Shown: positions 1 to 62,417, numbered from the stretch's first letter. The stretch is 62,417 nucleotides of DNA from a virus (IMGVR_UViG_3300047546_001836:1-62417), one strand, 5' to 3'. Program-made: numbers and translations. Notes: generated by a model not told the origin, from the sequence alone.

Positions 1-879
1 GATCAGGTAGGTGGGACGACGATTGCGCGGTATGTCTCTCTTGGTGCGGCGGAGTTCTCAACGCAGGAGAGCGTAGTGGTGAACGACCTCATGTCGGGTC
101 GTCACGCTGGTGGGACGAGTCTCATTCCTGGCATGGTGACATCAGGGTCGTATAACTTTGTGTATCCCTACGACAGCGACGGGAATCGGATTTACGGCGA
201 CACCATTGTGTATGGACGTCTGACGGTAGAGCAGACTACGTTGACGGGGACGATCTCTGTTGCGCTTCGTGGCACGACGGTAACTGGTACAGGCACGGCA
301 TTCCTCACAGAGCTTGAGGTTGGCTGCTTGATTCGGATCTCCTCTGGCTCGGAGCATCAATGGGCGCGGGTGCATTCGATTTCGTCGGACACTTCGCTGA
401 CGCTTCAGAGTGGGGCGCGTTTTCTTGCGTCGGCTTCTGCTGCCAAGCGAGGGGACTGGACGGTAACGCTCTACACGGACGGGGACGTGGCGTTCACGCA
501 TGAGGGGGAGGTCACGATCCATGCGCTTGAGGCGCGCTTTCCGCTCGACAACAATTTCATAGACTCTACGCAAGACCCGAGGCTTCAGCAGGTTGGGATC
601 TCATGGCGCGTCGTTCACCTCACCCAGGACGACTTCACCTATGACGCTGCATCTGGCCTGAGTACCGCCGACCTTGGTGTTACCCCTCCCGAGGCTGCTT
701 CCTTTCGAGGCGGCATGCTCGTCTTCGTGGACGGGGTCGTAGACACGAAGCGTGTTTACGATACACCAGACAGTGACGCTACTACGTTTCGCGAGTATCG
801 GATTCAGGAAAGTGAGATTTCCATCGCTGGAAACTTCGCTGACGGAGACCACTTCGTGTCCGTACACTTTCCGTATTAA
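1..879 (+). CDS. Tail fibre or other virion structural protein, 5' end outside window
   Basis: The frame is open from base 1 to the TAA at 877-879, giving 292 visible residues. The GTG at 76 has no convincing SD, and the sense codons before it read as ordinary protein (VGGTTIARYVSLGAAEF), so I treat the gene as truncated by the window edge. The protein is rich in Thr, Ser, Gly and Val with alternating beta-type patterns and ends in aromatic strand-like segments, as in phage fibre or baseplate-attached proteins. No enzymatic motif is visible. The next gene is also fibre-like. Structural role is an inference from composition and position. Confidence 0.6.
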   Translation, partial: DQVGGTTIARYVSLGAAEFSTQESVVVNDLMSGRHAGGTSLIPGMVTSGSYNFVYPYDSDGNRIYGDTIVYGRLTVEQTTLTGTISVALRGTTVTGTGTAFLTELEVGCLIRISSGSEHQWARVHSISSDTSLTLQSGARFLASASAAKRGDWTVTLYTDGDVAFTHEGEVTIHALEARFPLDNNFIDSTQDPRLQQVGISWRVVHLTQDDFTYDAASGLSTADLGVTPPEAASFRGGMLVFVDGVVDTKRVYDTPDSDATTFREYRIQESEISIAGNFADGDHFVSVHFPY

Positions 880-975
880 TGCGTTGATTTTAGATTCGTG
901 AAGCCTATCGAGGTCGGGTAAATTCCTCTTGTCAGAAAGAGAGAGATCTCCTATCAGAAGGGCAGGAGGTGTTTC

Positions 976-2052
976 ATGGGTGTGAATGCGGGCATGCTTC
1001 GCAAGACGGCGAAGCTGACATCGACGAGTGGGGCGTTGGACGTCGATCTGACGCAGACCTGGGAGTTTAGCGATCTGCGTGGCACGCTTGGTGCGGATCT
1101 TGCGGCTGGTGGGTTCAAGGTGACGGGCTTGGGAGCGCCTTCGTCGAACAACGATGCGGCCACCAAGACCTACGTCGACGGCTTGATTGCCACGACCCAG
1201 GCCATGATTGCTGGCTTGGCGCAGAAGGACGACGCGTTGTATGCGACGACGGCGAACCTTGCGGCGACCTACAGCAACGGCTCCTCTGGCGTTGGTGCGA
1301 CGTTGACGGGTTCGAGCAACGGGGCGATCTCCGTGGACGGTGGTTCTCCGACCGTGGGGGATCGTATTCTGGTGAAGAACCAGACGACAGGGGCGCAGAA
1401 TGGCGTCTACGTGGTGACGACGGTTGGGGACGGGTCGAACCCCTTCGTGCTGACTCGTGCGGTGGATGCGGACTCTGCGTCGGATCTCTCCTCGATGCTG
1501 ATCTCTGTGGCGCTTGGCAGCACCAATGCGGACACGACGTGGTATCTGGCAACAACAGTCTCAACGCTTGGGACGACCTCGCTGAGCTACTCAGCCTTTG
1601 GTGGGGTGTCGTACACCGCTGGCGTGGGTATCACCCTCTCGGGGGGTGAGTTCTCTGCGAAGGTGGACAACTCGACGATCTACACCAACGGGAGCGACCA
1701 GCTCGCGCTGAAGGATCTCGGGACGACCCCGGCGAAGCTGTCGTGGAAGTGGGCGGAGAAGGAGTTTACGGACGCGGCGGCTTCTGCCTCCGTCTCTGGC
1801 GGTGTCTCTACCTTCACGCTGAACACCTCGATCAACTCCGCTGCGATGCAGCGTCATGGCTCCTTGGTGCAGATCATGACGGACGGGCTTCGTGCGGACT
1901 TCAATGGCGTGGCCTTCAAGCAGGTGGCGATCACGCCTGCGGCGGCTGGTGAGTTCCAGCTCACGGGGTCTTCTCTGAAGATCTACGGCGACTGGTCGAC
2001 CGCGCCTGCGAACACGCACCTGTTCATCGCGCATCCGGTGGACAACGCCTGA
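976..2052 (+). CDS. Tail fibre-like protein
   Basis: This 358-residue protein starts at an ATG preceded by a strong SD (AGGAGGT at 966-972). The middle carries GDRILVKNQTTGAQNGVY, a segment typical of tail-fibre and virion proteins of many large phages, embedded in Gly/Thr/Ser-rich beta sequence. The N-terminal third contains NNDAATKTYVDG, also common at the start of phage fibre shaft regions. It follows another structural gene and is closed by an intrinsic terminator, so it probably ends a tail-fibre operon. Receptor binding is inferred, not shown. Confidence 0.7.
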   Translation: MGVNAGMLRKTAKLTSTSGALDVDLTQTWEFSDLRGTLGADLAAGGFKVTGLGAPSSNNDAATKTYVDGLIATTQAMIAGLAQKDDALYATTANLAATYSNGSSGVGATLTGSSNGAISVDGGSPTVGDRILVKNQTTGAQNGVYVVTTVGDGSNPFVLTRAVDADSASDLSSMLISVALGSTNADTTWYLATTVSTLGTTSLSYSAFGGVSYTAGVGITLSGGEFSAKVDNSTIYTNGSDQLALKDLGTTPAKLSWKWAEKEFTDAAASASVSGGVSTFTLNTSINSAAMQRHGSLVQIMTDGLRADFNGVAFKQVAITPAAAGEFQLTGSSLKIYGDWSTAPANTHLFIAHPVDNA

Positions 2053-2068
2053 TCGGCTGAGAGGGTGA

Positions 2069-2098
2069 GGGCTACCCCTGCGGGGGTGGCCCTTTTTT
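2069..2098 (+). terminator. Rho-independent terminator after fibre gene
   Basis: A GC-rich hairpin (GGGCTACCCC paired with GGGGTGGCCC, one G-U pair, short TGCG-type loop) is followed by six T residues. It lies 17 bases after the stop codon of the fibre gene. Confidence 0.85.
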
Positions 2099-2136
2099 CG
2101 TTCCTGGGCTAAGAACTTCGCTCACGGGAGCGAATC

Positions 2137-2391
2137 ATGAGCAAGAAGCTGGTGGTGGTCGGGATCACGGGCGAGAGTGCCAACATCACGGGGCGTTCGT
2201 GCATGCTTGGTGGAGGCTGCACGCACTTCCTCGACGAGGGGGTCTCCTGGCTGACGATCTCTTCTCCTCGCACCAAGAGCGGAGAGCCTATCATTGTCGA
2301 GGGGTTGCCCATGACCAGCATCACCCTTCGAATGGCGGACGTCGTCTTCACCGCATGTGCCAACGAAGTCGAATTCGTTGAGGCGGCATGA
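2137..2391 (+). CDS. Small protein of unknown function
   Basis: An 84-residue protein with an ATG start and a GGGAGCGA SD-like sequence. It has a hydrophobic N-terminus (KKLVVVGI) and alternating strand-like patterns. I do not recognise it. Its last codons contain the dispersed palindrome (AACGAAGTCGAATTCGTT, 2362-2379), read as NEVEFV. Its ATGA overlap with the next gene indicates translational coupling. A CTAAGA box lies 23 bases upstream of the start. It opens the operon leading to the terminase. Confidence 0.6.
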   Translation: MSKKLVVVGITGESANITGRSCMLGGGCTHFLDEGVSWLTISSPRTKSGEPIIVEGLPMTSITLRMADVVFTACANEVEFVEAA

Positions 2392-2642
2392 AGGCGTCCT
2401 TGGTGGCGCTCCGTGTGGAGCGACCGGAGCAGGCGGCGAAGCGGGTGAACGACCGGGTGTACGACCACCACATTGTGCATGGGCAGCTCATTCACATTCG
2501 GCGGGGTTGGATTCGGATCAACGGGGTGGCGAATGACGACGGGTCGCCCTTCTGTATCAACGGCACGGCGGTTTCTTCGTATGAGGCTCGCTTGAGCGAC
2601 ATTCAATTTATCGCGCACTACGAAATCCTCGACAGGAAGTGA
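2388..2642 (+). CDS. Small protein of unknown function, coupled to previous gene
   Basis: An 84-residue protein that starts within the stop codon of the preceding gene (ATGA overlap). The sequence is basic at the N-terminus and has strand-like HIVHGQLIHIRRGWIRI in the middle. No family is recognised. It has the same length as its upstream neighbour, so the pair may act together, but I see no clear sequence similarity between them. Four bases separate it from the gene before the terminase. Confidence 0.6.
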   Translation: MKASLVALRVERPEQAAKRVNDRVYDHHIVHGQLIHIRRGWIRINGVANDDGSPFCINGTAVSSYEARLSDIQFIAHYEILDRK

Positions 2643-2646
2643 GGCC

Positions 2647-3303
2647 ATGCCCAGGAAGGCACCAACAGAGCTTCCCGTCCCCGTAGAGGTGCCAGAGATT
2701 CATCCGATCTCGATGAATCACCAGCTTTTTCAGCGGCTTCCTTGCTACGAGCAGATCCTTGCCCGGATCAAGGGGGGCTACGCGATCAATAGCGTTCGGT
2801 CGTTCATTCAGGACGATCATCGGATCTGGCTGGACGTCCCTCCGCAAGAGGTGATTCGGCGTGTGACTTCGCTTCGTGCGGAGCTTGCGAAGATCGACAT
2901 TGTGGAGCCATTTCTTCCTGGGCATGTGGAGGCTGCTGCCAAGGTCGTTGAGAATCGCATCGATGCGATTGAGGAGATGGCGGAGCTAATTCGGATTCAG
3001 AAGAAGCGAATTCAGAAGGGGATTGAGTTCGAGGAGCGTCTCCCGGTGACGAATCGCTACACGGGGATGGAGCTTCGAATTCAGAAGGAGTTGATCTCGA
3101 CGTATTTTGAGATGACGAAGAAGATCGTTCCGTCGACGGTGGCGGAGCCGACAGCACCAAGTGCGGGCGCTCCTCTCCGTCCGCCTCCTACGACGAAGCA
3201 GCTCTCGCAGCAGCAGCTCTCGCAAGTCCTTCGTGCGTTCAATGCTGTGGTGGCTGCGACCACCAAGAAGACGGGAGAGGAAGAGCCGAAGGAGGGCAAG
3301 TGA
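2647..3303 (+). CDS. Putative terminase small subunit or terminase partner
   Basis: A 218-residue, mainly helical protein with a charged central helix (residues about 85-140, rich in I, E, K and R) and a Pro/Ala/Gln-rich C-terminal tail. Its GTGA junction overlaps the start of the large terminase by four bases, the usual place of the small, DNA-recognising subunit. No HTH can be assigned with certainty and no diagnostic motif is visible, so the call rests on position, size and helical composition. A head-assembly or unrelated accessory protein is the alternative. Confidence 0.45.
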   Translation: MPRKAPTELPVPVEVPEIHPISMNHQLFQRLPCYEQILARIKGGYAINSVRSFIQDDHRIWLDVPPQEVIRRVTSLRAELAKIDIVEPFLPGHVEAAAKVVENRIDAIEEMAELIRIQKKRIQKGIEFEERLPVTNRYTGMELRIQKELISTYFEMTKKIVPSTVAEPTAPSAGAPLRPPPTTKQLSQQQLSQVLRAFNAVVAATTKKTGEEEPKEGK

Positions 3304-5585
3304 TACGGAATCGCGGTGGGCGTTCGCATCACATTCGCACCAAGGAGGAGGAGGCTGCGCTCATCGAGGACTCCATAGCCTCACTCAAGCCCGAGCAGCG
3401 GAGGCTCTTCCTTCGAATGATCCAAGAGGCGGCGATAGGCTCGAACAGCACCTACCAAGCGATCTCGCGTGCGGTCTTTGATCGGGAGCCGGTAGATATA
3501 CGAACCTTCGTGCAAGATCCATACTTTCTCGGGAAATCGTGCGAGTCGCTTTACGAGCCGCTGAAGGACGAGCTGGATCGAATCTTCGAGGCGGATCGGT
3601 ACATTGACATTATCCTGACAGGGTCGACGGGTTGGGGAAAGACCTTCCTTGGGTCGATCATCTTCTGTCGGCAGCTCTACGAGCTTTCGTGTATGCGTTC
3701 CCCGCAGTCTGCGCTTGGGATTGCGCCTACTTCCAACATATACCTCTTCTGCATGTCGAAGAGCTTGCACCTTGCAAAGAGCGTCGTGCTTGGCAAGGTG
3801 ATGGAGAAGATCAGCAGCTCGCCCTACTTCAAGAAGGAGTTTCCCTGGACGGAGAGGGCGGACGGGATTCGCTTTCCGAAGAGCATTATTGTAGAGATTG
3901 GCTCCGTCAACTCTGAGCGTGCGCTGGGTCTTGACGTCGTTGGCTTCCTCATGGACGAGACGAACTTCATGGGACGCCGGAAGAAGCCTGTCATTCAGTC
4001 CCCTGGGCAGACGATGACGGCGGCGAATTTCGATCTTGCGGAGCGTGTGTATGTCACGCTCACGAATCGTATCAAGAGCCGTTTCCTCTCTGGGGGCAAG
4101 GTGCCGATGAAGACGGTACTGATGTCCTCGAAGACGACTTCGAATTCGTTCTCGGCGCGTCGCGTGAACGAGCGAAAGAACGATCCGACCACCTACGTGG
4201 TTGACAAGGCGACGTGGGACGTCAAGCCTGCCGAGAGCTTCAGTGGCAAGTACTTCCGAGTCTTGGTGGGGCAGGGGTCGACACGCTCTCGCATTCTGGC
4301 CCCGAAGGAGGAGGTGCATCCATCGGCACTTCGGGACGGGAGTACGATCATCAACGTCCCGTTTGAGTACGTCAAGGAGTTTCAGATCAACCTCGTGTCG
4401 AGCATTCAGGACGTTGCTGGCATGGCTACGGACGCTGTGGCGTCCTTCTTGACGATTCAAGCGTGCTTGTACCGTCCTACGATCCGTCCAGAGCTGAAGC
4501 ATCCCTTCTCGAGCGAGACTTGGATTCTTCAGAGCAAGCTACTCCCGCTTTGGGACGTCTTGTGTGAGCGAAAGAAGATCAAGGTTGGCATGGGGCATCA
4601 TGAGTATCGTTGGGTTCCGCGTCGTCACCCTGACTCGGTTCGTGTGATCCATGTCGATCAGTCGTTGGCGCGAGACGGGCTTGGGATCAGCATGGGGCAT
4701 ACGACGCGCTTGGTGCAGGTCGAGCGGCGTTCGCCTGACTTTGCGGAGACCTACTTCGAGTCAGCGCCTGAGATCGAGATCGACTTCGTCTTGAGGGTGA
4801 AGCCTCCGAGCGGAGAGTACATCCTGCTTCAAGAGATTCGGGCGTTGATTTACGCGCTTCGGGATCATGGCTTCGAGATAGCGTTGACGACGTTGGACAA
4901 GTATCAGTCAGCGGACGGAATCCAGATCCTTCGTGACAATGGGATACCGGCGAACCTCCTCTCGGTGGACGACGGGACGGAGGCGTATGAGGCGCTTCGA
5001 AACGCGCTCATGGAGGGGCGTGTTCGGATGTACGAGTACGAACCCTTCCTGACCGAGATGAAGCAGCTCGAGTACGACCCGCTGTCGCGGAAGGTGGATC
5101 ACCCGCTTGGTGGATCGAAGGACACGTCTGACGCTGTGGCTGGCGTGGTGACGAACCTTGAATTGATGGCCCTTCGGCAGGCGTCGTACATTGATTCGGA
5201 CTTGGTGCATGGGGGGGCGGATCTCGAGGACACGCATTGGGTCACGCAGGACTCGATCAATCCTCGAGCGCCGTTCCGGCACCAAAACGTGGAGCTACGT
5301 CACCTTCGTGGTGCTGCCCCTGAGCCTGATCCGATCCTAACGCAGAAGGCGATTGAGGCTGCTCGGGAGTATCCGAATGGCACCACAGAGGAGGACGGGT
5401 TGGAGTGGGTTTCCCCTTCGAAGACCCCCGAGAACTGGCGAGAGTGGGACGGGGGCGGCATGACGGAGCTGGATCGGCGCGAGTACGCCCCTGTAGAGCG
5501 GCTCAACGACGCGGGGCTTGAGACGAAGAAGGGGACGAGCGACGCGAACCCGGACGTCCCCGCCCCTCCCTTCATCATGGGCTGA
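3300..5585 (+). CDS. terL: Large terminase (DNA-packaging ATPase and nuclease)
   Basis: The packaging motor pumps DNA into the prohead by ATP hydrolysis and cuts the concatemer. Of 761 residues, about 108-117 hold the Walker A-like TGSTGWGKT and about 212-222 the Walker B strand VVGFLMDETNF. The C-terminal half has RNase H-like nuclease features: an Asp after a beta strand (IHVDQSLARDG, about residue 450) and GGSKDTSDAVAG (about 605-615) with the metal-binding Asp pair. It starts at GTG overlapping the previous stop, with GGAGGG as SD. It is longer than the usual 500-600 residues, mainly through a C-terminal extension. The dispersed palindrome follows its stop codon. Confidence 0.9.
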   Translation: MIRNRGGRSHHIRTKEEEAALIEDSIASLKPEQRRLFLRMIQEAAIGSNSTYQAISRAVFDREPVDIRTFVQDPYFLGKSCESLYEPLKDELDRIFEADRYIDIILTGSTGWGKTFLGSIIFCRQLYELSCMRSPQSALGIAPTSNIYLFCMSKSLHLAKSVVLGKVMEKISSSPYFKKEFPWTERADGIRFPKSIIVEIGSVNSERALGLDVVGFLMDETNFMGRRKKPVIQSPGQTMTAANFDLAERVYVTLTNRIKSRFLSGGKVPMKTVLMSSKTTSNSFSARRVNERKNDPTTYVVDKATWDVKPAESFSGKYFRVLVGQGSTRSRILAPKEEVHPSALRDGSTIINVPFEYVKEFQINLVSSIQDVAGMATDAVASFLTIQACLYRPTIRPELKHPFSSETWILQSKLLPLWDVLCERKKIKVGMGHHEYRWVPRRHPDSVRVIHVDQSLARDGLGISMGHTTRLVQVERRSPDFAETYFESAPEIEIDFVLRVKPPSGEYILLQEIRALIYALRDHGFEIALTTLDKYQSADGIQILRDNGIPANLLSVDDGTEAYEALRNALMEGRVRMYEYEPFLTEMKQLEYDPLSRKVDHPLGGSKDTSDAVAGVVTNLELMALRQASYIDSDLVHGGADLEDTHWVTQDSINPRAPFRHQNVELRHLRGAAPEPDPILTQKAIEAAREYPNGTTEEDGLEWVSPSKTPENWREWDGGGMTELDRREYAPVERLNDAGLETKKGTSDANPDVPAPPFIMG

Positions 5586-5587
5586 AG

Positions 5588-5603
5588 ACGAATTCGAATT
5601 CGT
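5588..5603. repeat. Dispersed palindrome, terminase junction copy
   Basis: Perfect 16-base palindrome ACGAATTCGAATTCGT two bases after the terminase stop codon. It is one of about 30 copies of the CGAAKTCGAMTTCG family in the window. Confidence 0.8.
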
Positions 5604-5648
5604 TTGCCCACCAAGGAGGAATCGAACAAGGGAGCGAGAGGGAACCCG

Positions 5649-6143
5649 ATGGACAGCTACTTCATTCGCGTCAACCGCCTTCCTGGCTCCGTCCGCACCG
5701 TCCTTGCGCCGATCACGCGCATGGTGCTTGGCTTTCACCCCTGGCAGAACAATTCCGACTTCATTCCTGACTGGAATTGGAAGTCGAAGGAGACGGGGGA
5801 GCAAGAGCGGAGGATTCCCCTGCATCGTCCTGCAGGCTACCAGCTTGGCTTGTGGATTCTCGCGTTGATCCTTTGCGAGACGGACATCGACGAGATCGAG
5901 GCGGAGACCTCGTTGAGCTTGGAGTACTACACGCTCATTCCCGAGGACGAGGACTACGACCCCGAGTGCGCGGGGTGGCAATTGGTAATCCACCAAGACC
6001 CGCTCGACACGCGCTACGTCCCCCTCCCGTGGCTAACGCTCGCCCCGGACGATCCGATGCCGAAGACGCTGCTCTCCGCGATTCGGATCGCGCTCTCGAA
6101 CGCTCGGGATCGCGGCTTGGTGGCTCCCTCCGAAGGCACATGA
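5649..6143 (+). CDS. Unknown protein after terminase
   Basis: A 164-residue protein. I start it at ATG 5649 after the AGAGGG sequence; a TTG at 5604 in the same frame would place the AAGGAGG sequence inside the gene. It contains a hydrophobic helix (GLWILALILC) and an acidic stretch (EDEDYDPE). No family recognised. It lies between the terminase and a DNA methyltransferase and has 38 bases to the next start. Confidence 0.6.
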   Translation: MDSYFIRVNRLPGSVRTVLAPITRMVLGFHPWQNNSDFIPDWNWKSKETGEQERRIPLHRPAGYQLGLWILALILCETDIDEIEAETSLSLEYYTLIPEDEDYDPECAGWQLVIHQDPLDTRYVPLPWLTLAPDDPMPKTLLSAIRIALSNARDRGLVAPSEGT

Positions 6144-6181
6144 CCCGATCCTGTGATAGATCGCCCTATCACGGAGCGTTC

Positions 6182-7618
6182 ATGATTCCCAGGATACACA
6201 TTGGTGATTCCCTCGCGTACCTTCGCCAAATCCCCGACAACTACTACCACGCCATTGTGACGGATGCTCCGTATGGTCTCTCCTCTGCGGAGGAGCAGGA
6301 GCGGATGCAGCGTCAGGTGCTTCTGGAGTGGAGCGAGTGGCTTCGCTTGGTGCTGGAGGCGGAGGCTCGAGGGGAGCGGTACACGGGGCCAGCGACGCGC
6401 ACCAAGCCTAAGAGCGGGATCGGGGGGAAGGAGTGGGATGCCTGGGTGCCTGGGCCAGATTTCTGGTACGAGTGCTTTCGCGTCCTTCGTCCTGGGGGCT
6501 ACCTGCTGACCTTCTCTGGGACGCGCACGTTCGACCTCATGGGGATGGCGCTTCGTCTTGCGGGATTCCAGCAGCGCGGCATGATCACTTGGCACTACGC
6601 GACCGGGATGCCTCGGGGTCTCAATATAGGGCTTGCCATCGACGACCACCTTGGTGTCAGCTCCCGTGAGGGGGAGCTGTCGAATCGGGGGGCTGGAAGG
6701 GATCACACCAAGCTGCTCAATCCTACGGCGAGCGTAGGATACGGGGACGGGGAGAGTCGCGTCTTCCGTCGCCTTCACCCCGCTTCTGAGGAGGGCAAGC
6801 GTTTCGAGGATTGGCATTCAGGGCTGAAGCCTGCGACCGAGCCGATCTCAGTGGTGCAGAAGCCGATCAGTGAGGCGACCATTGCGGAGAACATGCTGAA
6901 GTGGGGGACGGGGGGCTTCAACATCAAGTCCTGCCGGATCGGCTCCGAGGGGGCGCGAGTGACGGCTTCAGGGAAGCGCAAGCTGCTCGATTCGAACGCG
7001 CATGGGGAGTATCGCTCGCTTCCTGCTCAGAGCTACGACATGGGGCGGTTTCCGGCGAACGTGGTCATGACGCACGCATTCGAATGCACCTCCACCAAGT
7101 GCGTCGTGGGCTGTCCTGTGCTTGCGATGCATGGGCAGGTCGACCCGTTCGCTGATCCGCTCTCGGCGGAGAGCATGCGCTTCAACAACCACCAATGGAC
7201 GGATCACGACGGCTTCGTCTACTGCCCGAAGCCGACCCTGGAGGAGAAGGATCTGGGTTTGCAGCATCTGCCCCCGCTCAAGGTCTTCGACAATTCGGAC
7301 GGCACCAAGACCGAGCGTTGGAATCCGCATGTCTCTGTGAAGCCTGTGGAGCTGATGCGTTGGTGCCTGAACCTCATCACGGCCCCCGGTGGCGAGATCC
7401 TCGATCCGTTTGCAGGCTCTGGCACCACGGGCGTGGCTGCCGTCCTGAATCGCCAGTCGATCACCCTCATTGAGCGAGATCCCGCGATGGAGTCCGTCAT
7501 TTACGGTCGGTGCGACTACGCCTCCCGTGAGGTTCAGGGGCTTCCGCAGCGGCCCCGCTACGACGAAGCCACGAAGCCGAAGCCTCGTCAAGCGCAGGTC
7601 GGACTCTTTGGTGAGTGA
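6182..7618 (+). CDS. DNA methyltransferase, beta class (N6-adenine or N4-cytosine)
   Basis: It transfers a methyl group from S-adenosylmethionine to an exocyclic amino group in DNA. The 478-residue protein has catalytic motif IV near the N-terminus as DAPYG (residues 28-32; the usual form is D/N-P-P-Y/F) and the SAM-binding motif I near the C-terminus as ILDPFAGSGTTG, preceded by HVSVKPVELMRW. This order is that of beta-class enzymes. A Cys-containing middle segment (FECTSTKC, VGCP, YCPKP) is shared with phage modification methylases. The Ala in place of the first Pro in motif IV is unusual. I chose ATG 6182 with ACGGAG upstream; the frame is open further upstream but that overlaps the previous gene. 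It likely protects phage DNA or marks it for regulation. Target unknown. Confidence 0.85.
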   Translation: MIPRIHIGDSLAYLRQIPDNYYHAIVTDAPYGLSSAEEQERMQRQVLLEWSEWLRLVLEAEARGERYTGPATRTKPKSGIGGKEWDAWVPGPDFWYECFRVLRPGGYLLTFSGTRTFDLMGMALRLAGFQQRGMITWHYATGMPRGLNIGLAIDDHLGVSSREGELSNRGAGRDHTKLLNPTASVGYGDGESRVFRRLHPASEEGKRFEDWHSGLKPATEPISVVQKPISEATIAENMLKWGTGGFNIKSCRIGSEGARVTASGKRKLLDSNAHGEYRSLPAQSYDMGRFPANVVMTHAFECTSTKCVVGCPVLAMHGQVDPFADPLSAESMRFNNHQWTDHDGFVYCPKPTLEEKDLGLQHLPPLKVFDNSDGTKTERWNPHVSVKPVELMRWCLNLITAPGGEILDPFAGSGTTGVAAVLNRQSITLIERDPAMESVIYGRCDYASREVQGLPQRPRYDEATKPKPRQAQVGLFGE

Positions 7619-7656
7619 TTGCAAACAGCCTGCAAAGTCTTCGGTTAGACTATGGC

Positions 7657-7971
7657 ATGGCTTCTTCCGAGACCGATCCGCTGTTTGACGACATGGCTCG
7701 TGGGGGGCTTGTGGATGTCACCACCAAACCACTTGGGTACAATCAGCGGACGGCGCTTCAGCGCGTGGCTTCACGGGGAGAGGTTGCGCTGATCTCGGCT
7801 GGCTACAACGACGGGTTCAATGATCGGTCGACGTACTTCTCTCTCGAGCGTCGTGGCTTGGTGCGGATCGAAGAGCGTCCTTCGTCTTCTGGCCCGCGCA
7901 AGATCGAGTGGGCGATCCTGACTGAGCGGGGTCGTCTCTGGCTTGAAGAGAACCAGGGAAAGAAACGCTAA
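7657..7971 (+). CDS. Winged-helix DNA-binding protein (putative regulator)
   Basis: A 104-residue protein ending in a winged-helix pattern: TYFSLERRGLVRIEE followed by a wing and AILTERGRLWLEE. This resembles the MarR/PadR type of fold. A GTG at 7615 overlapping the methyltransferase stop would add 14 residues, but neither start has an SD. The ATG at 7657 sits five bases after TAGACT, a TANNNT hexamer, which fits leaderless initiation. It lies between the methyltransferase and the ParB-like gene, so a regulatory role for that cluster is likely. DNA binding is inferred from pattern only. Confidence 0.6.
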   Translation: MASSETDPLFDDMARGGLVDVTTKPLGYNQRTALQRVASRGEVALISAGYNDGFNDRSTYFSLERRGLVRIEERPSSSGPRKIEWAILTERGRLWLEENQGKKR

Positions 7972-7980
7972 GGAGCAGGC

Positions 7981-8904
7981 ATGTCCGACGTCATGTATCC
8001 GCAAGAAGCTCTGGCAACGACGGCAGCGAAGTCGACTTCGTCGCACCATACGCTCGACTTCAATCCTGCTCTTGAGATCGCCAAGATCGAGAAGAATCCC
8101 CTGAATCCGAACACGATGAACGAGCGTGAGTTCGCTCGCTTGGTGAAGGAGATTCAAGAGGTTGGGATGATCGCCCCTATTCAGGTATGGCCGACCCCAC
8201 ATGGGACGTTCCAGCTCATTGGTGGCGAGCATCGCATGCGTGCGTGCGCTTCGCTTGGCCACACGACCATACCCGCCATGATCATTCACGATCCCAAGAT
8301 CGCGGGCAACGACCAAGCCTGCAAGGATCTTCGCAACCTGATCACCATGAGGCTCAACCTCATCCACGGCAGGGTGAGTCCCGAGAAATTCTCGAAGCTC
8401 TACATGGATCTGATCCTTCGCCACCCGGCGGAGCTTCTTCAGGAGGCAATGGGCATCACCGACGACAAGTCGTATGAAAAGCTCCTGTCGTCTGCTCGGC
8501 TCTCCGTAAAGCAAGCCCTGGACAGCGTAGACAAGCAGACTCGAAGCAAGAAGCTCCAAGAGTTCGACAAAGCCGCTTCAGGGGCCAAGACCCCCGAGGA
8601 TCTGAGCAACATCATCTCGAAGGTGTTCACGACGGACGGCAATGAGCTTGGCTCGCACTTCTTGGTGTTCTCCTACGGGGGCAAGGATCATATTTACGTC
8701 AACGTGGCTTCCGAGGAGCGATTCGCCTTCTTACATGAGAAGCTGCGGGGATTCAAGGAGAATGGGATCGAGCCTGCGGACGTCCTTCTCGATCTCTTGA
8801 ATGGGTACGTTCCTTCGGCTGCGCTCATGCAGGATACGGCACCAGAAGATCCGCCCCCGCCTCCTGCGGACGAATCCTGTCAAGAAGAAGTCAAGACGGC
8901 CTAA
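7981..8904 (+). CDS. ParB-like nuclease/CTPase-domain protein
   Basis: A 307-residue protein with the ParB N-terminal signature: LVKEIQEVGMIAPIQV, then GGEHRMRACASLGH at about residues 80-93. This fold binds CTP in chromosome-partition ParB and acts as a nuclease in some relatives. A helical middle (about 120-190) could hold the DNA-binding region. The C-terminus is Pro/Glu-rich. Its first 20 codons contain the palindrome CGAAGTCGACTTCG (8027-8040), read as AKSTSS. It is grouped with a methyltransferase and winged-helix gene. Possible roles are plasmid-like partition, gene regulation or DNA nicking. ParB-like domains are frequent in phages without partition. Confidence 0.8.
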   Translation: MSDVMYPQEALATTAAKSTSSHHTLDFNPALEIAKIEKNPLNPNTMNEREFARLVKEIQEVGMIAPIQVWPTPHGTFQLIGGEHRMRACASLGHTTIPAMIIHDPKIAGNDQACKDLRNLITMRLNLIHGRVSPEKFSKLYMDLILRHPAELLQEAMGITDDKSYEKLLSSARLSVKQALDSVDKQTRSKKLQEFDKAASGAKTPEDLSNIISKVFTTDGNELGSHFLVFSYGGKDHIYVNVASEERFAFLHEKLRGFKENGIEPADVLLDLLNGYVPSAALMQDTAPEDPPPPPADESCQEEVKTA

Positions 8905-8935
8905 GGGGTCTGGCAAGCCATGAGGCTGGGGATAC

Positions 8936-9409
8936 ATGAGGGGCATGACGACCGCCAACCCCCTCGCCTCGATCCCCGCCACCCTCGCGCTGACGAGCGC
9001 GGCCCCGATCCACCTCACCACTGAGGCGCTCCATGAGCGCGCTCAGCGTGAGCGCGTGTGGCACTTCATGCGCGCCGACCAGCTCGGCCTGCGCGCCGAA
9101 TTCGACCTCGGCGTGATCGCGGTCGGCATTCTCCCCTGGTCTTCCCCCGACCACTGGATTGAGGCGGTCACGATCCGCGTCAATCCGGTGTCGACGGATC
9201 GCTGGGTGTTCACCTGCCCGGTCGCCAGCGCAGCGACGCTGCAAGAGGCGGTCGACCAGATCCAAATGGGGATCGACGGCTGGCGTGGCGACGACGACGC
9301 TGAGGACGACCGGGACGACCTCACCCGCCTTGAGGACGAGGATCGTGCCTATGAGTCTCTGGAGTTCTTCGACGTCCCCGAGGATCTCCAGCCCTTCCAG
9401 GGGAGCTGA
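8936..9409 (+). CDS. Acidic protein of unknown function
   Basis: A 157-residue protein with an Ala/Thr-rich N-terminus and a strongly acidic C-terminus (GDDDAEDDRDD). Codon usage is richer in GCC, ACC and CGC than in its neighbours, which may mark a different history. Two starts are possible, ATG 8936 and ATG 8945; the first is better spaced from GGCTGGGG. No known family is recognised. It sits directly upstream of the portal gene. Confidence 0.55.
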   Translation: MRGMTTANPLASIPATLALTSAAPIHLTTEALHERAQRERVWHFMRADQLGLRAEFDLGVIAVGILPWSSPDHWIEAVTIRVNPVSTDRWVFTCPVASAATLQEAVDQIQMGIDGWRGDDDAEDDRDDLTRLEDEDRAYESLEFFDVPEDLQPFQGS

Positions 9410-9449
9410 AGTAGTCGCTCGACTGCCCCGTGTGGGGTAAGCTCAGGGC

Positions 9450-11306
9450 ATGAGCTGGTTCAGCAAGATCGTGGGACAGAGCCTCCTTCTGGAGGCTCCT
9501 AAGGCTTCCGTCAAGGAAACCACCAAGGAGCTTCCTAAGGGGGCTGGTCTTGGTGCTGAGGAACCCGCCCCCCGCTTTTACGGTCTGGAGCATCCCTTTC
9601 AGACCGCCTCTCCCTTTGGTGGCCTGTCTTCCGCCTTTGGCCAGCAGATCGACCTGCAGAATCGGTATGCGGACTACGAGGCCATGTCCGAGTACCCCGT
9701 GCTGTCGACGGCGTTGGATATTTACGCTGACGACAGCACCAAGAAGGATCACCTCCAGAACCGCAAGGTCTGGTGCGTCTCTGAGCATGAGGGAATTCAG
9801 AAGGAGCTGAACGACCTTTTGGATCGGCTCAAGATCGGGGACGACCTCCGTTCGACGGCTCGCCTGCTCTGCCTGTACGGAAATCGCTTCTCGGAGATCG
9901 CGTACTCGCAGGAGGGAGTGGCGGGCTTTCGCCCCCTTCCGACCTCCAGCATGCGCCGCGTAGAGACGGATCTCGGGAAGCACCTTGGATTCGCACAGCT
10001 ACTGTCCTCGCGGACGCTTTCGTTGGAGGCTTACGTTCAGGCGTCCGTGCTGTATCAGGAGATCAAGAAGAAGCCGATCCCTGAGCCAAACAGCAAGGAC
10101 ATTCGGAGCATGTTGCTCTTCCACCAGAAGCTCCAAGAGCAGCTTCGTGCGACGGGCTTGGTGCCATTTGAGCCGTGGGAGGTCATTCACTGGAGGCTTC
10201 GGGAGAGCAGCTCGGTCTACGGGTACGGAATCCTGCATGACGCGATCTGGGCGTGGCGTCGGCTGACCCTGCTCGAGGACTCGGCCATTGTCTACAAGCT
10301 CACGCGCTCACCCGCTCGCTTCGTCTTTTACATCGACACCACCAGCAAGACGACGCAGCAGGCGCAGGCGCACATTCAGAACGCCAAGACGATGCTCACC
10401 AAGAAGCGGTTTGTGACTCCTGACGGGAAGATCGACTTTCGCGCCTCCCCGCTTGGGCAAGAAGAGAACTTCTTCGTGGCGACCTCGAACGGGAAGCGTA
10501 GCACCGAGATCGAGATGCTCTCTGGTGCGGATTGGCAGAACACCGAGGATCTTGAGTACTTCCTGAAGCACGTCTTGGCGAAGCTCAAGATTCCTCGGGC
10601 GTATCTTTCGCTCGAAGAGGGCGACACTCGCGCTTCACTCGCGCAGCTTGACTCACGCTTTGCTTCGACCGTGGAGCGAATTCAGAACGAGATCCTCGCG
10701 GGCGTGTCCATGATCTGCCGCTACCACCTGACTGCCAAGGGCATTGACCCGGATGCGGTGAAGTGGAGCATTCACATGACGCCCCCGTCGCAGATCAACG
10801 AGCTGGCGCAGATCGAGGCGCTAAGCGCGAAGGCGGATCTTGCGAGCCGCATGGTGGACTTCTTTCCCAAGGACGACATTCTGCGTCGTGCGTTCGGTCT
10901 CTCTGAACAGGAGGCGCGTGAGGTCACCAAGGCGAAGGAGAAGGCGGATCGTGCTGCTGCTGCCATGCAAGCGGAACTCGAGGCAAGCGCACAAGGGCAG
11001 ATCATGGCGGCACAGCAGGCAGCTATGCCCGAGGAACCGCAAGAGTCAGTGCTTGACCCGATGATCAAGAAGATCCTCACTGAGCGCGATCCGCTCGACG
11101 CTTCGACGTCCTCTACGCTCCTTCGAGAGATTCGGCGTCTTGGTGCGGACGAGAAGGCGGAGCGCCTTCGTCGAGATCAGGAGCGGGCGCGGTTGCTCAA
11201 GCTCGAGCGAGAGCTGATCCAGCTTCGAAAGGAGATCCGGCGCACCAAGATCCTCACCGGGATTCGCAATGAGCAGGATCGGAGATCGCGTCGGCGCGAG
11301 GAGTGA
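9450..11306 (+). CDS. Portal protein (T4 gp20-like)
   Basis: It forms the dodecameric ring at the capsid vertex through which DNA passes and on which the prohead initiates. The 618-residue protein has the gp20-like run RFVFYIDTTSKTTQQAQ, then KKRFVTPDGKIDF, an acidic GQEENFFVA segment and a hinge before IEMLSGADWQNTEDLEYF and LKIPRAYLSLEEG. The C-terminal 150 residues are helical, with a charged coiled coil. There is no SD; ATG lies six bases after TAAGCT (9438-9443), which suggests a leaderless transcript. Its stop is followed at once by the dispersed palindrome. Confidence 0.9.
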   Translation: MSWFSKIVGQSLLLEAPKASVKETTKELPKGAGLGAEEPAPRFYGLEHPFQTASPFGGLSSAFGQQIDLQNRYADYEAMSEYPVLSTALDIYADDSTKKDHLQNRKVWCVSEHEGIQKELNDLLDRLKIGDDLRSTARLLCLYGNRFSEIAYSQEGVAGFRPLPTSSMRRVETDLGKHLGFAQLLSSRTLSLEAYVQASVLYQEIKKKPIPEPNSKDIRSMLLFHQKLQEQLRATGLVPFEPWEVIHWRLRESSSVYGYGILHDAIWAWRRLTLLEDSAIVYKLTRSPARFVFYIDTTSKTTQQAQAHIQNAKTMLTKKRFVTPDGKIDFRASPLGQEENFFVATSNGKRSTEIEMLSGADWQNTEDLEYFLKHVLAKLKIPRAYLSLEEGDTRASLAQLDSRFASTVERIQNEILAGVSMICRYHLTAKGIDPDAVKWSIHMTPPSQINELAQIEALSAKADLASRMVDFFPKDDILRRAFGLSEQEAREVTKAKEKADRAAAAMQAELEASAQGQIMAAQQAAMPEEPQESVLDPMIKKILTERDPLDASTSSTLLREIRRLGADEKAERLRRDQERARLLKLERELIQLRKEIRRTKILTGIRNEQDRRSRRREE

Positions 11307-11323
11307 ACGAATTCGAATTCGTT
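11306..11323. repeat. Dispersed palindrome, portal junction copy
   Basis: Perfect 18-base palindrome AACGAATTCGAATTCGTT starting one base after the TGA (11304-11306 overlap by one base) of the portal gene and ending just before the SD of the next gene. Confidence 0.8.
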
Positions 11324-11333
11324 GGAGGAGAAC

Positions 11334-12074
11334 ATGAGCGATTCGATCTTGCTTGCACCAAAGGAGGTGCTGGCCGAGTTGGAGCAGGGGCTTCGGTGGC
11401 ATGAGGCGGGGCTGAGTGGGGACGGCTTGGAGGATCAGACTGTCCGCGAGGCGCGTGCGCTTCTGAAGGGCGATCCGCTCTCCGAGGAGAAGGCGAATCG
11501 GATGTATCGCTTCTTGGCTCGCACCAAGGGGTGGAAGACGACGAAGGGATTCCACGAGGGAGAGGAGGGCTATCCGAATCCGGCTCGGGTGTCGTTCGCG
11601 CTTTGGGGTGGAGAGGCTGCGTCGGCTTGGGTTCAAGAAGCCTTGAGGTACTTCACCAAGAAGGCTGTGGAGGAAGGACTGAAGACCCCGATCCCCTCTT
11701 GCTTCGAGCGTGTGGAGGAAGTCCTCACCAAGAGCGCCTGGGGAGAGATCAACCTCCAGAGTGAGGAATTCGAGAGCGCCGAATTCGTTCTGAAGGATCG
11801 AAATCCCGCTCGATTCCAGAAGATCGTCGAGTCGAAGATCCTGGGGCTGATCGAGCGGTATCAAGCATCTTCCCCTCCGATCTCTCCTCAAGCTCCTCCA
11901 GCCCTTCGACCCGCGCTCGACCGCTTGGTGGCGTCGATGCACCGCACGCTCGACGCCTTGCCATCCCGAGAGGAGATTCGAGCCTTGAGTCTCTACGAGC
12001 AGGTGGCGATCCACGATCTCCTGGGCGCTCGCCTTGCCGATTTTGTGTATATCGGTAAGCATCTCCTTAGATGA
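11334..12074 (+). CDS. Head-module protein with phage WGG-type domain
   Basis: A 246-residue protein starting at ATG 11334 after GGAGGA. Residues about 45-105 hold KANRMYRFLARTKGW, then GYPNPARVSFALWGGEAA. This small domain is seen in several phage head-region proteins, where it follows a similar Gly-Tyr-Pro and Trp-Gly-Gly pattern. The rest is helical and Pro-rich near residue 190. It lies between portal and core proteins, so a prohead role is likely. Exact function unknown. Confidence 0.6.
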   Translation: MSDSILLAPKEVLAELEQGLRWHEAGLSGDGLEDQTVREARALLKGDPLSEEKANRMYRFLARTKGWKTTKGFHEGEEGYPNPARVSFALWGGEAASAWVQEALRYFTKKAVEEGLKTPIPSCFERVEEVLTKSAWGEINLQSEEFESAEFVLKDRNPARFQKIVESKILGLIERYQASSPPISPQAPPALRPALDRLVASMHRTLDALPSREEIRALSLYEQVAIHDLLGARLADFVYIGKHLLR

Positions 12075-12084
12075 GGGAGTTGAG

Positions 12085-13068
12085 ATGAGCATCGACAAGG
12101 ACAAGCTGACCGCGAGCGCCATGCGCTTCATGGGGATCAAGCAGGCTGAGCCTGTGGCCACCAAGCCCCTGACCGAGGAGCGGCAGACCACGGACGCCCC
12201 AGCCGCCGCCACCGCTTCGACCGAGCCTGCGGCCACCAAGCAGGACGACCCGATTGTCCTGCCCGAGTCTCGCTTCAAGACCTCCGCCGAGGTCGTGGAC
12301 GCGCTCATGGAGATGGTGGACGCCGCGTATGCCAGCGACGTGATCCTCTCCGAGCAGGCGGTCGAGGACAAGGATCGCAACGCCGTGAAGGCGAACATCA
12401 CCGAGAAGGTCGCCCAGGCGGTCGCCTCTGGTGCGTCCCTCGATGAGGCGTTCAAGCTCATCCGGCGCTTGGTGGGTGGCTCGCTGAAGAAGGTGAAGCA
12501 GCGCATCCTGAAGGGTGCCGAGAAGATGAAGGCGAAGCTCCTGCGGCGTCGGCACCGCTCGGATCGCAAGCGGTATGCGAAGGTATACCGCCGCAAGGCT
12601 TCCACCAAGCGCCACATGAAGAAGGTGGCGAAGCTGCGGGCGAAGCTGCACCTCAAGAAGGCTGCGGCTCCTGCTCCGAAGAACGAGTCAGTCGCGGCCC
12701 TGCGGGCGCTCCTGAACGAGTCTGCGGCTCCCGCCACGACCCCGGTCGACCCTCTCGACTTCGCGCTGTTCGAGGCGGCTGGCACCTTGAACCTCGCCAT
12801 TGCGGAGTGTGCCGACAAGATCCAGGCGATCATCGAGACCTCGAACCTCTCCGAGCTTCAGGGCCACGGGCAGATCGCGGAGTCCTTGGTGGCGGGCTGC
12901 GACAAGACCCTCGAGGAGTCGGTGCTGGGCGAGTGGAACAAGGCAGCGCACCTTGCGCCGATCCTGAACCGCCTCTCGGTGCTTCAGGCGCTGGCGAAGG
13001 AGATCGACACGGTGGTGCCGCTCCGGCCTGCGTTCTTGGCGGCGGTGGAGCTGCCTGAGGGAAACTGA
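12085..13068 (+). CDS. Putative prohead core protein with basic segment
   Basis: A 327-residue, Ala/Lys-rich helical protein starting at ATG 12085 (SD GAGGGAG); the frame extends upstream without an SD. Residues about 135-195 form a very basic stretch with KAKLLRRRHRSDRKRY and several KK pairs. The N-terminal part is Thr/Pro/Ala-rich and the C-terminal part is helical. Between portal and prohead protease in T4-like phages lie small core proteins, so it may be a core protein or a DNA-binding internal protein. No direct homology recognised. Confidence 0.55.
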   Translation: MSIDKDKLTASAMRFMGIKQAEPVATKPLTEERQTTDAPAAATASTEPAATKQDDPIVLPESRFKTSAEVVDALMEMVDAAYASDVILSEQAVEDKDRNAVKANITEKVAQAVASGASLDEAFKLIRRLVGGSLKKVKQRILKGAEKMKAKLLRRRHRSDRKRYAKVYRRKASTKRHMKKVAKLRAKLHLKKAAAPAPKNESVAALRALLNESAAPATTPVDPLDFALFEAAGTLNLAIAECADKIQAIIETSNLSELQGHGQIAESLVAGCDKTLEESVLGEWNKAAHLAPILNRLSVLQALAKEIDTVVPLRPAFLAAVELPEGN

Positions 13069-13280
13069 GCGAGTTCTCTCGGTCTGAGGTGCGGCGGAAG
13101 ATCGGGTACACCCCTCTGGATCTCAGAGCGCAGGTAAGGCCCGATCAGGAACGGATCTCGGATCGGAGAGAAAGCCCAGAATCCAAGAGACGACGGAGCC
13201 TCCTCTGGAGGCTGCCCTTCCGGCGCAAGAAGCGGTGACAAGGGAAGAGCAAGGGAAGGGGGGAAAGGGAAGGGAAGGCG
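13069..13280. other. Noncoding gap with polypurine tract
   Basis: No convincing gene. It contains a short hairpin GCCTCC-TCT-GGAGGC (13198-13212) without a T tract, and from about 13239 an almost pure A/G tract of GGGAAG-type repeats running into the terminator hairpin. Confidence 0.5.
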
Positions 13281-13325
13281 GGGCTGGTGGCGAAGTCGAA
13301 TTCGTCGCCAGCCCTACCTTCTTTT
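13281..13325 (+). terminator. Intrinsic terminator with palindrome at its apex
   Basis: A 14-bp stem (GGGCTGGTGGCGAA with TTCGTCGCCAGCCC, two G-U pairs) has the loop GTCGAA and is followed by TACCTTCTTTT. The apex is a copy of the dispersed palindrome, CGAAGTCGAATTCG at 13291-13304. Confidence 0.75.
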
Positions 13326-13352
13326 GGCAGATCACGTTCGAGCAGCTAAGCT
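13324..13352 (+). promoter_or_regulatory. Sigma70-like promoter upstream of protease gene
   Basis: TTGGCA (13324-13329) is separated by 17 bases from TAAGCT (13347-13352), 18 bases before the ATG of the protease gene. It follows a terminator directly, as expected for a new transcription unit. Confidence 0.5.
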
Positions 13353-13369
13353 CAAGAGAGAGGAAACGA

Positions 13370-15673
13370 ATGATGGAGACACTCTACGAGCGGGTGGCGG
13401 ATCAGGTTCTGAGCATTGTGGAGGCGCGCACCCCGGCTGGCTTGATTCGCGTCAAGGGGGAGTTTGGTCGGGTCGACGCGAAGAACCAGAACGGGCGGAT
13501 CTACGAGCGGCGCATCATGGAGAATGCGCTCAAGCTCGCCTCCGAGGATCTCACCAAGAGGCGCATGCTTGGTGAGCTGGATCATCCTGCCGAGGGGAAG
13601 ACCTCGCTCTGGCGCGTGAGCCACCTCATCGAGGATCTGAAGATCCGCGAGGACGGGGTGATCGAGGGTTCCTGCGTGATCCTGAACACCCCTGGCGGCA
13701 AGATCATGCAGGCGCTGATCGAGGCGAACGCTGCCGTGGGGATCTCCTCTCGCGCCTCGGGGAGCGTGACGCGCAGGGGGGACGCCGACTACGTCAATGA
13801 GGATCTGCGCCTCAAGACCTTCGACTTCGTGGTCGACCCTTCGGTGAAGACCGCGTATCCGCTTGCGGAGTCGCTCAACGAGTCGATCCGCGAAGTCGAG
13901 GCGGACGAGGTCAAGATGCGGCAAATTCTCTCCGACAATCCGTTTCTGCTCGAAGCGGCCAAGGACATGATCGCGGGGGATTTGCTTGAGGCGGACGACG
14001 TGGTTCGCAAGCTCATTGGCACCAAGGACGCTGAGGAGGTAGCGGAGGCGGTCGAAGCTAAGCCTGAGGCCGCTGAAGTGGTCTCGGAGGCGCAGGCTGA
14101 GGCGCAGGAGACGCTGGGAGAGACGAAGGAGGACGTGAGGGAGGACGTGAAGGAGGACGCGGGGGCAGAGCTTCGTGCGCTTCAGGAGGAGATCGCCAAG
14201 CTCAACGAGCGGGACGTGGAGCGGGATCGTTTGGTGCGCGCTCGCTTGGAGGAGGCTCAGGCTGACCTTGACGCGAAGGTCGCCAAGATCGCTGAGATGG
14301 AGACGGAACTGCAAGGGCGTGAGGAGCGGATTCGCACGCTGACTGAGGAGAATGCCACCACCAAGAACGAGTCGGCCACCTTGCTGGCGGAGGGGCGGCT
14401 GACCCTGGAGCAGGTCACCGCTGAGCGGGACGCGTTGGCGAATTCGATCTCGTCGGCTCGGGAGCTGGTGATCGCGGAGATGCGGACGCGCATGGAGGAG
14501 GCGACGGCAGAAGCGCATGCGCTTGGGCGCAAGCAGGCGCTCTCGCAGGTCTCGAGCCAAGATCCTCGCGTCATGGCTGCCCTTCGGATCGTGGAGGCGA
14601 TTCGTCCGCACCTTGAGCCGCTGGTCAACAGCCCTCAGGCGGCTGCGCTCCTCGAGAGTCGGGATCGGGTGGAGTCCTTGACGGACGCGTTGGTGCGGGA
14701 GGAGTTCAAGAACCTCCAGGCACAGGATCGGAACCGGCGCTTGGTGGAGCAGATCGAGTCTCTCCGGGCGGAGAACCTCATGCTGCGCCAGACGGGGGCG
14801 CACCCGAAGACGGATCTGATCCGCACGCTCATGGGGCCGAAGCTCACCGAGGCCGTGGTGAAGGATCGGCTGGAGCAGATCTTCGCCACTCCCGAGATCG
14901 GCACCCCCGAGGAGGCGCTGAAGAAGCTGGTGCTGGAGCGCCTCTCTGGAGAGCGGGTCGACATCGAGGCGCGTGCTGGCGAGCGTTGGCAGGCTCGCCT
15001 TGAGGCGGTCGAGGCGGATCTGGCCACGGCCCGAGAGGAGATCCAGCGGCACCGCGAGAACCTCGCCATTGCCAACGTCGAGAAGGCATCTGTGGAAGCG
15101 GCCCGCAAGACACTTCAGGACGATCTCGCTCGGATGCGGGGAGCTATCTCCGAGACGATTGAGTCATTCTCGAAGCTCGAGACCGAGCTTGCCGAGGTGA
15201 AGTCGGATCGGGATCGCTTCCAGGCTGAGGTCTCCGCGATGAAGCGGCAGATGGAGGAGGCGCGCACCACGCATGCGGAGCGGCTCCAGTTGGTGGAGGC
15301 TGCTGCCACCAAGCGGATCGAGGCAGCGGAGTCGCGGAGCCAGCTCTTGGAGGAGCAGAAGAGCGCGATCCTGAGCGTCGCTACTCGCCCGGATCGCTTC
15401 GCGCTCCAGGCTCGAATCCAGAAGCTCGACACGCCTGAGGGGGTGAAGCACCTCATGGAAAGCCTTGCCCCAGCCCGCGAGAGCAGGCTCGAGGAGAGCG
15501 TGGAGGCTCGGTTGCAGAACGCACCAAGCCCCGAGCCTTCCTTCAAGGGAGTCGCTCCTGCCGAGCGCATTGAGGAGGAGGTCTCTCGCCCCGCGCAAGA
15601 GCAGCCGCTGAGCAAGGCTGACCTGAACTACGCTCAGGATCTCCTCGCACGCATGGTCGCGCCCAAGCAGTAA
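13370..15673 (+). CDS. Prohead maturation protease fused to coiled-coil scaffold-like region
   Basis: The first ~210 of 767 residues resemble the T4 gp21 prohead protease: KNQNGRIYERR (39-49), RMLGELDHP with His72, and VGISSRASG (123-131) with the likely nucleophile Ser. These enzymes cut head proteins during maturation. From about 255 to 700 the protein is a long charged coiled coil rich in Glu, Ala, Leu and Arg, like an internal scaffold. T4 encodes the protease and the scaffold gp22 separately. I start at ATG 13370 (SD GAGAGG) because the terminator and promoter lie in the upstream part of the open frame. Self-processing or an internal start could release the scaffold. Confidence 0.8.
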   Translation: MMETLYERVADQVLSIVEARTPAGLIRVKGEFGRVDAKNQNGRIYERRIMENALKLASEDLTKRRMLGELDHPAEGKTSLWRVSHLIEDLKIREDGVIEGSCVILNTPGGKIMQALIEANAAVGISSRASGSVTRRGDADYVNEDLRLKTFDFVVDPSVKTAYPLAESLNESIREVEADEVKMRQILSDNPFLLEAAKDMIAGDLLEADDVVRKLIGTKDAEEVAEAVEAKPEAAEVVSEAQAEAQETLGETKEDVREDVKEDAGAELRALQEEIAKLNERDVERDRLVRARLEEAQADLDAKVAKIAEMETELQGREERIRTLTEENATTKNESATLLAEGRLTLEQVTAERDALANSISSARELVIAEMRTRMEEATAEAHALGRKQALSQVSSQDPRVMAALRIVEAIRPHLEPLVNSPQAAALLESRDRVESLTDALVREEFKNLQAQDRNRRLVEQIESLRAENLMLRQTGAHPKTDLIRTLMGPKLTEAVVKDRLEQIFATPEIGTPEEALKKLVLERLSGERVDIEARAGERWQARLEAVEADLATAREEIQRHRENLAIANVEKASVEAARKTLQDDLARMRGAISETIESFSKLETELAEVKSDRDRFQAEVSAMKRQMEEARTTHAERLQLVEAAATKRIEAAESRSQLLEEQKSAILSVATRPDRFALQARIQKLDTPEGVKHLMESLAPARESRLEESVEARLQNAPSPEPSFKGVAPAERIEEEVSRPAQEQPLSKADLNYAQDLLARMVAPKQ

Positions 15674-15699
15674 GGCACCAAGAGCAGCCAGAGTACGCT

Positions 15700-15730
15700 G
15701 AGGAGAGGGAGATCCCCTCTCCTCATCTCG
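15700..15730 (+). terminator. Hairpin, possible terminator after protease
   Basis: A 10-bp perfect stem GAGGAGAGGG/CCCTCTCCTC with an AGATC loop lies 27 bases after the protease stop. The following ATCTCGTT is only weakly T-rich, so termination may be partial. Confidence 0.5.
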
Positions 15731-15783
15731 TTGGTGCGTCGAATTCGAATTCGTTCCCGACTGAAAAAGCTCGCTTCTGAGGC

Positions 15784-15812
15784 TTGCACGTTTTTAGCAG
15801 ACCGATTCTACA
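15784..15812 (+). promoter_or_regulatory. Sigma70-like promoter upstream of capsid gene
   Basis: TTGCAC and TCTACA are separated by 17 bases and end 21 bases before the major capsid ATG. The -35 side, CTTGCACGTTTTTAGC, matches an intergenic box also found upstream of the AAA ATPase gene (45957) and, more loosely, of the gene at 51425. Confidence 0.5.
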
Positions 15813-15833
15813 GCGAACAGAGGAGAACGAACA

Positions 15834-17291
15834 ATGGCGCGGAACAACTTGGTGGAAGAGTGGAAGAGCCTGATCGAGGGCAAGAACGGCGAGCTTCGTT
15901 CGCTGGATCGCCCCTTCAAGGACGAGCGTGGGGATCGGCGTGCGGGCTGGAATGCCAAGCGCGACGAGGCGCTCGCCGTCATGATGGAGAACTTCAGGAA
16001 CAACCCTGGCGACTCGCTGAACGAGGACACCACGACCTCGGTGATCAGCAACGGGCAGGCCATGACGCTGCCGCTGATCCGCAAGACGATGGGTCAGCTG
16101 ATCGCGTTCGATCTGGCTTTGGTGTCACCGATCAACAAGCCGACCGCTCAGGTCTTCATTCGGTCGTACAAGACCGGCTCGGCTCGTGGCAACATCGCGG
16201 CGGCGACCTCGCTGAACCAGACCTTCGCCCGCCACTACTCGAGCGAGTACGTCGAGGAGGAGGCGGCTGGCACGGGTAACGGGGCCACCAAGATCTTCTC
16301 GGGCAGCCTGCTCCAGCTCCCGGTTCGTCCGTACAACTCGACCACGGGCGTCTCTGTGGTGATCACGGACGGCACCGAGGTCTTCACCGACGACGGCTCT
16401 GGCCTCTTGGTGGGTGACGACGGCGGCACCGGCACGATCAACTACAGCACGGGTGCCTTCCGGGTCACCTTCAACACCGCGCCCACCAACGGCGACGCCA
16501 TCGTGGCGAGCTACTACCAGAACATGGAGGGTTCGTCCGCTGTTGGTGAGACGACCCTGGCGTTCGAGGCTGTGACCATGACGGCCCAGACTCGCCGCCT
16601 GCGCGCCAGCCTCACCTTCGAGGCGATGGACGAGATCCGCTCGCACACTGGTGCGGACGCGGAGCAGGAGATCGTCGACGAGATGACGATCCAGATCGCC
16701 ACCGAGCTGGATCGCCAGATCATCGACGCCCAGCTCTCGGCGGCTTCGACCACGGACACGCTGGCCTACTCTGCCACGGCGGTGACGGAGCTGGACAACA
16801 TCCTGAACATCCTGAAGAAGCTGGATCAGATCTCGGCTCGCGTGCGGCAGCGCACTCGCGGCTTCACGCCCAACTACATTGTGGTTGGGCCGGAGATCAT
16901 CGCCCTGATCGACCAGCTCTCTGGGCATGAGAACTACCGTGCGACGCTGAAGCGCGAGGGCGCGGGGATGGCGGACGGGGTCGAGCCGGTGGCGTCGAAG
17001 AACCCGCAGATCAAGCGGTGGGGGACGTACAACAACAAGTACGTCGTCTACGAGGATCTGTTCATGGACGAGGGTTCGTCCACCAAGCGCATTCTGCTCG
17101 GCTACCGTGGCTCGACCTGGGAGGAGGCTGGCACGATCTTCGCGCCCTACATGCCGATCCGCGTCGTGACGCAGGTCGATCCCGTGACCATGACGAAGAA
17201 GTTCGGCGTGATCACCCGGAACGCGCTCAAGGTGCATCGTCCCGAGTTCTACGGGAAGCTCTCGATCACTGGCTTGTCGACCCTGGCCTGA
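15834..17291 (+). CDS. Major capsid protein (T4 gp23-like)
   Basis: The HK97-fold shell subunit, 485 residues. The C-terminal region matches gp23: RILLGYRGSTWEEAG, FAPYMPIRVV, then FGVITRNALKVHRPEFYG. The N-terminus has the expected charged helix, and NGQAMTLPLIRKTMGQLIAFDL follows. Residues about 153-233 form an inserted beta domain (TDDGSGLLVGDDGG, TINYSTGAFRVTFNTAP) that recurs in the tail sheath. It starts at ATG with GAGGAGAACG upstream and has its own promoter and a strong terminator, which fits high expression. Confidence 0.93.
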   Translation: MARNNLVEEWKSLIEGKNGELRSLDRPFKDERGDRRAGWNAKRDEALAVMMENFRNNPGDSLNEDTTTSVISNGQAMTLPLIRKTMGQLIAFDLALVSPINKPTAQVFIRSYKTGSARGNIAAATSLNQTFARHYSSEYVEEEAAGTGNGATKIFSGSLLQLPVRPYNSTTGVSVVITDGTEVFTDDGSGLLVGDDGGTGTINYSTGAFRVTFNTAPTNGDAIVASYYQNMEGSSAVGETTLAFEAVTMTAQTRRLRASLTFEAMDEIRSHTGADAEQEIVDEMTIQIATELDRQIIDAQLSAASTTDTLAYSATAVTELDNILNILKKLDQISARVRQRTRGFTPNYIVVGPEIIALIDQLSGHENYRATLKREGAGMADGVEPVASKNPQIKRWGTYNNKYVVYEDLFMDEGSSTKRILLGYRGSTWEEAGTIFAPYMPIRVVTQVDPVTMTKKFGVITRNALKVHRPEFYGKLSITGLSTLA

Positions 17292-17319
17292 TCGGTGACC
17301 TCACCGTGAGGTGAGCGGG

Positions 17320-17358
17320 GGCGGGACGCATTCGAATGCGTTCCGCCTTTTCCTTTTT
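17320..17358 (+). terminator. Strong intrinsic terminator after capsid gene
   Basis: A 12-bp stem GGCGGGACGCAT/ATGCGTTCCGCC with loop TCGA is followed by TTTTCCTTTTT. The apex GCATTCGAATGC is a variant of the dispersed palindrome. Confidence 0.88.
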
Positions 17359-17416
17359 CCCCACCGCGCTCGACCGGTCTTTATAGTCGAGTTACCTCTG
17401 GAAGAGGAGATAAGAG

Positions 17417-17875
17417 ATGCCCTTGTATCGTCTGAAGCATTCGGCAGTTCCTTCCGGGGTCAAGAAGATCCGTCTGGAGGTCAGCCCCACTGAGTCCAGG
17501 CACCTTGCGGCTGGCGAGGTCTTCGAGGGGTCGGTCGAATGGCGCATGTGGCTGAAGACCCACTTGGTGGAGCTTCCCGCTCCCGTCGCTCCTGTAGTGG
17601 AGGTTCGTGTCGAGACGGCGGAGACGGCGTCGGTCGAGATCACCCCGTCGCTGGTCGACCTCTCCTTGGTGGAGCCGGTCAAGCTCGAGGAGCAGCCCGA
17701 TCCGCAGCCCGAGCAGTCTGCCCCGCCCGAGGTGCAGCCCGAGCCGAAGGTCGAGGAGCCTTCCGAGCCGAAGCCCGAAGTCCGCGAGATCGCTGAGGTT
17801 CCCGAGGTCGCTCCCGAGGTGACTGAGGTCAAGCCCGAGCCTGCCCCTCGTCCTCGCCGCTCCCTCGTCCGCTGA
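17417..17875 (+). CDS. Pro/Glu/Val-rich protein downstream of capsid
   Basis: A 152-residue protein with an ordered N-terminal ~60 residues and a low-complexity tail made of PE, PV and PK dipeptide runs ending in PRPRRSLVR. SD is GGAAGAGGAG. Tails of this type occur on head decoration or head-completion proteins, but no domain is recognised. It opens the neck-gene operon directly after the capsid terminator, with TTTATAG about 35 bases before the start as a possible -10 element. Confidence 0.6.
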   Translation: MPLYRLKHSAVPSGVKKIRLEVSPTESRHLAAGEVFEGSVEWRMWLKTHLVELPAPVAPVVEVRVETAETASVEITPSLVDLSLVEPVKLEEQPDPQPEQSAPPEVQPEPKVEEPSEPKPEVREIAEVPEVAPEVTEVKPEPAPRPRRSLVR

Positions 17876-17878
17876 ACA

Positions 17879-18625
17879 ATGGCCCGCGACACCACCAAGC
17901 ATGAGCTTCTCTTTCGTGCGCTCACCGAGCGGGAGCAGGCGGAGGGCTATCGTGTCATTCGCCAGCTTGGTGGGAACAACGTCGGCATTGAGCTAACGCT
18001 CGACGACATTGCGGACGGGATCGAGAACACCAAGCTCTGGCTCTCCTCCACCGTAGGTGAGCGGTGCCGTCTCCCGCTCACCTTGGTGGCGGGCCAATCG
18101 GACTACAGGCTTCCGTCGAACGTCCGAGAGGTCGTCGACGTAATCCTTCCTGATATAGCGAATGTCTCTTCTGAGTACCGCAGCTACTTTATGGAGGACT
18201 TGACGGGATTCATTCGGAACCCTGGCAACCTCACGCGGACAACGCATCTTCTTCAGTACCTTGCCAATCGCGGATTAGAGCGGCAATTTGGGAACGATCC
18301 CACATGGCAGTACGAGCCACGCAGCAAGGTGCTGACGGTACGACCTGACACCTTGAGTGGCCCCGCTTTCGTAGAGTTCGTGAAGTACGTCGTGGACGTC
18401 GAGAATCTGGACAGCCAAGAGCTTCAGTGGTTTCGGCGCTACTTGCTTGCGACGTGTAAGCGCACGTTGGGGCAAGTTCGGCGCAAGTACAGTGAGGTTC
18501 CAATGGGTGGGTCGAAGACGTCGATGGACGGCGGCGACCTCATGTCGGAGTCGGAGGCTGAGCTTCAGATCCTTCAGGAGGAGGCGCTTGCAGCCTCGCC
18601 TGGGGTGTTGTTTGTGATTGGCTGA
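17879..18625 (+). CDS. Neck or head-completion protein
   Basis: A 248-residue protein. The pattern LDSQELQWFRRYLLATCKRTLGQVRRKY followed by a Gly/Met loop and an acidic helical C-terminus occurs in neck or head-tail connector proteins of T4-related and other large myoviruses. The central YRLPSNVREVVDVIL region also fits. There is no SD before ATG 17879, only three bases after the previous stop, so initiation may depend on coupling. The dispersed palindrome follows the stop. Confidence 0.6.
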   Translation: MARDTTKHELLFRALTEREQAEGYRVIRQLGGNNVGIELTLDDIADGIENTKLWLSSTVGERCRLPLTLVAGQSDYRLPSNVREVVDVILPDIANVSSEYRSYFMEDLTGFIRNPGNLTRTTHLLQYLANRGLERQFGNDPTWQYEPRSKVLTVRPDTLSGPAFVEFVKYVVDVENLDSQELQWFRRYLLATCKRTLGQVRRKYSEVPMGGSKTSMDGGDLMSESEAELQILQEEALAASPGVLFVIG

Positions 18626-18626
18626 A

Positions 18627-18640
18627 CGAATTCGAATTCG
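18627..18640. repeat. Dispersed palindrome, neck junction copy
   Basis: CGAATTCGAATTCG begins two bases after the TGA of the neck gene and lies upstream of the SD of the next gene. Confidence 0.8.
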
Positions 18641-18691
18641 CGTTGCCCGATTCTCGTCAATACGCTATCGCTTCTTCAGTAGGAGATCAAA

Positions 18692-19468
18692 ATGGCGAAC
18701 ATCGAAGAGCGTGGCAACCCGAATCCCCACCATGACGCGGAGGGGAAGTTCAGCACGCAGCGGCGGGCGAAGACGGTGTCCTTCAACTTCTCTTCTCCCA
18801 AGGACGTGGTTGTGGGGAAGGGGAAGAACGGCAAGCCGCTCTTTCGTAAGATCGAGAAGCCCGCTCCCGTGCGGTATCGCCCGGAGCGTGGCACCTTGTC
18901 GATCCAGAAGGGCGTCCCTGTCTGCGGTCGGCTTGCTCGCATGAAGGGTGACAACGTCCGCTGCTACGACGGCGAGGTGCTGTCTCGCTCAGGGGGTGGC
19001 GTCAGCTCTGCCGAGGCACGGGGGAACAAGTTCGCTCCGGTCGCTGGTGCGGCTAAGGCTGGCGCGATGGACTGGGCAGGGAAGCAGGCTTCGAACCAGA
19101 ACGAGAGCCTTCAGGTCTTCGAGAACATGTACTACCGCCCGATGCTCGAGCAGTCGGCAGTGGACGCCCTGGCGTGGATCGAGGGCGACGAGGGTGAGTG
19201 GATGGCGGAGACGGAGGACGGTCTGGTGACCTTGCTGGCCGTCGATGACGAGGGTGGGGCGTATTGGGCGATCTACACGGACGAGGGCGACGATCCCTCT
19301 GCCGAGGGTGAGGCTGACACGCTGGCGGCGGCGAAGGAGCTGGCCGGGAAGGCTGCCCTGGCTGCCCTGGCTTCTCACGGCTTCGTGGCCGACCCTGAGG
19401 TCATGGAGGAGATCCAGAACGGCGTGTCGCTGACCTCGCACCTTGAGCGCATTCTCTCGGTGGGCTGA
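18692..19468 (+). CDS. Head or neck structural protein with NPHHD motif
   Basis: A 258-residue protein starting at ATG after TAGGAGATC. The N-terminal RGNPNPHHDAEGKFS resembles a short peptide found in phage head-morphogenesis proteins (NPHHD-x-x-G-x-F). The C-terminal half is acidic and Ala-rich. It is followed by a strong terminator, so it ends a short operon. The role is uncertain: internal head protein, decoration protein or connector. Confidence 0.55.
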   Translation: MANIEERGNPNPHHDAEGKFSTQRRAKTVSFNFSSPKDVVVGKGKNGKPLFRKIEKPAPVRYRPERGTLSIQKGVPVCGRLARMKGDNVRCYDGEVLSRSGGGVSSAEARGNKFAPVAGAAKAGAMDWAGKQASNQNESLQVFENMYYRPMLEQSAVDALAWIEGDEGEWMAETEDGLVTLLAVDDEGGAYWAIYTDEGDDPSAEGEADTLAAAKELAGKAALAALASHGFVADPEVMEEIQNGVSLTSHLERILSVG

Positions 19469-19491
19469 TCGGGTCTGGGGGGGGTGAAGAG

Positions 19492-19526
19492 GGGGGGAAC
19501 GAAGTCGAATTCGTTCTCCCCTTTTC
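19492..19526 (+). terminator. Intrinsic terminator with palindrome at its apex
   Basis: A 12-bp stem GGGGGGAACGAA/TTCGTTCTCCCC (one G-U pair) has loop GTCGAA and is followed by TTTTCTG. The apex is the dispersed palindrome (ACGAAGTCGAATTCGT). Confidence 0.85.
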
Positions 19527-19546
19527 TGTGGCTTCACGGAGGGCGT

Positions 19547-20101
19547 ATGAGGGATCGGGACTTCTTTCAGAAGGTGAGCCGGGACTACGCACGCTTTGTT
19601 GGAGACGACGAGCAGGGCGAGACCTTCCTGCATTACTACGTCCTGAAGCCGGGAAAATGGAATCCTGTTCATCGGGAGAGCGAGAAGCCTTCGTACATGG
19701 CTCCGTTCGCGCTGAGCGTGAGCTTTCTCTTCGAGGAGGCGGAGAGTCAGAATGTTGACGCGGACGAGGGGGGCTTGGTGGAGTCTGAGTTCGACGCTGA
19801 GGCTGCGATCCCGTATTCGCTCTGGGCGGAGCTGACGGAGGGGCCAAAAGCACCAAAGATCGGGGACGTGATTTGTCAGCATCCGCTGTCGGAGCGTCCG
19901 CGTTGGTTTCGGATCGTCAAGGTGGACGAGTTCGGGATCGTTCGGAATGGCCCCGGATTTACGGAGTGGAAGATTGCGTTGAAATCTCGGTCGGGACTGA
20001 CGGAGGAGGTTCAGCCCGCTGAGGCGATTCCTTTGCGTCCCTCTACTCCCTCGGAGGGCTTCATCGCTCCCCGAGATTCCATTCCCAGGCTAAAGAAGTA
20101 G
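19547..20101 (+). CDS. Neck-region structural protein, unknown
   Basis: A 184-residue protein starting at ATG 19547 with ACGGAGGG as SD; an upstream start in frame is excluded because the terminator hairpin lies in it. It has beta-barrel-like segments (IGDVICQHPL, RPRWFRIVKVDEFGIV, EWKIALKSRSG). Its place between capsid and sheath suggests a neck, head-closure or tail-completion protein. No family recognised. Confidence 0.55.
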   Translation: MRDRDFFQKVSRDYARFVGDDEQGETFLHYYVLKPGKWNPVHRESEKPSYMAPFALSVSFLFEEAESQNVDADEGGLVESEFDAEAAIPYSLWAELTEGPKAPKIGDVICQHPLSERPRWFRIVKVDEFGIVRNGPGFTEWKIALKSRSGLTEEVQPAEAIPLRPSTPSEGFIAPRDSIPRLKK

Positions 20102-20114
20102 GAGGAGAAAAGCG

Positions 20115-20846
20115 ATGCCTTCAGCATTGGTGCGTACCCCTGAGGAAGAGAAGGATTGGATTCAGTCGAAGGAGATCATTCAACAGGAGTACCCGGACAA
20201 GGAGAAGTCTGACCCGGACGGCTTCTATGCCTTGGTGACGACGGTCTACAAGAGCATGCGAACGGTGCATGGGGACGAGCGGTGGCCAGTGAAGGAGGTC
20301 TCGGAGGCGGAGGTGAGCGCGGAGCTGCTCTCGCTCTTGGAGATGGTGGCGGCGTCGCACCCTTCGAGGGCGTGGCTGGTCGCTCCAGAGCTTCTGGCGA
20401 GTGGGGATCGCTTCGTGGTCTGCTCGCTCATGGGCAAGGTGCTTGCGGAGGGTGTGGTGCATTCGAATTCGCCCACGGAGCGAGAGGTTCGTGGGAGCAT
20501 GCGGAGGACGGCTACGGAGCGCACGGAGACGGCGTATTCCTACGATGCCCAGACCTTCTTCGTGCTGGAGGACATCTCTACCCGCGTCGTGCTGGAGGAG
20601 GGGGACGACCGTTGGAGTCCTGAGGATCAGGAGAGCGAGCTTCACCCGGTCATTCGTCCGCTCAACGCCCCCGAGACGGATCGGATCTTGAAGATCAAGC
20701 CGTCGCTCACGCCGTATCAGGCGGCGATCCTGTGGGGAGACATTCGCTCCTGGGGCTTGGGAGAGGCTGTGGCCATGTGGTCGAAGAAGCATGGGCAGAC
20801 CTTCTTCACCAAGGAGCAGGTAGAGGCGCTCGGGAAGGTTGCCTGA
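20115..20846 (+). CDS. Unknown structural-module protein
   Basis: A 243-residue protein with a helical N-terminus (WIQSKEIIQQEYPDKEKSDPDGFYALVTTVYKSM) that resembles small domains found in phage proteins of unknown role, with the pattern A/S-KEI-x4-YP. A mixed central region and a helical C-terminus (PYQAAILWGDIRSWGLGEAV) follow. SD is AGGAGGAGA. It contains one near copy of the palindrome (GCATTCGAATTCGC near 20460). It overlaps the next start by one base. Confidence 0.5.
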   Translation: MPSALVRTPEEEKDWIQSKEIIQQEYPDKEKSDPDGFYALVTTVYKSMRTVHGDERWPVKEVSEAEVSAELLSLLEMVAASHPSRAWLVAPELLASGDRFVVCSLMGKVLAEGVVHSNSPTEREVRGSMRRTATERTETAYSYDAQTFFVLEDISTRVVLEEGDDRWSPEDQESELHPVIRPLNAPETDRILKIKPSLTPYQAAILWGDIRSWGLGEAVAMWSKKHGQTFFTKEQVEALGKVA

Positions 20847-21130
20847 TGTTGGCATTCGCCTGCCAGACCTGTCGTTGGCACCAAGAGGAAGGGAAGCCTT
20901 GCGGGCGTCCCTGTAGTGGCCCCGTCCGGGGGGGATCGTTCCCATGTCGGGTGAGCGACATTGACCTCCACCGGCATTGCTTCGTCTGCGGCGATCCGCC
21001 TGTGGCCATGCTCCAAGCGCAAGCCCCCTCGTCCGCCCTCTTCGGGGTCTGTGCGAAGCACCTTGAGTGGATTCAGTCGCTTGGTGCCGAACGGCTGGAT
21101 CGTCCTGAGACCTTCTTGGTCAAGAAGTGA
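20846..21130 (+). CDS. Small Cys/His-rich, probably zinc-binding protein
   Basis: A 94-residue protein that starts in the TGATG overlap with the previous gene. It has CQTCRWH near the N-terminus, further Cys at the CGRPC and PCRVSD positions, then HRHCFVCGD and CAKH. Spacing fits one or two zinc sites. No family recognised. It overlaps the next gene by four bases (GTGA). Confidence 0.55.
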   Translation: MLAFACQTCRWHQEEGKPCGRPCSGPVRGGSFPCRVSDIDLHRHCFVCGDPPVAMLQAQAPSSALFGVCAKHLEWIQSLGAERLDRPETFLVKK

Positions 21131-21912
21131 TCGGGGCGAAGCCATCTGGGGCCACCAAGAAGGTGCTGAAGCGGCTCGCGCAAGCAGACGAGGCGTTCGT
21201 TCAGAAGCAGGTCGCCTCCATTGTGCAGAATGCGCTCTGGCGGCTCGTTCGGCGGCTGAAGGCTGCTGGAGCGCGCTCCAGCCTGGACTACGACCGGCTT
21301 GAGCTGATCTGGACGAGGGACTGGTATGCAGTCGTCCTGCCTGAGGAGAAGCGCGTCCTCTCGGATCAGGATCGGGGCATGTGGGTAATGCTCTTGGAAG
21401 GGCCGTCAGGCTTGGTGCGGGATCTCTCTGTGCTTGGGCCAATTCCCCTTGAGGCGATCCCGGCCCCGCTCCTCGCCTCTGGGAAGGGCGTCCTTCGTCG
21501 GGTCACTCCTGACGAGTACGAGGGGGCGGTGAAGGCGCTGAAGAAGCAAGCGCACCTCTTGGTGCAAGCGGGCTGGATCACGGAGGCGGATGAGCTTGAT
21601 CCCAAGAGGCTGGATCGGGCCATTCGCTTCATGCCTGCTCAGCGATACGCGCTGGTCGACGCCCCAACGGACTTAGCCTTCGAAGCCCTTCGGGAGGAGT
21701 ACGGCGTCGGAGGGAAGGCGGTCGACGTCTGGTCAAGTGCGCTGAAAGAGATGAAGGCGTACATCGTGCAGGAGATGAAAGCGCAGCGAAAAGCGATCCT
21801 GACCGGGAGCAAGATTCGATCTGTGAAGCCTCCTCGGGGCGACATTGAGAACCCAGAGACGATGGAGGGATTCACGGAGGGGATCGAGCGAAAGGCATTT
21901 CGCAAGAGGTGA
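21127..21912 (+). CDS. Neck/tail-completion region protein, unknown
   Basis: A 261-residue protein with a GTG start overlapping the previous stop. The N-terminus is basic and helical, the centre holds strand-like YAVVLPEEKRVLS and WVMLLEGPSG, and the C-terminus has Lys/Arg-rich helices (KEMKAYIVQEMKAQRKAI). No diagnostic motif. Its position just before a putative tail terminator and the sheath suggests a structural or assembly role. Confidence 0.5.
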   Translation: MIGAKPSGATKKVLKRLAQADEAFVQKQVASIVQNALWRLVRRLKAAGARSSLDYDRLELIWTRDWYAVVLPEEKRVLSDQDRGMWVMLLEGPSGLVRDLSVLGPIPLEAIPAPLLASGKGVLRRVTPDEYEGAVKALKKQAHLLVQAGWITEADELDPKRLDRAIRFMPAQRYALVDAPTDLAFEALREEYGVGGKAVDVWSSALKEMKAYIVQEMKAQRKAILTGSKIRSVKPPRGDIENPETMEGFTEGIERKAFRKR

Positions 21913-21915
21913 GCC

Positions 21916-22608
21916 ATGAGTCGAATCGAGATCGAGCATTTTGATCGGGCCATCATTGAGCATATGGAGCCTGTGCTGATTTTGCTTGGTGAGGGCGATC
22001 AGGCGCGAGAGGAGTACGCGCTCGTGGTGGAGGGCGTTCGCGGTGTGGCGGAGTACAAGGGCCACGTCCCTGTCTACTTCTCGGGGGGGGAGCAGAGCTT
22101 TGGTGCGAAGTTCTACCCGCATGTCGCGGTAACGCTGACTTCGGACGAGCCAGATGAGCAGCGCTTCGTGGGCTTAGCGGTGCAGGACATTCGGCCCGCG
22201 CCGCAGACGAGCTTCACCGAAGTCGAATTCGCTGACGGCACCACGCGGACTGGGGCGGACTTCTTGGAGGTTCAGCCGCTCTCGCACCCGAGGAAGTTTT
22301 CGTATCGGATCGACGTCGTCGCCCGAGGTTCGTCGGCTCGTCGGGAGGCGAAGCTCCTGTGGGTGTACCTCCTCCAGCGATTCCTGCTCGATGGCTTCTC
22401 GCTCAAGGTGTACGACGCGGAGGACGAGGAGCGCACCTATGACGGGTCGGTGGATGAGGTGCCGATTGAGCTTCAGTACCCAGACCTCTCCGTGCGAGAG
22501 GTGAAGAGGAGCATCTCGGTCTCGATTCGTGGGGAGTACGACATCTCTCCGACCTTAGTGCATCGAGCTGTGTCGTCCCCTCCGTCCTCGGGAATCGGTA
22601 GGCTCTGA
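21916..22608 (+). CDS. Putative tail-terminator or sheath-connecting protein
   Basis: A 230-residue protein with SD AAGAGGTGA. It is beta-rich (RKFSYRIDVVARG, LKVYDAEDEERTY), with a hydrophobic helix LLWVYLLQRFLLDG. It lies immediately upstream of the sheath gene, where T4-like phages encode tail-completion proteins such as gp15 or gp3. I infer this role from position only. It contains a palindrome copy at 22218-22231, read as EVEFAD. Confidence 0.5.
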   Translation: MSRIEIEHFDRAIIEHMEPVLILLGEGDQAREEYALVVEGVRGVAEYKGHVPVYFSGGEQSFGAKFYPHVAVTLTSDEPDEQRFVGLAVQDIRPAPQTSFTEVEFADGTTRTGADFLEVQPLSHPRKFSYRIDVVARGSSARREAKLLWVYLLQRFLLDGFSLKVYDAEDEERTYDGSVDEVPIELQYPDLSVREVKRSISVSIRGEYDISPTLVHRAVSSPPSSGIGRL

Positions 22609-22654
22609 AATCTGGCCTTGTTCCCAGGTTTCGTCTTCCCGAACTAAGACACTC
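22604..22654 (+). repeat. Direct repeat, copy 1, upstream of sheath gene
   Basis: A 51-base unit ending in TTCCCGAACTAAGACACTC. It matches copy 2 at about 40 of 51 positions, with the last 19 identical. It overlaps the stop codon of the preceding gene. Confidence 0.75.
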
Positions 22655-22977
22655 CTTACTCGGGCTGTCGGGGCTTCGGCGGGCCGCTCCTCCCGCTCGC
22701 GTCGGTCGGCTCTCCTCGCCGTGCGTGTCGTCCGAAAGTACGATCTGAAAACTGGCGTTGATCGCGGTCAAAGTTTTCCCGAACTAAGACACTCTTATAG
22801 CGGCGGTGGTCTCCTCACCCTCCCCAACCCCTCCCACAGCCGCATTCGAGGTCTTGGTGCAGACCGCATTCGAAGCTCTTCGAAAATTTCCTGCGGCAGC
22901 GAATTCGACTTCGTCGGCTGGGTTTGCTTTTTGGCTCTCGTCGGGTAAAGGCGATCTTAGCGTGAGGATCTAAGAGC
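22609..22977. other. Largest noncoding gap, probable regulatory region for sheath operon
   Basis: 369 bases without a convincing gene. It holds two copies of a 51-base repeat with 140-base periodicity, an inverted element TTCGAAGCTCTTCGAA near 22869, a palindrome copy CGAATTCGACTTCG (22900-22913) followed by a T-rich stretch (TTTGCTTTTTGG, possible weak terminator), and a TAAGAG hexamer just before the sheath ATG. Confidence 0.6.
22744..22794 (+). repeat. Direct repeat, copy 2, upstream of sheath gene
   Basis: Second copy of the 51-base unit, exactly 140 bases downstream of the first, ending in the same 19 bases. The following TTATAG also resembles copy 1 (CTTACT). Confidence 0.75.
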
Positions 22978-25356
22978 ATGCCTGCTTCGAACACACCGGG
23001 CGTTCGCACCTTGACAGTACCGTTGGCCCAGGCGGTCTCGACGGCGGTTTCGACTTCGGGGTTGGCCTTGATTGGGGCGACGCCGAAGGGGCCGCTGAAT
23101 ACTCCTACGGTGATCACTTCGTGGGAGGAGTTTCAGCGGGTCTTTGGCACCTTCAGCACCACGTTGACGGCTCCGCTGGCTGCGTATGTCTTCTTCCAGA
23201 ACGGTGGCTCGCGCTTGGTGGTGGTGCGGGTGGCGTCTGACGACGCTGTGGCGGCGACTGCGTACATCTCGACGGAGGTGACGGAGACGCTCATGACGGG
23301 GGATGGTTCGGACACGACGGGGAGCAAGACGTTGGCTGGCGTGCCGATCCTCCCTGGGAGTCTTGAGATCGTGTACCAGCGTGCGCTCTTGGTGACAGAC
23401 GAGGTTCTGGATTCGGACGCTGGTGGGGATGCGGCGTTCTCTGGCACCTTGGCGCACCCTGGGGTGACGACGGGGGACGTCCTGATCGAGTGGACGTCTG
23501 GTGGCGTTGCGAAGTCTCAGACGATTGCGGCGGACGGCTCTGTTGAGGGGGACGGGACGCCTGAGAACACCACCTTGAACCGGACGACGGGTGAGATCTA
23601 CATTGACCTGACTGGCGATCTTCCTGGGGCGTCGACGGCGATCACGGCGACGTATCGGTACTACGGGCCTGAGATCACGGTGACGGACGACGGTGAAGGC
23701 GCGCTCCAGAGTGGGGCGACGGGGTCGATCAACTACACGACCGGGGCGCTTGCGGTGACGTTCTCGAATGCGCCTGCGGACGACTACGTGGTCTCTGTGG
23801 TGTACCGCAAGAAGCTCTTCCTTCTGACGATGGATCACGTTGGTGCGTATGGGAATGACTGCCGGATCAAGCTCTCTGGGTTGGAGGGCTACGAGGATGC
23901 GGATTCGGCGTCGTTCACGCGGTGGAACTTGGTGGTGGAGGTGTTGGACGCGAACGGCTCGTGGGCGGTGGCGGAGACGTTCTTGGTGTCGCTGACCGAC
24001 AACACGGACAGCGAGAACTACATCGTGAACGTCCTGAATGACGCCACGAACGGCTCTGAGTACTTCTCGGTGACGGAGATCCACGCTGGGGTTCCTTCGG
24101 AGCTTTCAGGGGTCTCGGTGGAGGAGGATGCTGCAGGCGACGCGGGGACGGCGTTGGCTGGAGACGGGGCGACGCTGGAGTTTGCGGGGACGCTCTCGAA
24201 TGCGGTCTACTCTGGCTCCTTGGTGTTCACGGCGTTGAAGGAGTCGGACGACAGCACCATGACGTTGACGGACGACGGCTTTGGTGGGTTCACTGGCGAC
24301 GGCACGGGGACGATTGACTACACGACGGGGGAGTTCTCGTTGACGTTCGAGGCGGAGGTGAAGGACGGGGGGGCGATCAGCGCGGTCTACTTCGCTGCTC
24401 CCGTGAACGACGCCTCCAGCCCCTGGACGTTGCGGCTCTCTGGTGGGGACGACGGGAGCGCGATCACCAGTGCGGAGGTGATCGGGACGGCGATCCAGGC
24501 GGATCGGAAGGGCATCTACGCGACGGAGCGGTTGAATGAGGTGCTGATGGTGATCTTCCCTGACTTCACCGGGGTGAAGGCGGTGGATCAGGCGTTGCTG
24601 GACTACTGTCACGCTCGGGAGAACACGGATCGGTTTGCGGTGATCTGCCCGCCTTCGGGGTATACGCCGACGCAAGCGATTGCGTACAAGCGTCAGGTGA
24701 ACCGCCCTGAGGCGCTTGAGGGCCATATGTACTGGCCCTGGAAGTACGTGATTGATCCGGCGACGAATCGCTCTCGGCTGCTCCCTCCGGTATTCCATGC
24801 GGCTGGTGTGATCTCGCGGACGGATTCTGCGCGTGGTGCGATGAAGGCTCCTGCCGGTGTGGCGGACGGGCGGTTGTCCTTGGTGGTGCAGCTTGCGTAT
24901 GAGGTCTCGGACGCGGAGGCTGGGCAGCTTCGGTCGCACCAGATCAACGTGATTCGGTATCTGGCGCAGTACCAAGATCCTGTGGTCTTTGGTGCGAACA
25001 CGATGGAGCGGAACGGGGACTACGGCATGATCCATGTGGCGCGCATGCTTGCGGTGGTGAAGCTGAACATGCGGCAGATCCTGCTGCCGAAGGTGTTTGA
25101 GCCGAACACTCCTGCGCTGCGCTCGCAGATCACGTTGGAGATCACCTCGTACATGGAGCGGCTGCGGAACCTGGGCTGGTTCTACGGGGCGTCGGCTGCG
25201 GAGGGCTACTCGGTGATCTGCAACGACAGCAACAACCCGGCAGCGGAGGTGGCGCAGGGTCGGTTGACGGCTGACGTTCGGTTCCGTCCGAATGCGGCGG
25301 CTGAGTTCATCGTGGCTCGCGTCGGGCTGCAGGGAGCGGGCAGCTCGACGAGCTGA
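22978..25356 (+). CDS. Tail sheath protein
   Basis: It is the contractile outer tail cylinder. The 792-residue protein has the sheath N-terminus (GLALIGATPKGPLNTPTVI, then EEFQRVFGTF) and C-terminus (LRNLGWFYGASAAEG, RLTADVRFRPNAAAEFIV). Residues about 152-278 and 400-478 are inserted beta domains of the kind seen in the capsid protein (TDDGEGALQSGATGSINYTTG; TDDGFGGFTGDGTGTIDYTTG), making it longer than a minimal sheath of about 400-650 residues. It is preceded by the repeat-bearing noncoding region and followed by a palindrome copy. Confidence 0.93.
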   Translation: MPASNTPGVRTLTVPLAQAVSTAVSTSGLALIGATPKGPLNTPTVITSWEEFQRVFGTFSTTLTAPLAAYVFFQNGGSRLVVVRVASDDAVAATAYISTEVTETLMTGDGSDTTGSKTLAGVPILPGSLEIVYQRALLVTDEVLDSDAGGDAAFSGTLAHPGVTTGDVLIEWTSGGVAKSQTIAADGSVEGDGTPENTTLNRTTGEIYIDLTGDLPGASTAITATYRYYGPEITVTDDGEGALQSGATGSINYTTGALAVTFSNAPADDYVVSVVYRKKLFLLTMDHVGAYGNDCRIKLSGLEGYEDADSASFTRWNLVVEVLDANGSWAVAETFLVSLTDNTDSENYIVNVLNDATNGSEYFSVTEIHAGVPSELSGVSVEEDAAGDAGTALAGDGATLEFAGTLSNAVYSGSLVFTALKESDDSTMTLTDDGFGGFTGDGTGTIDYTTGEFSLTFEAEVKDGGAISAVYFAAPVNDASSPWTLRLSGGDDGSAITSAEVIGTAIQADRKGIYATERLNEVLMVIFPDFTGVKAVDQALLDYCHARENTDRFAVICPPSGYTPTQAIAYKRQVNRPEALEGHMYWPWKYVIDPATNRSRLLPPVFHAAGVISRTDSARGAMKAPAGVADGRLSLVVQLAYEVSDAEAGQLRSHQINVIRYLAQYQDPVVFGANTMERNGDYGMIHVARMLAVVKLNMRQILLPKVFEPNTPALRSQITLEITSYMERLRNLGWFYGASAAEGYSVICNDSNNPAAEVAQGRLTADVRFRPNAAAEFIVARVGLQGAGSSTS

Positions 25357-25370
25357 CGAATTCGACTTCG
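25357..25370. repeat. Dispersed palindrome, sheath junction copy
   Basis: CGAATTCGACTTCG starts directly after the sheath TGA; with flanks it can form a hairpin of 6-7 bp. Confidence 0.75.
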
Positions 25371-25425
25371 TCGTTGGCTCGATCTTGGTGCCTGAGTTAC
25401 CCACAGGAGCATCGAGGAGAATCAA

Positions 25426-25617
25426 ATGGCAGACAATGACGCACTCAAGGCAGCTCAGGACGCCCACAAGCGGGAGCAGCTCGCTGCGATTCAGGCGGCG
25501 ACCATTGCGGTCGGTGAGCTTTCGCGGCACATTGACGCCCGTTTCGACGGGGTGAACGATCCGCTCTACTTGCTGCATCCCAGCTCGATTGAGCTGATCA
25601 ACAGCCTGAAGAAGTAG
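25426..25617 (+). CDS. Small helical protein of unknown function
   Basis: A 63-residue protein starting at ATG 25426 with GAGGAGAATC upstream. It is Ala/Asp/Lys-rich and predicted helical (KAAQDAHKREQLAAIQAATIAVGEL). No family recognised. It sits between sheath and a structural gene and is followed by a tandem repeat and terminator, so it ends the sheath operon. Confidence 0.6.
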   Translation: MADNDALKAAQDAHKREQLAAIQAATIAVGELSRHIDARFDGVNDPLYLLHPSSIELINSLKK

Positions 25618-25623
25618 CACCAA

Positions 25624-25662
25624 GCACGCCACGAAGGCACGCCACGAAGGCACGCCACGAAG
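25624..25662 (+). repeat. Tandem 13-bp repeat
   Basis: Three perfect copies of GCACGCCACGAAG followed by a partial fourth, directly after the stop of the small gene and before a terminator hairpin. Confidence 0.85.
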
Positions 25663-25667
25663 GCACG

Positions 25668-25702
25668 AAGGAGGCAGGGCAGACCCTGCCTTCTTTGCTT
25701 CG
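25668..25702 (+). terminator. Intrinsic terminator
   Basis: GAAGGAGGCAGGG pairs with CCCTGCCTTCTTT around loop CAGA; the 3' arm runs into a T-rich tract (TTCTTTGCTT). It closes the sheath transcription unit. Confidence 0.8.
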
Positions 25703-25737
25703 TCTGCGAAGGCGGCTATGAGGAGCGAGAGGTACAC

Positions 25738-26328
25738 ATGGCGTTGAGCAAGATTCCGCACATGTTTCGCTACAGCTTCCGCGTCGACGACACGGTGGAC
25801 GGCACGGAGTATGGCCCAGCGGCTGACGACGTGGTTCAGACGCTTGTTGGTGGGAAACTCTGGAGTCGGCCTGCCGCTGGGTCTGGGGCGATCACCGGGG
25901 GGCTGGTCGACTTGAATTACGGCTTTCTTGAGGGGGTGAAGCCTAAGGACGTCCTACCGGATTGGCCTCTCACGAAGTGGCCGCACTGGAAGATTACGAG
26001 CCTCATGGGGAGGTTTCCTGGGGCGACGTGGATTCGTGTGTATGCGGTGGACTTCACTGACCCGTTCTACAGCACCAACGCCACGCCTGGATTCGTCTCG
26101 AAGGAGGTGTCCCCTTCCGCCGAGCAGACGGAGTGGGGGGGATCTGGGGTCGAGATCCTTCTTCGGGAGGTTGAGAGTGATCAGATCCTGATCTTCGACA
26201 ATCAGGATGAGATGCACGTTCCTTCTGGCTGGAAGCTCAAGGTGGTGGCTTCGGACGGCGCAACTGCGGTGGCGCTCACGGGTGCTGGCGTTCTTGAGAT
26301 TTCGGTAAGCCCTGTCGTGAGTTCGTGA
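25738..26328 (+). CDS. Tail structural protein, unknown
   Basis: A 196-residue, beta-rich and aromatic protein (WPHWKITSLMGRFPGATWIRVYAVDF). SD GAGCGAGAGG lies before ATG 25738. It lies between sheath and tube genes. No family is recognised; a tube-associated or tail-terminator role is possible. The sequence is well conserved in codon pattern and lacks internal stops over its full length, so it is a real gene. Confidence 0.55.
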   Translation: MALSKIPHMFRYSFRVDDTVDGTEYGPAADDVVQTLVGGKLWSRPAAGSGAITGGLVDLNYGFLEGVKPKDVLPDWPLTKWPHWKITSLMGRFPGATWIRVYAVDFTDPFYSTNATPGFVSKEVSPSAEQTEWGGSGVEILLREVESDQILIFDNQDEMHVPSGWKLKVVASDGATAVALTGAGVLEISVSPVVSS

Positions 26329-26375
26329 TTTTCCTGGCGTACCCGAGTAAGCAACCCTAAGAGAAGGGGAAACGC

Positions 26376-26870
26376 ATGCCGCGAGCGCAAGCCACCGACC
26401 TCATGCAGGGGCATCGGTTTCAGGTCGTCACCAATAACGGCTATGGGATGGAGCCGACTGAGCCTCAGGGGGGCTTTCAGAATTGCTCGATTCCGAACAT
26501 CTCGATTGACCCCGTGGAGTACAAGGAGGGTACGGACACGTACACCAAGAAGTACCCAGGTGCGCCCACGGTCGGGGACGTGACGCTGAACAAGGGGATC
26601 GCCAAGCGTTCTTCGGCGTTCTACGACTGGATGATGCGCGTGGTGAATGGGGACGAGTATCGTGCGGACGTGACGATCTACCAGTTCCCCCGCGACGGAA
26701 AGACCAATGGGGTGTGGGATCGGAACAAGGCCCGTCGCTATGTGTGCTACGAGGCGTTTCCGACCGAGATGAAGCCGGGTGGGGATCTGGACGCGACTTC
26801 GGCGGACGTCTCCGTGGCGGAGTTGACGATTGCTTGCGAGAGCATTGAGCAATTCCTTCCGAGTGAGTGA
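26376..26870 (+). CDS. Tail tube protein (T4 gp19-like)
   Basis: It forms the inner tail tube through which DNA is ejected. The 164-residue length is typical. It has the family's central pattern: ISIDPVEYKEGTDTYTKKYPG, then VTLNKGIAKRSSAFYDWMM, and near the C-terminus YEAFPTEMKPGGDLDATS. SD AGAAGGGG. It is followed with a TGATG overlap by a 2H phosphoesterase gene. A second, divergent member of the family lies at 27992. Confidence 0.88.
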   Translation: MPRAQATDLMQGHRFQVVTNNGYGMEPTEPQGGFQNCSIPNISIDPVEYKEGTDTYTKKYPGAPTVGDVTLNKGIAKRSSAFYDWMMRVVNGDEYRADVTIYQFPRDGKTNGVWDRNKARRYVCYEAFPTEMKPGGDLDATSADVSVAELTIACESIEQFLPSE

Positions 26871-27457
26871 TGCGCCTTCTCCGCGAGCTGCTTGAGGCGA
26901 GCCTGACGCCCGAGGACAGCGTCTTCGTGGGGTCATACGTCGACGAGCGGTTTCGTTCGGAGGCGCTTTCGTTGTGGCGGAACCTTCCTGCGCTCGAGAG
27001 TGACGGGGAGCGGGCGCATGTGACGCTCTACTACGCGAAGGATTCGCTCATGGGTGTGGACGTCGAGGCGTACACCAAAGCCTTTCGAGAGGCGATCCAG
27101 AGCCTTCGTCCTGCGCTCCTTCTTGAGCCGCGAGACCTCTTGGTGCATTCGATTTCGTGGTTCGACGCGCCTGCGGGCAAGCCGAACCCGATCATCCTCA
27201 CGGTGTCCTCTGCGTACCTGCATGCGCTCCACATGGCGCTTGTGCATGCGTTCAATCCGCTAAACGTCTCGAAGCAGTACTTGCGGTACAGGCCGCACCT
27301 GACGCTTGGCTACCTTCCCTCGGGCGCATTGAATGACGACGTGAAGGGAAAGATCCGAAACCTTCCGCCATTGAACCGCACAATCCCGATCCGCAACGTC
27401 TCATTGGTCGTGAATCACGTCTCCATCGATCAGGCGAGTCGTGAGGACTTGGTGTAG
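26870..27457 (+). CDS. 2H phosphoesterase-like protein
   Basis: A 195-residue protein with the two signature motifs of the 2H phosphoesterase superfamily, HVT (His50, Thr52, in AHVTLYY) and HLT (His143, Thr145, in RPHLTLGYL), about 93 residues apart. Members hydrolyse or ligate 2',5'- or cyclic phosphates in RNA and nucleotides; the phage anti-CBASS enzyme Acb1 belongs to this superfamily. It starts at ATG 26870 overlapping the tube stop, or at GTG 26867. Its location inside the tail operon is unexpected and could mark a counter-defence moron. Substrate unknown. Confidence 0.75.
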   Translation: MRLLRELLEASLTPEDSVFVGSYVDERFRSEALSLWRNLPALESDGERAHVTLYYAKDSLMGVDVEAYTKAFREAIQSLRPALLLEPRDLLVHSISWFDAPAGKPNPIILTVSSAYLHALHMALVHAFNPLNVSKQYLRYRPHLTLGYLPSGALNDDVKGKIRNLPPLNRTIPIRNVSLVVNHVSIDQASREDLV

Positions 27458-27510
27458 GAATCTTGGCAGGAGTTGCTTTTGGTGTAATTCCCCTCTCAAG
27501 AGGAACCCTG

Positions 27511-27966
27511 ATGCGCGACCTTCTCCTTCGGCTGCAAGAGATTTCCCTCGACGAGGACGTGACCCCTGGGCGTGTAGTTCGGGAGTACTTGGTGCGTCCC
27601 TGGAGCGAGACGAGCAGGCATTCCTCCATGCCTGGGACGGAGATCATCCTTCGCGCCCGGATGCTCCTTCCTGTGACAGTTCGTTCGCTCTCGCACCAGA
27701 TGGATTCACTCTGGGGCAGCGCGCTGAAGATCGAGAAGGTCGTGCGGGATCTTTCGGCTACGGTGCGTTTCTACCAGACGGACGGAATCCGCATCGGGAA
27801 GGAGGCTGACCTCTCCATCGAGGACTCCGACGCGGGCGAGAAGCGCATGCAGATCTCGGTCGTCGTTTCGGACTTGGTGTCGACGGAGGAGGTTCGGAGG
27901 GCGCTGCGGCTCGCGGGGATTCCCGTGGCACGGGACGGCGACTCGTGGGTGACGACCCCGGCCTAA
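27511..27966 (+). CDS. Tail-module protein, unknown
   Basis: A 151-residue protein starting at ATG 27511 with AAGAGGAA as SD; an in-frame TTG at 27463 lacks one. N-terminal MRDLLLRLQEISLDE resembles the start of the upstream 2H protein (MRLLRELLEAS), but the rest differs. The central SLSHQMDSLWGSALKIEK and acidic C-terminal half show mixed alpha/beta patterns. No family recognised. A palindrome copy follows the stop. Confidence 0.5.
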   Translation: MRDLLLRLQEISLDEDVTPGRVVREYLVRPWSETSRHSSMPGTEIILRARMLLPVTVRSLSHQMDSLWGSALKIEKVVRDLSATVRFYQTDGIRIGKEADLSIEDSDAGEKRMQISVVVSDLVSTEEVRRALRLAGIPVARDGDSWVTTPA

Positions 27967-27980
27967 CGAATTCGAATTCG
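27967..27980. repeat. Dispersed palindrome, tail junction copy
   Basis: CGAATTCGAATTCG immediately after the TAA and upstream of the SD of the second tube-family gene. Confidence 0.8.
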
Positions 27981-27991
27981 CGGAGGAGCGA

Positions 27992-28540
27992 ATGCCAAGA
28001 GAGCGTTGGCGGGATCACATTGGTGGATTTCGCTTCGTGGTCTGCGATATCAGCCCGAACCTCAATCCCCCCTTCTTCGTGCTGATGCCCTCCATCGGCT
28101 GCGCTCGCGTCTCGGGGATCGGACTGGAGGTCGAGACCGAGCAGAATCGCCCCCTGAACAGTCACTACTCCACCCCTTACGTCACGGGGGCGCAAGTCAA
28201 TCCTGTGACGTTCGAGCGCGGAGCGCGTGCGGACGACACGGACTTTTACCGTTGGGTCGAGCGTTCGATCAATGGGATCGATCAATTTCGCAGGAACCTC
28301 TTGGTGATCCAGCTCATGCCTGGGAACCAGCTTCCGTTTGGCTTGGGCGGGAGCCTCTCTGTTGGTGTTCCGATCCCAGGGGTCACCAAGCTGCCTGCGC
28401 GTTCATGGATCTTGTGGGACTGTATTCCGACGAATTACACTCCAGGGGATTTGGACGCTTCTTCTGGGGATATTACGATGCTTTCGCTCACGGTGCAGCC
28501 GCATGCCTTTACGGAGGTGGCTGCTGGTGCGTTGGTTTGA
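27992..28540 (+). CDS. Second tail-tube-family protein
   Basis: A 182-residue protein related in pattern to gp19: IGCARVSGIGLEVETEQ, then VTFERGARADDTDFYRWVE, and CIPTNYTPGDLDASSGDITML near the end. These align with the tube protein at 26376 (VTLNKG...YDWM; GGDLDATSADVSV). It may be a tube-initiator at the baseplate or a tube-capping protein, as gp54 and gp3 relatives are in other phages. SD CGGAGGAGCG. Confidence 0.7.
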   Translation: MPRERWRDHIGGFRFVVCDISPNLNPPFFVLMPSIGCARVSGIGLEVETEQNRPLNSHYSTPYVTGAQVNPVTFERGARADDTDFYRWVERSINGIDQFRRNLLVIQLMPGNQLPFGLGGSLSVGVPIPGVTKLPARSWILWDCIPTNYTPGDLDASSGDITMLSLTVQPHAFTEVAAGALV

Positions 28541-28585
28541 CGAAAAGCCCCATTCCTGTCTATGCTCCTTCAGGAGGATACGGTC

Positions 28586-29488
28586 ATGTCGAATCGCGTA
28601 CTGAATCTGGCAGAATGCGCTATGTGCGACGGCACATGCGGGGAAGATCCTGAGAGCGAGGAGGTGGATCTGGACGACGTTGGTGGCGAGGAGGACGAGG
28701 AGGAGGAGGTCGAGGAGGCGTTCAAGCAGGCTGACGATCCGCCCGGTTCCTTCGATCCTGACGCCCCGGAGGCGGCTGCCAAGCGCGAGAACGAGCGGCA
28801 CAAGGACACTGAGGCGGTGGTTGCGAAGAACAAGGGGTCTGGGCTTCCGACTGACTTCATGGGAATCCCGCTGGAGGATCTGAGCCGCAAGCAACTGATC
28901 GCCTTCGCGGAGGGGCTGGAGGCGGCAGCCAGGGAGATCAAGACGAAGACGCAGGGGAGCTTCGCTTCGGCCATGAAGCCGATCTACGCGCTCAGCCCTG
29001 AGGCGCTCATGCTCCAAGATGCGCCAGGGAAGCCGAGGTCGGTGTCCAGCGACGCCGCTCTGGCTGCTGCCGTGGACAAGAAGAAGCCCGTCATTGACGC
29101 GGCCTTCACCAAGAAGCGTCTGCTCCTTGCCATCACCAACATCGTCGACCCGTTCGAGGAGGCGCGTGATCGTCTCAACGCCCTCGCGCAGGACGCGCTT
29201 GCCTCTGCGAAGATCCTTCGTGCGAAGGCTTCTAAGGTGCAGGAGAGCGTGGAGGAGCCTGTAGAGGAGGCGCGTCAGTTCTTCAGCAAGGAGCTTGCGG
29301 CGATCCTTGGTGCGAAGGTCGAGGGGAACAACGTGGTGGTGACCGGAGCTTCGAAGGAGGAGGTCAGCAAGAAGATCTCGGCGGCGTACAAGTCGCTGAT
29401 CCAGAAGAACTCCACGGCGAACACGGCTTACGGCTGGAAGCACCAGCCCGGTGCTGGCACCTACACGGTGATCTTGACTCCGCACTAA
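28586..29488 (+). CDS. Acidic structural-module protein, unknown
   Basis: A 300-residue protein. I start it at ATG 28586, after AGGAGG; an in-frame ATG at 28562 would put that SD inside the gene. It has CAMCDGTCGED near the N-terminus, an extremely acidic stretch (GGEEDEEEEVEE), then long helices. Located between tube and tail chaperone, it could be a tail assembly helper. No family recognised. A palindrome copy lies five bases after the stop. Confidence 0.5.
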   Translation: MSNRVLNLAECAMCDGTCGEDPESEEVDLDDVGGEEDEEEEVEEAFKQADDPPGSFDPDAPEAAAKRENERHKDTEAVVAKNKGSGLPTDFMGIPLEDLSRKQLIAFAEGLEAAAREIKTKTQGSFASAMKPIYALSPEALMLQDAPGKPRSVSSDAALAAAVDKKKPVIDAAFTKKRLLLAITNIVDPFEEARDRLNALAQDALASAKILRAKASKVQESVEEPVEEARQFFSKELAAILGAKVEGNNVVVTGASKEEVSKKISAAYKSLIQKNSTANTAYGWKHQPGAGTYTVILTPH

Positions 29489-29492
29489 GCAG

Positions 29493-29506
29493 CGAATTCG
29501 AATTCG
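29493..29506. repeat. Dispersed palindrome before terminator
   Basis: CGAATTCGAATTCG between the stop codon and a separate terminator hairpin. Here the palindrome is not part of the terminator stem. Confidence 0.8.
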
Positions 29507-29513
29507 TCGAGGG

Positions 29514-29548
29514 GGGGGGATGGCTTGGTGCTGTCCCCCCTTCTTGTT
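29514..29548 (+). terminator. Intrinsic terminator
   Basis: Six G-C pairs (GGGGGG/CCCCCC) extended inward by five further pairs, with a five-base loop, are followed by TTCTTGTT. It lies just upstream of the tail chaperone gene. Confidence 0.7.
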
Positions 29549-29570
29549 AGGATCTGAGGAGGGAGCATTC

Positions 29571-30404
29571 ATGGAACCAACGCTAAGTTCACACGACATG
29601 GTCGAGCTGCCTTGCGGCTACCTTTGGACGAAGAAGGACGGCACCAATGTTCGACTTCGCAAGTTCCGCCTGCGGGAGATGACGGGTGAGGAGCAGGACA
29701 TTCTCGCCATTCGGCCTAAGGACGGGAAGATCCCCACCGAGGAGATGTATCGGCGGATCGCGCTCGTCCTCAGTCGCCTGATCGTTGGCTGTGACGACGA
29801 CGTCGGAGAGGAGCCTCCGCAGACGTTCTCGGTGAACGCGATCCTCAACCTCCCGATGGAGGACTTCAGCTACCTCGTTCTTGGTGCGACGCGCATTTCG
29901 CATGGGGACGTTCTGGACTTCACGATCACTTGTCCGAAGTGCAAGAACGATGGGCGCTACTCCTTCGACATCTCCGAGCTGGAGGTGATCCCGCTGAAGG
30001 CTGACGAAGACCCTGCTTGGTGTGTCAGCACGCCCCAGGCACCACAGCTTGCTCGCCTCCGCCTTCCCGTGGTGCGGGACGCGATCTGGGAGGTAACTGC
30101 CAATTCCTTCTTCCCCGACCACCATGCGTCGATCTCGCTCGCCCACAACCTCGCTGAGCTACAAGGCACCCCCGTGGTGCGTGGCGAGAAGAAGGAGGAG
30201 ATCGGAGAGATCCTGAAGCGCATCCGGGCGCTGAGTGTGCGCCAGATCGCTGCCATTCGTAAGGCAGCGAAGGGGGTCGGGGGCGAATTCGACGCCTCGG
30301 GCAAGTACACTTGCGCGTCCTGCGGGGAGAACGGAGAGATCCCCTTGGTGGGCAACGTCCTCACTTTTTTTATGACCGGGGTATCGGTCGTGAAGACGCC
30401 GTAG
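29571..30404 (+). CDS. Tail assembly chaperone, short form
   Basis: A 277-residue protein from ATG 29571 (SD GAGGAGGGAG). It has two Cys pairs, CPKCKN (about 121) and CASCGENG (about 250), suggesting a zinc ribbon. It precedes the tape measure gene, the position of tail assembly chaperones such as lambda gpG. Near its end lies a run of seven T residues in the frame T-TTT-TTT (30365-30371). A -1 slip there continues into a second frame with its own conserved-looking sequence. The short form ends ten codons after the slip site. Confidence 0.7.
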   Translation: MEPTLSSHDMVELPCGYLWTKKDGTNVRLRKFRLREMTGEEQDILAIRPKDGKIPTEEMYRRIALVLSRLIVGCDDDVGEEPPQTFSVNAILNLPMEDFSYLVLGATRISHGDVLDFTITCPKCKNDGRYSFDISELEVIPLKADEDPAWCVSTPQAPQLARLRLPVVRDAIWEVTANSFFPDHHASISLAHNLAELQGTPVVRGEKKEEIGEILKRIRALSVRQIAAIRKAAKGVGGEFDASGKYTCASCGENGEIPLVGNVLTFFMTGVSVVKTP

Positions 30405-30541
30405 AGCGGATCGAGAAGCTCCAAGCGACGCTCATGTATTCCAACATGAGCGTCGAGGGACTCTGGAAGCTGCCGATCTCGCGTAGGGAGCGAATCATCG
30501 AATCGCTCGCCGCCCACAGCAAAGGGCAGGAACGGCTCTAA
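29571..30541 (+). CDS. Tail assembly chaperone, predicted -1 frameshift fusion
   Basis: A -1 slip at the T7 run 30365-30371 joins 267 residues of the short form to 56 residues in the -1 frame (total about 323). The extension reads YDRGIGREDAVERIEKL and ends EGLWKLPISRRERIIESL. The W-x-L-P-I/V-x-x-R pattern is frequent in C-terminal parts of tail assembly chaperones. The -1 frame has no start codon with SD of its own near this region, which supports frameshifting. Lambda gpG/gpGT is the model. Frameshift efficiency cannot be judged. Confidence 0.7.
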
Positions 30542-30741
30542 AGCAATTCCTTCAGCTTCCGCACTACGCACCAAGCGTCATGCCCCACCCCTTCGTGGCC
30601 CGAGCAGCACAGGTAGGGGTCGTAGATGAAGCTCCCGTCGTCAGACTTCTGCGTGTACGACGGCAGCTCGTCGACGAGATCGCGCACCTTGAGCAAGAGC
30701 GCATGCATCTCCTCGCGGGAGAGATCCTCGAGCTTTCTCAT
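30538..30741 (-). CDS. Small protein of leftward cassette
   Basis: A 67-residue protein on the minus strand, with SD GGAGGAAGG before ATG. It has a helical N-terminus (REEMHALLLKVRDLVDEL) and a Cys-containing C-terminal part (LCCSGHEGVGHDAWCVV). It overlaps the upstream leftward gene by four bases (ATGA) and meets the chaperone frameshift product tail to tail with a four-base overlap. Unknown function; the strand reversal inside the tail operon suggests an accessory gene. Confidence 0.6.
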   Translation of the reverse strand: MRKLEDLSREEMHALLLKVRDLVDELPSYTQKSDDGSFIYDPYLCCSGHEGVGHDAWCVVRKLKELL

Positions 30742-31202
30742 TCCTTCCTCCGGTGAAGTCGCGCCACTGCCTTCTCTGCGGCGATCTTCGCCTCTTCCAC
30801 GGTATCGAAGATGCAGGGCTTTCCCTCCTCCTTGAGGAGCAAGCCCCCCACTCGCGCCACCAGCGCCTCTCCGTGCATGAGATGGATCACAACGTCCTCA
30901 CTTACCCCGCAGCATTGGTGCGTGATCCTTCCCTTCGTCATTCCTCCGTCCTGAACCCACTGCACGGTCGGAGGATCTGCGCGGTCGATCAGCTTTCGTC
31001 CCAGGTCACCAAGCGCCTCCGAGATCGCCCGCTTCCCCTCCTCCATGCTAAGCCCCTCCTTGCTCCAGAGGAAACAGCGGATTTCGCCCCGATCCTCAAC
31101 AGCGAGACTCGCCACCCAATTCGTCACCGTCGCACGCAGCACGACATGATCGCTCATGGGTGCTGTCGCCGTAGCGACACCATCTGCTTCAAACCACCTC
31201 AT
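30738..31202 (-). CDS. Unknown protein of leftward cassette
   Basis: A 154-residue minus-strand protein with SD GAGGTGAG. N-terminal half has strand-like VVLRATVTNWVASLAV and EIRCFLWS; the C-terminus is helical (AKIAAEKAVARLHRRKE). Its centre contains HQCCGVSEDVVIHL. No family recognised. It is coupled to the next leftward gene by a four-base overlap. Confidence 0.6.
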   Translation of the reverse strand: MRWFEADGVATATAPMSDHVVLRATVTNWVASLAVEDRGEIRCFLWSKEGLSMEEGKRAISEALGDLGRKLIDRADPPTVQWVQDGGMTKGRITHQCCGVSEDVVIHLMHGEALVARVGGLLLKEEGKPCIFDTVEEAKIAAEKAVARLHRRKE

Positions 31203-31211
31203 TTTCTCACC

Positions 31212-31463
31212 TCACCAACAGTAATGGATCAGAACGTCAGGACACTCCACGCCGTCCATGATCCCCGCCAGATGCGGGGATTGCAGCAGCCAAGCCTCCA
31301 CAATACTCCGATCTGATCCGGGTTTTGGATTCCCGTCGTACCACTCGCGGTACGCGACGAAGCACCCGTTTGTGTAGCAGCGATCTCGCCACATGCGAAG
31401 GAGGGCGTCTTTCACTTCTTGAGGCATCTCGTGGAGACGGAACACGACGTAGGTCTTGAGCAT
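31212..31463 (-). CDS. Unknown small protein, first gene of leftward cassette
   Basis: An 83-residue minus-strand protein (LKTYVVFRLHEMPQEVKDALL, then CYTNGCFVAYREWYDG). No SD precedes the ATG; instead the minus strand has TTAGCT six bases upstream, a TANNNT-like hexamer compatible with leaderless start. The 105-base divergent gap to the tape measure gene carries TTGACAC and a palindrome copy, so it may drive both directions. Confidence 0.6.
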   Translation of the reverse strand: MLKTYVVFRLHEMPQEVKDALLRMWRDRCYTNGCFVAYREWYDGNPKPGSDRSIVEAWLLQSPHLAGIMDGVECPDVLIHYCW

Positions 31464-31539
31464 GCTTCAAGCTAAGCACCCCCCGATCCCCTTCCCCTCC
31501 TTCTCTCCCACCCTGACAGATCCTTGACACTGGCTTGGT

Positions 31540-31563
31540 GCATTCGAATTCGTTGGCTATAGG
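31540..31563 (+). promoter_or_regulatory. Divergent intergenic control region
   Basis: GCATTCGAATTCG (31540-31552) is followed by TATAGG (31558-31563), five bases before the tape measure ATG. TTGGTG lies exactly 17 bases upstream of TATAGG, and TTGACAC lies at about 31524. Which of these act as promoter elements is uncertain. Confidence 0.4.
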
Positions 31564-31568
31564 CTCGT

Positions 31569-34500
31569 ATGCGGATCGGACTCGGCTATAACTTCTCAGC
31601 GAACACGAAGGCGTTCAACAAGAACGTCGCTGCGCTGAACACGTCGATCAGCGATCTGAACGCTTCGATCCAGAGCATGCTCAGTGGCGTTGCTTCTGCT
31701 TCGAAGGGAAGCACCAGGGCGATCAAAAACACCAGCAGCGCCCTCAGGGGAGCTTCTGACGACGCGACTCGTCTGGCGAACGACGGTGAGACGGCGGTCA
31801 CTAAGCTCGCCAAGCTCTTCGACGCGCTCGACCCCACGGACTTGGTGCGCGCTCCGTTCGACAAGGCGCAAGACCTGATCAACAAGCTCAGTGAGAGCCG
31901 GGGGCAATTCGTCTCCAGCATCACACAGGCTGCGATCCAATTCGATAAGGGCTTCGCAGGAATGGCTGCGAATGCGGGCCTCTTCGGGAAGGAGCTGCGC
32001 CGCGCCGAGGGGCAGATCTCCAGTGCGGCGCGCTCGCTCAACATGGACGCAGGCGAGCTTGGAAAGAACTTCCTTGCCTTGCGGAAGGTCGGGATCACAC
32101 CAGAGGATCTCGGACTGAACGGCTTGCAGGATCTCGGAAGGGTTCTCGAGGTCACGGGTCTCTCAGGTGAGGATCTTGGCAACGTCTTCACGAACCTCAC
32201 TCGTTCGTATGGCTTCACCAAGGAGGGGGCGGTCGGCTTCCTCGACACCTTCACGAAGCAGGTCACCGCGCTCGGCATTGGCACGGAAGCCTTTGGTGGC
32301 TTGGTTGGGATGATGACGACGATGGACGAGGCATTCGCCACGACGCTGAAGGCGGAGGGGCCGGAAGCCGTCCAGAAGATGATCCTGTCCGCGACCCGAC
32401 TTGGTGCGGCCATGACCACGGCCATTGGTGGGACGCAGCAGGAGAACCTCACCCACGCCATAGACCTCTTCAAGAATCTCTCCGAGAATGCGAACGTCCT
32501 GCCCAAGATGATGGCGGGCATTGATGGCGAGTTCGGCCCACTCTTGCAGAAGCTCGCTGTTGGCCTCCCTGGAGGCTTCTCTGAGGCGATGGACGCGCTC
32601 AAGAAGGGAACAGACGATCCGCTGACTTTCGCAAAGAACATGACGAAGCTCTACTCGGATCTCAAGAAAGGTGGGCCGCGAAACGACGTCCTCCTTCAAC
32701 AATTGTCCGACACGGTAACGCAAGAGCTTGGCCCCGGCTTCGAGTACTTCTTCGAGGCGGGCGACAACGCGGTCGCGGCCCTGGAGGCGATGCAGAAGCC
32801 CATTGAGGGCGGGATCAAGAGCCTCAGAGAGCTTGGGAAGGAGGGCTATCGCACGGGCTTGACGCTTGACGATCAGCTTGCGCGAATCAAGGAGAATTTC
32901 GAGCATACGTTCAAGAGCATTGCGTACCCAGATGCACGCGAATTCGTGAAGAGCCAGCGTGCGGCGTATGCGGAGGTCGGAGCAGCGGTCAAGACCCTGG
33001 CGGCTGGGAAGGGGCTGGATCTCTTCACCAAGCAGCTTCAGTCACTTGGTGCTTCACAGGAGCAGATCGCTGGGGTGAACGACACGCTCTCGAAGCTCAC
33101 GCGTGCGGCTTCGCTCATGCAGTCAGGAGGGCTTGCTGCAGCCCTTCAGCCCTTCATCGGTGACACGGGCAAGCTCAGCGTGGCGATCTCTGCCATTGGT
33201 GCAGCTTCGGAGGCGTTCTCTCCCCTGAGCGAGTTCCTTGCGTCCGTGGGGATCAACGTCAGCGACTTGCTCGTCCCCTTCACCTACCTGAAGAACCTCC
33301 TTCTTGCGGGTGGGCCGTTCGGGATGCTGACGCCCATGCTGGCCGCTCTTGGCCCGTGGGGAATTGGGATCGGTGCTGTCGTTGTTGCAGTTGGTGCGCT
33401 GACTGCTGCTATGTGGGGGGTGGACGAGGCGATGAGTGGGGCATTCGGCCCTATCGCGCAGAACATTGTCACTAAGATCCGCGACACGCTTCTCGAAGGT
33501 GTCCAATTCCTTCAGGGCTTCCTCACGGAGCAGCTCAAGAAGGCAATGGAGGTCGACCCCAAGCTGATCGCGGATCGGATCACGAATTCGATCTCGTTGG
33601 CCGTGGCGTCCCTGAGTGCCTACTTGAACGGCGAGTCCGCCAGCTCTCCGCTTGGCTCGGCTCTCATGGGCCTCCTCGGGACGGCGAAGGATCTCGCCCT
33701 CCGTGTTCGGGACATTGTGGAGCGTGTGATCGACGAGGTGCCTTGGGCCGCTCTCACCAAGAGCCTTCTCTCGGTCGTGGTTCCGTGGCTGAAGGACTCT
33801 CTCTGGAGCGCCTTCACCAATGGGGACAATTGGCTCATGCTCGGGTCGTTCCTCATGGAGACTTTGGTGCATGGGATCACGCGCCAGTTCACCATGACGT
33901 TCTCCGTGATCTCTGGCATTCGGGACGTCCTGACCTACGCCATTGAGAACCTCACGGAGTTCCTCTTCGACAAGGGGGTGGAGATCGTCGCTTGGATCTC
34001 GAGGATCTTCTACGGGGAGGAGGAATCGAATGCGTGGCTCGAGCAGGCGGCATCCTTCAAGCAGACCTTTGGTGAGGTGTACGACTGGCTGAAGTCTCTT
34101 GGGGCATCCCTTGACGAGACCTTCTTTGGTGCGGTGAGCGACGCATTCGACTTCGTTCTGGCGTCGATCCCGAACCTCACCAGCTTGACGGATTGGCTCT
34201 CTGAGGCTTCCGTCCTCGCCAAGTCGTTCGGGGAGACGGCTGGGGAGTATTTCGACCTCTACGTTCGAAACATCAAGGACAGCCTCGGCACCGTCCTTCC
34301 GCTCGTCTCTCCCCTCTTCGCCATGCTGAAGATGCTCTGGGGTGGGGACGAGGAAGCCCAAGGCACCTCTTGGTGGGACTCGATCACTTCCTCGATCAGC
34401 GAGGCGACGTCGCTCATCGACCCCTTCTACGGCTGGCTCATGAGCATCAACGCCATGATGAGTGGGGTGTTCGCACCAACAGCGCAGGGCAATCTCTCAG

Positions 34501-35285
34501 CCACCTTCGATCCTCTCAAAGAGATCGGGGACTACTTGGTGGAGATTTGGCCCACCGTCGCTTCTTACATCGATGCAGCCGTCACCGCCTTCTCGTCGTT
34601 TTACAACAAGCTCGTAGCAGCTTGGCCCCAAACGAAGGAGACGATCCTCATCTCTCTCGCCACCATCTTTCAGTCGGTCACGTCGCTGAAGGACAAGCTC
34701 ATTGAGGTGTTCAACAAGCTCTTCTCGGCGGAGTCCCCGCTCCTTGCGCTGTTCCGCCTCTTCGTCAACAACGCGAAGACGAGCTTTCAGGTCTTCTACG
34801 ACTTGGTGACAGGCTTCCCTGCTGCCGTCGTGTCTGCTTTCGAGTGGATTGCGGAGTCCATTGGTGCTGTCCTCTCGAAGGGCGCTGAGCTGGTTCAGGA
34901 TCACTTTGGGAGCGTGACGGACGCGCTCTACGGGGTCTTCGAGTCGATCCTCGACGTCTTCGTGGGCGTCTTCGGGAAGGTCACGGCGACGATTGAGGGG
35001 ATTGCGGACGTGTTCCGCAGCCTGTCGCTTGGCAGCATTCTCGGGATCAAGACCACCGGAACGAATTCGACTTCGTCGGACGCTTCAGCTCAGGCGACCT
35101 ATGACGCGAACCTCGCTAAGGGGAATGCCCAGGGGATCATAGCTCAGCTCAAGTCTGAGGGGGATCAGACGCGGGCGGTCTTGCGCGACATTCTCTCCGC
35201 GATCCGAGGCGGGCAGCTTCAGGCGATCCCCTCTGCTCGCCCTGGCATCGTGCAGGGGCCAGCCGCCGCGACCCCGAGGAGGTGA
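31569..35285 (+). CDS. Tail tape measure protein
   Basis: It sets tail length and is ejected ahead of DNA. The 1238-residue protein is the longest in the window and is largely helical, with repeated Ala/Leu/Ser-rich amphipathic stretches. A hydrophobic segment (residues about 575-620: MLAALGPWGIGIGAVVVAVG) fits the membrane-crossing part seen in tape measure proteins. It lies after the tail chaperone and before baseplate genes. No SD precedes ATG 31569, and a -10-like TATAGG is five bases upstream. Palindrome copies fall at 33583 (read NSISL) and 35062 (NSTSS). Confidence 0.9.
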   Translation: MRIGLGYNFSANTKAFNKNVAALNTSISDLNASIQSMLSGVASASKGSTRAIKNTSSALRGASDDATRLANDGETAVTKLAKLFDALDPTDLVRAPFDKAQDLINKLSESRGQFVSSITQAAIQFDKGFAGMAANAGLFGKELRRAEGQISSAARSLNMDAGELGKNFLALRKVGITPEDLGLNGLQDLGRVLEVTGLSGEDLGNVFTNLTRSYGFTKEGAVGFLDTFTKQVTALGIGTEAFGGLVGMMTTMDEAFATTLKAEGPEAVQKMILSATRLGAAMTTAIGGTQQENLTHAIDLFKNLSENANVLPKMMAGIDGEFGPLLQKLAVGLPGGFSEAMDALKKGTDDPLTFAKNMTKLYSDLKKGGPRNDVLLQQLSDTVTQELGPGFEYFFEAGDNAVAALEAMQKPIEGGIKSLRELGKEGYRTGLTLDDQLARIKENFEHTFKSIAYPDAREFVKSQRAAYAEVGAAVKTLAAGKGLDLFTKQLQSLGASQEQIAGVNDTLSKLTRAASLMQSGGLAAALQPFIGDTGKLSVAISAIGAASEAFSPLSEFLASVGINVSDLLVPFTYLKNLLLAGGPFGMLTPMLAALGPWGIGIGAVVVAVGALTAAMWGVDEAMSGAFGPIAQNIVTKIRDTLLEGVQFLQGFLTEQLKKAMEVDPKLIADRITNSISLAVASLSAYLNGESASSPLGSALMGLLGTAKDLALRVRDIVERVIDEVPWAALTKSLLSVVVPWLKDSLWSAFTNGDNWLMLGSFLMETLVHGITRQFTMTFSVISGIRDVLTYAIENLTEFLFDKGVEIVAWISRIFYGEEESNAWLEQAASFKQTFGEVYDWLKSLGASLDETFFGAVSDAFDFVLASIPNLTSLTDWLSEASVLAKSFGETAGEYFDLYVRNIKDSLGTVLPLVSPLFAMLKMLWGGDEEAQGTSWWDSITSSISEATSLIDPFYGWLMSINAMMSGVFAPTAQGNLSATFDPLKEIGDYLVEIWPTVASYIDAAVTAFSSFYNKLVAAWPQTKETILISLATIFQSVTSLKDKLIEVFNKLFSAESPLLALFRLFVNNAKTSFQVFYDLVTGFPAAVVSAFEWIAESIGAVLSKGAELVQDHFGSVTDALYGVFESILDVFVGVFGKVTATIEGIADVFRSLSLGSILGIKTTGTNSTSSDASAQATYDANLAKGNAQGIIAQLKSEGDQTRAVLRDILSAIRGGQLQAIPSARPGIVQGPAAATPRR

Positions 35286-35288
35286 CGA

Positions 35289-35570
35289 ATGTGGATGAAG
35301 CCCGCGATTCAGGAGCGTGACGAGGACGGGCGTGCCTACTACGCGATCCCTGCGTATCGCTCGATCAAGCCTCAGGCGGACGACTTGCAGCACCAAGTGC
35401 GGTCGACGGATCGGATCGATCTCTTGGCAACGCTCTACTACCAGAACTCGCGTCTTTGGTGGCCGATCCTTGTGGCGAATGGAATTGACGATCCGCTCAC
35501 GGGTCTCGTCAATGGCACGACGCTCATCATCCCCTCTCCGCGTTATGTGCGCGAGAGCCTCTTGCGGTAG
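35289..35570 (+). CDS. Baseplate wedge protein with LysM-like fold (T4 gp53-like)
   Basis: A 93-residue protein with STDRIDLLATLYYQNSRLWWPI, then GIDDPLTGLVNGTTLIIPSP, the pattern of small LysM-type baseplate proteins such as gp53. These join wedge subunits around the hub. It starts four bases after the tape measure stop with AGGAGGTGACGA as SD. Confidence 0.75.
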   Translation: MWMKPAIQERDEDGRAYYAIPAYRSIKPQADDLQHQVRSTDRIDLLATLYYQNSRLWWPILVANGIDDPLTGLVNGTTLIIPSPRYVRESLLR

Positions 35571-35595
35571 CACCAAGGAGGCGATTGGAGGATCA

Positions 35596-36186
35596 ATGCA
35601 GCTCTTCACGTTCCCGCTCGACGCCAACCTGCTCTACGCCATGACGCGGGACTCGTTCCGCCAATGGCTCTCGAAGCAGAGCTTCTTCGCTTCCTCCGAC
35701 ATGGTGTGTGAGTATCGGCTCACGGAGGTGGATCTTGGGCGGCTGGAGCATCGGATCAAGGGGGACTCGAGCCAGGGGGTGAAGGGGCGTGTCCTCGTTC
35801 GGCACACCAGCGAGTACTCTGCTCAGCGTCCCATGAACGCTCCCCACGCCTGGGTGGACGAGGAGGGAATGTTCCCCGAGTATCGTCTGAGCTTCCCTCT
35901 TGGTGTGGACACGATGCTGAAGTACCTCTCGCTGAAGCTCAGGGAGCCGGATCTTGGTGGTGTCCTTGCGGTTCTCTCGGTTCTGACTGAGGCGTCGGAC
36001 AAAACGAGGATCGAGGTGATCAGCCGGAAGTACCTCCCGCACTGCATGCGTGAGTACGGAGATCTGCCCTCGGTTCGGAACGATCTTGGGATCAACAGCC
36101 TGACCTCTGCAATGGGGTGGCTCTTGGTGGAGGCGAGCTTGGTAGAGACTCGCTCTGATCAGGTGGCCAGCGGGCTTGTGAACTGA
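35596..36186 (+). CDS. Baseplate-module protein, unknown
   Basis: A 196-residue protein starting at ATG 35596 with TTGGAGGATC as SD; the open frame extends upstream into the previous gene without an SD. It is mixed alpha/beta with YRLTEVDLGRLEHRI and a hydrophobic LKLREPDLGGVLAVLSVL. No family recognised. It sits between wedge and hub genes. Confidence 0.5.
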   Translation: MQLFTFPLDANLLYAMTRDSFRQWLSKQSFFASSDMVCEYRLTEVDLGRLEHRIKGDSSQGVKGRVLVRHTSEYSAQRPMNAPHAWVDEEGMFPEYRLSFPLGVDTMLKYLSLKLREPDLGGVLAVLSVLTEASDKTRIEVISRKYLPHCMREYGDLPSVRNDLGINSLTSAMGWLLVEASLVETRSDQVASGLVN

Positions 36187-36235
36187 TCTGGCTCCGTTCC
36201 TTCGTTCCCTCTAAGCTCCTCCCCTGGAGGGTTGA

Positions 36236-36757
36236 ATGTCCGTAGTCGTTGCGTATCGCACCAAGCATGGTTTTGGAATGGCGAGCGACTCTCAGCAGGT
36301 TGGCCCGAGCGGGCTGACCTACCCCTTGCGGAGGATTGTGGCGCTGACGGATCAGGGGACGACGCTCTGCGTTGGTGCTACCGATCCCAGGGAAGCGGCC
36401 CGAGAGGAGACCTTCCTCGCAGCCGTCAAGGGGCAGACGTGGGATCGTGTAGAGACGCCTGAGAAGCTGCGTGACCTCCTCCTCGAGATCGCGGGGAGGG
36501 AGGAAGTCCTCGTCTCCCGCCGCGAAGGCATCTTTCGGCTGGAGGGGCGTCAGTGGATCGAGGTGTCGCTGCCCTTCTGGGCCATTGGCACCGGGGGACA
36601 GCTCTCGCTGGGCTACCTCTTGGCGCAGCCCAAGCGACTCTGGGAGCAGGAGGACGGCTCCCGCCGCATGCAGGTCGTGCAGCGAGCGATCCAGGCTGCC
36701 AGTCTTCGCCTGGACTGCGGGGGGAGCGTCCACCGTGCAGGCGAATTCGTTTCCTGA
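36236..36757 (+). CDS. Proteasome/HslV-like Ntn-hydrolase fold protein
   Basis: A 173-residue protein with the layout of proteasome beta subunits and HslV: after Met removal, SVVVAYRTKHGFGMASDS aligns with the N-terminal strand pair ending in the conserved Asp17. FWAIGTGGQLSLGYLLA matches the A-I-G-S/T-G-G helix start, and RAIQAASLRLDCGG the late helix. The nucleophile position is Ser rather than Thr, and the Lys33 position is probably Arg (LRRIVAL), so activity is uncertain. It could process a baseplate protein or be a structural remnant. The SD lies in the arm of a small hairpin (CCTCC-CCT-GGAGG). Confidence 0.65.
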   Translation: MSVVVAYRTKHGFGMASDSQQVGPSGLTYPLRRIVALTDQGTTLCVGATDPREAAREETFLAAVKGQTWDRVETPEKLRDLLLEIAGREEVLVSRREGIFRLEGRQWIEVSLPFWAIGTGGQLSLGYLLAQPKRLWEQEDGSRRMQVVQRAIQAASLRLDCGGSVHRAGEFVS

Positions 36758-36766
36758 GGAGCGTCC

Positions 36767-38017
36767 ATGCCCACGCATACCGGCATCTTCATGTCGGCCC
36801 GGATCTACAGCCGGATCGACAATCGCACCTATGACCTCTGGACGCCGAACAGCGGTGTGGCCCTCCAGTCGATCAGCGTCGAGGTCGTGCAGGGGCAGAA
36901 CAACACGATCCAGATCTCGCTGGCAATGCCTTACGACCTCGGGATCGAGTACCTCGAAAGCACCTTGTTTGCGATGGACAACGTCCTCTTGGTGCAGTTT
37001 GGATACCCCGAGTCGGGATTCTACTCCGCATGGTACGCAGGTCTGATCCAGAAGCCCGACGTAACGCTTGGGGACACGGTCGAGATCTCCCTCACCGGTC
37101 TTGGTGCAGGCGCGCTCGCAATGGGGCGTTCGTCCAGCAAGAGCTACAAGGGGACGCTCCAATCCATCGTCCTCGAGATGAGTCAGCGCATGGGCTGGGA
37201 GGTGGACTGGAAGCCGAGTCTTGGTGCGGAAGAGGTCGAGATTCTGGAGTTGAACCAGAATGGCGAGAGTTTTTGGACATGCCTTGTCAATCTACTCAAC
37301 AAGTACAAACGGGCTTTTCACTTCTACTCTCAAGACAACGGCAGGAATGTCCTGGCGGTCTATCCGCAGCTTTACTCGCTCAGCCTTCCGCCCTCTCGGA
37401 GCTTCGTGAAGTGGGGCGTCCCCAATCGTGCCTTGAACGAGTATCCTCTGATCTCTTTCAGCACCTCGCAGCAGGTCATGATCTTGCCTGGGTCGGATCG
37501 TACACTCAGCGCTTGGCTGGACATGGACGGAAATGTGCAGTCGTATGAGGCGAAGTCAGGAGAGACCCTGTCGACGTTGGCGGACGGAGAGGCTGTCGCT
37601 GCACCTGACACACCAAAGGATCAGATCCACCCTGAGACGGGCAACAAGATCTCGATCTCGATGCAGCCTGACGAGACGGGGGCGACCACGCAGGTATCTC
37701 CTCCTGGGACGGGCTTTGGTGTACCGAATTCGACGCTGGAGCAGCTTGCCAAGAATTCGATCCCGAAGGTCACGGAGTCCTTCCAGGCGAGCTGCTCTAC
37801 GATAGGCATCCCGAATCTGCTCCCAGGGGAGTTGGTGCAGATCAAGGGCTGCTCTCGGTACTTCGACGGGGCGTACACGGTGACGAAGGTGACGCATCAG
37901 GTCTCGGAGTCAGGCTACACGTCGGAATTCGAGGTCACTCGCTACTACGATTCGATTCTGGTTTCTCCGGTGAAGGCACCGGCACCTCAGAACACCTTGC
38001 CCACCAAGCCGGGATAG
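36767..38017 (+). CDS. Baseplate hub protein (gp27/gpD-like)
   Basis: It forms the hub between tail tube and spike. The 416-residue protein starts with an RIYSRIDNRTYDLWTPNSG-type segment, has the strand-rich DTVEISLTGLGAGAL domain, a YKGTLQSIVLEMSQRMGW segment typical of phage late control D/hub proteins, and a C-terminal SGYTSEFEVTRYYDSILV strand. A predicted Ser/Pro-rich loop of about 100 residues (residues 240-340) is inserted before the last domain. SD TGAGGAGCG. Confidence 0.8.
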   Translation: MPTHTGIFMSARIYSRIDNRTYDLWTPNSGVALQSISVEVVQGQNNTIQISLAMPYDLGIEYLESTLFAMDNVLLVQFGYPESGFYSAWYAGLIQKPDVTLGDTVEISLTGLGAGALAMGRSSSKSYKGTLQSIVLEMSQRMGWEVDWKPSLGAEEVEILELNQNGESFWTCLVNLLNKYKRAFHFYSQDNGRNVLAVYPQLYSLSLPPSRSFVKWGVPNRALNEYPLISFSTSQQVMILPGSDRTLSAWLDMDGNVQSYEAKSGETLSTLADGEAVAAPDTPKDQIHPETGNKISISMQPDETGATTQVSPPGTGFGVPNSTLEQLAKNSIPKVTESFQASCSTIGIPNLLPGELVQIKGCSRYFDGAYTVTKVTHQVSESGYTSEFEVTRYYDSILVSPVKAPAPQNTLPTKPG

Positions 38018-38022
38018 AGACG

Positions 38023-38036
38023 ACGAAGTCGAATTC
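38023..38036. repeat. Dispersed palindrome, hub junction copy
   Basis: CGAAGTCGAATTCG nine bases after the hub stop and directly before the short SD region of the spike gene. Confidence 0.75.
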
Positions 38037-38045
38037 GGAGGGCGC

Positions 38046-38939
38046 ATGGGATTGCTGAAGACGGCCAATGAGGCTGCTGACTTCATCATGGAGACGATTC
38101 GCCGGTTCGGGGTCGAGAAGTTCGGCAGGTATTACGCTCGCTACCCGGCGAAGGTCGTCAACAATCTCGACCCTGAGGGGCTTGGTCGTGTCCAAGTCAT
38201 TCTCCCCATGTTTGGCACCAAGCCCTACCCGACGTGGGTATGTCCCGGTTCGCTTGGTGGCGTAAACGAGCATGGCTTCTACTTCTTGCCCGAGATCGAC
38301 GACGTGATCTACGTCGAGTTCGAGGAGGGGGACGCAGCTCGACCGATCTACGTCGGGGGAAGGCCGAAGGCTTCCGGGCCGCACGCCTCCATGACGCGGA
38401 CGGCGACGCAAGTGCATCGTGGCATTCGCACTCCGAGCGGGATCATGCTGCGCTTCAGCGACGGGGTCACGAACGAGCTTCTGATCGAGCATCCCTCGGG
38501 GGCGTTCCTGACGATAGAGCAGGATGGCACGTTCCTGCTTGGTGCCTCTGACGGGTCGCACCTTCAGCTCAAGGCCAGCGAGCAGGGGATCTCTCTCGTG
38601 GACGCGAACGGCAGCACGATCCTTCTGAAGGACGGGAAGATCCACCTGATCGGCAAGTCAGCTTCAGGGGCGGCGAATTCGGTCTCCGTGGACGACGGCG
38701 TAACGATCATGTCGCATGGCCCCGTCAACATTCAGAGCAGCGGGAAGGTCTCGATCATCAGCGGCAACATTCACCTGGGCGATCCCAACACGGGCATCAT
38801 GCGCGCTTTGGTGAACGAGAGCTTTCTGAGCTTCTTCGCAACCCACACGCACACCTCCGCCGCTGCTGGCTCACCCACGACGCCTCCCCTCGTCCCAATC
38901 TCAGCGCCAGCCGTGACGAGCAAGACGAAGTCTACCTGA
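38046..38939 (+). CDS. Baseplate spike protein (gp5/VgrG-like)
   Basis: A 297-residue spike with an N-terminal OB fold (PAKVVNNLDPEGLGRVQVILP, then VCPGSLGG, GFYFLPEIDDVIYVEFEEGD, PIYVGG). The C-terminal region is a repetitive beta segment (SGAFLTIEQDG, LKASEQGISLVDANGST, ILLKDGKIHLIG) as in trimeric beta-helix spikes. There is no lysozyme domain in this protein; the lysozyme-like gene at 54586 may supply it. A separate tip protein may cap it. Confidence 0.85.
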   Translation: MGLLKTANEAADFIMETIRRFGVEKFGRYYARYPAKVVNNLDPEGLGRVQVILPMFGTKPYPTWVCPGSLGGVNEHGFYFLPEIDDVIYVEFEEGDAARPIYVGGRPKASGPHASMTRTATQVHRGIRTPSGIMLRFSDGVTNELLIEHPSGAFLTIEQDGTFLLGASDGSHLQLKASEQGISLVDANGSTILLKDGKIHLIGKSASGAANSVSVDDGVTIMSHGPVNIQSSGKVSIISGNIHLGDPNTGIMRALVNESFLSFFATHTHTSAAAGSPTTPPLVPISAPAVTSKTKST

Positions 38940-38956
38940 CCTCAAGGAGCCATGCC

Positions 38957-40048
38957 ATGACCCTACTCGACCTCTACACGCGCCTCGCCCCACCAGAGGC
39001 TGCACAGGGGCTGTCAGCGGCCCAACGTGACGCGCTGGCAGCGATCCCCTCACCTTGCCTGCCCTTCGGCCCTCCTGCGCCACAGGGGGGCTTTGGTGAC
39101 GTTTGGCTCGAGATCCTCGAGAGCCTTGAGATCCCCCCTGCGCTCCGTCGAGAGTTTGAGGCACGTCGTGCGCTTGGGATCTTGAAGTACGGTCGTCCCG
39201 TGCAGCATGGGGACGGGCGTGGCGTGCAGGATTTCCGCGAGGAGCTGATGGACGCTTTGGTGTATGCGCGTCGTGACGGTCTCTCGGAGGAGGTGCAGAG
39301 CGACCTCCTTCGACTCCTCTCGGCGCACCCTCGTCCGTCCGAGATGGATCTCATGCCGATCCCCACCTTCGTGAGCCAGATCCCCGAGCCAGCGAAGTCG
39401 ACTTCGCTCGATTGGGCGACCGGCTCTGGGGTGGAGGTTCACCTCCTTCACCCCGAGCGCACGTGGGTTCGGATCTACACCGACGTGGTGCAGCACCTCT
39501 TTCGAGAGACCCGGTATGCGGGCGGGGTTCCGTGGAGCGTTGGGGCGCATTCGCTCCTCTGTGCGGACATTGCGATGCTCTTGGGGCTGAGCGCGCATGA
39601 GATTCGTCTGGCGGCGCTCCATGACGCGCCCGAGGCGTACCTGAAGGATCTGCCTGGGAAGATGCATTCGCGCACCATGATCCATGCGGGCGTGGTTCAG
39701 GGGATCGTGCATGTGGTTCCCTTCAAGGAAGTCCACCAAGCGTGGGATCGGCATATCAAGAAGTCGCTCGGCGTTCCTACTCCGTGGGACTTTGATCGCA
39801 TGGCTCGGATCGACCGGATGGCGCTCCATGTGGAGATGCAAGCCTTCCAGCACCAAGGGTACAAGTTCCTCCCCGAGGAGACGTGGACGCCCGAGGAGAC
39901 GTTCGTCATGACCTCCGTGACGAACGCGCTCCGCCGCCCTTACCTCCCGCACGCTCCCCTGGAGGGGCCGCAGGCCCAGCGTCGTTGGCTCTCCTTGGTG
40001 CAGGGCTTTCCGTGGTCGGCATGGGAAGGAGCAGAGGAAGTCGACTAA
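38957..40048 (+). CDS. HD-domain nucleotide hydrolase with N-terminal KYG domain
   Basis: A 363-residue protein. The N-terminal ~130 residues contain RRALGILKYGRPVQHGDGRG followed by EELMDALVYARR, a phage domain of unknown role with GIxKYG and ExxDAxxY patterns. The C-terminal half has the HD-type pattern SVGAHSLLCADIAMLLG, then RLAALHDAPEAYLKDLP, close to YfbR-like 5'-deoxynucleotidases. Metal-dependent hydrolysis of nucleotides is likely, feeding or reshaping dNTP pools. SD CAAGGAGCC. The palindrome CGAAGTCGACTTCG (39393-39406) is read as AKSTSL. Confidence 0.7.
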   Translation: MTLLDLYTRLAPPEAAQGLSAAQRDALAAIPSPCLPFGPPAPQGGFGDVWLEILESLEIPPALRREFEARRALGILKYGRPVQHGDGRGVQDFREELMDALVYARRDGLSEEVQSDLLRLLSAHPRPSEMDLMPIPTFVSQIPEPAKSTSLDWATGSGVEVHLLHPERTWVRIYTDVVQHLFRETRYAGGVPWSVGAHSLLCADIAMLLGLSAHEIRLAALHDAPEAYLKDLPGKMHSRTMIHAGVVQGIVHVVPFKEVHQAWDRHIKKSLGVPTPWDFDRMARIDRMALHVEMQAFQHQGYKFLPEETWTPEETFVMTSVTNALRRPYLPHAPLEGPQAQRRWLSLVQGFPWSAWEGAEEVD

Positions 40049-40067
40049 GGGATCTCGAGGAGGTTCA

Positions 40068-40262
40068 ATGCCTGACGAGAAGCCGATCCTGCACGCCAAG
40101 AATTGCACCGAGTGTATCTACGCGACGTGGACGAAGAGCCTGACGTGCGAGATCGCCCGCAAGCCCGAGGTCAACGCCTGGAGGCTGAGCTGTCGTTTCG
40201 ACGAGGAGGGCTTCCCCACCAAGACCCCAGGGGGCTGTCCTGGCTTCAAGGAGATCTCTTGA
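40068..40262 (+). CDS. Small Cys-rich protein
   Basis: A 64-residue protein with Cys at five sites (NCTECIY, LTCEI, LSCRF, GGCPGF), spaced as in small zinc- or Fe-S-binding phage proteins. SD CGAGGAGG. TTGA overlap with the next gene. Unknown function. Confidence 0.6.
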   Translation: MPDEKPILHAKNCTECIYATWTKSLTCEIARKPEVNAWRLSCRFDEEGFPTKTPGGCPGFKEIS

Positions 40263-40774
40263 CACGGCGCGCACCTCGGGATCTCGAACGTGAGCGGGCG
40301 GAGATGCACGAGCGCCCCCCTCCACCGCCTCCCACGCAGATTGCCGTTCCAACGAAGTCGAATTCGCCCAAGAGCCTCATCCACGACGGCAATCTTGGCT
40401 GGACGATCACGACGCTGGCGGAGATCCTGGGGCGCAACGTCTTCTCCTCGTGCGTTCCTGCACCAAGCGGGATGGAGATTCATCTGGACTACGGGGTGAG
40501 GATCGTCCAGCCCGATCCTGGCGTGGCGGAGATCCTGATCATGCGAGGGACTGAGGTCGAGCTTCGGTCGAATCGAATCACGGATCTTCGGGCGCTCTTG
40601 CACGAGATTTCGATCTCCATGATTCACCGGATCAGCAGTCAGGTTCTCTACAAGGGCCATTCCCCTGAGGGGAACATTCAGGCAGCCCCGGCTGACCCCT
40701 CTCCCGTCGACGTCGAGGGGGACACCTTCCTGTACTTCGACGAGCCTGAGCCAGAGGAGGATTCGTGGCTTTAG
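40259..40774 (+). CDS. Unknown protein, TTG start
   Basis: A 171-residue protein. The start at TTG 40259 overlaps the previous stop and is preceded by AAGGAG at optimal spacing; no ATG or GTG in frame has a better SD. N-terminus has a Pro-rich run (PPPPPPT) and the palindrome copy CGAAGTCGAATTCG (40353-40366, read TKSNS). The remainder has strand-like HLDYGVRIVQPDPGVAEIL. No family recognised. Confidence 0.5.
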   Translation: MTRRAPRDLERERAEMHERPPPPPPTQIAVPTKSNSPKSLIHDGNLGWTITTLAEILGRNVFSSCVPAPSGMEIHLDYGVRIVQPDPGVAEILIMRGTEVELRSNRITDLRALLHEISISMIHRISSQVLYKGHSPEGNIQAAPADPSPVDVEGDTFLYFDEPEPEEDSWL

Positions 40775-41007
40775 CCCCAAGCGCCCTGAGCATTCTCGTC
40801 CTCCCCGAGGACACCCTGAATGCACTCAGAGACACCCCCCTGAATCCCCGAACGGGGAAGCCACTTAGGCCCGAGGAATGGGTCTCTCTGATCCTTCAGG
40901 TCGTAAGTGAGAACAAAGGGAACGCAACGATACGCAACCTCTTCGCTTCGAGCGAGGCGGTAGAAGGCTGGCTTCAATCGCACCAAGAGACGGTTCGGGG
41001 CAGATGA
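40765..41007 (+). CDS. Small protein of unknown function
   Basis: An 80-residue protein with GTG start (SD GAGGAGG), overlapping the previous stop. Contains TLNALRDTPLNPRTGKPLRPEEWVSLILQ and a helical C-terminus. The stop is followed by the intergenic GTAAAGAACGTGTCAAG box. Unknown function. Confidence 0.5.
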   Translation: MALAPSALSILVLPEDTLNALRDTPLNPRTGKPLRPEEWVSLILQVVSENKGNATIRNLFASSEAVEGWLQSHQETVRGR

Positions 41008-41117
41008 GATTCCTGTAAAGAACGTGTCAAGCCATCCGAGAGCGCCTGACGCGGGGGCATGGGGGGGATACATACAGGGGGCGGGGAACGAACCTCGCAG
41101 CGACCCTGGAGAAAAAG

Positions 41118-41312
41118 ATGCTCTTCTGCCTCATCAACGACAGCCTCGACGACCTCACCGCCACCACCGCCTCCGAGCGGGCCGAGATGCTGGCCAGCGT
41201 CGACCGCGACGAGATCCTCGCTGAGGATCTCGAGAACGGTGAGATCGGGGCCGACGTCCCCGAGTGGACGGAGGCGAACTTCGCCTCTCTGGTCGCCACC
41301 CTCTGGATCTGA
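41118..41312 (+). CDS. Small acidic protein
   Basis: A 64-residue acidic, helical protein (LINDSLDDLTATTASERAEML, then DVPEWTEANFASLV). ATG with GGAGAAAAAG upstream. Codon use is richer in GCC/GAC than that of neighbours. Preceded by 110 noncoding bases with a TGTCAAG box. Unknown function. Confidence 0.5.
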   Translation: MLFCLINDSLDDLTATTASERAEMLASVDRDEILAEDLENGEIGADVPEWTEANFASLVATLWI

Positions 41313-41329
41313 GCGAATTCGAATTCGCT
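41312..41329. repeat. Dispersed palindrome, perfect 18-base copy
   Basis: AGCGAATTCGAATTCGCT overlaps the stop codon of the small acidic gene. Confidence 0.8.
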
Positions 41330-41375
41330 TGCGCTGGGGCGCGAAACCGATGAATCTCTCCCAGAGAGGTCTCGG

Positions 41376-41759
41376 ATGCGCCTGAAGCTCAAGCTCATTT
41401 CTTCGCTCTCCTCGACGACGGCTGAGGAGAAGGACGTGTTCAACCTCGATCCTGGGGTGAACCACGAGGTGGACGAGGAGGTCGACGCTGGTGCGGCGCG
41501 GAAGCTCCGCTTGGCGGTTGGTGCTGAGGATCAGGTGTTGGATCTTGGTGATCTGACGACGGTGAGCTTCATTCTCTTGCGGACGACGCGGGATATCACG
41601 GTCAATCTGAACGACGGGACGATTTTGTCTGTTCGGCCCTTGGCTGGCTTCACCTACGGGTATCTGCTGCTCACGCCGCCTGAGGTAAGCTCGATCAGCA
41701 TTAGCAACGGATCGAGCTACGTCGCAGACGTATGGTTCTACCTCGCTGGCTCTGCGTAA
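41376..41759 (+). CDS. Small beta-rich protein, possibly structural
   Basis: A 127-residue protein with SD AGAGAGGT. Strand-rich sequence (TTVSFILLRTTRDITVNLNDGT, then FTYGYLLLTPPEVSSISIS) resembles small virion-decoration proteins of other phages, with the pattern of alternating hydrophobic residues and an aromatic C-terminus. No family assigned. Confidence 0.5.
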   Translation: MRLKLKLISSLSSTTAEEKDVFNLDPGVNHEVDEEVDAGAARKLRLAVGAEDQVLDLGDLTTVSFILLRTTRDITVNLNDGTILSVRPLAGFTYGYLLLTPPEVSSISISNGSSYVADVWFYLAGSA

Positions 41760-41791
41760 TCCTGCTAAGCACCAAGACAGGAGTACGCCCT

Positions 41792-42157
41792 ATGATTCGT
41801 CCGCGCATTGAAGAGGCTCATGAGTTCTCGACGCACCCGCTTGGTGCCTCAGGTCGGTTGGAAGAGTGCTTCGCCTCCGACGTCGGGCCGCACTACAGCA
41901 TGAAGCACACCCCCGAGGAGCGTGTCCGGTTCGCGCTGTCGCAGCTTCGGCAGGCATTGATCGACAAGGCGCTTGACGGCGTTGGTGACGACGGGCGGAG
42001 CTTCGCCTCTCCTGACGAGGATTCCAACCGGTGGAAGGCGCAGGCGAACCTGATCGACCGGATGGACAAGTACCTGCTGCGCGAGTTCAACCTCGACGGG
42101 GTCATGCGGCAGGCGATGCCGACGCTGAAGGGCTACCTCGACGCAGCTCTGGAGTAA
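41792..42157 (+). CDS. Unknown helical protein
   Basis: A 121-residue protein; ATG 41792 follows CAGGAG. N-terminal MIRPRIEEAHEFSTHPLG, then helical RVRFALSQLRQALIDKAL and WKAQANLIDRMDKYLLREF. CTAAGCACCAAG lies about 25 bases upstream. It ends the operon before a strong terminator. Confidence 0.5.
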   Translation: MIRPRIEEAHEFSTHPLGASGRLEECFASDVGPHYSMKHTPEERVRFALSQLRQALIDKALDGVGDDGRSFASPDEDSNRWKAQANLIDRMDKYLLREFNLDGVMRQAMPTLKGYLDAALE

Positions 42158-42179
42158 CTTCCCTCGCCCTCACGCCACC

Positions 42180-42211
42180 AAGGCCACCTTCGGGTGGCCT
42201 TGCTCGTTCTT
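42180..42211 (+). terminator. Intrinsic terminator with UUCG tetraloop
   Basis: AAGGCCACC-TTCG-GGTGGCCTT: a perfect 9-bp stem with a TTCG loop followed by GCTCGTTCTT. Confidence 0.85.
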
Positions 42212-42235
42212 CTGAATTCGGTTCAAGGCTTCCAG

Positions 42236-42502
42236 ATGAAGCCGCGCTCTCCGTTGGAGTCGAAGAAGTTCCTCCTGACCGTCTTGGTGCTGATGATCCT
42301 GTGGCACCTCATGTCTGGGGAGGAGAGCGTGACGGTGAAGCTCATGGCGTTGAGCATCTTTGGCTTCGTGGCTGTAGCCTACATTGGCGGGCAGGCGTAC
42401 TTGGATCGATACCTCTACCTGATCCATCCTGAAGCGACAAAGACAGAGGTCAACGCCGCTCTCCCGCTCCCCCCTGAGGCGATCCAGCCTCTTGGTGAAT
42501 GA
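42236..42502 (+). CDS. Small two-TM membrane protein (holin candidate)
   Basis: An 88-residue protein with two predicted membrane helices (FLLTVLVLMILWHLM and LMALSIFGFVAVAYIG) separated by a short charged loop. The N-terminus is basic (MKPRSPLESKK) and the C-terminus Pro-rich. Size and topology fit a holin or a membrane accessory protein. The lysozyme-like gene is 12 kb away, so a lysis role is only a guess. ATG 42236; SD weak (CAAGG). Confidence 0.55.
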   Translation: MKPRSPLESKKFLLTVLVLMILWHLMSGEESVTVKLMALSIFGFVAVAYIGGQAYLDRYLYLIHPEATKTEVNAALPLPPEAIQPLGE

Positions 42503-42577
42503 CGAGAATTTGTCAAGGCACCAAGATTCTCAGTGCATTCGAATTCGCTGCGTGATAGCTCCGAGCTTGGAGGCTCA

Positions 42578-43147
42578 ATGAGCAAAGCAGGGAAGGCGAA
42601 GGCGGAGAAGGCGAGCAAGGAGCGGGCCGAACGGCTCTGGATTGTCGACGAGAGCATTAGCAGGAGTGCCAGTCTCCTTCATGCGGAGGATCTGCGTGAT
42701 TCGGTGGAGACGGCGATTCGCATCCTCGAGGGGGACTGCGACGTTCCGCGTTTGCGGAACTGCTGGCGGGCTGGGGTCTTTCGCGGGGTCTTGGTGACGG
42801 TGGCGATCATGTACGCTGGGGAGCTGTACGGTCGGAACGACTTCCTGGCAGGCACCAACAAGCGCAAGACGACGTATCCCGATTTTCGGGAGCGTCTGAT
42901 CAAGCAGTTCGGAAAGGAGGAGCGGTATCAGAAGGAGTTCCCCTCTTGGTGTACGGAGGGGATGATTCGTTCTCACCGGGCGAACCTCCTTCGGCTCGCG
43001 TCGCTCCCTCGGGCTACCCAGGGGAAGGACGACTGGTACGAGGTGCGCTTCGGCAAGCAGTTCGAGGATCTGACGAATTCGCAGCTTGCAGAGATTTTAC
43101 CAGAGTGGCCAGCACATGCCTCCGAAGGGGTGATACGCTCGTTTTGA
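42578..43147 (+). CDS. Unknown helical protein
   Basis: A 189-residue protein starting at ATG 42578 with TTGGAGG. Lys/Ala-rich N-terminus, then VETAIRILEGDCDVPRLRNCW and KEFPSWCTEGMIRSHRANLLRLASL. No family. A TTGTCAAGG box and a palindrome copy (GCATTCGAATTCG, ~42535) lie between it and the previous gene. Its stop is within an 8-bp hairpin formed by the palindrome. Confidence 0.5.
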   Translation: MSKAGKAKAEKASKERAERLWIVDESISRSASLLHAEDLRDSVETAIRILEGDCDVPRLRNCWRAGVFRGVLVTVAIMYAGELYGRNDFLAGTNKRKTTYPDFRERLIKQFGKEERYQKEFPSWCTEGMIRSHRANLLRLASLPRATQGKDDWYEVRFGKQFEDLTNSQLAEILPEWPAHASEGVIRSF

Positions 43148-43166
43148 GCGAATTCGACTTCGCTCA
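43145..43166 (+). repeat. Palindrome hairpin containing the stop codon
   Basis: TGAGCGAA pairs perfectly with TTCGCTCA around the loop TTCGAC. The stem begins with the TGA stop. No T tract follows, so it is not an obvious terminator. Confidence 0.8.
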
Positions 43167-43175
43167 GGAGAGCGT

Positions 43176-43844
43176 TTGCAGGACTTCATTCGGAGCGTCA
43201 CCCCTCAGGGCTGGCAGAATCAGAACAACCTCTATCCTCCCGAGGGATCTACGCGGCACCCCTCCGTCGTCGGGTCGGTTTCCTTCTCTCGGGAGCAGCG
43301 AATGCTGCTGAAGGATCGGCAGCGGAAGCACCTAAGGCGCATTGCGGAGATGCGGGGGTTCGCTCCTGACGCCCCTGGCCGCTGTCTCTGGCATGCGTTG
43401 GCTGCGATTCGTGCGGGTCAGGAGCTTGGGGTTCGCGTTCTTTCGCAGGCTGGCACGGTCTGTTGGCGGATCAATGACGACGCTGAAGCCAAGATCAACG
43501 CGTTCGGGTACGAATGGAATCCTGATTGGCAAAAGGACGCGCTGAATCGGAGCGTTGTGGCGGACACGGATCTTCCCGAGATCCATATCTGGAATGCGGT
43601 CATTCCTGTCGGTGCTGATCCCTTCTTGGTGGACTTCAGCACGGAGTTCTTCCCTCGGGGCTGCAGTGAGCCGTGGACGGCGAAGTTCCCCCCTGAGGTC
43701 TTCTGGCTGGCGGAGGACGGGGTAGAGCTTGGCATTGAGCGTGGCTTCGCGTACATCCCGAACGCTGAGGCGACCGCCTTCGCCTTCTCTCGGCTCCAGC
43801 ATGCGTACCGTCTGGTGTACCAGAGCGGTCAACGGCTCGGATAG
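43176..43844 (+). CDS. Transglutaminase/papain-fold-like protein
   Basis: A 222-residue protein with a possible C-H-D triad: GRCLWHALAAIRAGQELGV (Cys at the start of a helix), then EIHIWNAVIP and FLVDFST. This order and spacing matches transglutaminase-like or related thiol enzymes that act on peptides. TTG start with AGGAGAG upstream. No close family recognised; activity is inferred from the triad alone. Confidence 0.5.
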   Translation: MQDFIRSVTPQGWQNQNNLYPPEGSTRHPSVVGSVSFSREQRMLLKDRQRKHLRRIAEMRGFAPDAPGRCLWHALAAIRAGQELGVRVLSQAGTVCWRINDDAEAKINAFGYEWNPDWQKDALNRSVVADTDLPEIHIWNAVIPVGADPFLVDFSTEFFPRGCSEPWTAKFPPEVFWLAEDGVELGIERGFAYIPNAEATAFAFSRLQHAYRLVYQSGQRLG

Positions 43845-43921
43845 CTCTTAGCACATTCTTTACAGGGTTCGAGTGAGGTCGCGTGCGCTTGGTGTGTACT
43901 TCTTGGTGAACCGAGGAGTGC

Positions 43922-44350
43922 ATGTCTACGATGTCGCTGTGTCTGATCCCTGAAAATCAGGTGCGAAGGGTCTTTGCGGAGATGATGAAGAATCTCCGAG
44001 GTCTTCGCACTGCTGGCCTTACCGTGGCGCGGCTCTACGCTCGAACACAGCGCAGAGCTTCATACCCGAAGCACCTTGAGCTACCGCTTGGCTTGGTGGA
44101 GATTCGTTCGGAGAACGAGATCGACTTCGTTCTTTCGGACGGCGTGGGGCTTTGGATTGATTCGAGTCTGCTGCGAATTTCTGACGGGAGCAGCGTGATC
44201 GAGTTTGGTGCGACGTCTGAGTCCGACGATCAGCCGTGGCAGATCTTGACGGAGAAGCCTTCCCCGTGGTTGGACACGTCCAAGATCGCGGACTTGCTGC
44301 ACCAAGCGCATGAAGCTCTCGCTCGCCCCTTTGGTGCAGAGGGGGCATAA
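43922..44350 (+). CDS. Unknown protein
   Basis: A 142-residue protein with ATG after GAGGAGTGC. Basic helical N-terminus (RVFAEMMKNLRGLRTAGL) and alternating strand pattern (EIDFVLSDGVGLWIDSSLLRIS). No family. Two TTGGTG copies lie in the 77-base gap upstream. Confidence 0.5.
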   Translation: MSTMSLCLIPENQVRRVFAEMMKNLRGLRTAGLTVARLYARTQRRASYPKHLELPLGLVEIRSENEIDFVLSDGVGLWIDSSLLRISDGSSVIEFGATSESDDQPWQILTEKPSPWLDTSKIADLLHQAHEALARPFGAEGA

Positions 44351-44357
44351 TGCATGC

Positions 44358-44975
44358 ATGAGCCAGTCCCCTCCTCAGCCGTCGAAGTTTGCTCCTGACG
44401 CGGATCTTCTGGCCGCATTGGTGCAGCAGGCGCAATTCTCTCCTGCCGAGGCGGAGGAGATCGAGCGCGAGATCGCCGCAGTGGTGAACAGCCTGGGTCG
44501 AGATCCGGCTTGGGAGGACGATCCCGAGGCATGGGGGATCGTCTCCTCCTTCTTTCCGAATGGCTGGACGTCGCCACCAAGACCTCCGACGCTCCGTCCG
44601 AGTGCTGAGCATTGGTGGGGCTTCTTGGTGGCGACCCTTCTGCGGAAGGCCCGCGTCTACTCGTATCGTGTCTGGCGGTACGTCTCCTTTCGTGCCGGTC
44701 GGCCCATTGCTCCCTTTCATGGCTTCATGTGGGCCGAGGAGGCGCACCTCTACGGATTCATTCAGGCAAAGGGGGAGGTGGAGGTCACCATGCAGTACAA
44801 GCAGCGGGTGAAGCTCCAGCAGCCCCTCCAGCGGGATCTCTTCGGCAAGAAGACGATCCTCACCCTGGAGGGCGACGGATCGGGAACGCTCCTGATCGGC
44901 TCCATTCCGCACCAAGTACGAGGCTGGTTCGACGTCGAGCTTCTTGCGCTGGCCCCGCTCAAGCCAGCTACATGA
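44358..44975 (+). CDS. Unknown protein
   Basis: A 205-residue protein. ATG 44358 is the last of overlapping starts after GAGGGGGC. N-terminus is Pro/Ala-rich and helical; the middle has WWGFLVATLLRKARVYSYRVW and EEAHLYGFIQAKGEVEVTM. No family. The TGTCAAG box follows its stop. Confidence 0.5.
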   Translation: MSQSPPQPSKFAPDADLLAALVQQAQFSPAEAEEIEREIAAVVNSLGRDPAWEDDPEAWGIVSSFFPNGWTSPPRPPTLRPSAEHWWGFLVATLLRKARVYSYRVWRYVSFRAGRPIAPFHGFMWAEEAHLYGFIQAKGEVEVTMQYKQRVKLQQPLQRDLFGKKTILTLEGDGSGTLLIGSIPHQVRGWFDVELLALAPLKPAT

Positions 44976-45045
44976 TTGTGTCAAGAACATGCTAAGCCCC
45001 CCGAGACCCCCTCCTCCTCTCGGCGCTCGTCCCTATCTTGGGGGC

Positions 45046-45414
45046 ATGAACACGGACATCGAGGAGAAGGGGCTGACCCTGGAGGAGTCCAAGGTCAGCG
45101 CGAGGAACCTGCTCGGGCAGGCGGATCAGGCTCGGCTGAACCGGGCCAAGAAGCTCAACGTCATGAGGGCGACGGCGCGGAAGTGCCGCGTCATTCAGGC
45201 GCGAGTCGAGTCTCACTCGAAGTGGGACGTCTCTCACTACGAGGTCTTGATCGACCTCAAGGTGCCGTTCTTCCAGTGTACCTGCGCCGATCATGGGCAG
45301 ACGTCTGGCCCGTGCAAGCACGTGGCCGCTGTCCTCCAGCGGTACGTCGGCCCAGCCGAGGTCGAGGTCTCGGCGGCGGCTGCGGAGGTGCCGAATGGCG
45401 TTCAGGGTAGCTAA
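45046..45414 (+). CDS. SWIM zinc-finger protein
   Basis: A 122-residue protein with the SWIM pattern C-x-C...C-x-H: FQCTCADHGQTSGPCKHVAAVL (Cys78, Cys80, Cys90, His92). SWIM domains bind DNA or proteins. It starts at ATG 45046, six bases after TATCTT and without a strong SD, compatible with leaderless initiation. It overlaps the next gene by 20 bases and begins the segment that leads to the AAA ATPase. Confidence 0.7.
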   Translation: MNTDIEEKGLTLEESKVSARNLLGQADQARLNRAKKLNVMRATARKCRVIQARVESHSKWDVSHYEVLIDLKVPFFQCTCADHGQTSGPCKHVAAVLQRYVGPAEVEVSAAAAEVPNGVQGS

Positions 45415-45940
45415 AGACGATCCGCTTCCTGCGACCACTGCGCCTTCTCGGGCTGGTGTGGCAGAGCAGCCGCTGCGGCCCATGTCGGGCCTAATGCAGA
45501 TCCCTGCCCTCGAGCCGCGTCGGGACGCCCCCTCGTGTCCTCGTTGCAAGTTCGCCCTGGCCCGCGTGGATCTAACGGAGGCTGAGCGGAGCGTCCTGAA
45601 GGCGCTTCGTGCGTCGTACCGGTGCGCGTGTGGCTACCAGATCGCTCCAGGGGCTTCACTGGCGATCCCCAAGCTGCTCGCGTTGCGGGAGCGGGAGCGA
45701 GTCGCGCAGCGGAATGAGAACCAAGCCACCAAGCTGCGGATCGCTCGAGCGCGCACCCCCCAAGAGGAGCAGATCGGCTTCGACGCCGCGATACCGCACC
45801 AAGTGGAGTCCGGGGACGACGAGGTCTTGGTGGTCGAGGAGGCACGCCCCCAGGTCGTCCTTCCCGCGCTCACGGAGGAGACCCTCGATCTTGGTGACTG
45901 GCAGCCAATCTCGGGGGAGCGTCCCCTGGGAGAGATCTGA
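45395..45940 (+). CDS. Zinc-ribbon protein
   Basis: A 181-residue protein overlapping the SWIM gene; ATG 45395 has GGAGGTGCC upstream. CPRCKFALARVDL and YRCACGYQIAPGA form a two-Cys-pair zinc ribbon near residues 45-85. The C-terminal half is helical, then acidic. Function unknown; a partner of the SWIM protein is likely because of the 20-base overlap. A palindrome copy follows the stop. Confidence 0.6.
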   Translation: MAFRVAKDDPLPATTAPSRAGVAEQPLRPMSGLMQIPALEPRRDAPSCPRCKFALARVDLTEAERSVLKALRASYRCACGYQIAPGASLAIPKLLALRERERVAQRNENQATKLRIARARTPQEEQIGFDAAIPHQVESGDDEVLVVEEARPQVVLPALTEETLDLGDWQPISGERPLGEI

Positions 45941-45970
45941 CGAATTCGACTTCGCCTTGACACGTTCTTA
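45941..45970 (+). promoter_or_regulatory. Palindrome and TTGACACGTTCTTAGC box before AAA ATPase gene
   Basis: CGAATTCGACTTCG directly after the stop is followed by CTTGACACGTTCTTAGC. The latter closely resembles the capsid promoter's 5' half. No good -10 at 17 bases is present, but ATCCTAAC lies further on. Confidence 0.4.
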
Positions 45971-46018
45971 GCGACGAATGGTCGGGGCTGATCCTAACTT
46001 CAGCGACGGAGCATTCAA

Positions 46019-47821
46019 ATGAGCATTCAGCAAGCCGAGCCTAATGCGCCGGTTCGATTCCTTCCCGCCGACCTCGAGGCTGTCCTCGCCTCACGCGTCG
46101 GCATGGTGTGCGTCGAGACCCGAGAGGAGGTGCGCTACCTCAGCGATCTCCGCCTCGCCGCCCTCGGTACGGGGCGTGACTTCTGGATCTGGACTGCCAC
46201 CAAAGGCTTCCAGCAGGCGAGGAGCTATGCGGAGATCGCCGTGGAGGCTCACTCGATCATGAAGGCCGAGAGCATCTCGGAATCGGACGCCACCAAGCGT
46301 GTCGTTCAGTACAAAAACCCGGCGCTGTTCAACAACGCGCCGATCCGCCAGTTGGCGGCTGCCCTCGGCCACATTGACGTCGCGCTGACGAACCTGATCA
46401 GCAAGGGGCCGCTCAAGGAGAAGGAGTCGCCCAGCGGGGACGTTTTCGACTTCCGGGGCTATGGCAAGAACAGCATGCCATGGATCGTGTTTCTCGACGC
46501 TTGGCGATACGTCGCGGAGCATGCGGTAGAGGCGCGGGCATTGCGCGACCTCACCTTCCGGCTTCGGGCGCAGGGGCTGACGCTGATCTTCCTCGACGCT
46601 AAGACGCAGGCGTCAATCCCTGGGCTGGACATTGACGCGCTCCGCATTCAGCCTGGGACGCCGGGGGCAGATGAGCTTCGCAAGCAGCTTAGCAGCCTCC
46701 TTCGCCAGTCGAAGGCGACGTCCCCGGTCGTCATTCCCTACGAGGCACCCGACAAGCTCGCGGCATTGGTGACGGCATGCAAGGGTCTCTCCCTTGTGGA
46801 GATGCGGAACTTCGTCAGCATTGCGATCCGCAATGCGACGGAAGACCCCTCAAAGGAGCTGATCGCGGAGGTCACGAAGGCGAAGGTCGAGTCCATCTCG
46901 AAGGGCGGAATGCTCACATTCTACCCGCCGAAGCCGATGGCCGAGATCGGGGGCATGGGGGAATTCAAGCGGTGGATCGGGATCAGAAAGCGTGCGTTCT
47001 CGCCCGAGGCGCTCAAGTTCGGCGTAAAGGCTCCGAAGGGGGTGCTGATGCTTGGTGTACCGGGAACGGGCAAGAGCGCCTCCGTCGCAGCCGTCGCGTC
47101 GCTCCTCGAGGTGCCGTGTCTCCGCCTCGACATGGGCCAGCTTTTCGCTGGGCTTGTGGGGGCTTCCGAGGAAAACACCCGCAAGACCCTGGCTCTCGCT
47201 GAGAAGCTTTCCCCTTGCGTTCTCTGGCTCGACGAGATCGAGAAGGGGCTGAGCGGTGCCGCCTCCAGCGGGTCGTCGGACGGCGGGACGATGTCGCGTG
47301 TAATGGGGACGATCCTGTCATGGATGAATGACAAGCGCGATCCTGTGTTCGTCATGGCGACGGCGAACGATATCAGCAAGCTCCCGCCTGAGCTGCTGCG
47401 AAAGGGGCGCTTCGACGAGATCTTCTTCGTCGACCTCCCTAACGCGGACGAGCGAAAGGAGATCCTCGGGATTCACATTCGGAAGACGGGACGCAATCCT
47501 GACGCGATCACGAATTCGAATTCGGTGGGGCAGATCCTCGAGGCGACCGAGGGCTTCTCTGGTGCTGAGATCGAGGGCGTGGTGCAGGAAGCCGTGCTGA
47601 TCGCCTTTGACGACGGCATGCGGGATCTGACGGTGGCGGATCTAACACAAGCGGCCAACGCGACACGCCCGCTCTCGAAGACTATGGGCGATCAGATCAA
47701 GGCAATGCAGGCGTTCGGTCGGGATCGGGCGCGTCTGGCTCGCTCGCTGGAGGTTGTGAAGCCTTCGCCCGCGCCGCTCTCTCCCCTGATCTCGTATCAG
47801 AGCGACGACTTCGACGCCTGA
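46019..47821 (+). CDS. Ycf46-like AAA ATPase
   Basis: A 600-residue protein. Its N-terminal ~300 residues match the Ycf46 layout (DLEAVLASRVGMVCVETREE, then YLSDLRL, and TLIFLDAKTQASIPGLDID, GLSLVEMRNFVSIAI). The AAA module has Walker A GVPGTGKS (about 346-353), Walker B CVLWLDEIEK (about 399-408), a second-region-of-homology GRFDEIFFVDLP and a helical lid. Ycf46 proteins are known from cyanobacteria and plastids, where they occur with DUF1257/Ycf35. Here the DUF2997- and DUF1257-like genes follow within 1 kb, which supports the call. Probably an energy-dependent remodeller of unknown targets. A palindrome copy is read as TNSNSV (47511-47524). Confidence 0.8.
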   Translation: MSIQQAEPNAPVRFLPADLEAVLASRVGMVCVETREEVRYLSDLRLAALGTGRDFWIWTATKGFQQARSYAEIAVEAHSIMKAESISESDATKRVVQYKNPALFNNAPIRQLAAALGHIDVALTNLISKGPLKEKESPSGDVFDFRGYGKNSMPWIVFLDAWRYVAEHAVEARALRDLTFRLRAQGLTLIFLDAKTQASIPGLDIDALRIQPGTPGADELRKQLSSLLRQSKATSPVVIPYEAPDKLAALVTACKGLSLVEMRNFVSIAIRNATEDPSKELIAEVTKAKVESISKGGMLTFYPPKPMAEIGGMGEFKRWIGIRKRAFSPEALKFGVKAPKGVLMLGVPGTGKSASVAAVASLLEVPCLRLDMGQLFAGLVGASEENTRKTLALAEKLSPCVLWLDEIEKGLSGAASSGSSDGGTMSRVMGTILSWMNDKRDPVFVMATANDISKLPPELLRKGRFDEIFFVDLPNADERKEILGIHIRKTGRNPDAITNSNSVGQILEATEGFSGAEIEGVVQEAVLIAFDDGMRDLTVADLTQAANATRPLSKTMGDQIKAMQAFGRDRARLARSLEVVKPSPAPLSPLISYQSDDFDA

Positions 47822-47890
47822 ATTGTCAGGATCGTGTCAAGGCGCGGACAAACCCGCGTCGGTGCCTATCTTAGAGGGGCTGGAGGTAGG

Positions 47891-48466
47891 GTGAGGATCT
47901 ACGGAGAGATCGTACCGTCGAGAGTCGACGGCCCTGGGCTGCGAGCTGTCCTGCACACGGCGGGGTGCAGCATTGGCTGCCCAGGGTGCTTCAATCCCCA
48001 CACCCACAGCCCCGCTGGGGTGTTGGTGCGACACTTCACCCCTGAGGCGCTCGTTCGTGAGGTGCTGAGCGTCAGCACGCACCTCACGATCTCGGGGGGG
48101 GAACCCACAGATCAGCTCCCTGAGCTGCTCGAGTTCCTGCGCGTGGCTCGCCCCCGAGTGGAGAGCGTCATTCTCTACTCGGGCCGCACGCGATCCTTCC
48201 TCCTCAAGCGCCCCCTTTGGTGCCAGATCGAGGGGGAGGGCTTGGTGGACACGCTGATCGACGGGCCGTTCGACCTGCGTCAGCCAGAGACCGTCCGCAT
48301 GGCTGGTTCCGCCAACCAGCAATTTCACCACCTCACTAACCGCTTCAGCGAATTCGACTTCGCTCAGCGGGGGACGGAGATCCAGATCGCCCCGGACGGT
48401 TCCGTGACATTTCTGGGGTTCCCTTCCCAGAGAATGCTGAATATGTTCTCACGACAAGGAGTGTAA
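47891..48466 (+). CDS. nrdG-like: Radical SAM activase, NrdG-like
   Basis: A 191-residue protein; GTG 47891 after GGAGGTAGG. The cluster motif CSIGCPGC (Cys26, Cys30, Cys33; CX3CX2C) binds a [4Fe-4S] cluster that cleaves SAM. DGPGLRAVLHTAGC and PGCFNPHTHSP match anaerobic ribonucleotide reductase activating proteins, and ISGGEPTDQ is the SAM-binding GGE motif. NrdG would activate an anaerobic NrdD, but none is in the window, and its partner could also be the adjacent Ycf46-like cassette. The in-frame palindrome encodes SEFDFAQ (48349-48362). Confidence 0.75.
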   Translation: MRIYGEIVPSRVDGPGLRAVLHTAGCSIGCPGCFNPHTHSPAGVLVRHFTPEALVREVLSVSTHLTISGGEPTDQLPELLEFLRVARPRVESVILYSGRTRSFLLKRPLWCQIEGEGLVDTLIDGPFDLRQPETVRMAGSANQQFHHLTNRFSEFDFAQRGTEIQIAPDGSVTFLGFPSQRMLNMFSRQGV

Positions 48467-48467
48467 A

Positions 48468-48719
48468 ATGCAACAAGTGACCGTGATCATCGATCCCTCG
48501 GCTTTCGAGATCGGGAGCCGCTACAAGAACGACCTCAAGGGTGGCCCGCAGAAGATCGCTGTGAGCGCCGAGGTCACCGCTGGTGGCCCCGGTGGTGCTG
48601 GCTGCGTGGCGCTCGTCGAGGGCGTCATTGGTGGGCTTCTGCCCCGAGGCGTCGCCGTCGAGCAGAAGGACGACGAGCAGGAGTCGATCATCCTCGGCAT
48701 GGTCGGCGCGGGTCGCTGA
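48468..48719 (+). CDS. DUF2997-like small protein
   Basis: An 83-residue protein starting MQQVTVIIDPSAFEI, with an AGCVALVEGVIGGLLPRGVAVEQKDDEQ C-terminal part that resembles DUF2997 proteins (start with a beta strand, then G..C...V.AL..A.G). SD CAAGGAGTG. It immediately precedes the DUF1257-like gene, the usual neighbour of DUF2997. Function unknown. Confidence 0.6.
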   Translation: MQQVTVIIDPSAFEIGSRYKNDLKGGPQKIAVSAEVTAGGPGGAGCVALVEGVIGGLLPRGVAVEQKDDEQESIILGMVGAGR

Positions 48720-48747
48720 TCTTCCCAACCTCACCTCAGGAGTTCAA

Positions 48748-49191
48748 ATGTCAGCCTACACCCCTATCAAGTGTCCCCAGATCACGAACCTGCGCCTGCT
48801 GAAGAAGGCGCTCGCCGCAACGCTCAAGATCCGCGAGCAGGATCTGCTCTATTTTGAGAACGGCACGAACCTCAAGGGCTACCGCCATGAGACGCAGCGC
48901 GCCCACTTGGTGCTGGCTGGGTCGCAGCATGGGAGGGGTGTCGTGGTGACGTCGCCTGGGGGCTACAACGACGTCGGCTTCGAGCGGGTCGTGACGGACG
49001 GGGTCACCCACTGGGTGCCGCACGTCCCCGACCATGACGGGGCGTTCCATAACACGGACTGGCTTCGTCAGACCCTCGCGACCTACGCCGAGGAGCTGAC
49101 GATGGAGTCCGCGATTGCGGAGGGGTACGGGGTCGAGAAGACCGTGCTGCCTGACGGTCGCATCCAGCTCGTCTGCTCTCGCTACTCGTAG
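48748..49191 (+). CDS. DUF1257/Ycf35-like protein
   Basis: A 147-residue protein; ATG 48748 after CAGGAGTTC. Its MSAYTPIKCPQITNLRLLKKAL start, NLKGYRHETQRAHLVL and VGFERVVTDGVTHWVPHV, and C-terminal YGVEKTVLPDGRIQLVCSRYS match the DUF1257 (Ycf35) layout, which begins with a short strand, a helix LxxLxxAL, a GYR/GxTQKA segment and a C-terminal VxxxxDGxIxL. In cyanobacteria and other bacteria it is encoded near Ycf46 and DUF2997. A terminator follows. Confidence 0.7.
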   Translation: MSAYTPIKCPQITNLRLLKKALAATLKIREQDLLYFENGTNLKGYRHETQRAHLVLAGSQHGRGVVVTSPGGYNDVGFERVVTDGVTHWVPHVPDHDGAFHNTDWLRQTLATYAEELTMESAIAEGYGVEKTVLPDGRIQLVCSRYS

Positions 49192-49210
49192 CCCGCCCTC
49201 GGCGTGTTAG

Positions 49211-49236
49211 AAGCCCCCAGGAATGGGGGCTTTCGT
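49211..49236 (+). terminator. Intrinsic terminator
   Basis: AAGCCCCC/GGGGGCTT stem (8 bp), loop AGGAAT, followed by TCGTG. T tract is short. Confidence 0.6.
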
Positions 49237-49762
49237 GCGTCGCGCCTCTTGGCATTGCAGTATTCAGCGGGGCTGGTGGTATCGGATCTCGGCTTCTCTT
49301 GGGGAGGTAGAGGTCTTGGTGTATCCGCGCCTCTTGCGGGAGGGGATGGAGACGATCTCCATCCTTCCGGCCTTTGGTGGAGAGGGGGAGCGGCGGGACG
49401 TGTGGCGACTCTCGGACGGGATACCTGAGCCGATCCCGGTGTCGACCCGGATCACGCTCGAGCGAGCGGAGGAGGCACTCCACCGGGCATTCTTGGTGAG
49501 CGCACACCTCGACGTCGGCATCTCGGCGGCGAGAGTCCTTGACATGCAGGGGCCGCTCGGAGGCTTCCTCTTGGTGGGAGAGGAATACCGTGTGATGGAC
49601 TCCTTCGAGGTCAGAGGCACCTTGGTTAGAGAGGACGAGTGGCTCTTGGTGAATGAACGAATTCGAATTCCGATCTCCTCACGCGAGATCGGTCTTCTCG
49701 TTCCGGCGAGGAGTCGCTTCAAGTGGGATCAATTCGAAGAGGCAAGGAGACAGCATGAATGA
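49235..49762 (+). CDS. Unknown protein upstream of thyX
   Basis: A protein of about 175 residues. The frame starts at ATG 49223, in the terminator arm, or GTG 49235; I prefer the latter, though neither has a good SD. N-terminal SWHCSIQRGWWYRIS is aromatic; the centre is charged with DVGISAARVLDMQGPLGGFLLVGEEY. It overlaps the thyX start by eight bases. The palindrome near 49659 is read as NERIRIP. No family. Confidence 0.45.
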   Translation: MRRASWHCSIQRGWWYRISASLGEVEVLVYPRLLREGMETISILPAFGGEGERRDVWRLSDGIPEPIPVSTRITLERAEEALHRAFLVSAHLDVGISAARVLDMQGPLGGFLLVGEEYRVMDSFEVRGTLVREDEWLLVNERIRIPISSREIGLLVPARSRFKWDQFEEARRQHE

Positions 49763-50654
49763 GACCTGGGTAACGCTTCCCAACGGAAGCTCCATTCGCT
49801 TGGTGGGACACTACGGGACGGACGCCCTTCTGGCGGAAGTGGCGCGTAACTCCGTAGGGGGCTTGGCTTCAGTGAAGAAGGCATCGTCGGATCGGGCGCT
49901 CCTTCGGCGCTTGGTGCGCGACATGCACACGTCGCCGCTCGAGTTCGGCCAGATGCACTTTCAGGTCGTGACGAGCGTCATGGTAGAGCGGCAGCATGTG
50001 CGGCACCGGACGCAGAGCCTCTCCGTGCGTAGCGACCGGTACACCAAGCGGCCTAAGGGGGAGGCGTCGGCTGACGGCTTCCCTGTGCGGATCAAGTCGT
50101 ACCCCCTCCGCAAGCAGAGCGCCCTGAACCGCCAGATGAGCGAGGGCTTGGTGGACGCCGAGGTGAGCAACGAATTCCTCCGTCGTCTCCTCGAGCATTC
50201 CACCAACGGGCTGGAACTCTACCACGACATGGTCGACGCGGGAGCGGCTCGGGAGCAGGCACGGCAGGCGCTCTCGCTCGATTCCTCTACGGTGTACCAC
50301 TTCACGATGGACACTTGGAACCTCATGAACTTCCTTCGCTTGCGTCTCGCTCACGACGCGCAGGTAGAGATCCGCGAGCTTGCCGAGGAGATGTACAAGC
50401 ACTTCAAGGTGCTTTTCCCGATCCTGGCGGAGGCGTTCGAGGACTACATTCGGCAGGCGGTTCGTCTCTCTCGCATGGAGCATGAGGTGCTGAAGGACAT
50501 GGCGCACCTCCTGCGGCGCGATCCTGCCGCGCTCGACGCCGTGCGGAAGTCGATCATGCGGAACCTCGACACGGAGGCGGGGGCTTCAGTGACGGAACGG
50601 CGGCATCTCTTGGAGGTCTTGGGGCTGGAGTCGGCCCTGGCCGACCTTCTCTAA
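49755..50654 (+). CDS. thyX: Flavin-dependent thymidylate synthase
   Basis: It makes dTMP from dUMP with methylene-tetrahydrofolate and FAD/NADPH. The 299-residue protein carries the ThyX motif RHR-X7-S as RHRTQSLSVRS (residues 83-93) and the following DRY. It starts at ATG 49755 with AAGGAGA. The upstream gene overlaps by eight bases. ThyX in phages raises the dTTP supply for replication. Length is at the upper end for ThyX (usually 220-260). Confidence 0.93.
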   Translation: MNETWVTLPNGSSIRLVGHYGTDALLAEVARNSVGGLASVKKASSDRALLRRLVRDMHTSPLEFGQMHFQVVTSVMVERQHVRHRTQSLSVRSDRYTKRPKGEASADGFPVRIKSYPLRKQSALNRQMSEGLVDAEVSNEFLRRLLEHSTNGLELYHDMVDAGAAREQARQALSLDSSTVYHFTMDTWNLMNFLRLRLAHDAQVEIRELAEEMYKHFKVLFPILAEAFEDYIRQAVRLSRMEHEVLKDMAHLLRRDPAALDAVRKSIMRNLDTEAGASVTERRHLLEVLGLESALADLL

Positions 50655-50663
50655 GCAACGCCA

Positions 50664-50703
50664 CCCTCCTCTTGGGGTTACTCTCCCAAGAGGAGGGTTT
50701 TCT
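50664..50703 (+). terminator. Intrinsic terminator whose arm carries the next gene's SD
   Basis: A 13-bp perfect stem (CCCTCCTCTTGGG/CCCAAGAGGAGGG) with an 8-base loop is followed by TTTTCT. The 3' arm, AGAGGAGGG, also serves as SD for the ATG at 50704. Confidence 0.85.
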
Positions 50704-50955
50704 ATGCCCACAGAGGTGAGGCTGAAATTCGTCGCCGTGCATGTGCTTGAATGCGATCCGGCTGACGTCCCAGCGGTGCTGAAGCAGATCGGCATGCTCG
50801 ATCCAGATGCCTTCCTGAACGGAGCCAGGGCAGTAGAGGCTTCGGGGGATTGGGAGATACAGGATCTGGCGAGTCCGGTCACGACGGAAATGTCGATAGA
50901 CGACATGCGGATCGAGGCTTTGCATGCCGCCCCCTTCGTCCCCTTTCTGGAGTAG
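50704..50955 (+). CDS. Unknown small protein
   Basis: An 83-residue protein with its SD inside the terminator arm. Sequence TEVRLKFVAVHVLECDPADVP and an acidic C-terminus. Two bases separate it from the next ATG. No family. If termination is efficient, its expression needs read-through or an unrecognised promoter. Confidence 0.5.
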   Translation: MPTEVRLKFVAVHVLECDPADVPAVLKQIGMLDPDAFLNGARAVEASGDWEIQDLASPVTTEMSIDDMRIEALHAAPFVPFLE

Positions 50956-50957
50956 CC

Positions 50958-51335
50958 ATGTTCGCATTCGACGATAACGATCTGAGCATGCTCGTCGTGA
51001 TCAGTGACTTGCTGGCGGTCAAGCTCTCGGCCAAGCAGCGAGCGTTCGTCAAGGAGATGTCTGACGCTCGCAAAGGGCGCGAGCTGACGACGGAGGAGAT
51101 GATCAAGCTGCGAAAGATGCACCAAGCGAAGTCAGACTTGGTGCAGGAGCTTTACCGCATGCGGGAGAAGGCGCGCACGACGATCTTCTTGGAGGAGCGG
51201 GGGCTGAAGCGGAAGGAGAACGAGCTGGCGATTCGGATCAGTCAGGTGCGGCAGGAGCGGAAGCGCGAGGAGCGGAAGCGAGCCGAGGAGGAGGCGCGAG
51301 GGGCGTTGCCGACGAAGTCTCCCTTCGGGATCTGA
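50958..51335 (+). CDS. Coiled-coil protein
   Basis: A 125-residue protein (ATG 50958; SD TGGAGT). Residues 45-110 are highly charged heptad-like helices (LVQELYRMREKARTTIFLEER, then RQERKREERKRAEEEARG). Likely oligomeric. No function known. A perfect palindrome follows the stop. Confidence 0.55.
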   Translation: MFAFDDNDLSMLVVISDLLAVKLSAKQRAFVKEMSDARKGRELTTEEMIKLRKMHQAKSDLVQELYRMREKARTTIFLEERGLKRKENELAIRISQVRQERKREERKRAEEEARGALPTKSPFGI

Positions 51336-51351
51336 CGAATTCGAATTCGTC
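51334..51351. repeat. Dispersed palindrome, perfect 18-base copy
   Basis: GACGAATTCGAATTCGTC overlaps the stop codon of the coiled-coil gene. Confidence 0.8.
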
Positions 51352-51424
51352 GTCGCCTCCGCCTTAGCAGGTTCTTAGCGATCCATTCGGGGTGGGTGGG
51401 TATCCTTGTGGACGAGGGCTTCTG

Positions 51425-51937
51425 ATGTCGTTCATGGATACGTTCGGTGGGGGATTGGTCTCGTTGGCGGACACGATCAATGCCCACGCGCAGCAGGTCA
51501 CACGGGTCGACCTGGGCTGTGGCTTGGTGGTGGAGGCGTACAAGCCTTCGCTGAGCGTGGTGTCGCAAGTCAGCGGCATGGCGATCTTCATCGCCTTGGT
51601 GCGAACCTGCGAGCAGATCTACCCGGATCTGATCGAGCGGTTGCGGCTCAATTCCATGTTCGTCCTGCAATTCACGGGGGACGTAGAGGCCCACCGGGGG
51701 ACGGACGCGAAGGCGAAGCGAATGGCGCTCCTCATGACGGCAGCGCGCAAGCTCCTCCAGGGGCAGGAGTGGGTCTGGAATGCCGAGGTGGGGGCGTGGA
51801 TCTGCCCAGCGTACATGGGCGGAGACATCCTGATCTCGGAGGTCGACCTTAGGGCGGAGTTCGATCTCTTCATTCAGACCAAGCTGATCTCGACGACGCC
51901 GAGTGGCGGTCGTCCTACGCTCAAGACGGCCCGGTAG
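51425..51937 (+). CDS. Unknown protein
   Basis: A 170-residue protein (ATG 51425; ACGAGGGC upstream). Its centre has SVVSQVSGMAIFIALVRTCEQIYPDLIERL and the end FIQTKLISTT. The intergenic box CTTAGCAGGTTCTTAGCGA at ~51364 resembles the capsid and AAA upstream boxes. No family recognised. Confidence 0.5.
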   Translation: MSFMDTFGGGLVSLADTINAHAQQVTRVDLGCGLVVEAYKPSLSVVSQVSGMAIFIALVRTCEQIYPDLIERLRLNSMFVLQFTGDVEAHRGTDAKAKRMALLMTAARKLLQGQEWVWNAEVGAWICPAYMGGDILISEVDLRAEFDLFIQTKLISTTPSGGRPTLKTAR

Positions 51938-51967
51938 GCTAAGACGAATTCGAATGCGGAGGAACGG

Positions 51968-52558
51968 GTGAGCGACATGAAGCTGCTTCGGTTTCGCGTA
52001 GAGAGTGCTATTGAGCGAGGGGAGGAGTCTAAGCGGAGGACGGAGGAGAAGCGAGCAGAGCGGAAGGCTCAGGCATTGTTCGAGGATCGTGTCCCTCCGC
52101 CCAAGGAGCGCACCAAGGAGCGGGTGACGGACATTGAGGCGCTACGCAAGCAGTGGCGGATCGAGGCGTACCAAGCCTACAAGGACGGGGTGGAACGCAA
52201 GTACGGACACCTCCTCCCCGAAGGCAAGTTCGTGGCGCAGCCTCTGGATTGGGGAGTGTTGCGGAGCTTCGTTCTGACTTGCGCCCACAACAGCGGCCCG
52301 GTCATGGCTCGAGCCATTGAGCTGTACGAGGTCTACGCGCTCCAGCTTCGGGCGCAGTTCCCAATGGGGCTGCCGAGGCTCCCGGTCTTGGTGCGGGAGC
52401 GGACGACGCTGCTTCAGGACTTCCTCGACAAGACGAATCCTGCCGAGCGGTTCACCAAGATGCTCTCGCAGCAAGCGGACGCCCAAGTCCCCGCCGGAAA
52501 GAAGCACCTGAAGGAGCGGGAGTTCGATTCGGGCAAATTCAACATGGATGATTTTTGA
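51968..52558 (+). CDS. Putative replication-accessory protein near helicase loader
   Basis: A 196-residue protein with GTG start after GGAGGAACGG. The N-terminus is highly charged (ERGEESKRRTEEKRAERKAQ), the middle has WGVLRSFVLTCAHNSGPVMARAIELYEVY, and the C-terminus is basic and acidic mixed. Position two genes before a DnaC-like loader hints at a replication role, but no motif proves it. Confidence 0.4.
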   Translation: MSDMKLLRFRVESAIERGEESKRRTEEKRAERKAQALFEDRVPPPKERTKERVTDIEALRKQWRIEAYQAYKDGVERKYGHLLPEGKFVAQPLDWGVLRSFVLTCAHNSGPVMARAIELYEVYALQLRAQFPMGLPRLPVLVRERTTLLQDFLDKTNPAERFTKMLSQQADAQVPAGKKHLKEREFDSGKFNMDDF

Positions 52559-52599
52559 TCTAAGCCTTCGTAGGGGTTACCCCAGGAGAGGGAGACCCC

Positions 52600-53013
52600 A
52601 TGCGAACACTGATTGACGCGCTCAACGAGGGAAGTGAGTCCGAGCCGATGGAGGTGCCGTTCTGGGCAGAGGATGCCTTCAACCTCTACGCCCAGAACGA
52701 GGCCATGACCCTCTTCTCTGCGAAGGAGCTTGAGAAGCCGGGGGACTTCCTTCGGGCGTTCAACCCGACGATCTCGGCCTACCTGAAGGATCAGGATTGG
52801 GACGGGACGCCCGCGCCCGGATCGTATCCGAATCGGGGATATCCCACCGGCTGGAGCCGTGCTGCCGGGTCGAAGAAGTACCTCTTGGTGTGCAAGCGTC
52901 CTGGGATGCAGCCGGTCTACGTCACGACGGGGCTTGAGCTGGACTTTGGTGCGAAGTTGCCGAGTCTCGCGCAGGCCGAGGCGGTGTTGGATCTCATGGC
53001 GGTGGTGCAGTAA
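52600..53013 (+). CDS. Unknown protein
   Basis: A 137-residue protein, ATG 52600 after AGGAGAGGGAGA. Acidic N-terminus, then KKYLLVCKRPGMQPVYVTTGLELDF. No family recognised. A CTAAGC box and a GGGGTTACCCC hairpin lie just upstream. A GTCAAG box follows its stop. Confidence 0.5.
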   Translation: MRTLIDALNEGSESEPMEVPFWAEDAFNLYAQNEAMTLFSAKELEKPGDFLRAFNPTISAYLKDQDWDGTPAPGSYPNRGYPTGWSRAAGSKKYLLVCKRPGMQPVYVTTGLELDFGAKLPSLAQAEAVLDLMAVVQ

Positions 53014-53084
53014 AGCCTCCGTCAAGAGGTGCGCTGGGGGCTGTCTATCTGTGGGGTGAGCCTATATTGGTGCTTGGAGGTTCC

Positions 53085-53690
53085 ATGAAACGCCCCCTCA
53101 CCTTGTCCGACATGGAGCGGATGCAGATCCCGCCCCGATACTACCCCAAAGAGATCGATCCGACGCGCTTTCCTGAGATCCTTCAGGCGTACCTCAGGGA
53201 GATCGAGTCGCACGTCATGGCGGGGCGCGGGCTGCTCCTTTGCGGGAACAACGGAATCGGCAAGACGACGTTCGTCTGCGCTGCCTTGCAGGAGGCGCGT
53301 CGTCACCGGCATACTGCCCTCTTCGTGGAGAGTGCGGCGATCAAGGACTTCATCTTTCAGCGCACCATGTTCGACGCGCAGGAGAGCATGATCGAGCGCA
53401 TGCGTTCGGTTCAGGTGCTTGGGCTGGACGATCTTGGGAAGGAGCGGGCGGACGGTAAGGGGTTCAACGAGCAAGTCTTCGACGAGCTGCTTCGGCACCG
53501 GATGCTCCACCGGCGTGTGACCCTGATCAGCACCAACGTGGTGAAGGCGCGGCTTCCCGACTTCCTGATGAAGTCGACGCTGGAGGCGCTGCGTGACTGT
53601 GTGACGCCGTTGGAGATCGAGGGGACGAATCAGCGGATCGAGCATGCGCGAGAGGCTCGGGACGCCCTCGGGATCAAGGCTGCTTCTTGA
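53085..53690 (+). CDS. DnaC-like helicase loader ATPase
   Basis: A 201-residue AAA-type ATPase with LLCGNNGIGKTT (Walker A) near residues 50-60 and VLGLDDLGKE (Walker B) near 115, then STNVVKARL (sensor 1-like). This matches DnaC/IstB-type loaders that place the replicative helicase on DNA. ATG 53085 with CTTGGAGG; TATATT about 17 bases upstream of the start may be a -10. No DnaB-like helicase is in the window. Confidence 0.75.
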   Translation: MKRPLTLSDMERMQIPPRYYPKEIDPTRFPEILQAYLREIESHVMAGRGLLLCGNNGIGKTTFVCAALQEARRHRHTALFVESAAIKDFIFQRTMFDAQESMIERMRSVQVLGLDDLGKERADGKGFNEQVFDELLRHRMLHRRVTLISTNVVKARLPDFLMKSTLEALRDCVTPLEIEGTNQRIEHAREARDALGIKAAS

Positions 53691-53735
53691 CACGTTCGGC
53701 GGGTCTTGGTGTATACGCTTAGAGCGGAGGGATCA

Positions 53736-54245
53736 ATGAGGCTCTTTCTTGCATTGCTATCGATCTACGGGGATTCCGAGGACGCGAACGCCGCTCGTCA
53801 GCGGTTGTGGCGCGAATCTTCCCCGATGGAGCGAGAGGTCGCTCGGGGGCAGCTTGAGGCGTTGGCTTCGAGCCTTCAGGGGATGCTCTCGCGGGTGCAG
53901 ATCCAGGCTGAGCGCGTAGAGAAGATACTTGGTGCGGAGCGGCTGATGTACCTTCAGCCCGCCGAAGCGAATTCGATCTCGCAGGAGGCGCTCCTCGACG
54001 CGAATGAGGCTCGGACGCGTGGTGGGGGGATTCGGAATCGGGTCTTGAAGGGGATCATGGCTGATCCTACGATCAAGCCGTCGAATCGCTCGCACACGGG
54101 AATGGCTGCCGCTGCTGGAGCTGAGGGGCATGCGAATTTGCTGGAGACCCTTCAGTCCTTTGGTGAATTTGACGACTTGGTCAGTACGCTGCTACGCTTG
54201 GACGCCGAGGTGAACGAAGGTCTCTCCAAGCTCGGCACCAAGTGA
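53736..54245 (+). CDS. Unknown protein
   Basis: A 169-residue helical protein; ATG 53736 after GCGGAGGG. The 45-base gap upstream contains TTGACACGTTC and TATACG about 19 bases apart, a possible promoter. A palindrome copy (53968-53981) is read as EANSISQE. Helical C-terminus. No family. Confidence 0.5.
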   Translation: MRLFLALLSIYGDSEDANAARQRLWRESSPMEREVARGQLEALASSLQGMLSRVQIQAERVEKILGAERLMYLQPAEANSISQEALLDANEARTRGGGIRNRVLKGIMADPTIKPSNRSHTGMAAAAGAEGHANLLETLQSFGEFDDLVSTLLRLDAEVNEGLSKLGTK

Positions 54246-54252
54246 GGTGGCC

Positions 54253-54552
54253 ATGAGGGTCTTTCAGGGCGAATGGGGGGAGGAGGTTCGGGAGGTGCAG
54301 CAGCGCGAGGGTGAGGTCGCCCTTCGGCTGCTTGGGATCAGGCGTCCGGGGATCTACTTGGTGCTACAGCGGTGGGAGGAATCCGTGGGGCGGGTGATTC
54401 CTTCCGAGGACTACTTGTGCGATCTGATCGAGGCGCATGCGAGCGACGTGGTGATCTTCTTGGTGAGCGCGGTCGACTACAGCGACGAGGATCGGCACCA
54501 TCTCTCGGCGTGGGTGGACGTCATGCTCTACCCAATGGGCGAATCTCGTTGA
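54253..54552 (+). CDS. Unknown small protein
   Basis: A 99-residue protein (ATG 54253, SD GTGAGGTGG). Contains VALRLLGIRRPGIYLVLQRW and acidic C-terminal helix. No family recognised. It lies directly upstream of the lysozyme-like gene. Confidence 0.5.
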   Translation: MRVFQGEWGEEVREVQQREGEVALRLLGIRRPGIYLVLQRWEESVGRVIPSEDYLCDLIEAHASDVVIFLVSAVDYSDEDRHHLSAWVDVMLYPMGESR

Positions 54553-54585
54553 TCGTGGCTAAGGGACTCATGACGGAGAAACGAC

Positions 54586-55290
54586 ATGGCTGAGACATCT
54601 CAAGCGCCCTCGCAGTACGCAATTGGGACGCCAGGGTACGCTGCTGCCCTTCAGATCATTCGCAGCTTCGAGACTGGCTCTCCGACCGGGGGCTTCTCTC
54701 GAATTGCGGATCACCCCAAGGACAAGGGGGGGCTGAGCTATGGCTGGTTCCAGGCGGCGGATAAACCCGACACCCTGGATCGGATCGTGGAGGAGTACAT
54801 CACGCGAGGGGGTTCCCTCGCGGCGAAGCTCAAGAGCTACGTCGTGATCTTGAAGCAGGATCAGGGTTCGGGGAACACCGCCCTGAAAGCCCTGCTCGAG
54901 GCGGCTGGCTCTGACCCGGTCATGCAAGCGGCGCAGGACACGATCTTTCACCAGCTCTACGCGCTTCCCGCGTACAACTACGCCACCAAGCTCGGCCTTG
55001 TGGAGCCGCTCTCCTTCGCCGTGGTGCTGGACAGCTACGTCCAGGGGGTCGATTGGCAGAAGCTGCGGAATCGCTTCCCCGAGTCTCCACCAAGTGACGG
55101 CGGGCGTGAGCTGGTATGGCTCGAGCAGTACCTCAAGGTGCGCCTCGCGTGGCTCGAGAGCTTGGATTCACTGGCCAACCAGACCGGCTATCGCCCCAAG
55201 ACCTTCCAGAAGCTCCTCGCGGAGAAGAACCTGAAGCTCACCAAGCCCCTCACGATCCTCTTCTCGAAGAGCCAGAAGGTGATCCCCTGA
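54586..55290 (+). CDS. Peptidoglycan hydrolase, chitosanase/lysozyme-like fold
   Basis: A 234-residue protein resembling the GH46-type lysozyme-like family: IIRSFETGSPTGGFSRIAD carries a likely catalytic Glu (ETG), followed by KDKGGLSYGWFQAAD with the second acid, then helices such as DPVMQAAQDTIFHQLY. It could cleave cell-wall glycans as a tail lysozyme, because it lies beside the baseplate genes and the spike lacks a lysozyme domain, or act as endolysin. No signal peptide. Its stop is overlapped by a possible CTG start of the next gene. Confidence 0.65.
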   Translation: MAETSQAPSQYAIGTPGYAAALQIIRSFETGSPTGGFSRIADHPKDKGGLSYGWFQAADKPDTLDRIVEEYITRGGSLAAKLKSYVVILKQDQGSGNTALKALLEAAGSDPVMQAAQDTIFHQLYALPAYNYATKLGLVEPLSFAVVLDSYVQGVDWQKLRNRFPESPPSDGGRELVWLEQYLKVRLAWLESLDSLANQTGYRPKTFQKLLAEKNLKLTKPLTILFSKSQKVIP

Positions 55291-55322
55291 GCCGGTGTCG
55301 CTTTCCGATCCCCCCGCTCCCA

Positions 55323-55634
55323 ATGCTTCCGACGTTGAGCTTCGACTTGGATCTCGACTTGCCGAAGCTCACGTTGCCGGAGATTCCGCGACTCAGTGTT
55401 CGCCTGCCTCGTCTCCCGACTCTTCCGCTCCCGACTCTTCCGATCCTGAGCATTGACATCGATCTGGATTTGCCGACCCTCAACCTGCCGACCCTTCCAG
55501 ACTTGGATCTTCGCTTCTCGATCTCTTTCCCGCTTCCGTCGCTTCCGACGCTTTCCATCGACATTGATCTGGACTTGCCCTCGCTTCAGCTTCCAACGCT
55601 GCCCTCCTTTCCGCTCTGTCCGCTCGACTACTGA
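55323..55634 (+). CDS. LPxL repeat protein, candidate spike-tip or needle protein
   Basis: A 103-residue low-complexity protein with three repeats of LPTLSIDIDLDLP followed by LPTLP-type runs. The ATG at 55323 has no SD. A CTG at 55287, in frame and overlapping the previous TGA with AGAAGGTGA upstream, may be the true start, adding 12 residues. It sits between the lysozyme-like and gp25-like genes. Similar Leu/Pro-rich repeats occur in a few phage baseplate proteins. A beta-helical or spike-tip role is a guess. Confidence 0.5.
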   Translation: MLPTLSFDLDLDLPKLTLPEIPRLSVRLPRLPTLPLPTLPILSIDIDLDLPTLNLPTLPDLDLRFSISFPLPSLPTLSIDIDLDLPSLQLPTLPSFPLCPLDY

Positions 55635-55658
55635 GGGGCGAAGCGGTAAGCAGAGGAC

Positions 55659-56018
55659 ATGGCGATCCAGACACTTTCCTTTCCGTGGGCATCTGGGGAT
55701 CAGCTTCCGGCAGCACCTCCTTCGGATGAGGAGGCGATTCGGCAGTCGATCCACCAGATCCTCTTGGTGCAGCGTGGAGAGCGTGTGTACCGTCCCTCCG
55801 TGGGGAGCGCGCTCAAGCGATTCCTCTTCGAGGGGGCCACCCCGGTGGTGGCGAACCTCATTCGAGAGGAGATTCGGCAGAGCTTGCGGGCGCAAGAGCG
55901 TCGGATTCAGATTCGAGACATTCAGGTTCGCTTCGTGGGGAACGAAGCAAACGTCACCCTGATCTACGCGAGGACGGGGGTTCAACAGACCTTGTCCATG
56001 CGCGTACCGATGCTGTGA
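55659..56018 (+). CDS. Baseplate wedge protein (T4 gp25-like)
   Basis: A 119-residue protein with the gp25/lysozyme-like wedge layout: SDEEAIRQSIHQILLVQRGERVYRP, then VGSALKRFLFEG and RRIQIRDIQVRFVGNEANVTLIY. gp25 holds the wedge subunits together and triggers sheath contraction. AGAGGAC upstream of ATG. It precedes the gp6/J-like wedge gene by seven bases. Confidence 0.9.
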   Translation: MAIQTLSFPWASGDQLPAAPPSDEEAIRQSIHQILLVQRGERVYRPSVGSALKRFLFEGATPVVANLIREEIRQSLRAQERRIQIRDIQVRFVGNEANVTLIYARTGVQQTLSMRVPML

Positions 56019-56025
56019 GGGGAAA

Positions 56026-58119
56026 ATGCAGCACTACCTTGCGCGTGACTTTGATACCATCGTCAACGAACTGCTCAAGCGAATTGAGACGAAGTACGGG
56101 GATACTTACAACGACTTCGCGGCATCGAGCATGGGCATGATGCTGGTGGACTTGATCGCGTTCGTGGGCGAGTCCTTGAGCTTCTACATAGACCGGCGGG
56201 CGCTCGAGTCGTACCTTGCGACGGCGAGGGAGCGGGCGAACGTGGAGCGCCTGTGTCGGCAGATTGGCTACAGAATGCGCCCAGCGGTTTCTGGTGCCGG
56301 TACGATCTCGGTCGCCCCCTCTCAGACGTATGACTTCGCCTTCACGCTCCCTGCTGGCTTTCAATTCAGGAACGCGAGTGGCTTCATCGTGGAGACGCTG
56401 GCGGAGAGCAGCTTCGCAGCCTCCTCTACGGAAGCGAATTCGATTTCGGTGCGAGAGGGCTACTCGACTTCGATCACCTTGACAGGGGCTGGCGTTCCCG
56501 ATCAGGAGTTCGCGCTTCCCGTCCCCGTGGGCAAGTACGTCGCAAAGGATTCGGTGCGGGTCTGGGTCGACGGCGTAGAGTGGGAGGAGGTCACCAACCT
56601 CACCTTCGAGGAGGGGAACGAGTTCGAGGTCTGGTATCACCAGAATCCTCCCTTGGTGCGATTCGGCAACGGGCAGAGTGCTGCCATTCCAGCTTCCGGG
56701 CTGGAGGTGAAGATCGCTTATGTCGTGACCTCGGGGCTTCAGGGCAACATCAACGGAGTCAACGCGGTCGTCTCCCCGTTCTCGTATGGGGCTTCTGCGA
56801 TCAACTTCACGATCTCTCAGACCGAGCGTTGCACGGGGGGCGCTGATCCCGAGGGGATCGACGAGGCGAAGGCGAAGGCACCTTCGTATGCTGCAGCCCG
56901 CGACATCTGCATTACGACGGAGGACTACACGGCGGTCGCCTCGGCGTATTCCTCGGCGGATTACGGGGCTGTATCGCAAGCGAAAGCCTTCGTAGCTCGC
57001 AGCACCAGTGGGGATCTTCGAGCGAATTCGTACATCACGCTCGCCTCGGCTGGCCACCAAGACTACGTCGACGCGGTCGCTTCAGCAGGGGACACGATCT
57101 CCGCCAGCATGGACGACGTGGACGGGCATTGCACCACGATTGGCACGGCGTGTGACGGGCTGGAGACGGCAGGAGTCAACCTCACCGCTCGGATCGCCTC
57201 GCTCCGAGAGCAGACCCACCGTCTGAAGGGGCGGGTGACGGGCTTGTCCTCGGTCTCGACGACCCTTACCGGGGCCACCGCCTCCGAGAGCGAAAGCTAC
57301 GACATGACGATCCCGCAGGTCATTGCGGCAATGGAGGCTTCGAGCGACGTCTCCATCGTGGCTGACGCCACGCACCTACAGGATTTGCAAGACGATCTCG
57401 AATCCGCCCTCGAGACCCTGGACGCGGCGATCTCGGAGATGACGACTACGCTCTCGAGCGTCACCTCTACGATCTCCTTGGTGGAGACCTCGACCACAGA
57501 GGTGGGAACGCACCGCGCCTCCATTGAGGGGGCCATGACCTCCATTGACACCGAGGCTGCAGCCTCGAAGACGCGTGCCGACGCGCTCTCCTCTCTTGGT
57601 GAAACCGCTCGAGAGACGGTGACGAACGCATTCTTCTTTCTTCGGTCGCATCTGGACGAGGTCTTGGATGGGGACGGCTTTAGCAACGTGATCTCGGTTT
57701 CGATCTTGTCCGTCGATCAGAACGACGACTACACCGCCCCTTCGAACGGGCTGATCCGGTCGCTCGAGACGTATCTTCAAGAGCGTTGTGACGTAGCCCA
57801 TGTCGTGCGAGTTTCCTCTGGGGCGGATGCCCTTGTCTCGGCTGACATTACGGTGGAGTTCCGGGCGCTCACCGGCTTCATCTTCTCTCAGGTGCAAGGG
57901 CAGATCGATGCCCGCATTCGGACACTCCTCAAGCGGCGGGCCTTTGGTGACGACCTTTACATCTCGCAGGTCTACGAGGAGGTTCAGTCCGTTCCTGGCG
58001 TCGACGTGTGCAATGTCACGATTGCTTGCGAGGAAGTCTCCGTCGACGGACACCAAAACCTGATCATTTCGCAAGAGCAGGTGATCGTCCCCGGTACGAT
58101 CCTGATCCAGTCCCTCTAA
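56026..58119 (+). CDS. Baseplate wedge protein (gp6/J-like)
   Basis: A 697-residue protein of the baseplate J family. The N-terminus ARDFDTIVNELLKRI, MGMMLVDLIAFVGESLSFYIDRR and RANVERLCRQIGY are diagnostic, as is the C-terminal FIFSQVQGQIDARIRTLL and GDDLYISQVYEEV. Between residues about 325 and 555 lies a Ser/Thr/Ala-rich coiled-coil insertion that ordinary members lack. gp6 homologues form the ring that links wedges. The palindrome at 56436 is read as EANSIS. Confidence 0.88.
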   Translation: MQHYLARDFDTIVNELLKRIETKYGDTYNDFAASSMGMMLVDLIAFVGESLSFYIDRRALESYLATARERANVERLCRQIGYRMRPAVSGAGTISVAPSQTYDFAFTLPAGFQFRNASGFIVETLAESSFAASSTEANSISVREGYSTSITLTGAGVPDQEFALPVPVGKYVAKDSVRVWVDGVEWEEVTNLTFEEGNEFEVWYHQNPPLVRFGNGQSAAIPASGLEVKIAYVVTSGLQGNINGVNAVVSPFSYGASAINFTISQTERCTGGADPEGIDEAKAKAPSYAAARDICITTEDYTAVASAYSSADYGAVSQAKAFVARSTSGDLRANSYITLASAGHQDYVDAVASAGDTISASMDDVDGHCTTIGTACDGLETAGVNLTARIASLREQTHRLKGRVTGLSSVSTTLTGATASESESYDMTIPQVIAAMEASSDVSIVADATHLQDLQDDLESALETLDAAISEMTTTLSSVTSTISLVETSTTEVGTHRASIEGAMTSIDTEAAASKTRADALSSLGETARETVTNAFFFLRSHLDEVLDGDGFSNVISVSILSVDQNDDYTAPSNGLIRSLETYLQERCDVAHVVRVSSGADALVSADITVEFRALTGFIFSQVQGQIDARIRTLLKRRAFGDDLYISQVYEEVQSVPGVDVCNVTIACEEVSVDGHQNLIISQEQVIVPGTILIQSL

Positions 58120-58128
58120 GGAGGCTTC

Positions 58129-58815
58129 ATGCCCGCATCCAGCCCCCGGCTCTCGATCCAGTATCCGTCGTCAGCGGATCAGCAATGGCATCCGATTTTT
58201 CGCTCGATGGTGGAGCAGATCGATGCTTGGCTCAATGCTTCTGTGGAGGATCGTAATCTCTTCCTTTACGGTGGGGGATCGATCTCGTTTACAGCCTCTA
58301 CGGGGGAGCTGACCTTCACGGACGACCTCTTCTTGGTGACGCCGTCGACGGGGGCGCAGCAGCGAATCACGACGGATCATTCCCCGGTGACGTTGCGGCC
58401 AAGTGGGGCCATGTGGGTCATGAGCGTGACTCGCTCCTCCTCTGGAGCAAGGGACGTGACCCCTACGGTCGTTCGGCAGGTCGCACCAACGACGGGGAAC
58501 GTCTTGGTGGCGTATCGTTCGGGGGATGCGGTCTACTTTCGCAACGGGGTCGTGGTTCGGGATGGCGATACGGTCACGTTTGAAAGTGCCGGTACTTATC
58601 GACAAGATCAGCAGGATTCATTCACGCTCGACAACGAGACATGGGAGTGGGAGCTAAGCGAGACCCCGCATGCGAACTGCGTTCCGAGGGTGACACTGAA
58701 CGGATTGGAGCTGACCTCGGGCTACGAGATCAGCGGGGACACGATCACGCTCGACGAGTATGACCCCTGGGTAGATACGACGGATTGGGTCTTGGTGGTC
58801 TCTTACTGGAGGTGA
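58129..58815 (+). CDS. Baseplate/tail-fibre-associated structural protein
   Basis: A 228-residue protein starting at ATG after AAGGAGGC. Helical N-terminus (WHPIFRSMVEQIDAWLN), then beta strands (LFLYGGGSISFT, VYFRNGVVVRDGD) and a C-terminal segment NCVPRVTLNGLELTSGYEISG similar to beta-sandwich parts of fibre proteins. It lies between the J-like and a further baseplate gene. Confidence 0.6.
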   Translation: MPASSPRLSIQYPSSADQQWHPIFRSMVEQIDAWLNASVEDRNLFLYGGGSISFTASTGELTFTDDLFLVTPSTGAQQRITTDHSPVTLRPSGAMWVMSVTRSSSGARDVTPTVVRQVAPTTGNVLVAYRSGDAVYFRNGVVVRDGDTVTFESAGTYRQDQQDSFTLDNETWEWELSETPHANCVPRVTLNGLELTSGYEISGDTITLDEYDPWVDTTDWVLVVSYWR

Positions 58816-58819
58816 GGTC

Positions 58820-60139
58820 ATGGCGAGTCCCTTTGGCTCCTCTGGAACGGTAGGCCAGCCGAGCTGGACGGATACGATCTGGCGAACCATTCCAATGGTC
58901 TACCGCGAGCGCGACCCGGAGAACGGTGGGTGGTTTCGCCTCTTCATTGAAGCGATGGCGGAAAGCACCCTGAACCTTCGAGAGCGTGCGAGCGAGCTGG
59001 CGTCCTTGCGGCATGCGCTCTCGGTGTCGAGCCAGACCCCGATCTCGCTCGTCGTCACAAGCACCAACAGCGTCACTGCGGAAGAGTCAGAGACCGGAGA
59101 GGCGTACCTCGAGCTGTTCGTCTCGGAGCCGGATCAGCTCGTCACGATCAGCCCTGGTGACGTCGTCGTGGGCATTCGGCGCACGTTGGTGCGGAGTGTG
59201 AACGCCATTGGGGGCTACCTCACGGTCGCAGGAACGGAGACCCCTTCGGCAGGAACGCTCACGGTGTCACCTCCGAGCTTCTTGAAGCACCTTGCGGCAG
59301 ACATGGCGATCACCCTGGAGGAGTACGATCCCGTGGCGTACCAGCGAGCGGCCACGGAGCGGGCCATGTGGCTGCGGGGACAACGCGGGTCGACGAATTC
59401 GATCTCGCTTCGGGCAAGGATGTCAGGTCTTCGTGCGACGGTGAAGCGACTCTACTGGATCAACAAGTGGTATTACGACGCCCTTCCTGCCGCGAACACG
59501 TTCGAGATCGAGGGGCAGTACTACACGGATCTTGACCCGAGGCTTCCGCTCTTCGACTTGGTGCGAGCGGACGTCATTCCGGTCGACACGCTTGACGCGG
59601 AATCTGTCGAGGAGGACGTCACGGTCACCGCTGTGGCTTCAGGGGACACACACGAACTCACGCTCAGCGCCCCGGTAGAGCTGCTTTCTGGAGCGGCTTC
59701 GTGGGTCGGGATCGTCATGAAGGATTCGGACGACAACGAGTTCTTCGTGGACAGCTATGACGGGGCGACCACGATGCTGGTCACGCACCTAAGGCTGACG
59801 CCCGCCCCTGGCTCGTGGAAGCTCCTCATTCGGCCAGCCGTGGCACCGCAAGAGGACTGGCGTCCGAGCCACCGGATTCGCGTAGAGGTTGAGGTGCGTG
59901 ACTCCGCTCTACTCGGGGACTCCGCCTTCTTCGAAGATCTCCTTCCGCGCACGCTCGCGCAACTGAAGAAGCAACTTCCTGCCCATGTGGAGATCGCGCA
60001 GTACGTCTTCACGATGCAGAGCGCGGTCGCCGTGCGCGTGGCGAAGTCGATCTCGGGTTCAGTACGCACCTACAGCCGCTTTGACGAGGTTGCGGCGGAC
60101 GTTCAGCCTGTAGACACCTACGTCGAGGAGACCCTCTAA
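58820..60139 (+). CDS. Large baseplate or tail protein (possibly gpI-like)
   Basis: A 439-residue protein. N-terminal WTDTIWRTIPMVYRERDPENGGWFRLF resembles the entry segments of tail protein I/baseplate proteins that bind J-like wedges. The following part is beta-rich with Thr/Val-rich sequence and ends in VDTYVEETL. GGAGGTGAG is the SD. Its start is four bases after the preceding stop and its stop overlaps the next start by one base. The palindrome at 59394 is read as TNSISL. Confidence 0.6.
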   Translation: MASPFGSSGTVGQPSWTDTIWRTIPMVYRERDPENGGWFRLFIEAMAESTLNLRERASELASLRHALSVSSQTPISLVVTSTNSVTAEESETGEAYLELFVSEPDQLVTISPGDVVVGIRRTLVRSVNAIGGYLTVAGTETPSAGTLTVSPPSFLKHLAADMAITLEEYDPVAYQRAATERAMWLRGQRGSTNSISLRARMSGLRATVKRLYWINKWYYDALPAANTFEIEGQYYTDLDPRLPLFDLVRADVIPVDTLDAESVEEDVTVTAVASGDTHELTLSAPVELLSGAASWVGIVMKDSDDNEFFVDSYDGATTMLVTHLRLTPAPGSWKLLIRPAVAPQEDWRPSHRIRVEVEVRDSALLGDSAFFEDLLPRTLAQLKKQLPAHVEIAQYVFTMQSAVAVRVAKSISGSVRTYSRFDEVAADVQPVDTYVEETL

Positions 60140-60597
60140 TGCCGACCCTTCAGACCGTCGTCACCAATGGCTACTTGAACCTTCTCAGGGACGCCCACGG
60201 AGAGGCTTCTCTCGTCCCGAGCTACTTCCGCTTCGGGGAGGGGGGCTGGACGAACCAGGGCGGCACCAAGGTGCCAAACACCCCAGAGGCGACTCAGGAA
60301 GATCTGGACTGCATTGACAACGCCTCCGCTTACCCAACAGACAGCAGGTTCTCCTTCGAGAAGGATCTGGAGGCAGCGGACATTGACACTTCCGACGACG
60401 CGAAGGTCACGATCATTTGCGCCCTTGATCCCGACGAAGGGTCAGACGACGGATCTGGTGCAGCTCCCGAGTATTACGAGCTTGGGATCTACAACGCCGA
60501 CGACGTCCTTATGTTCTACTCGACCTTTCCCAAGATCCAGAAGGAGTCCTACCAGGGGATCGAGATTCGGATCGAGGTGACCTTCTCTGGCGAGTGA
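60139..60597 (+). CDS. Tail-fibre attachment or collar protein
   Basis: A 152-residue protein beginning MPTLQTVVTNGYLNLLRDA, then FRFGEGGW, and YYELGIYNADDVLMFYSTFP, a pattern seen in N-terminal domains of tail-fibre attachment proteins (EIGIYD segment). It overlaps the previous stop by one base. A palindrome copy lies about 20 bases after its stop. Confidence 0.65.
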   Translation: MPTLQTVVTNGYLNLLRDAHGEASLVPSYFRFGEGGWTNQGGTKVPNTPEATQEDLDCIDNASAYPTDSRFSFEKDLEAADIDTSDDAKVTIICALDPDEGSDDGSGAAPEYYELGIYNADDVLMFYSTFPKIQKESYQGIEIRIEVTFSGE

Positions 60598-60617
60598 TCC
60601 CCTGAAGCGGATACGAA

Positions 60618-60631
60618 CGAATTCGAATTCG
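60618..60631. repeat. Dispersed palindrome before distal fibre gene
   Basis: CGAATTCGAATTCG lies ten bases before the ATG of the distal fibre gene, overlapping the SD region GGAGAAAATGA. Confidence 0.8.
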
Positions 60632-60641
60632 GAGAAAATGA

Positions 60642-62333
60642 ATGCCCACGACCCTTAGCACCATCAGCGCCTCTAAGGTCTCCATGCCCTGGGGGGCGGC
60701 GTACACCTCTCAGAACATCAACAAGATCCATGCGTCGCAGCCCGCTGGCATTCTCTACGGCTTCACTCCGTCGACGCCTGCTGGCTTGACGCTCGAGCTT
60801 GAGGTGGACGAGACCCTGAGTGCCTCCATTGCTCGCGTGCGGGGGAGTGGCTTGGTGCTGACAGTGAATGAGACCGCGTCGGTCACGTTCGATCTGACGG
60901 CGTATGCGGGGACGACAGTGTACATCGCCCTCAACGTCACCTATGCGGTCGACACGGACACGGTGGCGACGTACAAGCTCTACACCTCGGCTGAGTACGC
61001 CTCGACGCCCAACCCTGCCGAGACGATCTGGCTCTGCGCGGTCACGGTTCCGTCTTCTGGATCGCTTGCGGCAGCGAACGTCGACACCTCGGTGCGTTCT
61101 CGTGCCTGGAAGGAGGTTCCCTTCAGCGAGGATCGGGACAAGTGGGAAGCCCTGATTCAAGATCCGTACATGGGCTACGAGACGTCGCTTGGGGACTACA
61201 CGGCGCAGGGCGGGGCAACTTCGCTCGTCCTCACAGATGCCGTCGTCTCCGGTGCGCTGAATTCGATCATGGGGACGACCTCTGGCGCTTCAGGGAACGT
61301 CTACCGCAAGCTCCAAGCGCTTGGTGCAGTCACTCCAGGGTCAACGATCCGGTATCGCTTCTACTACAAGGCGACGGCTTGCACGGCCACCAAGATCGGG
61401 CTTCGCTTCCGCTTCATGAAGGCGGATCGGACAGTCATTTCCTTCTCCATCAACGGCCCCGCGCTCTCGGCAACGACCGCCGACTGGACGCTCTACGAGA
61501 AGGAAGTCTTGGTGCCTGCCGCTCCCTCTGAGGAGTGCTACTTCGTCGGCATTGAGGTAGGAGCGCAAGGGCTGAGCGCCGGGACGTTCTATATTGAGCA
61601 GCCCCAGGTCTTCGTCGCCACCGCGCACCCTCACAAGCGGGGAGTCTCTGCGAAGGCCGTGGACGCCTCCATCCTGCGCCTCATGGGCCATGTTGGTGCA
61701 GGCCACCTCTACGCGCACTCTGATGCCGAGGATTCGGTGCAGGTCAAGGCAACCGCACCAACAACGATCACGATTGGAAGCGAGGTCGCAGTCGAGTTTG
61801 AGAGCGCGCCGATTGTCCCTGAAGTCACCAACGTGCTGAGCTACTGCGGCATGGCTCTGATTCCCATGTTTACTTACGTTGATGGCGCAGCAACGATCCC
61901 GTACTCGCTGGAGGGATTGGCTCTCGATTTGTCTTCGATTCCATCTGTCTCCTACAGTGGAGACACGATGCCGAGCAACGAACTCATCAATGCGTATGTT
62001 CCGATCCTGCTGCCCTATGGTGCGATCATTACGACGCTTCGCATTGTTGGGAAATTTGCTTCTGCTGCGTCGGATTCGACGGCGGTAGCGACGCTTTGGC
62101 GCTATGACACTGCTGGTGGGGGAAACCTTGACGCCGCTGTGGCCACGGTGGAGCTTGACGCCGCCCTGAACACTGACCAGACGGTAGAGGACACGGTTGA
62201 GTACGCGCACCAACCGGACGAAACGGGCTACCGCCTGCTCCTTCAGGTGTCGCTGACATGCCCTTTGATTGGGGGGGCGAAGATCACCCTCACCGCTGTG
62301 GAGATCGTCTACACGGTCAACAGGGTTGGCTAA
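60642..62333 (+). CDS. Distal tail fibre protein with carbohydrate-binding-like domain
   Basis: A 563-residue protein. N-terminal ~150 residues are beta-rich fibre sequence. Residues about 190-330 form a jelly-roll-like domain (VYRKLQALGAVTPGSTIRYRF, then KIGLRFRFMKADRTVISFSI, and TLYEKEVLVPAAPSEECYFVG), similar to carbohydrate-binding modules of the CBM_4_9 type. The C-terminus is a second beta domain (ALWRYDTAGGGNLDAAV). Likely receptor-binding; host glycan unknown. Its stop is followed by the CTAAGAACGTGTCAAGG box. Confidence 0.7.
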   Translation: MPTTLSTISASKVSMPWGAAYTSQNINKIHASQPAGILYGFTPSTPAGLTLELEVDETLSASIARVRGSGLVLTVNETASVTFDLTAYAGTTVYIALNVTYAVDTDTVATYKLYTSAEYASTPNPAETIWLCAVTVPSSGSLAAANVDTSVRSRAWKEVPFSEDRDKWEALIQDPYMGYETSLGDYTAQGGATSLVLTDAVVSGALNSIMGTTSGASGNVYRKLQALGAVTPGSTIRYRFYYKATACTATKIGLRFRFMKADRTVISFSINGPALSATTADWTLYEKEVLVPAAPSEECYFVGIEVGAQGLSAGTFYIEQPQVFVATAHPHKRGVSAKAVDASILRLMGHVGAGHLYAHSDAEDSVQVKATAPTTITIGSEVAVEFESAPIVPEVTNVLSYCGMALIPMFTYVDGAATIPYSLEGLALDLSSIPSVSYSGDTMPSNELINAYVPILLPYGAIITTLRIVGKFASAASDSTAVATLWRYDTAGGGNLDAAVATVELDAALNTDQTVEDTVEYAHQPDETGYRLLLQVSLTCPLIGGAKITLTAVEIVYTVNRVG

Positions 62334-62346
62334 GAACGTGTCAAGG
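62330..62346 (-). promoter_or_regulatory. TTGACACGTTCTTAGC box, minus orientation
   Basis: The minus strand reads CCTTGACACGTTCTTAGCC across the stop of the distal fibre gene. It is the same box as upstream of the AAA ATPase gene. Confidence 0.45.
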
Positions 62347-62394
62347 GGGCTGTGTTCGCCTTGAACGACGGCGCGGGGAGCGCAGCTTAGCGCA

Positions 62395-62417
62395 ATGCTC
62401 TACGTCACGCTCAGCCC
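62395..62417 (+). CDS. Possible start of a further gene, cut by window edge
   Basis: ATG 62395 opens a frame that runs to the last base. GGGGAG lies about 14 bases upstream, too far for a normal SD, and a GCTTAG hexamer lies five bases before. Too short to judge. Confidence 0.25.

Follow-up and report, generated by a model that had tools for sequence, protein, structure and literature searches.

The window analysed here, meaning the whole 62,417-nucleotide stretch of viral DNA (IMGVR_UViG_3300047546_001836), comes from a tailed phage whose tail is contractile: genes for a portal, a head maturation protease, a tail sheath, a tape measure and the thymidylate synthase ThyX were recognised in it. 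At 46019–49191 it carries four consecutive genes, all on the plus strand and each with a purine-rich Shine-Dalgarno-like sequence upstream; ThyX is encoded downstream of them, in a nucleotide-metabolism context. A preliminary description had presented these genes as a cassette encoding a Ycf46-like AAA ATPase, an NrdG-like radical SAM protein and two small proteins of the DUF2997 and DUF1257 families, and the four-gene cassette is confirmed here, with three of the identifications firm and one tentative. A 139,496-base IMG/VR contig is 99.9–100% identical to the window over 61,858 bases, identity falling to 80% in the final 0.4 kb, and single-sequence scans of viral contigs with the window AAA, radical SAM and DUF1257 proteins returned this near-identical contig and no other.

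Products of the four genes

The first gene (46019–47821, plus strand) encodes a 600-aa AAA+ ATPase of the Ycf46 type, as judged from family profiles, N-domain homology, motifs and a model of the N-domain. Residues 342–542 match PF00004 (6e-28) and AAA_lid_3 (2e-9), and the protein matches phrog_8638 (function unknown) at 1e-116. In the C-terminal module Walker A (346–353), a Walker B ending at residue 406, sensor 1 and the arginine finger (461–466) are all intact, and no Walker A was found in the N-terminal 300 residues. In its N-terminal region the protein shares homology with the corresponding part of chromosomally encoded cyanobacterial proteins, assigned to Ycf46 by size, taxon and architecture rather than by comparison with slr0374, at an hhalign probability of 100 (E = 7.5e-55) when family was compared with family and of 93.5 (E = 2e-7) for the window region alone; together with the AAA profiles, this homology bears out the Ycf46-like assignment. 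When the N-terminal region was modelled by itself in AlphaFold (mean pLDDT 75), the model matched PDB structures of AAA+ modules (PCH-2/TRIP13, RFC and spastin; best E 2e-5, probability 1.00), and from it residues 16–295 or thereabouts are predicted to form a degenerate AAA+ module, which would make the protein a double-module AAA+.

The second gene encodes a radical SAM protein of the NrdG/PFL-activase type. It had been drawn from GTG 47834 (210 aa), which is probably too early; an in-frame GTG at 47891, preceded by GGAGG, lines up with the points at which relatives begin and so is the likelier start, placing the gene at 47891–48466 on the plus strand with a 191-aa product (residue numbers given here are counted from 47834). 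Profile matches to PF13353 (5e-19) and PF04055 (2e-8) and an intact [4Fe-4S] motif, C45-x3-C49-x2-C52, uphold the earlier NrdG-like designation, and the best NCBIfam model is NrdG (TIGR02491), at 69.3 bits against a cut-off of 126.1, the equivalog threshold thus not being reached. GGEP occupies residues 88–91, and in the VDGPGxR motif (here VDGPGLR) the Asp stands 13 residues ahead of the first Cys. By spacing from the Cys motif (Cys29, Cys33 and Cys36 in PFL-AE), D32 falls at the position of Asp16 in PFL-AE and N54 at that of Asn38. These two PFL-AE residues hold the Gly734 peptide in place (PMC9326890). With CX3CX2C, GGEP and both anchor residues present, the enzyme is by its motifs of the glycyl-radical-activase type, and the retention of both anchors, as would be expected of an enzyme acting on a protein loop, points to such a substrate. 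The acidic anchor residue is absent from the radical SAM proteins of two other phage contigs discussed below (L015 and L017), so not every member of the set has both anchors.

The fourth gene (48748–49191, plus strand) encodes a 147-aa DUF1257 (Ycf35-like) protein. Its match to PF06868 (2.5e-4, 21.7 bits) lies just below the cut-off of 22.2, and the family membership claimed previously is borne out by a leave-one-out test, in which DUF1257 and DUF2997 profiles were built without this phage and shuffled sequences served as control: the protein reached E = 1.9e-13 and the best shuffled sequence E = 27. A fold search of the PDB with its AlphaFold model (pLDDT 86, pTM 0.81) gave no match at E ≤ 0.001, and tblastn of the protein against named phages gave none. 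The third gene (48468–48719, plus strand) encodes an 83-aa protein, which we read tentatively as a diverged DUF2997 with an internal insertion. Its earlier identification as DUF2997 is weakly supported, by profile alignment (26.7 by hhalign against at most 15.7 in 60 shuffles, over 20 columns only) and by its size, position and G-x-x-G-x-x-C core, but not by Pfam, which gave no hit, nor by HMMER, where it scored no better than shuffles against the leave-one-out profile.

Distribution and history of the gene set

Genes for an AAA protein of this family, DUF1257 and DUF2997 occur together in five named phages (JP1, RcDurkin, FBPa45, HJ05 and L338C), and no radical SAM gene was found at these five modules. 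An IMG/VR sample drawn by AAA similarity listed 80 loci on 79 contigs (L017 and L018 share a contig); among these listed matches, DUF1257 lay within the fetched flanks of the AAA gene on 29 of the 79 contigs, and a radical SAM gene was close to it in L015 and L017 only. The combination of AAA, DUF1257 and DUF2997 is therefore a widespread phage module in which the radical SAM gene is rare, being found in the window and in two contigs among the matches listed.

In cellular genomes, an alignment query of genome contigs by the AAA family retrieved relatives where the single window sequence had found none, and among the matches listed a radical SAM gene adjoins the AAA gene at six loci (L096, L101, L104, L110, L131 and L138). 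PF11211 (DUF2997) occurs in 150 of the 244 genomes surveyed from the cyanobacterial phylum but scores above cut-off in only a few from four other groups (3/148, 2/297, 1/299 and 8/148 genomes). Sixteen loci from these four groups were chosen by DUF2997 alone, above cut-off and with some genomes contributing two, and a radical SAM gene was near eight of them. Cyanobacterial loci have DUF2997 followed by Ycf35, and a ferredoxin-like gene comes next in L246, the sole cyanobacterial locus viewed more widely; a cyanobacterial cluster (g) uniting DUF2997, ycf35 and ferredoxin has been described (PMC4284462). The statement that Ycf46, DUF2997 and DUF1257 are neighbours in cyanobacteria thus holds for DUF2997 and ycf35, both in these loci and in cluster g, but not for ycf46, which is usually elsewhere and was not adjacent to the pair in the typical cyanobacterial loci examined. 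In two Clostridia (L182 and L183) DUF1257 and DUF2997 are fused in a 184-aa protein encoded beside an AAA gene. The suggestion of a coherent, perhaps Fe-S-linked system is sustained by this fusion and by the recurrence of the families together in phages, bacteria and archaea, and the Fe-S link also by their companions: ferredoxin in cyanobacteria (PMC4284462), an NrdG-like radical SAM protein at the eight of 16 loci, or a MiaB-like radical SAM protein at one of the two fusion loci (L230). In relatives, a C-terminal tail of the form R-x-[ILV]-[DE]-hydrophobic is common to the AAA protein and its neighbours. A role for this tail as a client tag was rejected for the cassette; the window AAA ends in DDFDA, and no called window gene has the tail.

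Trees of the AAA and radical SAM proteins have low support at several nodes and permit coarse grouping only. The window AAA falls in a clade (support 0.86) composed mostly of DUF1257-linked phage and cellular AAAs, and the cellular radical-SAM-linked AAAs lie apart from it, in several separate groups; the window radical SAM enzyme groups with cellular cassette radical SAMs (0.79). Since the two proteins group differently, the association with radical SAM looks repeated or reshuffled, not the outcome of a single four-gene transfer. The earlier proposal that the cassette entered a phage as a unit is accordingly not supported, given that the core of three genes is common in phages without radical SAM and that the window AAA clusters with radical-SAM-less AAAs and its radical SAM enzyme, weakly, with cellular cassette ones.

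A proposed remodelling function and its alternatives

Our tentative reading, to which we give somewhat less than an even chance, is that the four genes specify a machine which remodels proteins at the expense of ATP and is coupled to a radical SAM enzyme that modifies them. The AAA+ protein of Ycf46 type, inactive in its N-terminal module and active in its C-terminal one, would assemble into a ring able to open up a client or thread it, the DUF1257 protein and the small DUF2997-like protein would serve as client adaptor, and the activase-type radical SAM enzyme, in complex with them, would act on a backbone loop of the same opened client, which may be a host or a phage protein. In other members of the family a ferredoxin would fill the Fe-S place. 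Because the Gly loop of pyruvate formate-lyase lies buried in the enzyme's interior, activation demands a large conformational change (PMC9326890), which would give an unfoldase a rational role. The occurrence of radical SAM genes beside half of the 16 DUF2997 loci and beside AAAs of several tree groups speaks for such coupling. The reading further draws on the intact motifs of the active AAA+ module, the predicted AAA+ fold of the N-terminal one, the two conserved peptide anchors, the fusion of DUF1257 with DUF2997, and the findings on NrdD and on phage G004 given below. Against it stand the weak DUF2997 assignment in the phage, the differing tree groupings, the acid missing from L015 and L017, and the lack of radical SAM in most phage cores, from which it follows that the core can work without this enzyme.

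The radical SAM enzyme might instead be an NrdG that activates a class III RNR, either the host's or one whose gene lies beyond the sequenced part; its position in the operon would then be incidental, and the AAA, DUF1257 and DUF2997 proteins would work alone. Such a role would fit the best NCBIfam and PHROG models, both of which are NrdG, the nucleotide-metabolism context given by ThyX, and the tblastn relatives of the enzyme in 1,867 phage records, those annotated being mostly NrdG among the matches listed; it accords poorly with a score of 69 bits where the NrdG model demands 126 and with a tree in which the enzyme clusters, at modest support, with cellular cassette radical SAMs and not with NrdG references. 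No NrdD (PF13597) was found in the 139-kb contig, a possibly incomplete record, no glycyl-radical domain (PF01228) in that contig or in the window, and no recognisable glycyl-radical protein in the phage, and an NrdG serving a phage-encoded RNR was rejected because neither domain was found there. In phage G004, NrdD has a canonical NrdG nearby (40–46 kb), and a second radical SAM gene lies by the AAA gene (87 kb). From this separate NrdG and the absence of NrdD from the 139-kb contig, the cassette enzyme is probably not NrdG or an RNR activase, and we regard this alternative, with an RNR of the host or one encoded beyond the sequenced part as its partner, as unlikely. Also rather improbable is a role in which the AAA/DUF1257/DUF2997 core remodels phage replication or DNA-metabolism proteins, with the radical SAM enzyme as a minor accessory maturation factor. 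A gene weakly matching replication protein O comes after the module in HJ05 and L338C, an RNase H gene follows it in JP1, and here ThyX lies downstream, and the N-domain model resembles RFC and TRIP13 modules; these fold matches, however, are generic to AAA+ proteins, the protein-O matches are under the Pfam cut-off, and no consistent replication neighbour was found in the cellular loci viewed.

A counter-defence or superinfection-exclusion system taken from mobile cellular loci would be in keeping with the patchy, cross-phylum distribution outside cyanobacteria, with the SF1 helicase or PLD-like protein encoded in the operons of some relatives, from a proteobacterium and an archaeal contig, and with the presence of AAA relatives on plasmids and one phage satellite. 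We nevertheless judge it highly improbable, as PADLOC matched only the AAA module of IetA and further generic AAA models, and the presence of DUF2997 in over half of the cyanobacterial-phylum genomes argues for a housekeeping origin. IetAS defence as such was rejected: only the AAA module matches IetA, and the three partner proteins have no PADLOC match. Remoter still is the chance of an auxiliary metabolic set directed at the redox or carbon metabolism of the host, in line with what has been proposed for Synechocystis Ycf46. In a Synechocystis ycf46 mutant the carbonic anhydrase activity of EcaB is reduced, and the operon reacts to iron and further kinds of stress (Jiang et al., 2015, cited in PMC7496141); in red algae, whether ycf35 and ycf46 are present goes with a marine or freshwater habitat (PMC5940233). 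Among the window genes examined, however, none was recognised as a photosynthesis gene, and the hosts of related phages are Rhizobium, Agrobacterium, Pseudomonas, Aeromonas and Rhodobacter, which rules out a target peculiar to oxygenic photosynthesis.

The coupled machine, if correct for this phage, might exemplify an undescribed class of AAA+-powered protein-modification machines spread over bacteria, archaea and phages. In these, a double-module ATPase of the Ycf46 type and an adaptor made of DUF1257 and DUF2997 would open up the client on which an activase-type radical SAM enzyme acts, and this phage would carry the complete set; as a general statement this is doubtful.

Comparison with known systems

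Ycf46, Ycf35 (DUF1257) and DUF2997 occur widely among cyanobacteria, and two of the three are plastid genes. The open literature yielded no functional description of the gene set, no biochemistry of the family and no link of the DUF2997 and DUF1257 families with radical SAM; the sole phenotype found there is the altered CO2 use of the Synechocystis ycf46 mutant (Jiang et al., 2015, as cited in PMC7496141). The recurrent presence of an Fe-S partner, be it ferredoxin or an activase-type radical SAM, the fusion of the two DUFs, and an AAA+ protein that unites a degenerate with an active module provide a concrete, testable hypothesis for the family, for which the compact phage version is a tractable set for expression and client pull-down.

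With the NrdG and PFL-AE activases, the cassette enzyme shares short length, CX3CX2C, (D/E/N)GPGxR, an Asn after the third Cys and GGEP; it differs in scoring under the NrdG equivalog cut-off and in that no glycyl-radical enzyme was found in the phage. The cyanobacterial cluster of DUF2997, Ycf35 (DUF1257) and the ferredoxin Fed7 resembles the cassette in AAA architecture, DUF1257, an Fe-S protein and probably DUF2997, but has a ferredoxin in place of the radical SAM enzyme, and its Ycf46 (slr0374) is usually encoded elsewhere (PMC4284462). The modules of JP1, RcDurkin, FBPa45, HJ05 and L338C have the same AAA family, DUF1257 and DUF2997 partners and tailed-phage setting, whereas one or more unrelated proteins of about 200–320 aa lie between the AAA and the DUFs, the DUF order is different and no radical SAM was found. 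The cellular clusters of radical SAM, AAA and DUF2997 in Clostridium peptidivorans (L131), Gastranaerophilales (L101, with its relatives L244 and L245), Microbacterium (L138) and an archaeal contig (L096) differ in often having extra HHH or TPR proteins, in their common C-terminal tail and in AAAs that belong to other tree groups, yet they match the cassette in uniting an AAA protein with an activase-type radical SAM enzyme, mostly with DUF2997 and in several cases with a DUF1257-like protein.

A regularly spaced palindromic repeat

The palindrome CGAATTCGAATTCG, with up to two mismatches allowed, is found at 38 sites in the window, the first at 2364 and the last at 60618, and at 91 sites in a near-identical IMG/VR contig of 139 kb, a density of approximately one per 1.57 kb. 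The sites (e.g., 45941, 47511, and 48349 in the window) are intergenic as well as coding. Approximately one match would be expected in the window by chance according to shuffles, an expectation computed with a closely related 14-mer standing in for the palindrome itself. Spacing between the sites is also more regular than random, with a CV of 0.43 compared with a median of 0.95 for simulated placement, and a value this low was reached in 0 of 2000 simulations. The window that carries these palindromes also encodes a DNA methyltransferase (5777-7615) and a ParB-like protein (7981-8901). Upstream of the four-gene cassette, visual inspection of the product of the gene at 44944-45414 shows a CxC...CxH motif resembling a SWIM-type zinc finger.

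Terminal motifs of the AAA ATPases and adjoining proteins

A C-terminal tail, R-x-[ILV]-[DE]-[LIFWV], is common to the AAA ATPases and unrelated adjoining proteins (HHH, TPR, and unknown) at the phage AAA loci L023-L091, the cellular loci L101, L104, and L131, in which a radical SAM gene lies beside the AAA gene, and loci L243-L245. In phage loci lacking DUF1257, a hydrophobic-acid-hydrophobic C-terminal end is present in 30 of 45 AAAs and in 8 of the 32 genes next to them, compared with 3 of 532 other genes. Among cellular AAA neighbours, the C-terminal tag is carried by 15 of 74 around tagged AAAs and by 2 of 289 around untagged ones. The tail is possibly a docking or client tag.

In two Clostridia loci encoding a fused DUF1257-DUF2997 protein, several consecutive proteins adjoining this protein and the AAA begin with the N-terminal motif R-x-I-[RK]-F (L229, 4080-5589; L230, 2900-5645), which is echoed close to the AAA C-terminus. 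A MiaB-like radical SAM protein (UPF0004 and Radical_SAM; 5630-7009) also adjoins the fused protein and AAA in L230.

Radical SAM operons in other genomes

Similar operons are found in a Pseudomonadota sample (L232) and an archaeal contig (L242), and are matched in part by L241. They combine an activase-type radical SAM protein, DUF2997, and AAA with a large protein, which in L232 is an SF1 helicase, and with another that is PLD-like or uncharacterised. A motif check found no CX3CX2C in the 152-aa radical SAM frame of L241 (4879-5337); this absence may reflect truncation through the choice of reading frame or start codon and not an inactive protein. The operon of L232 and L242, and in part that of L241, looks like a mobile island that is possibly defence-related.
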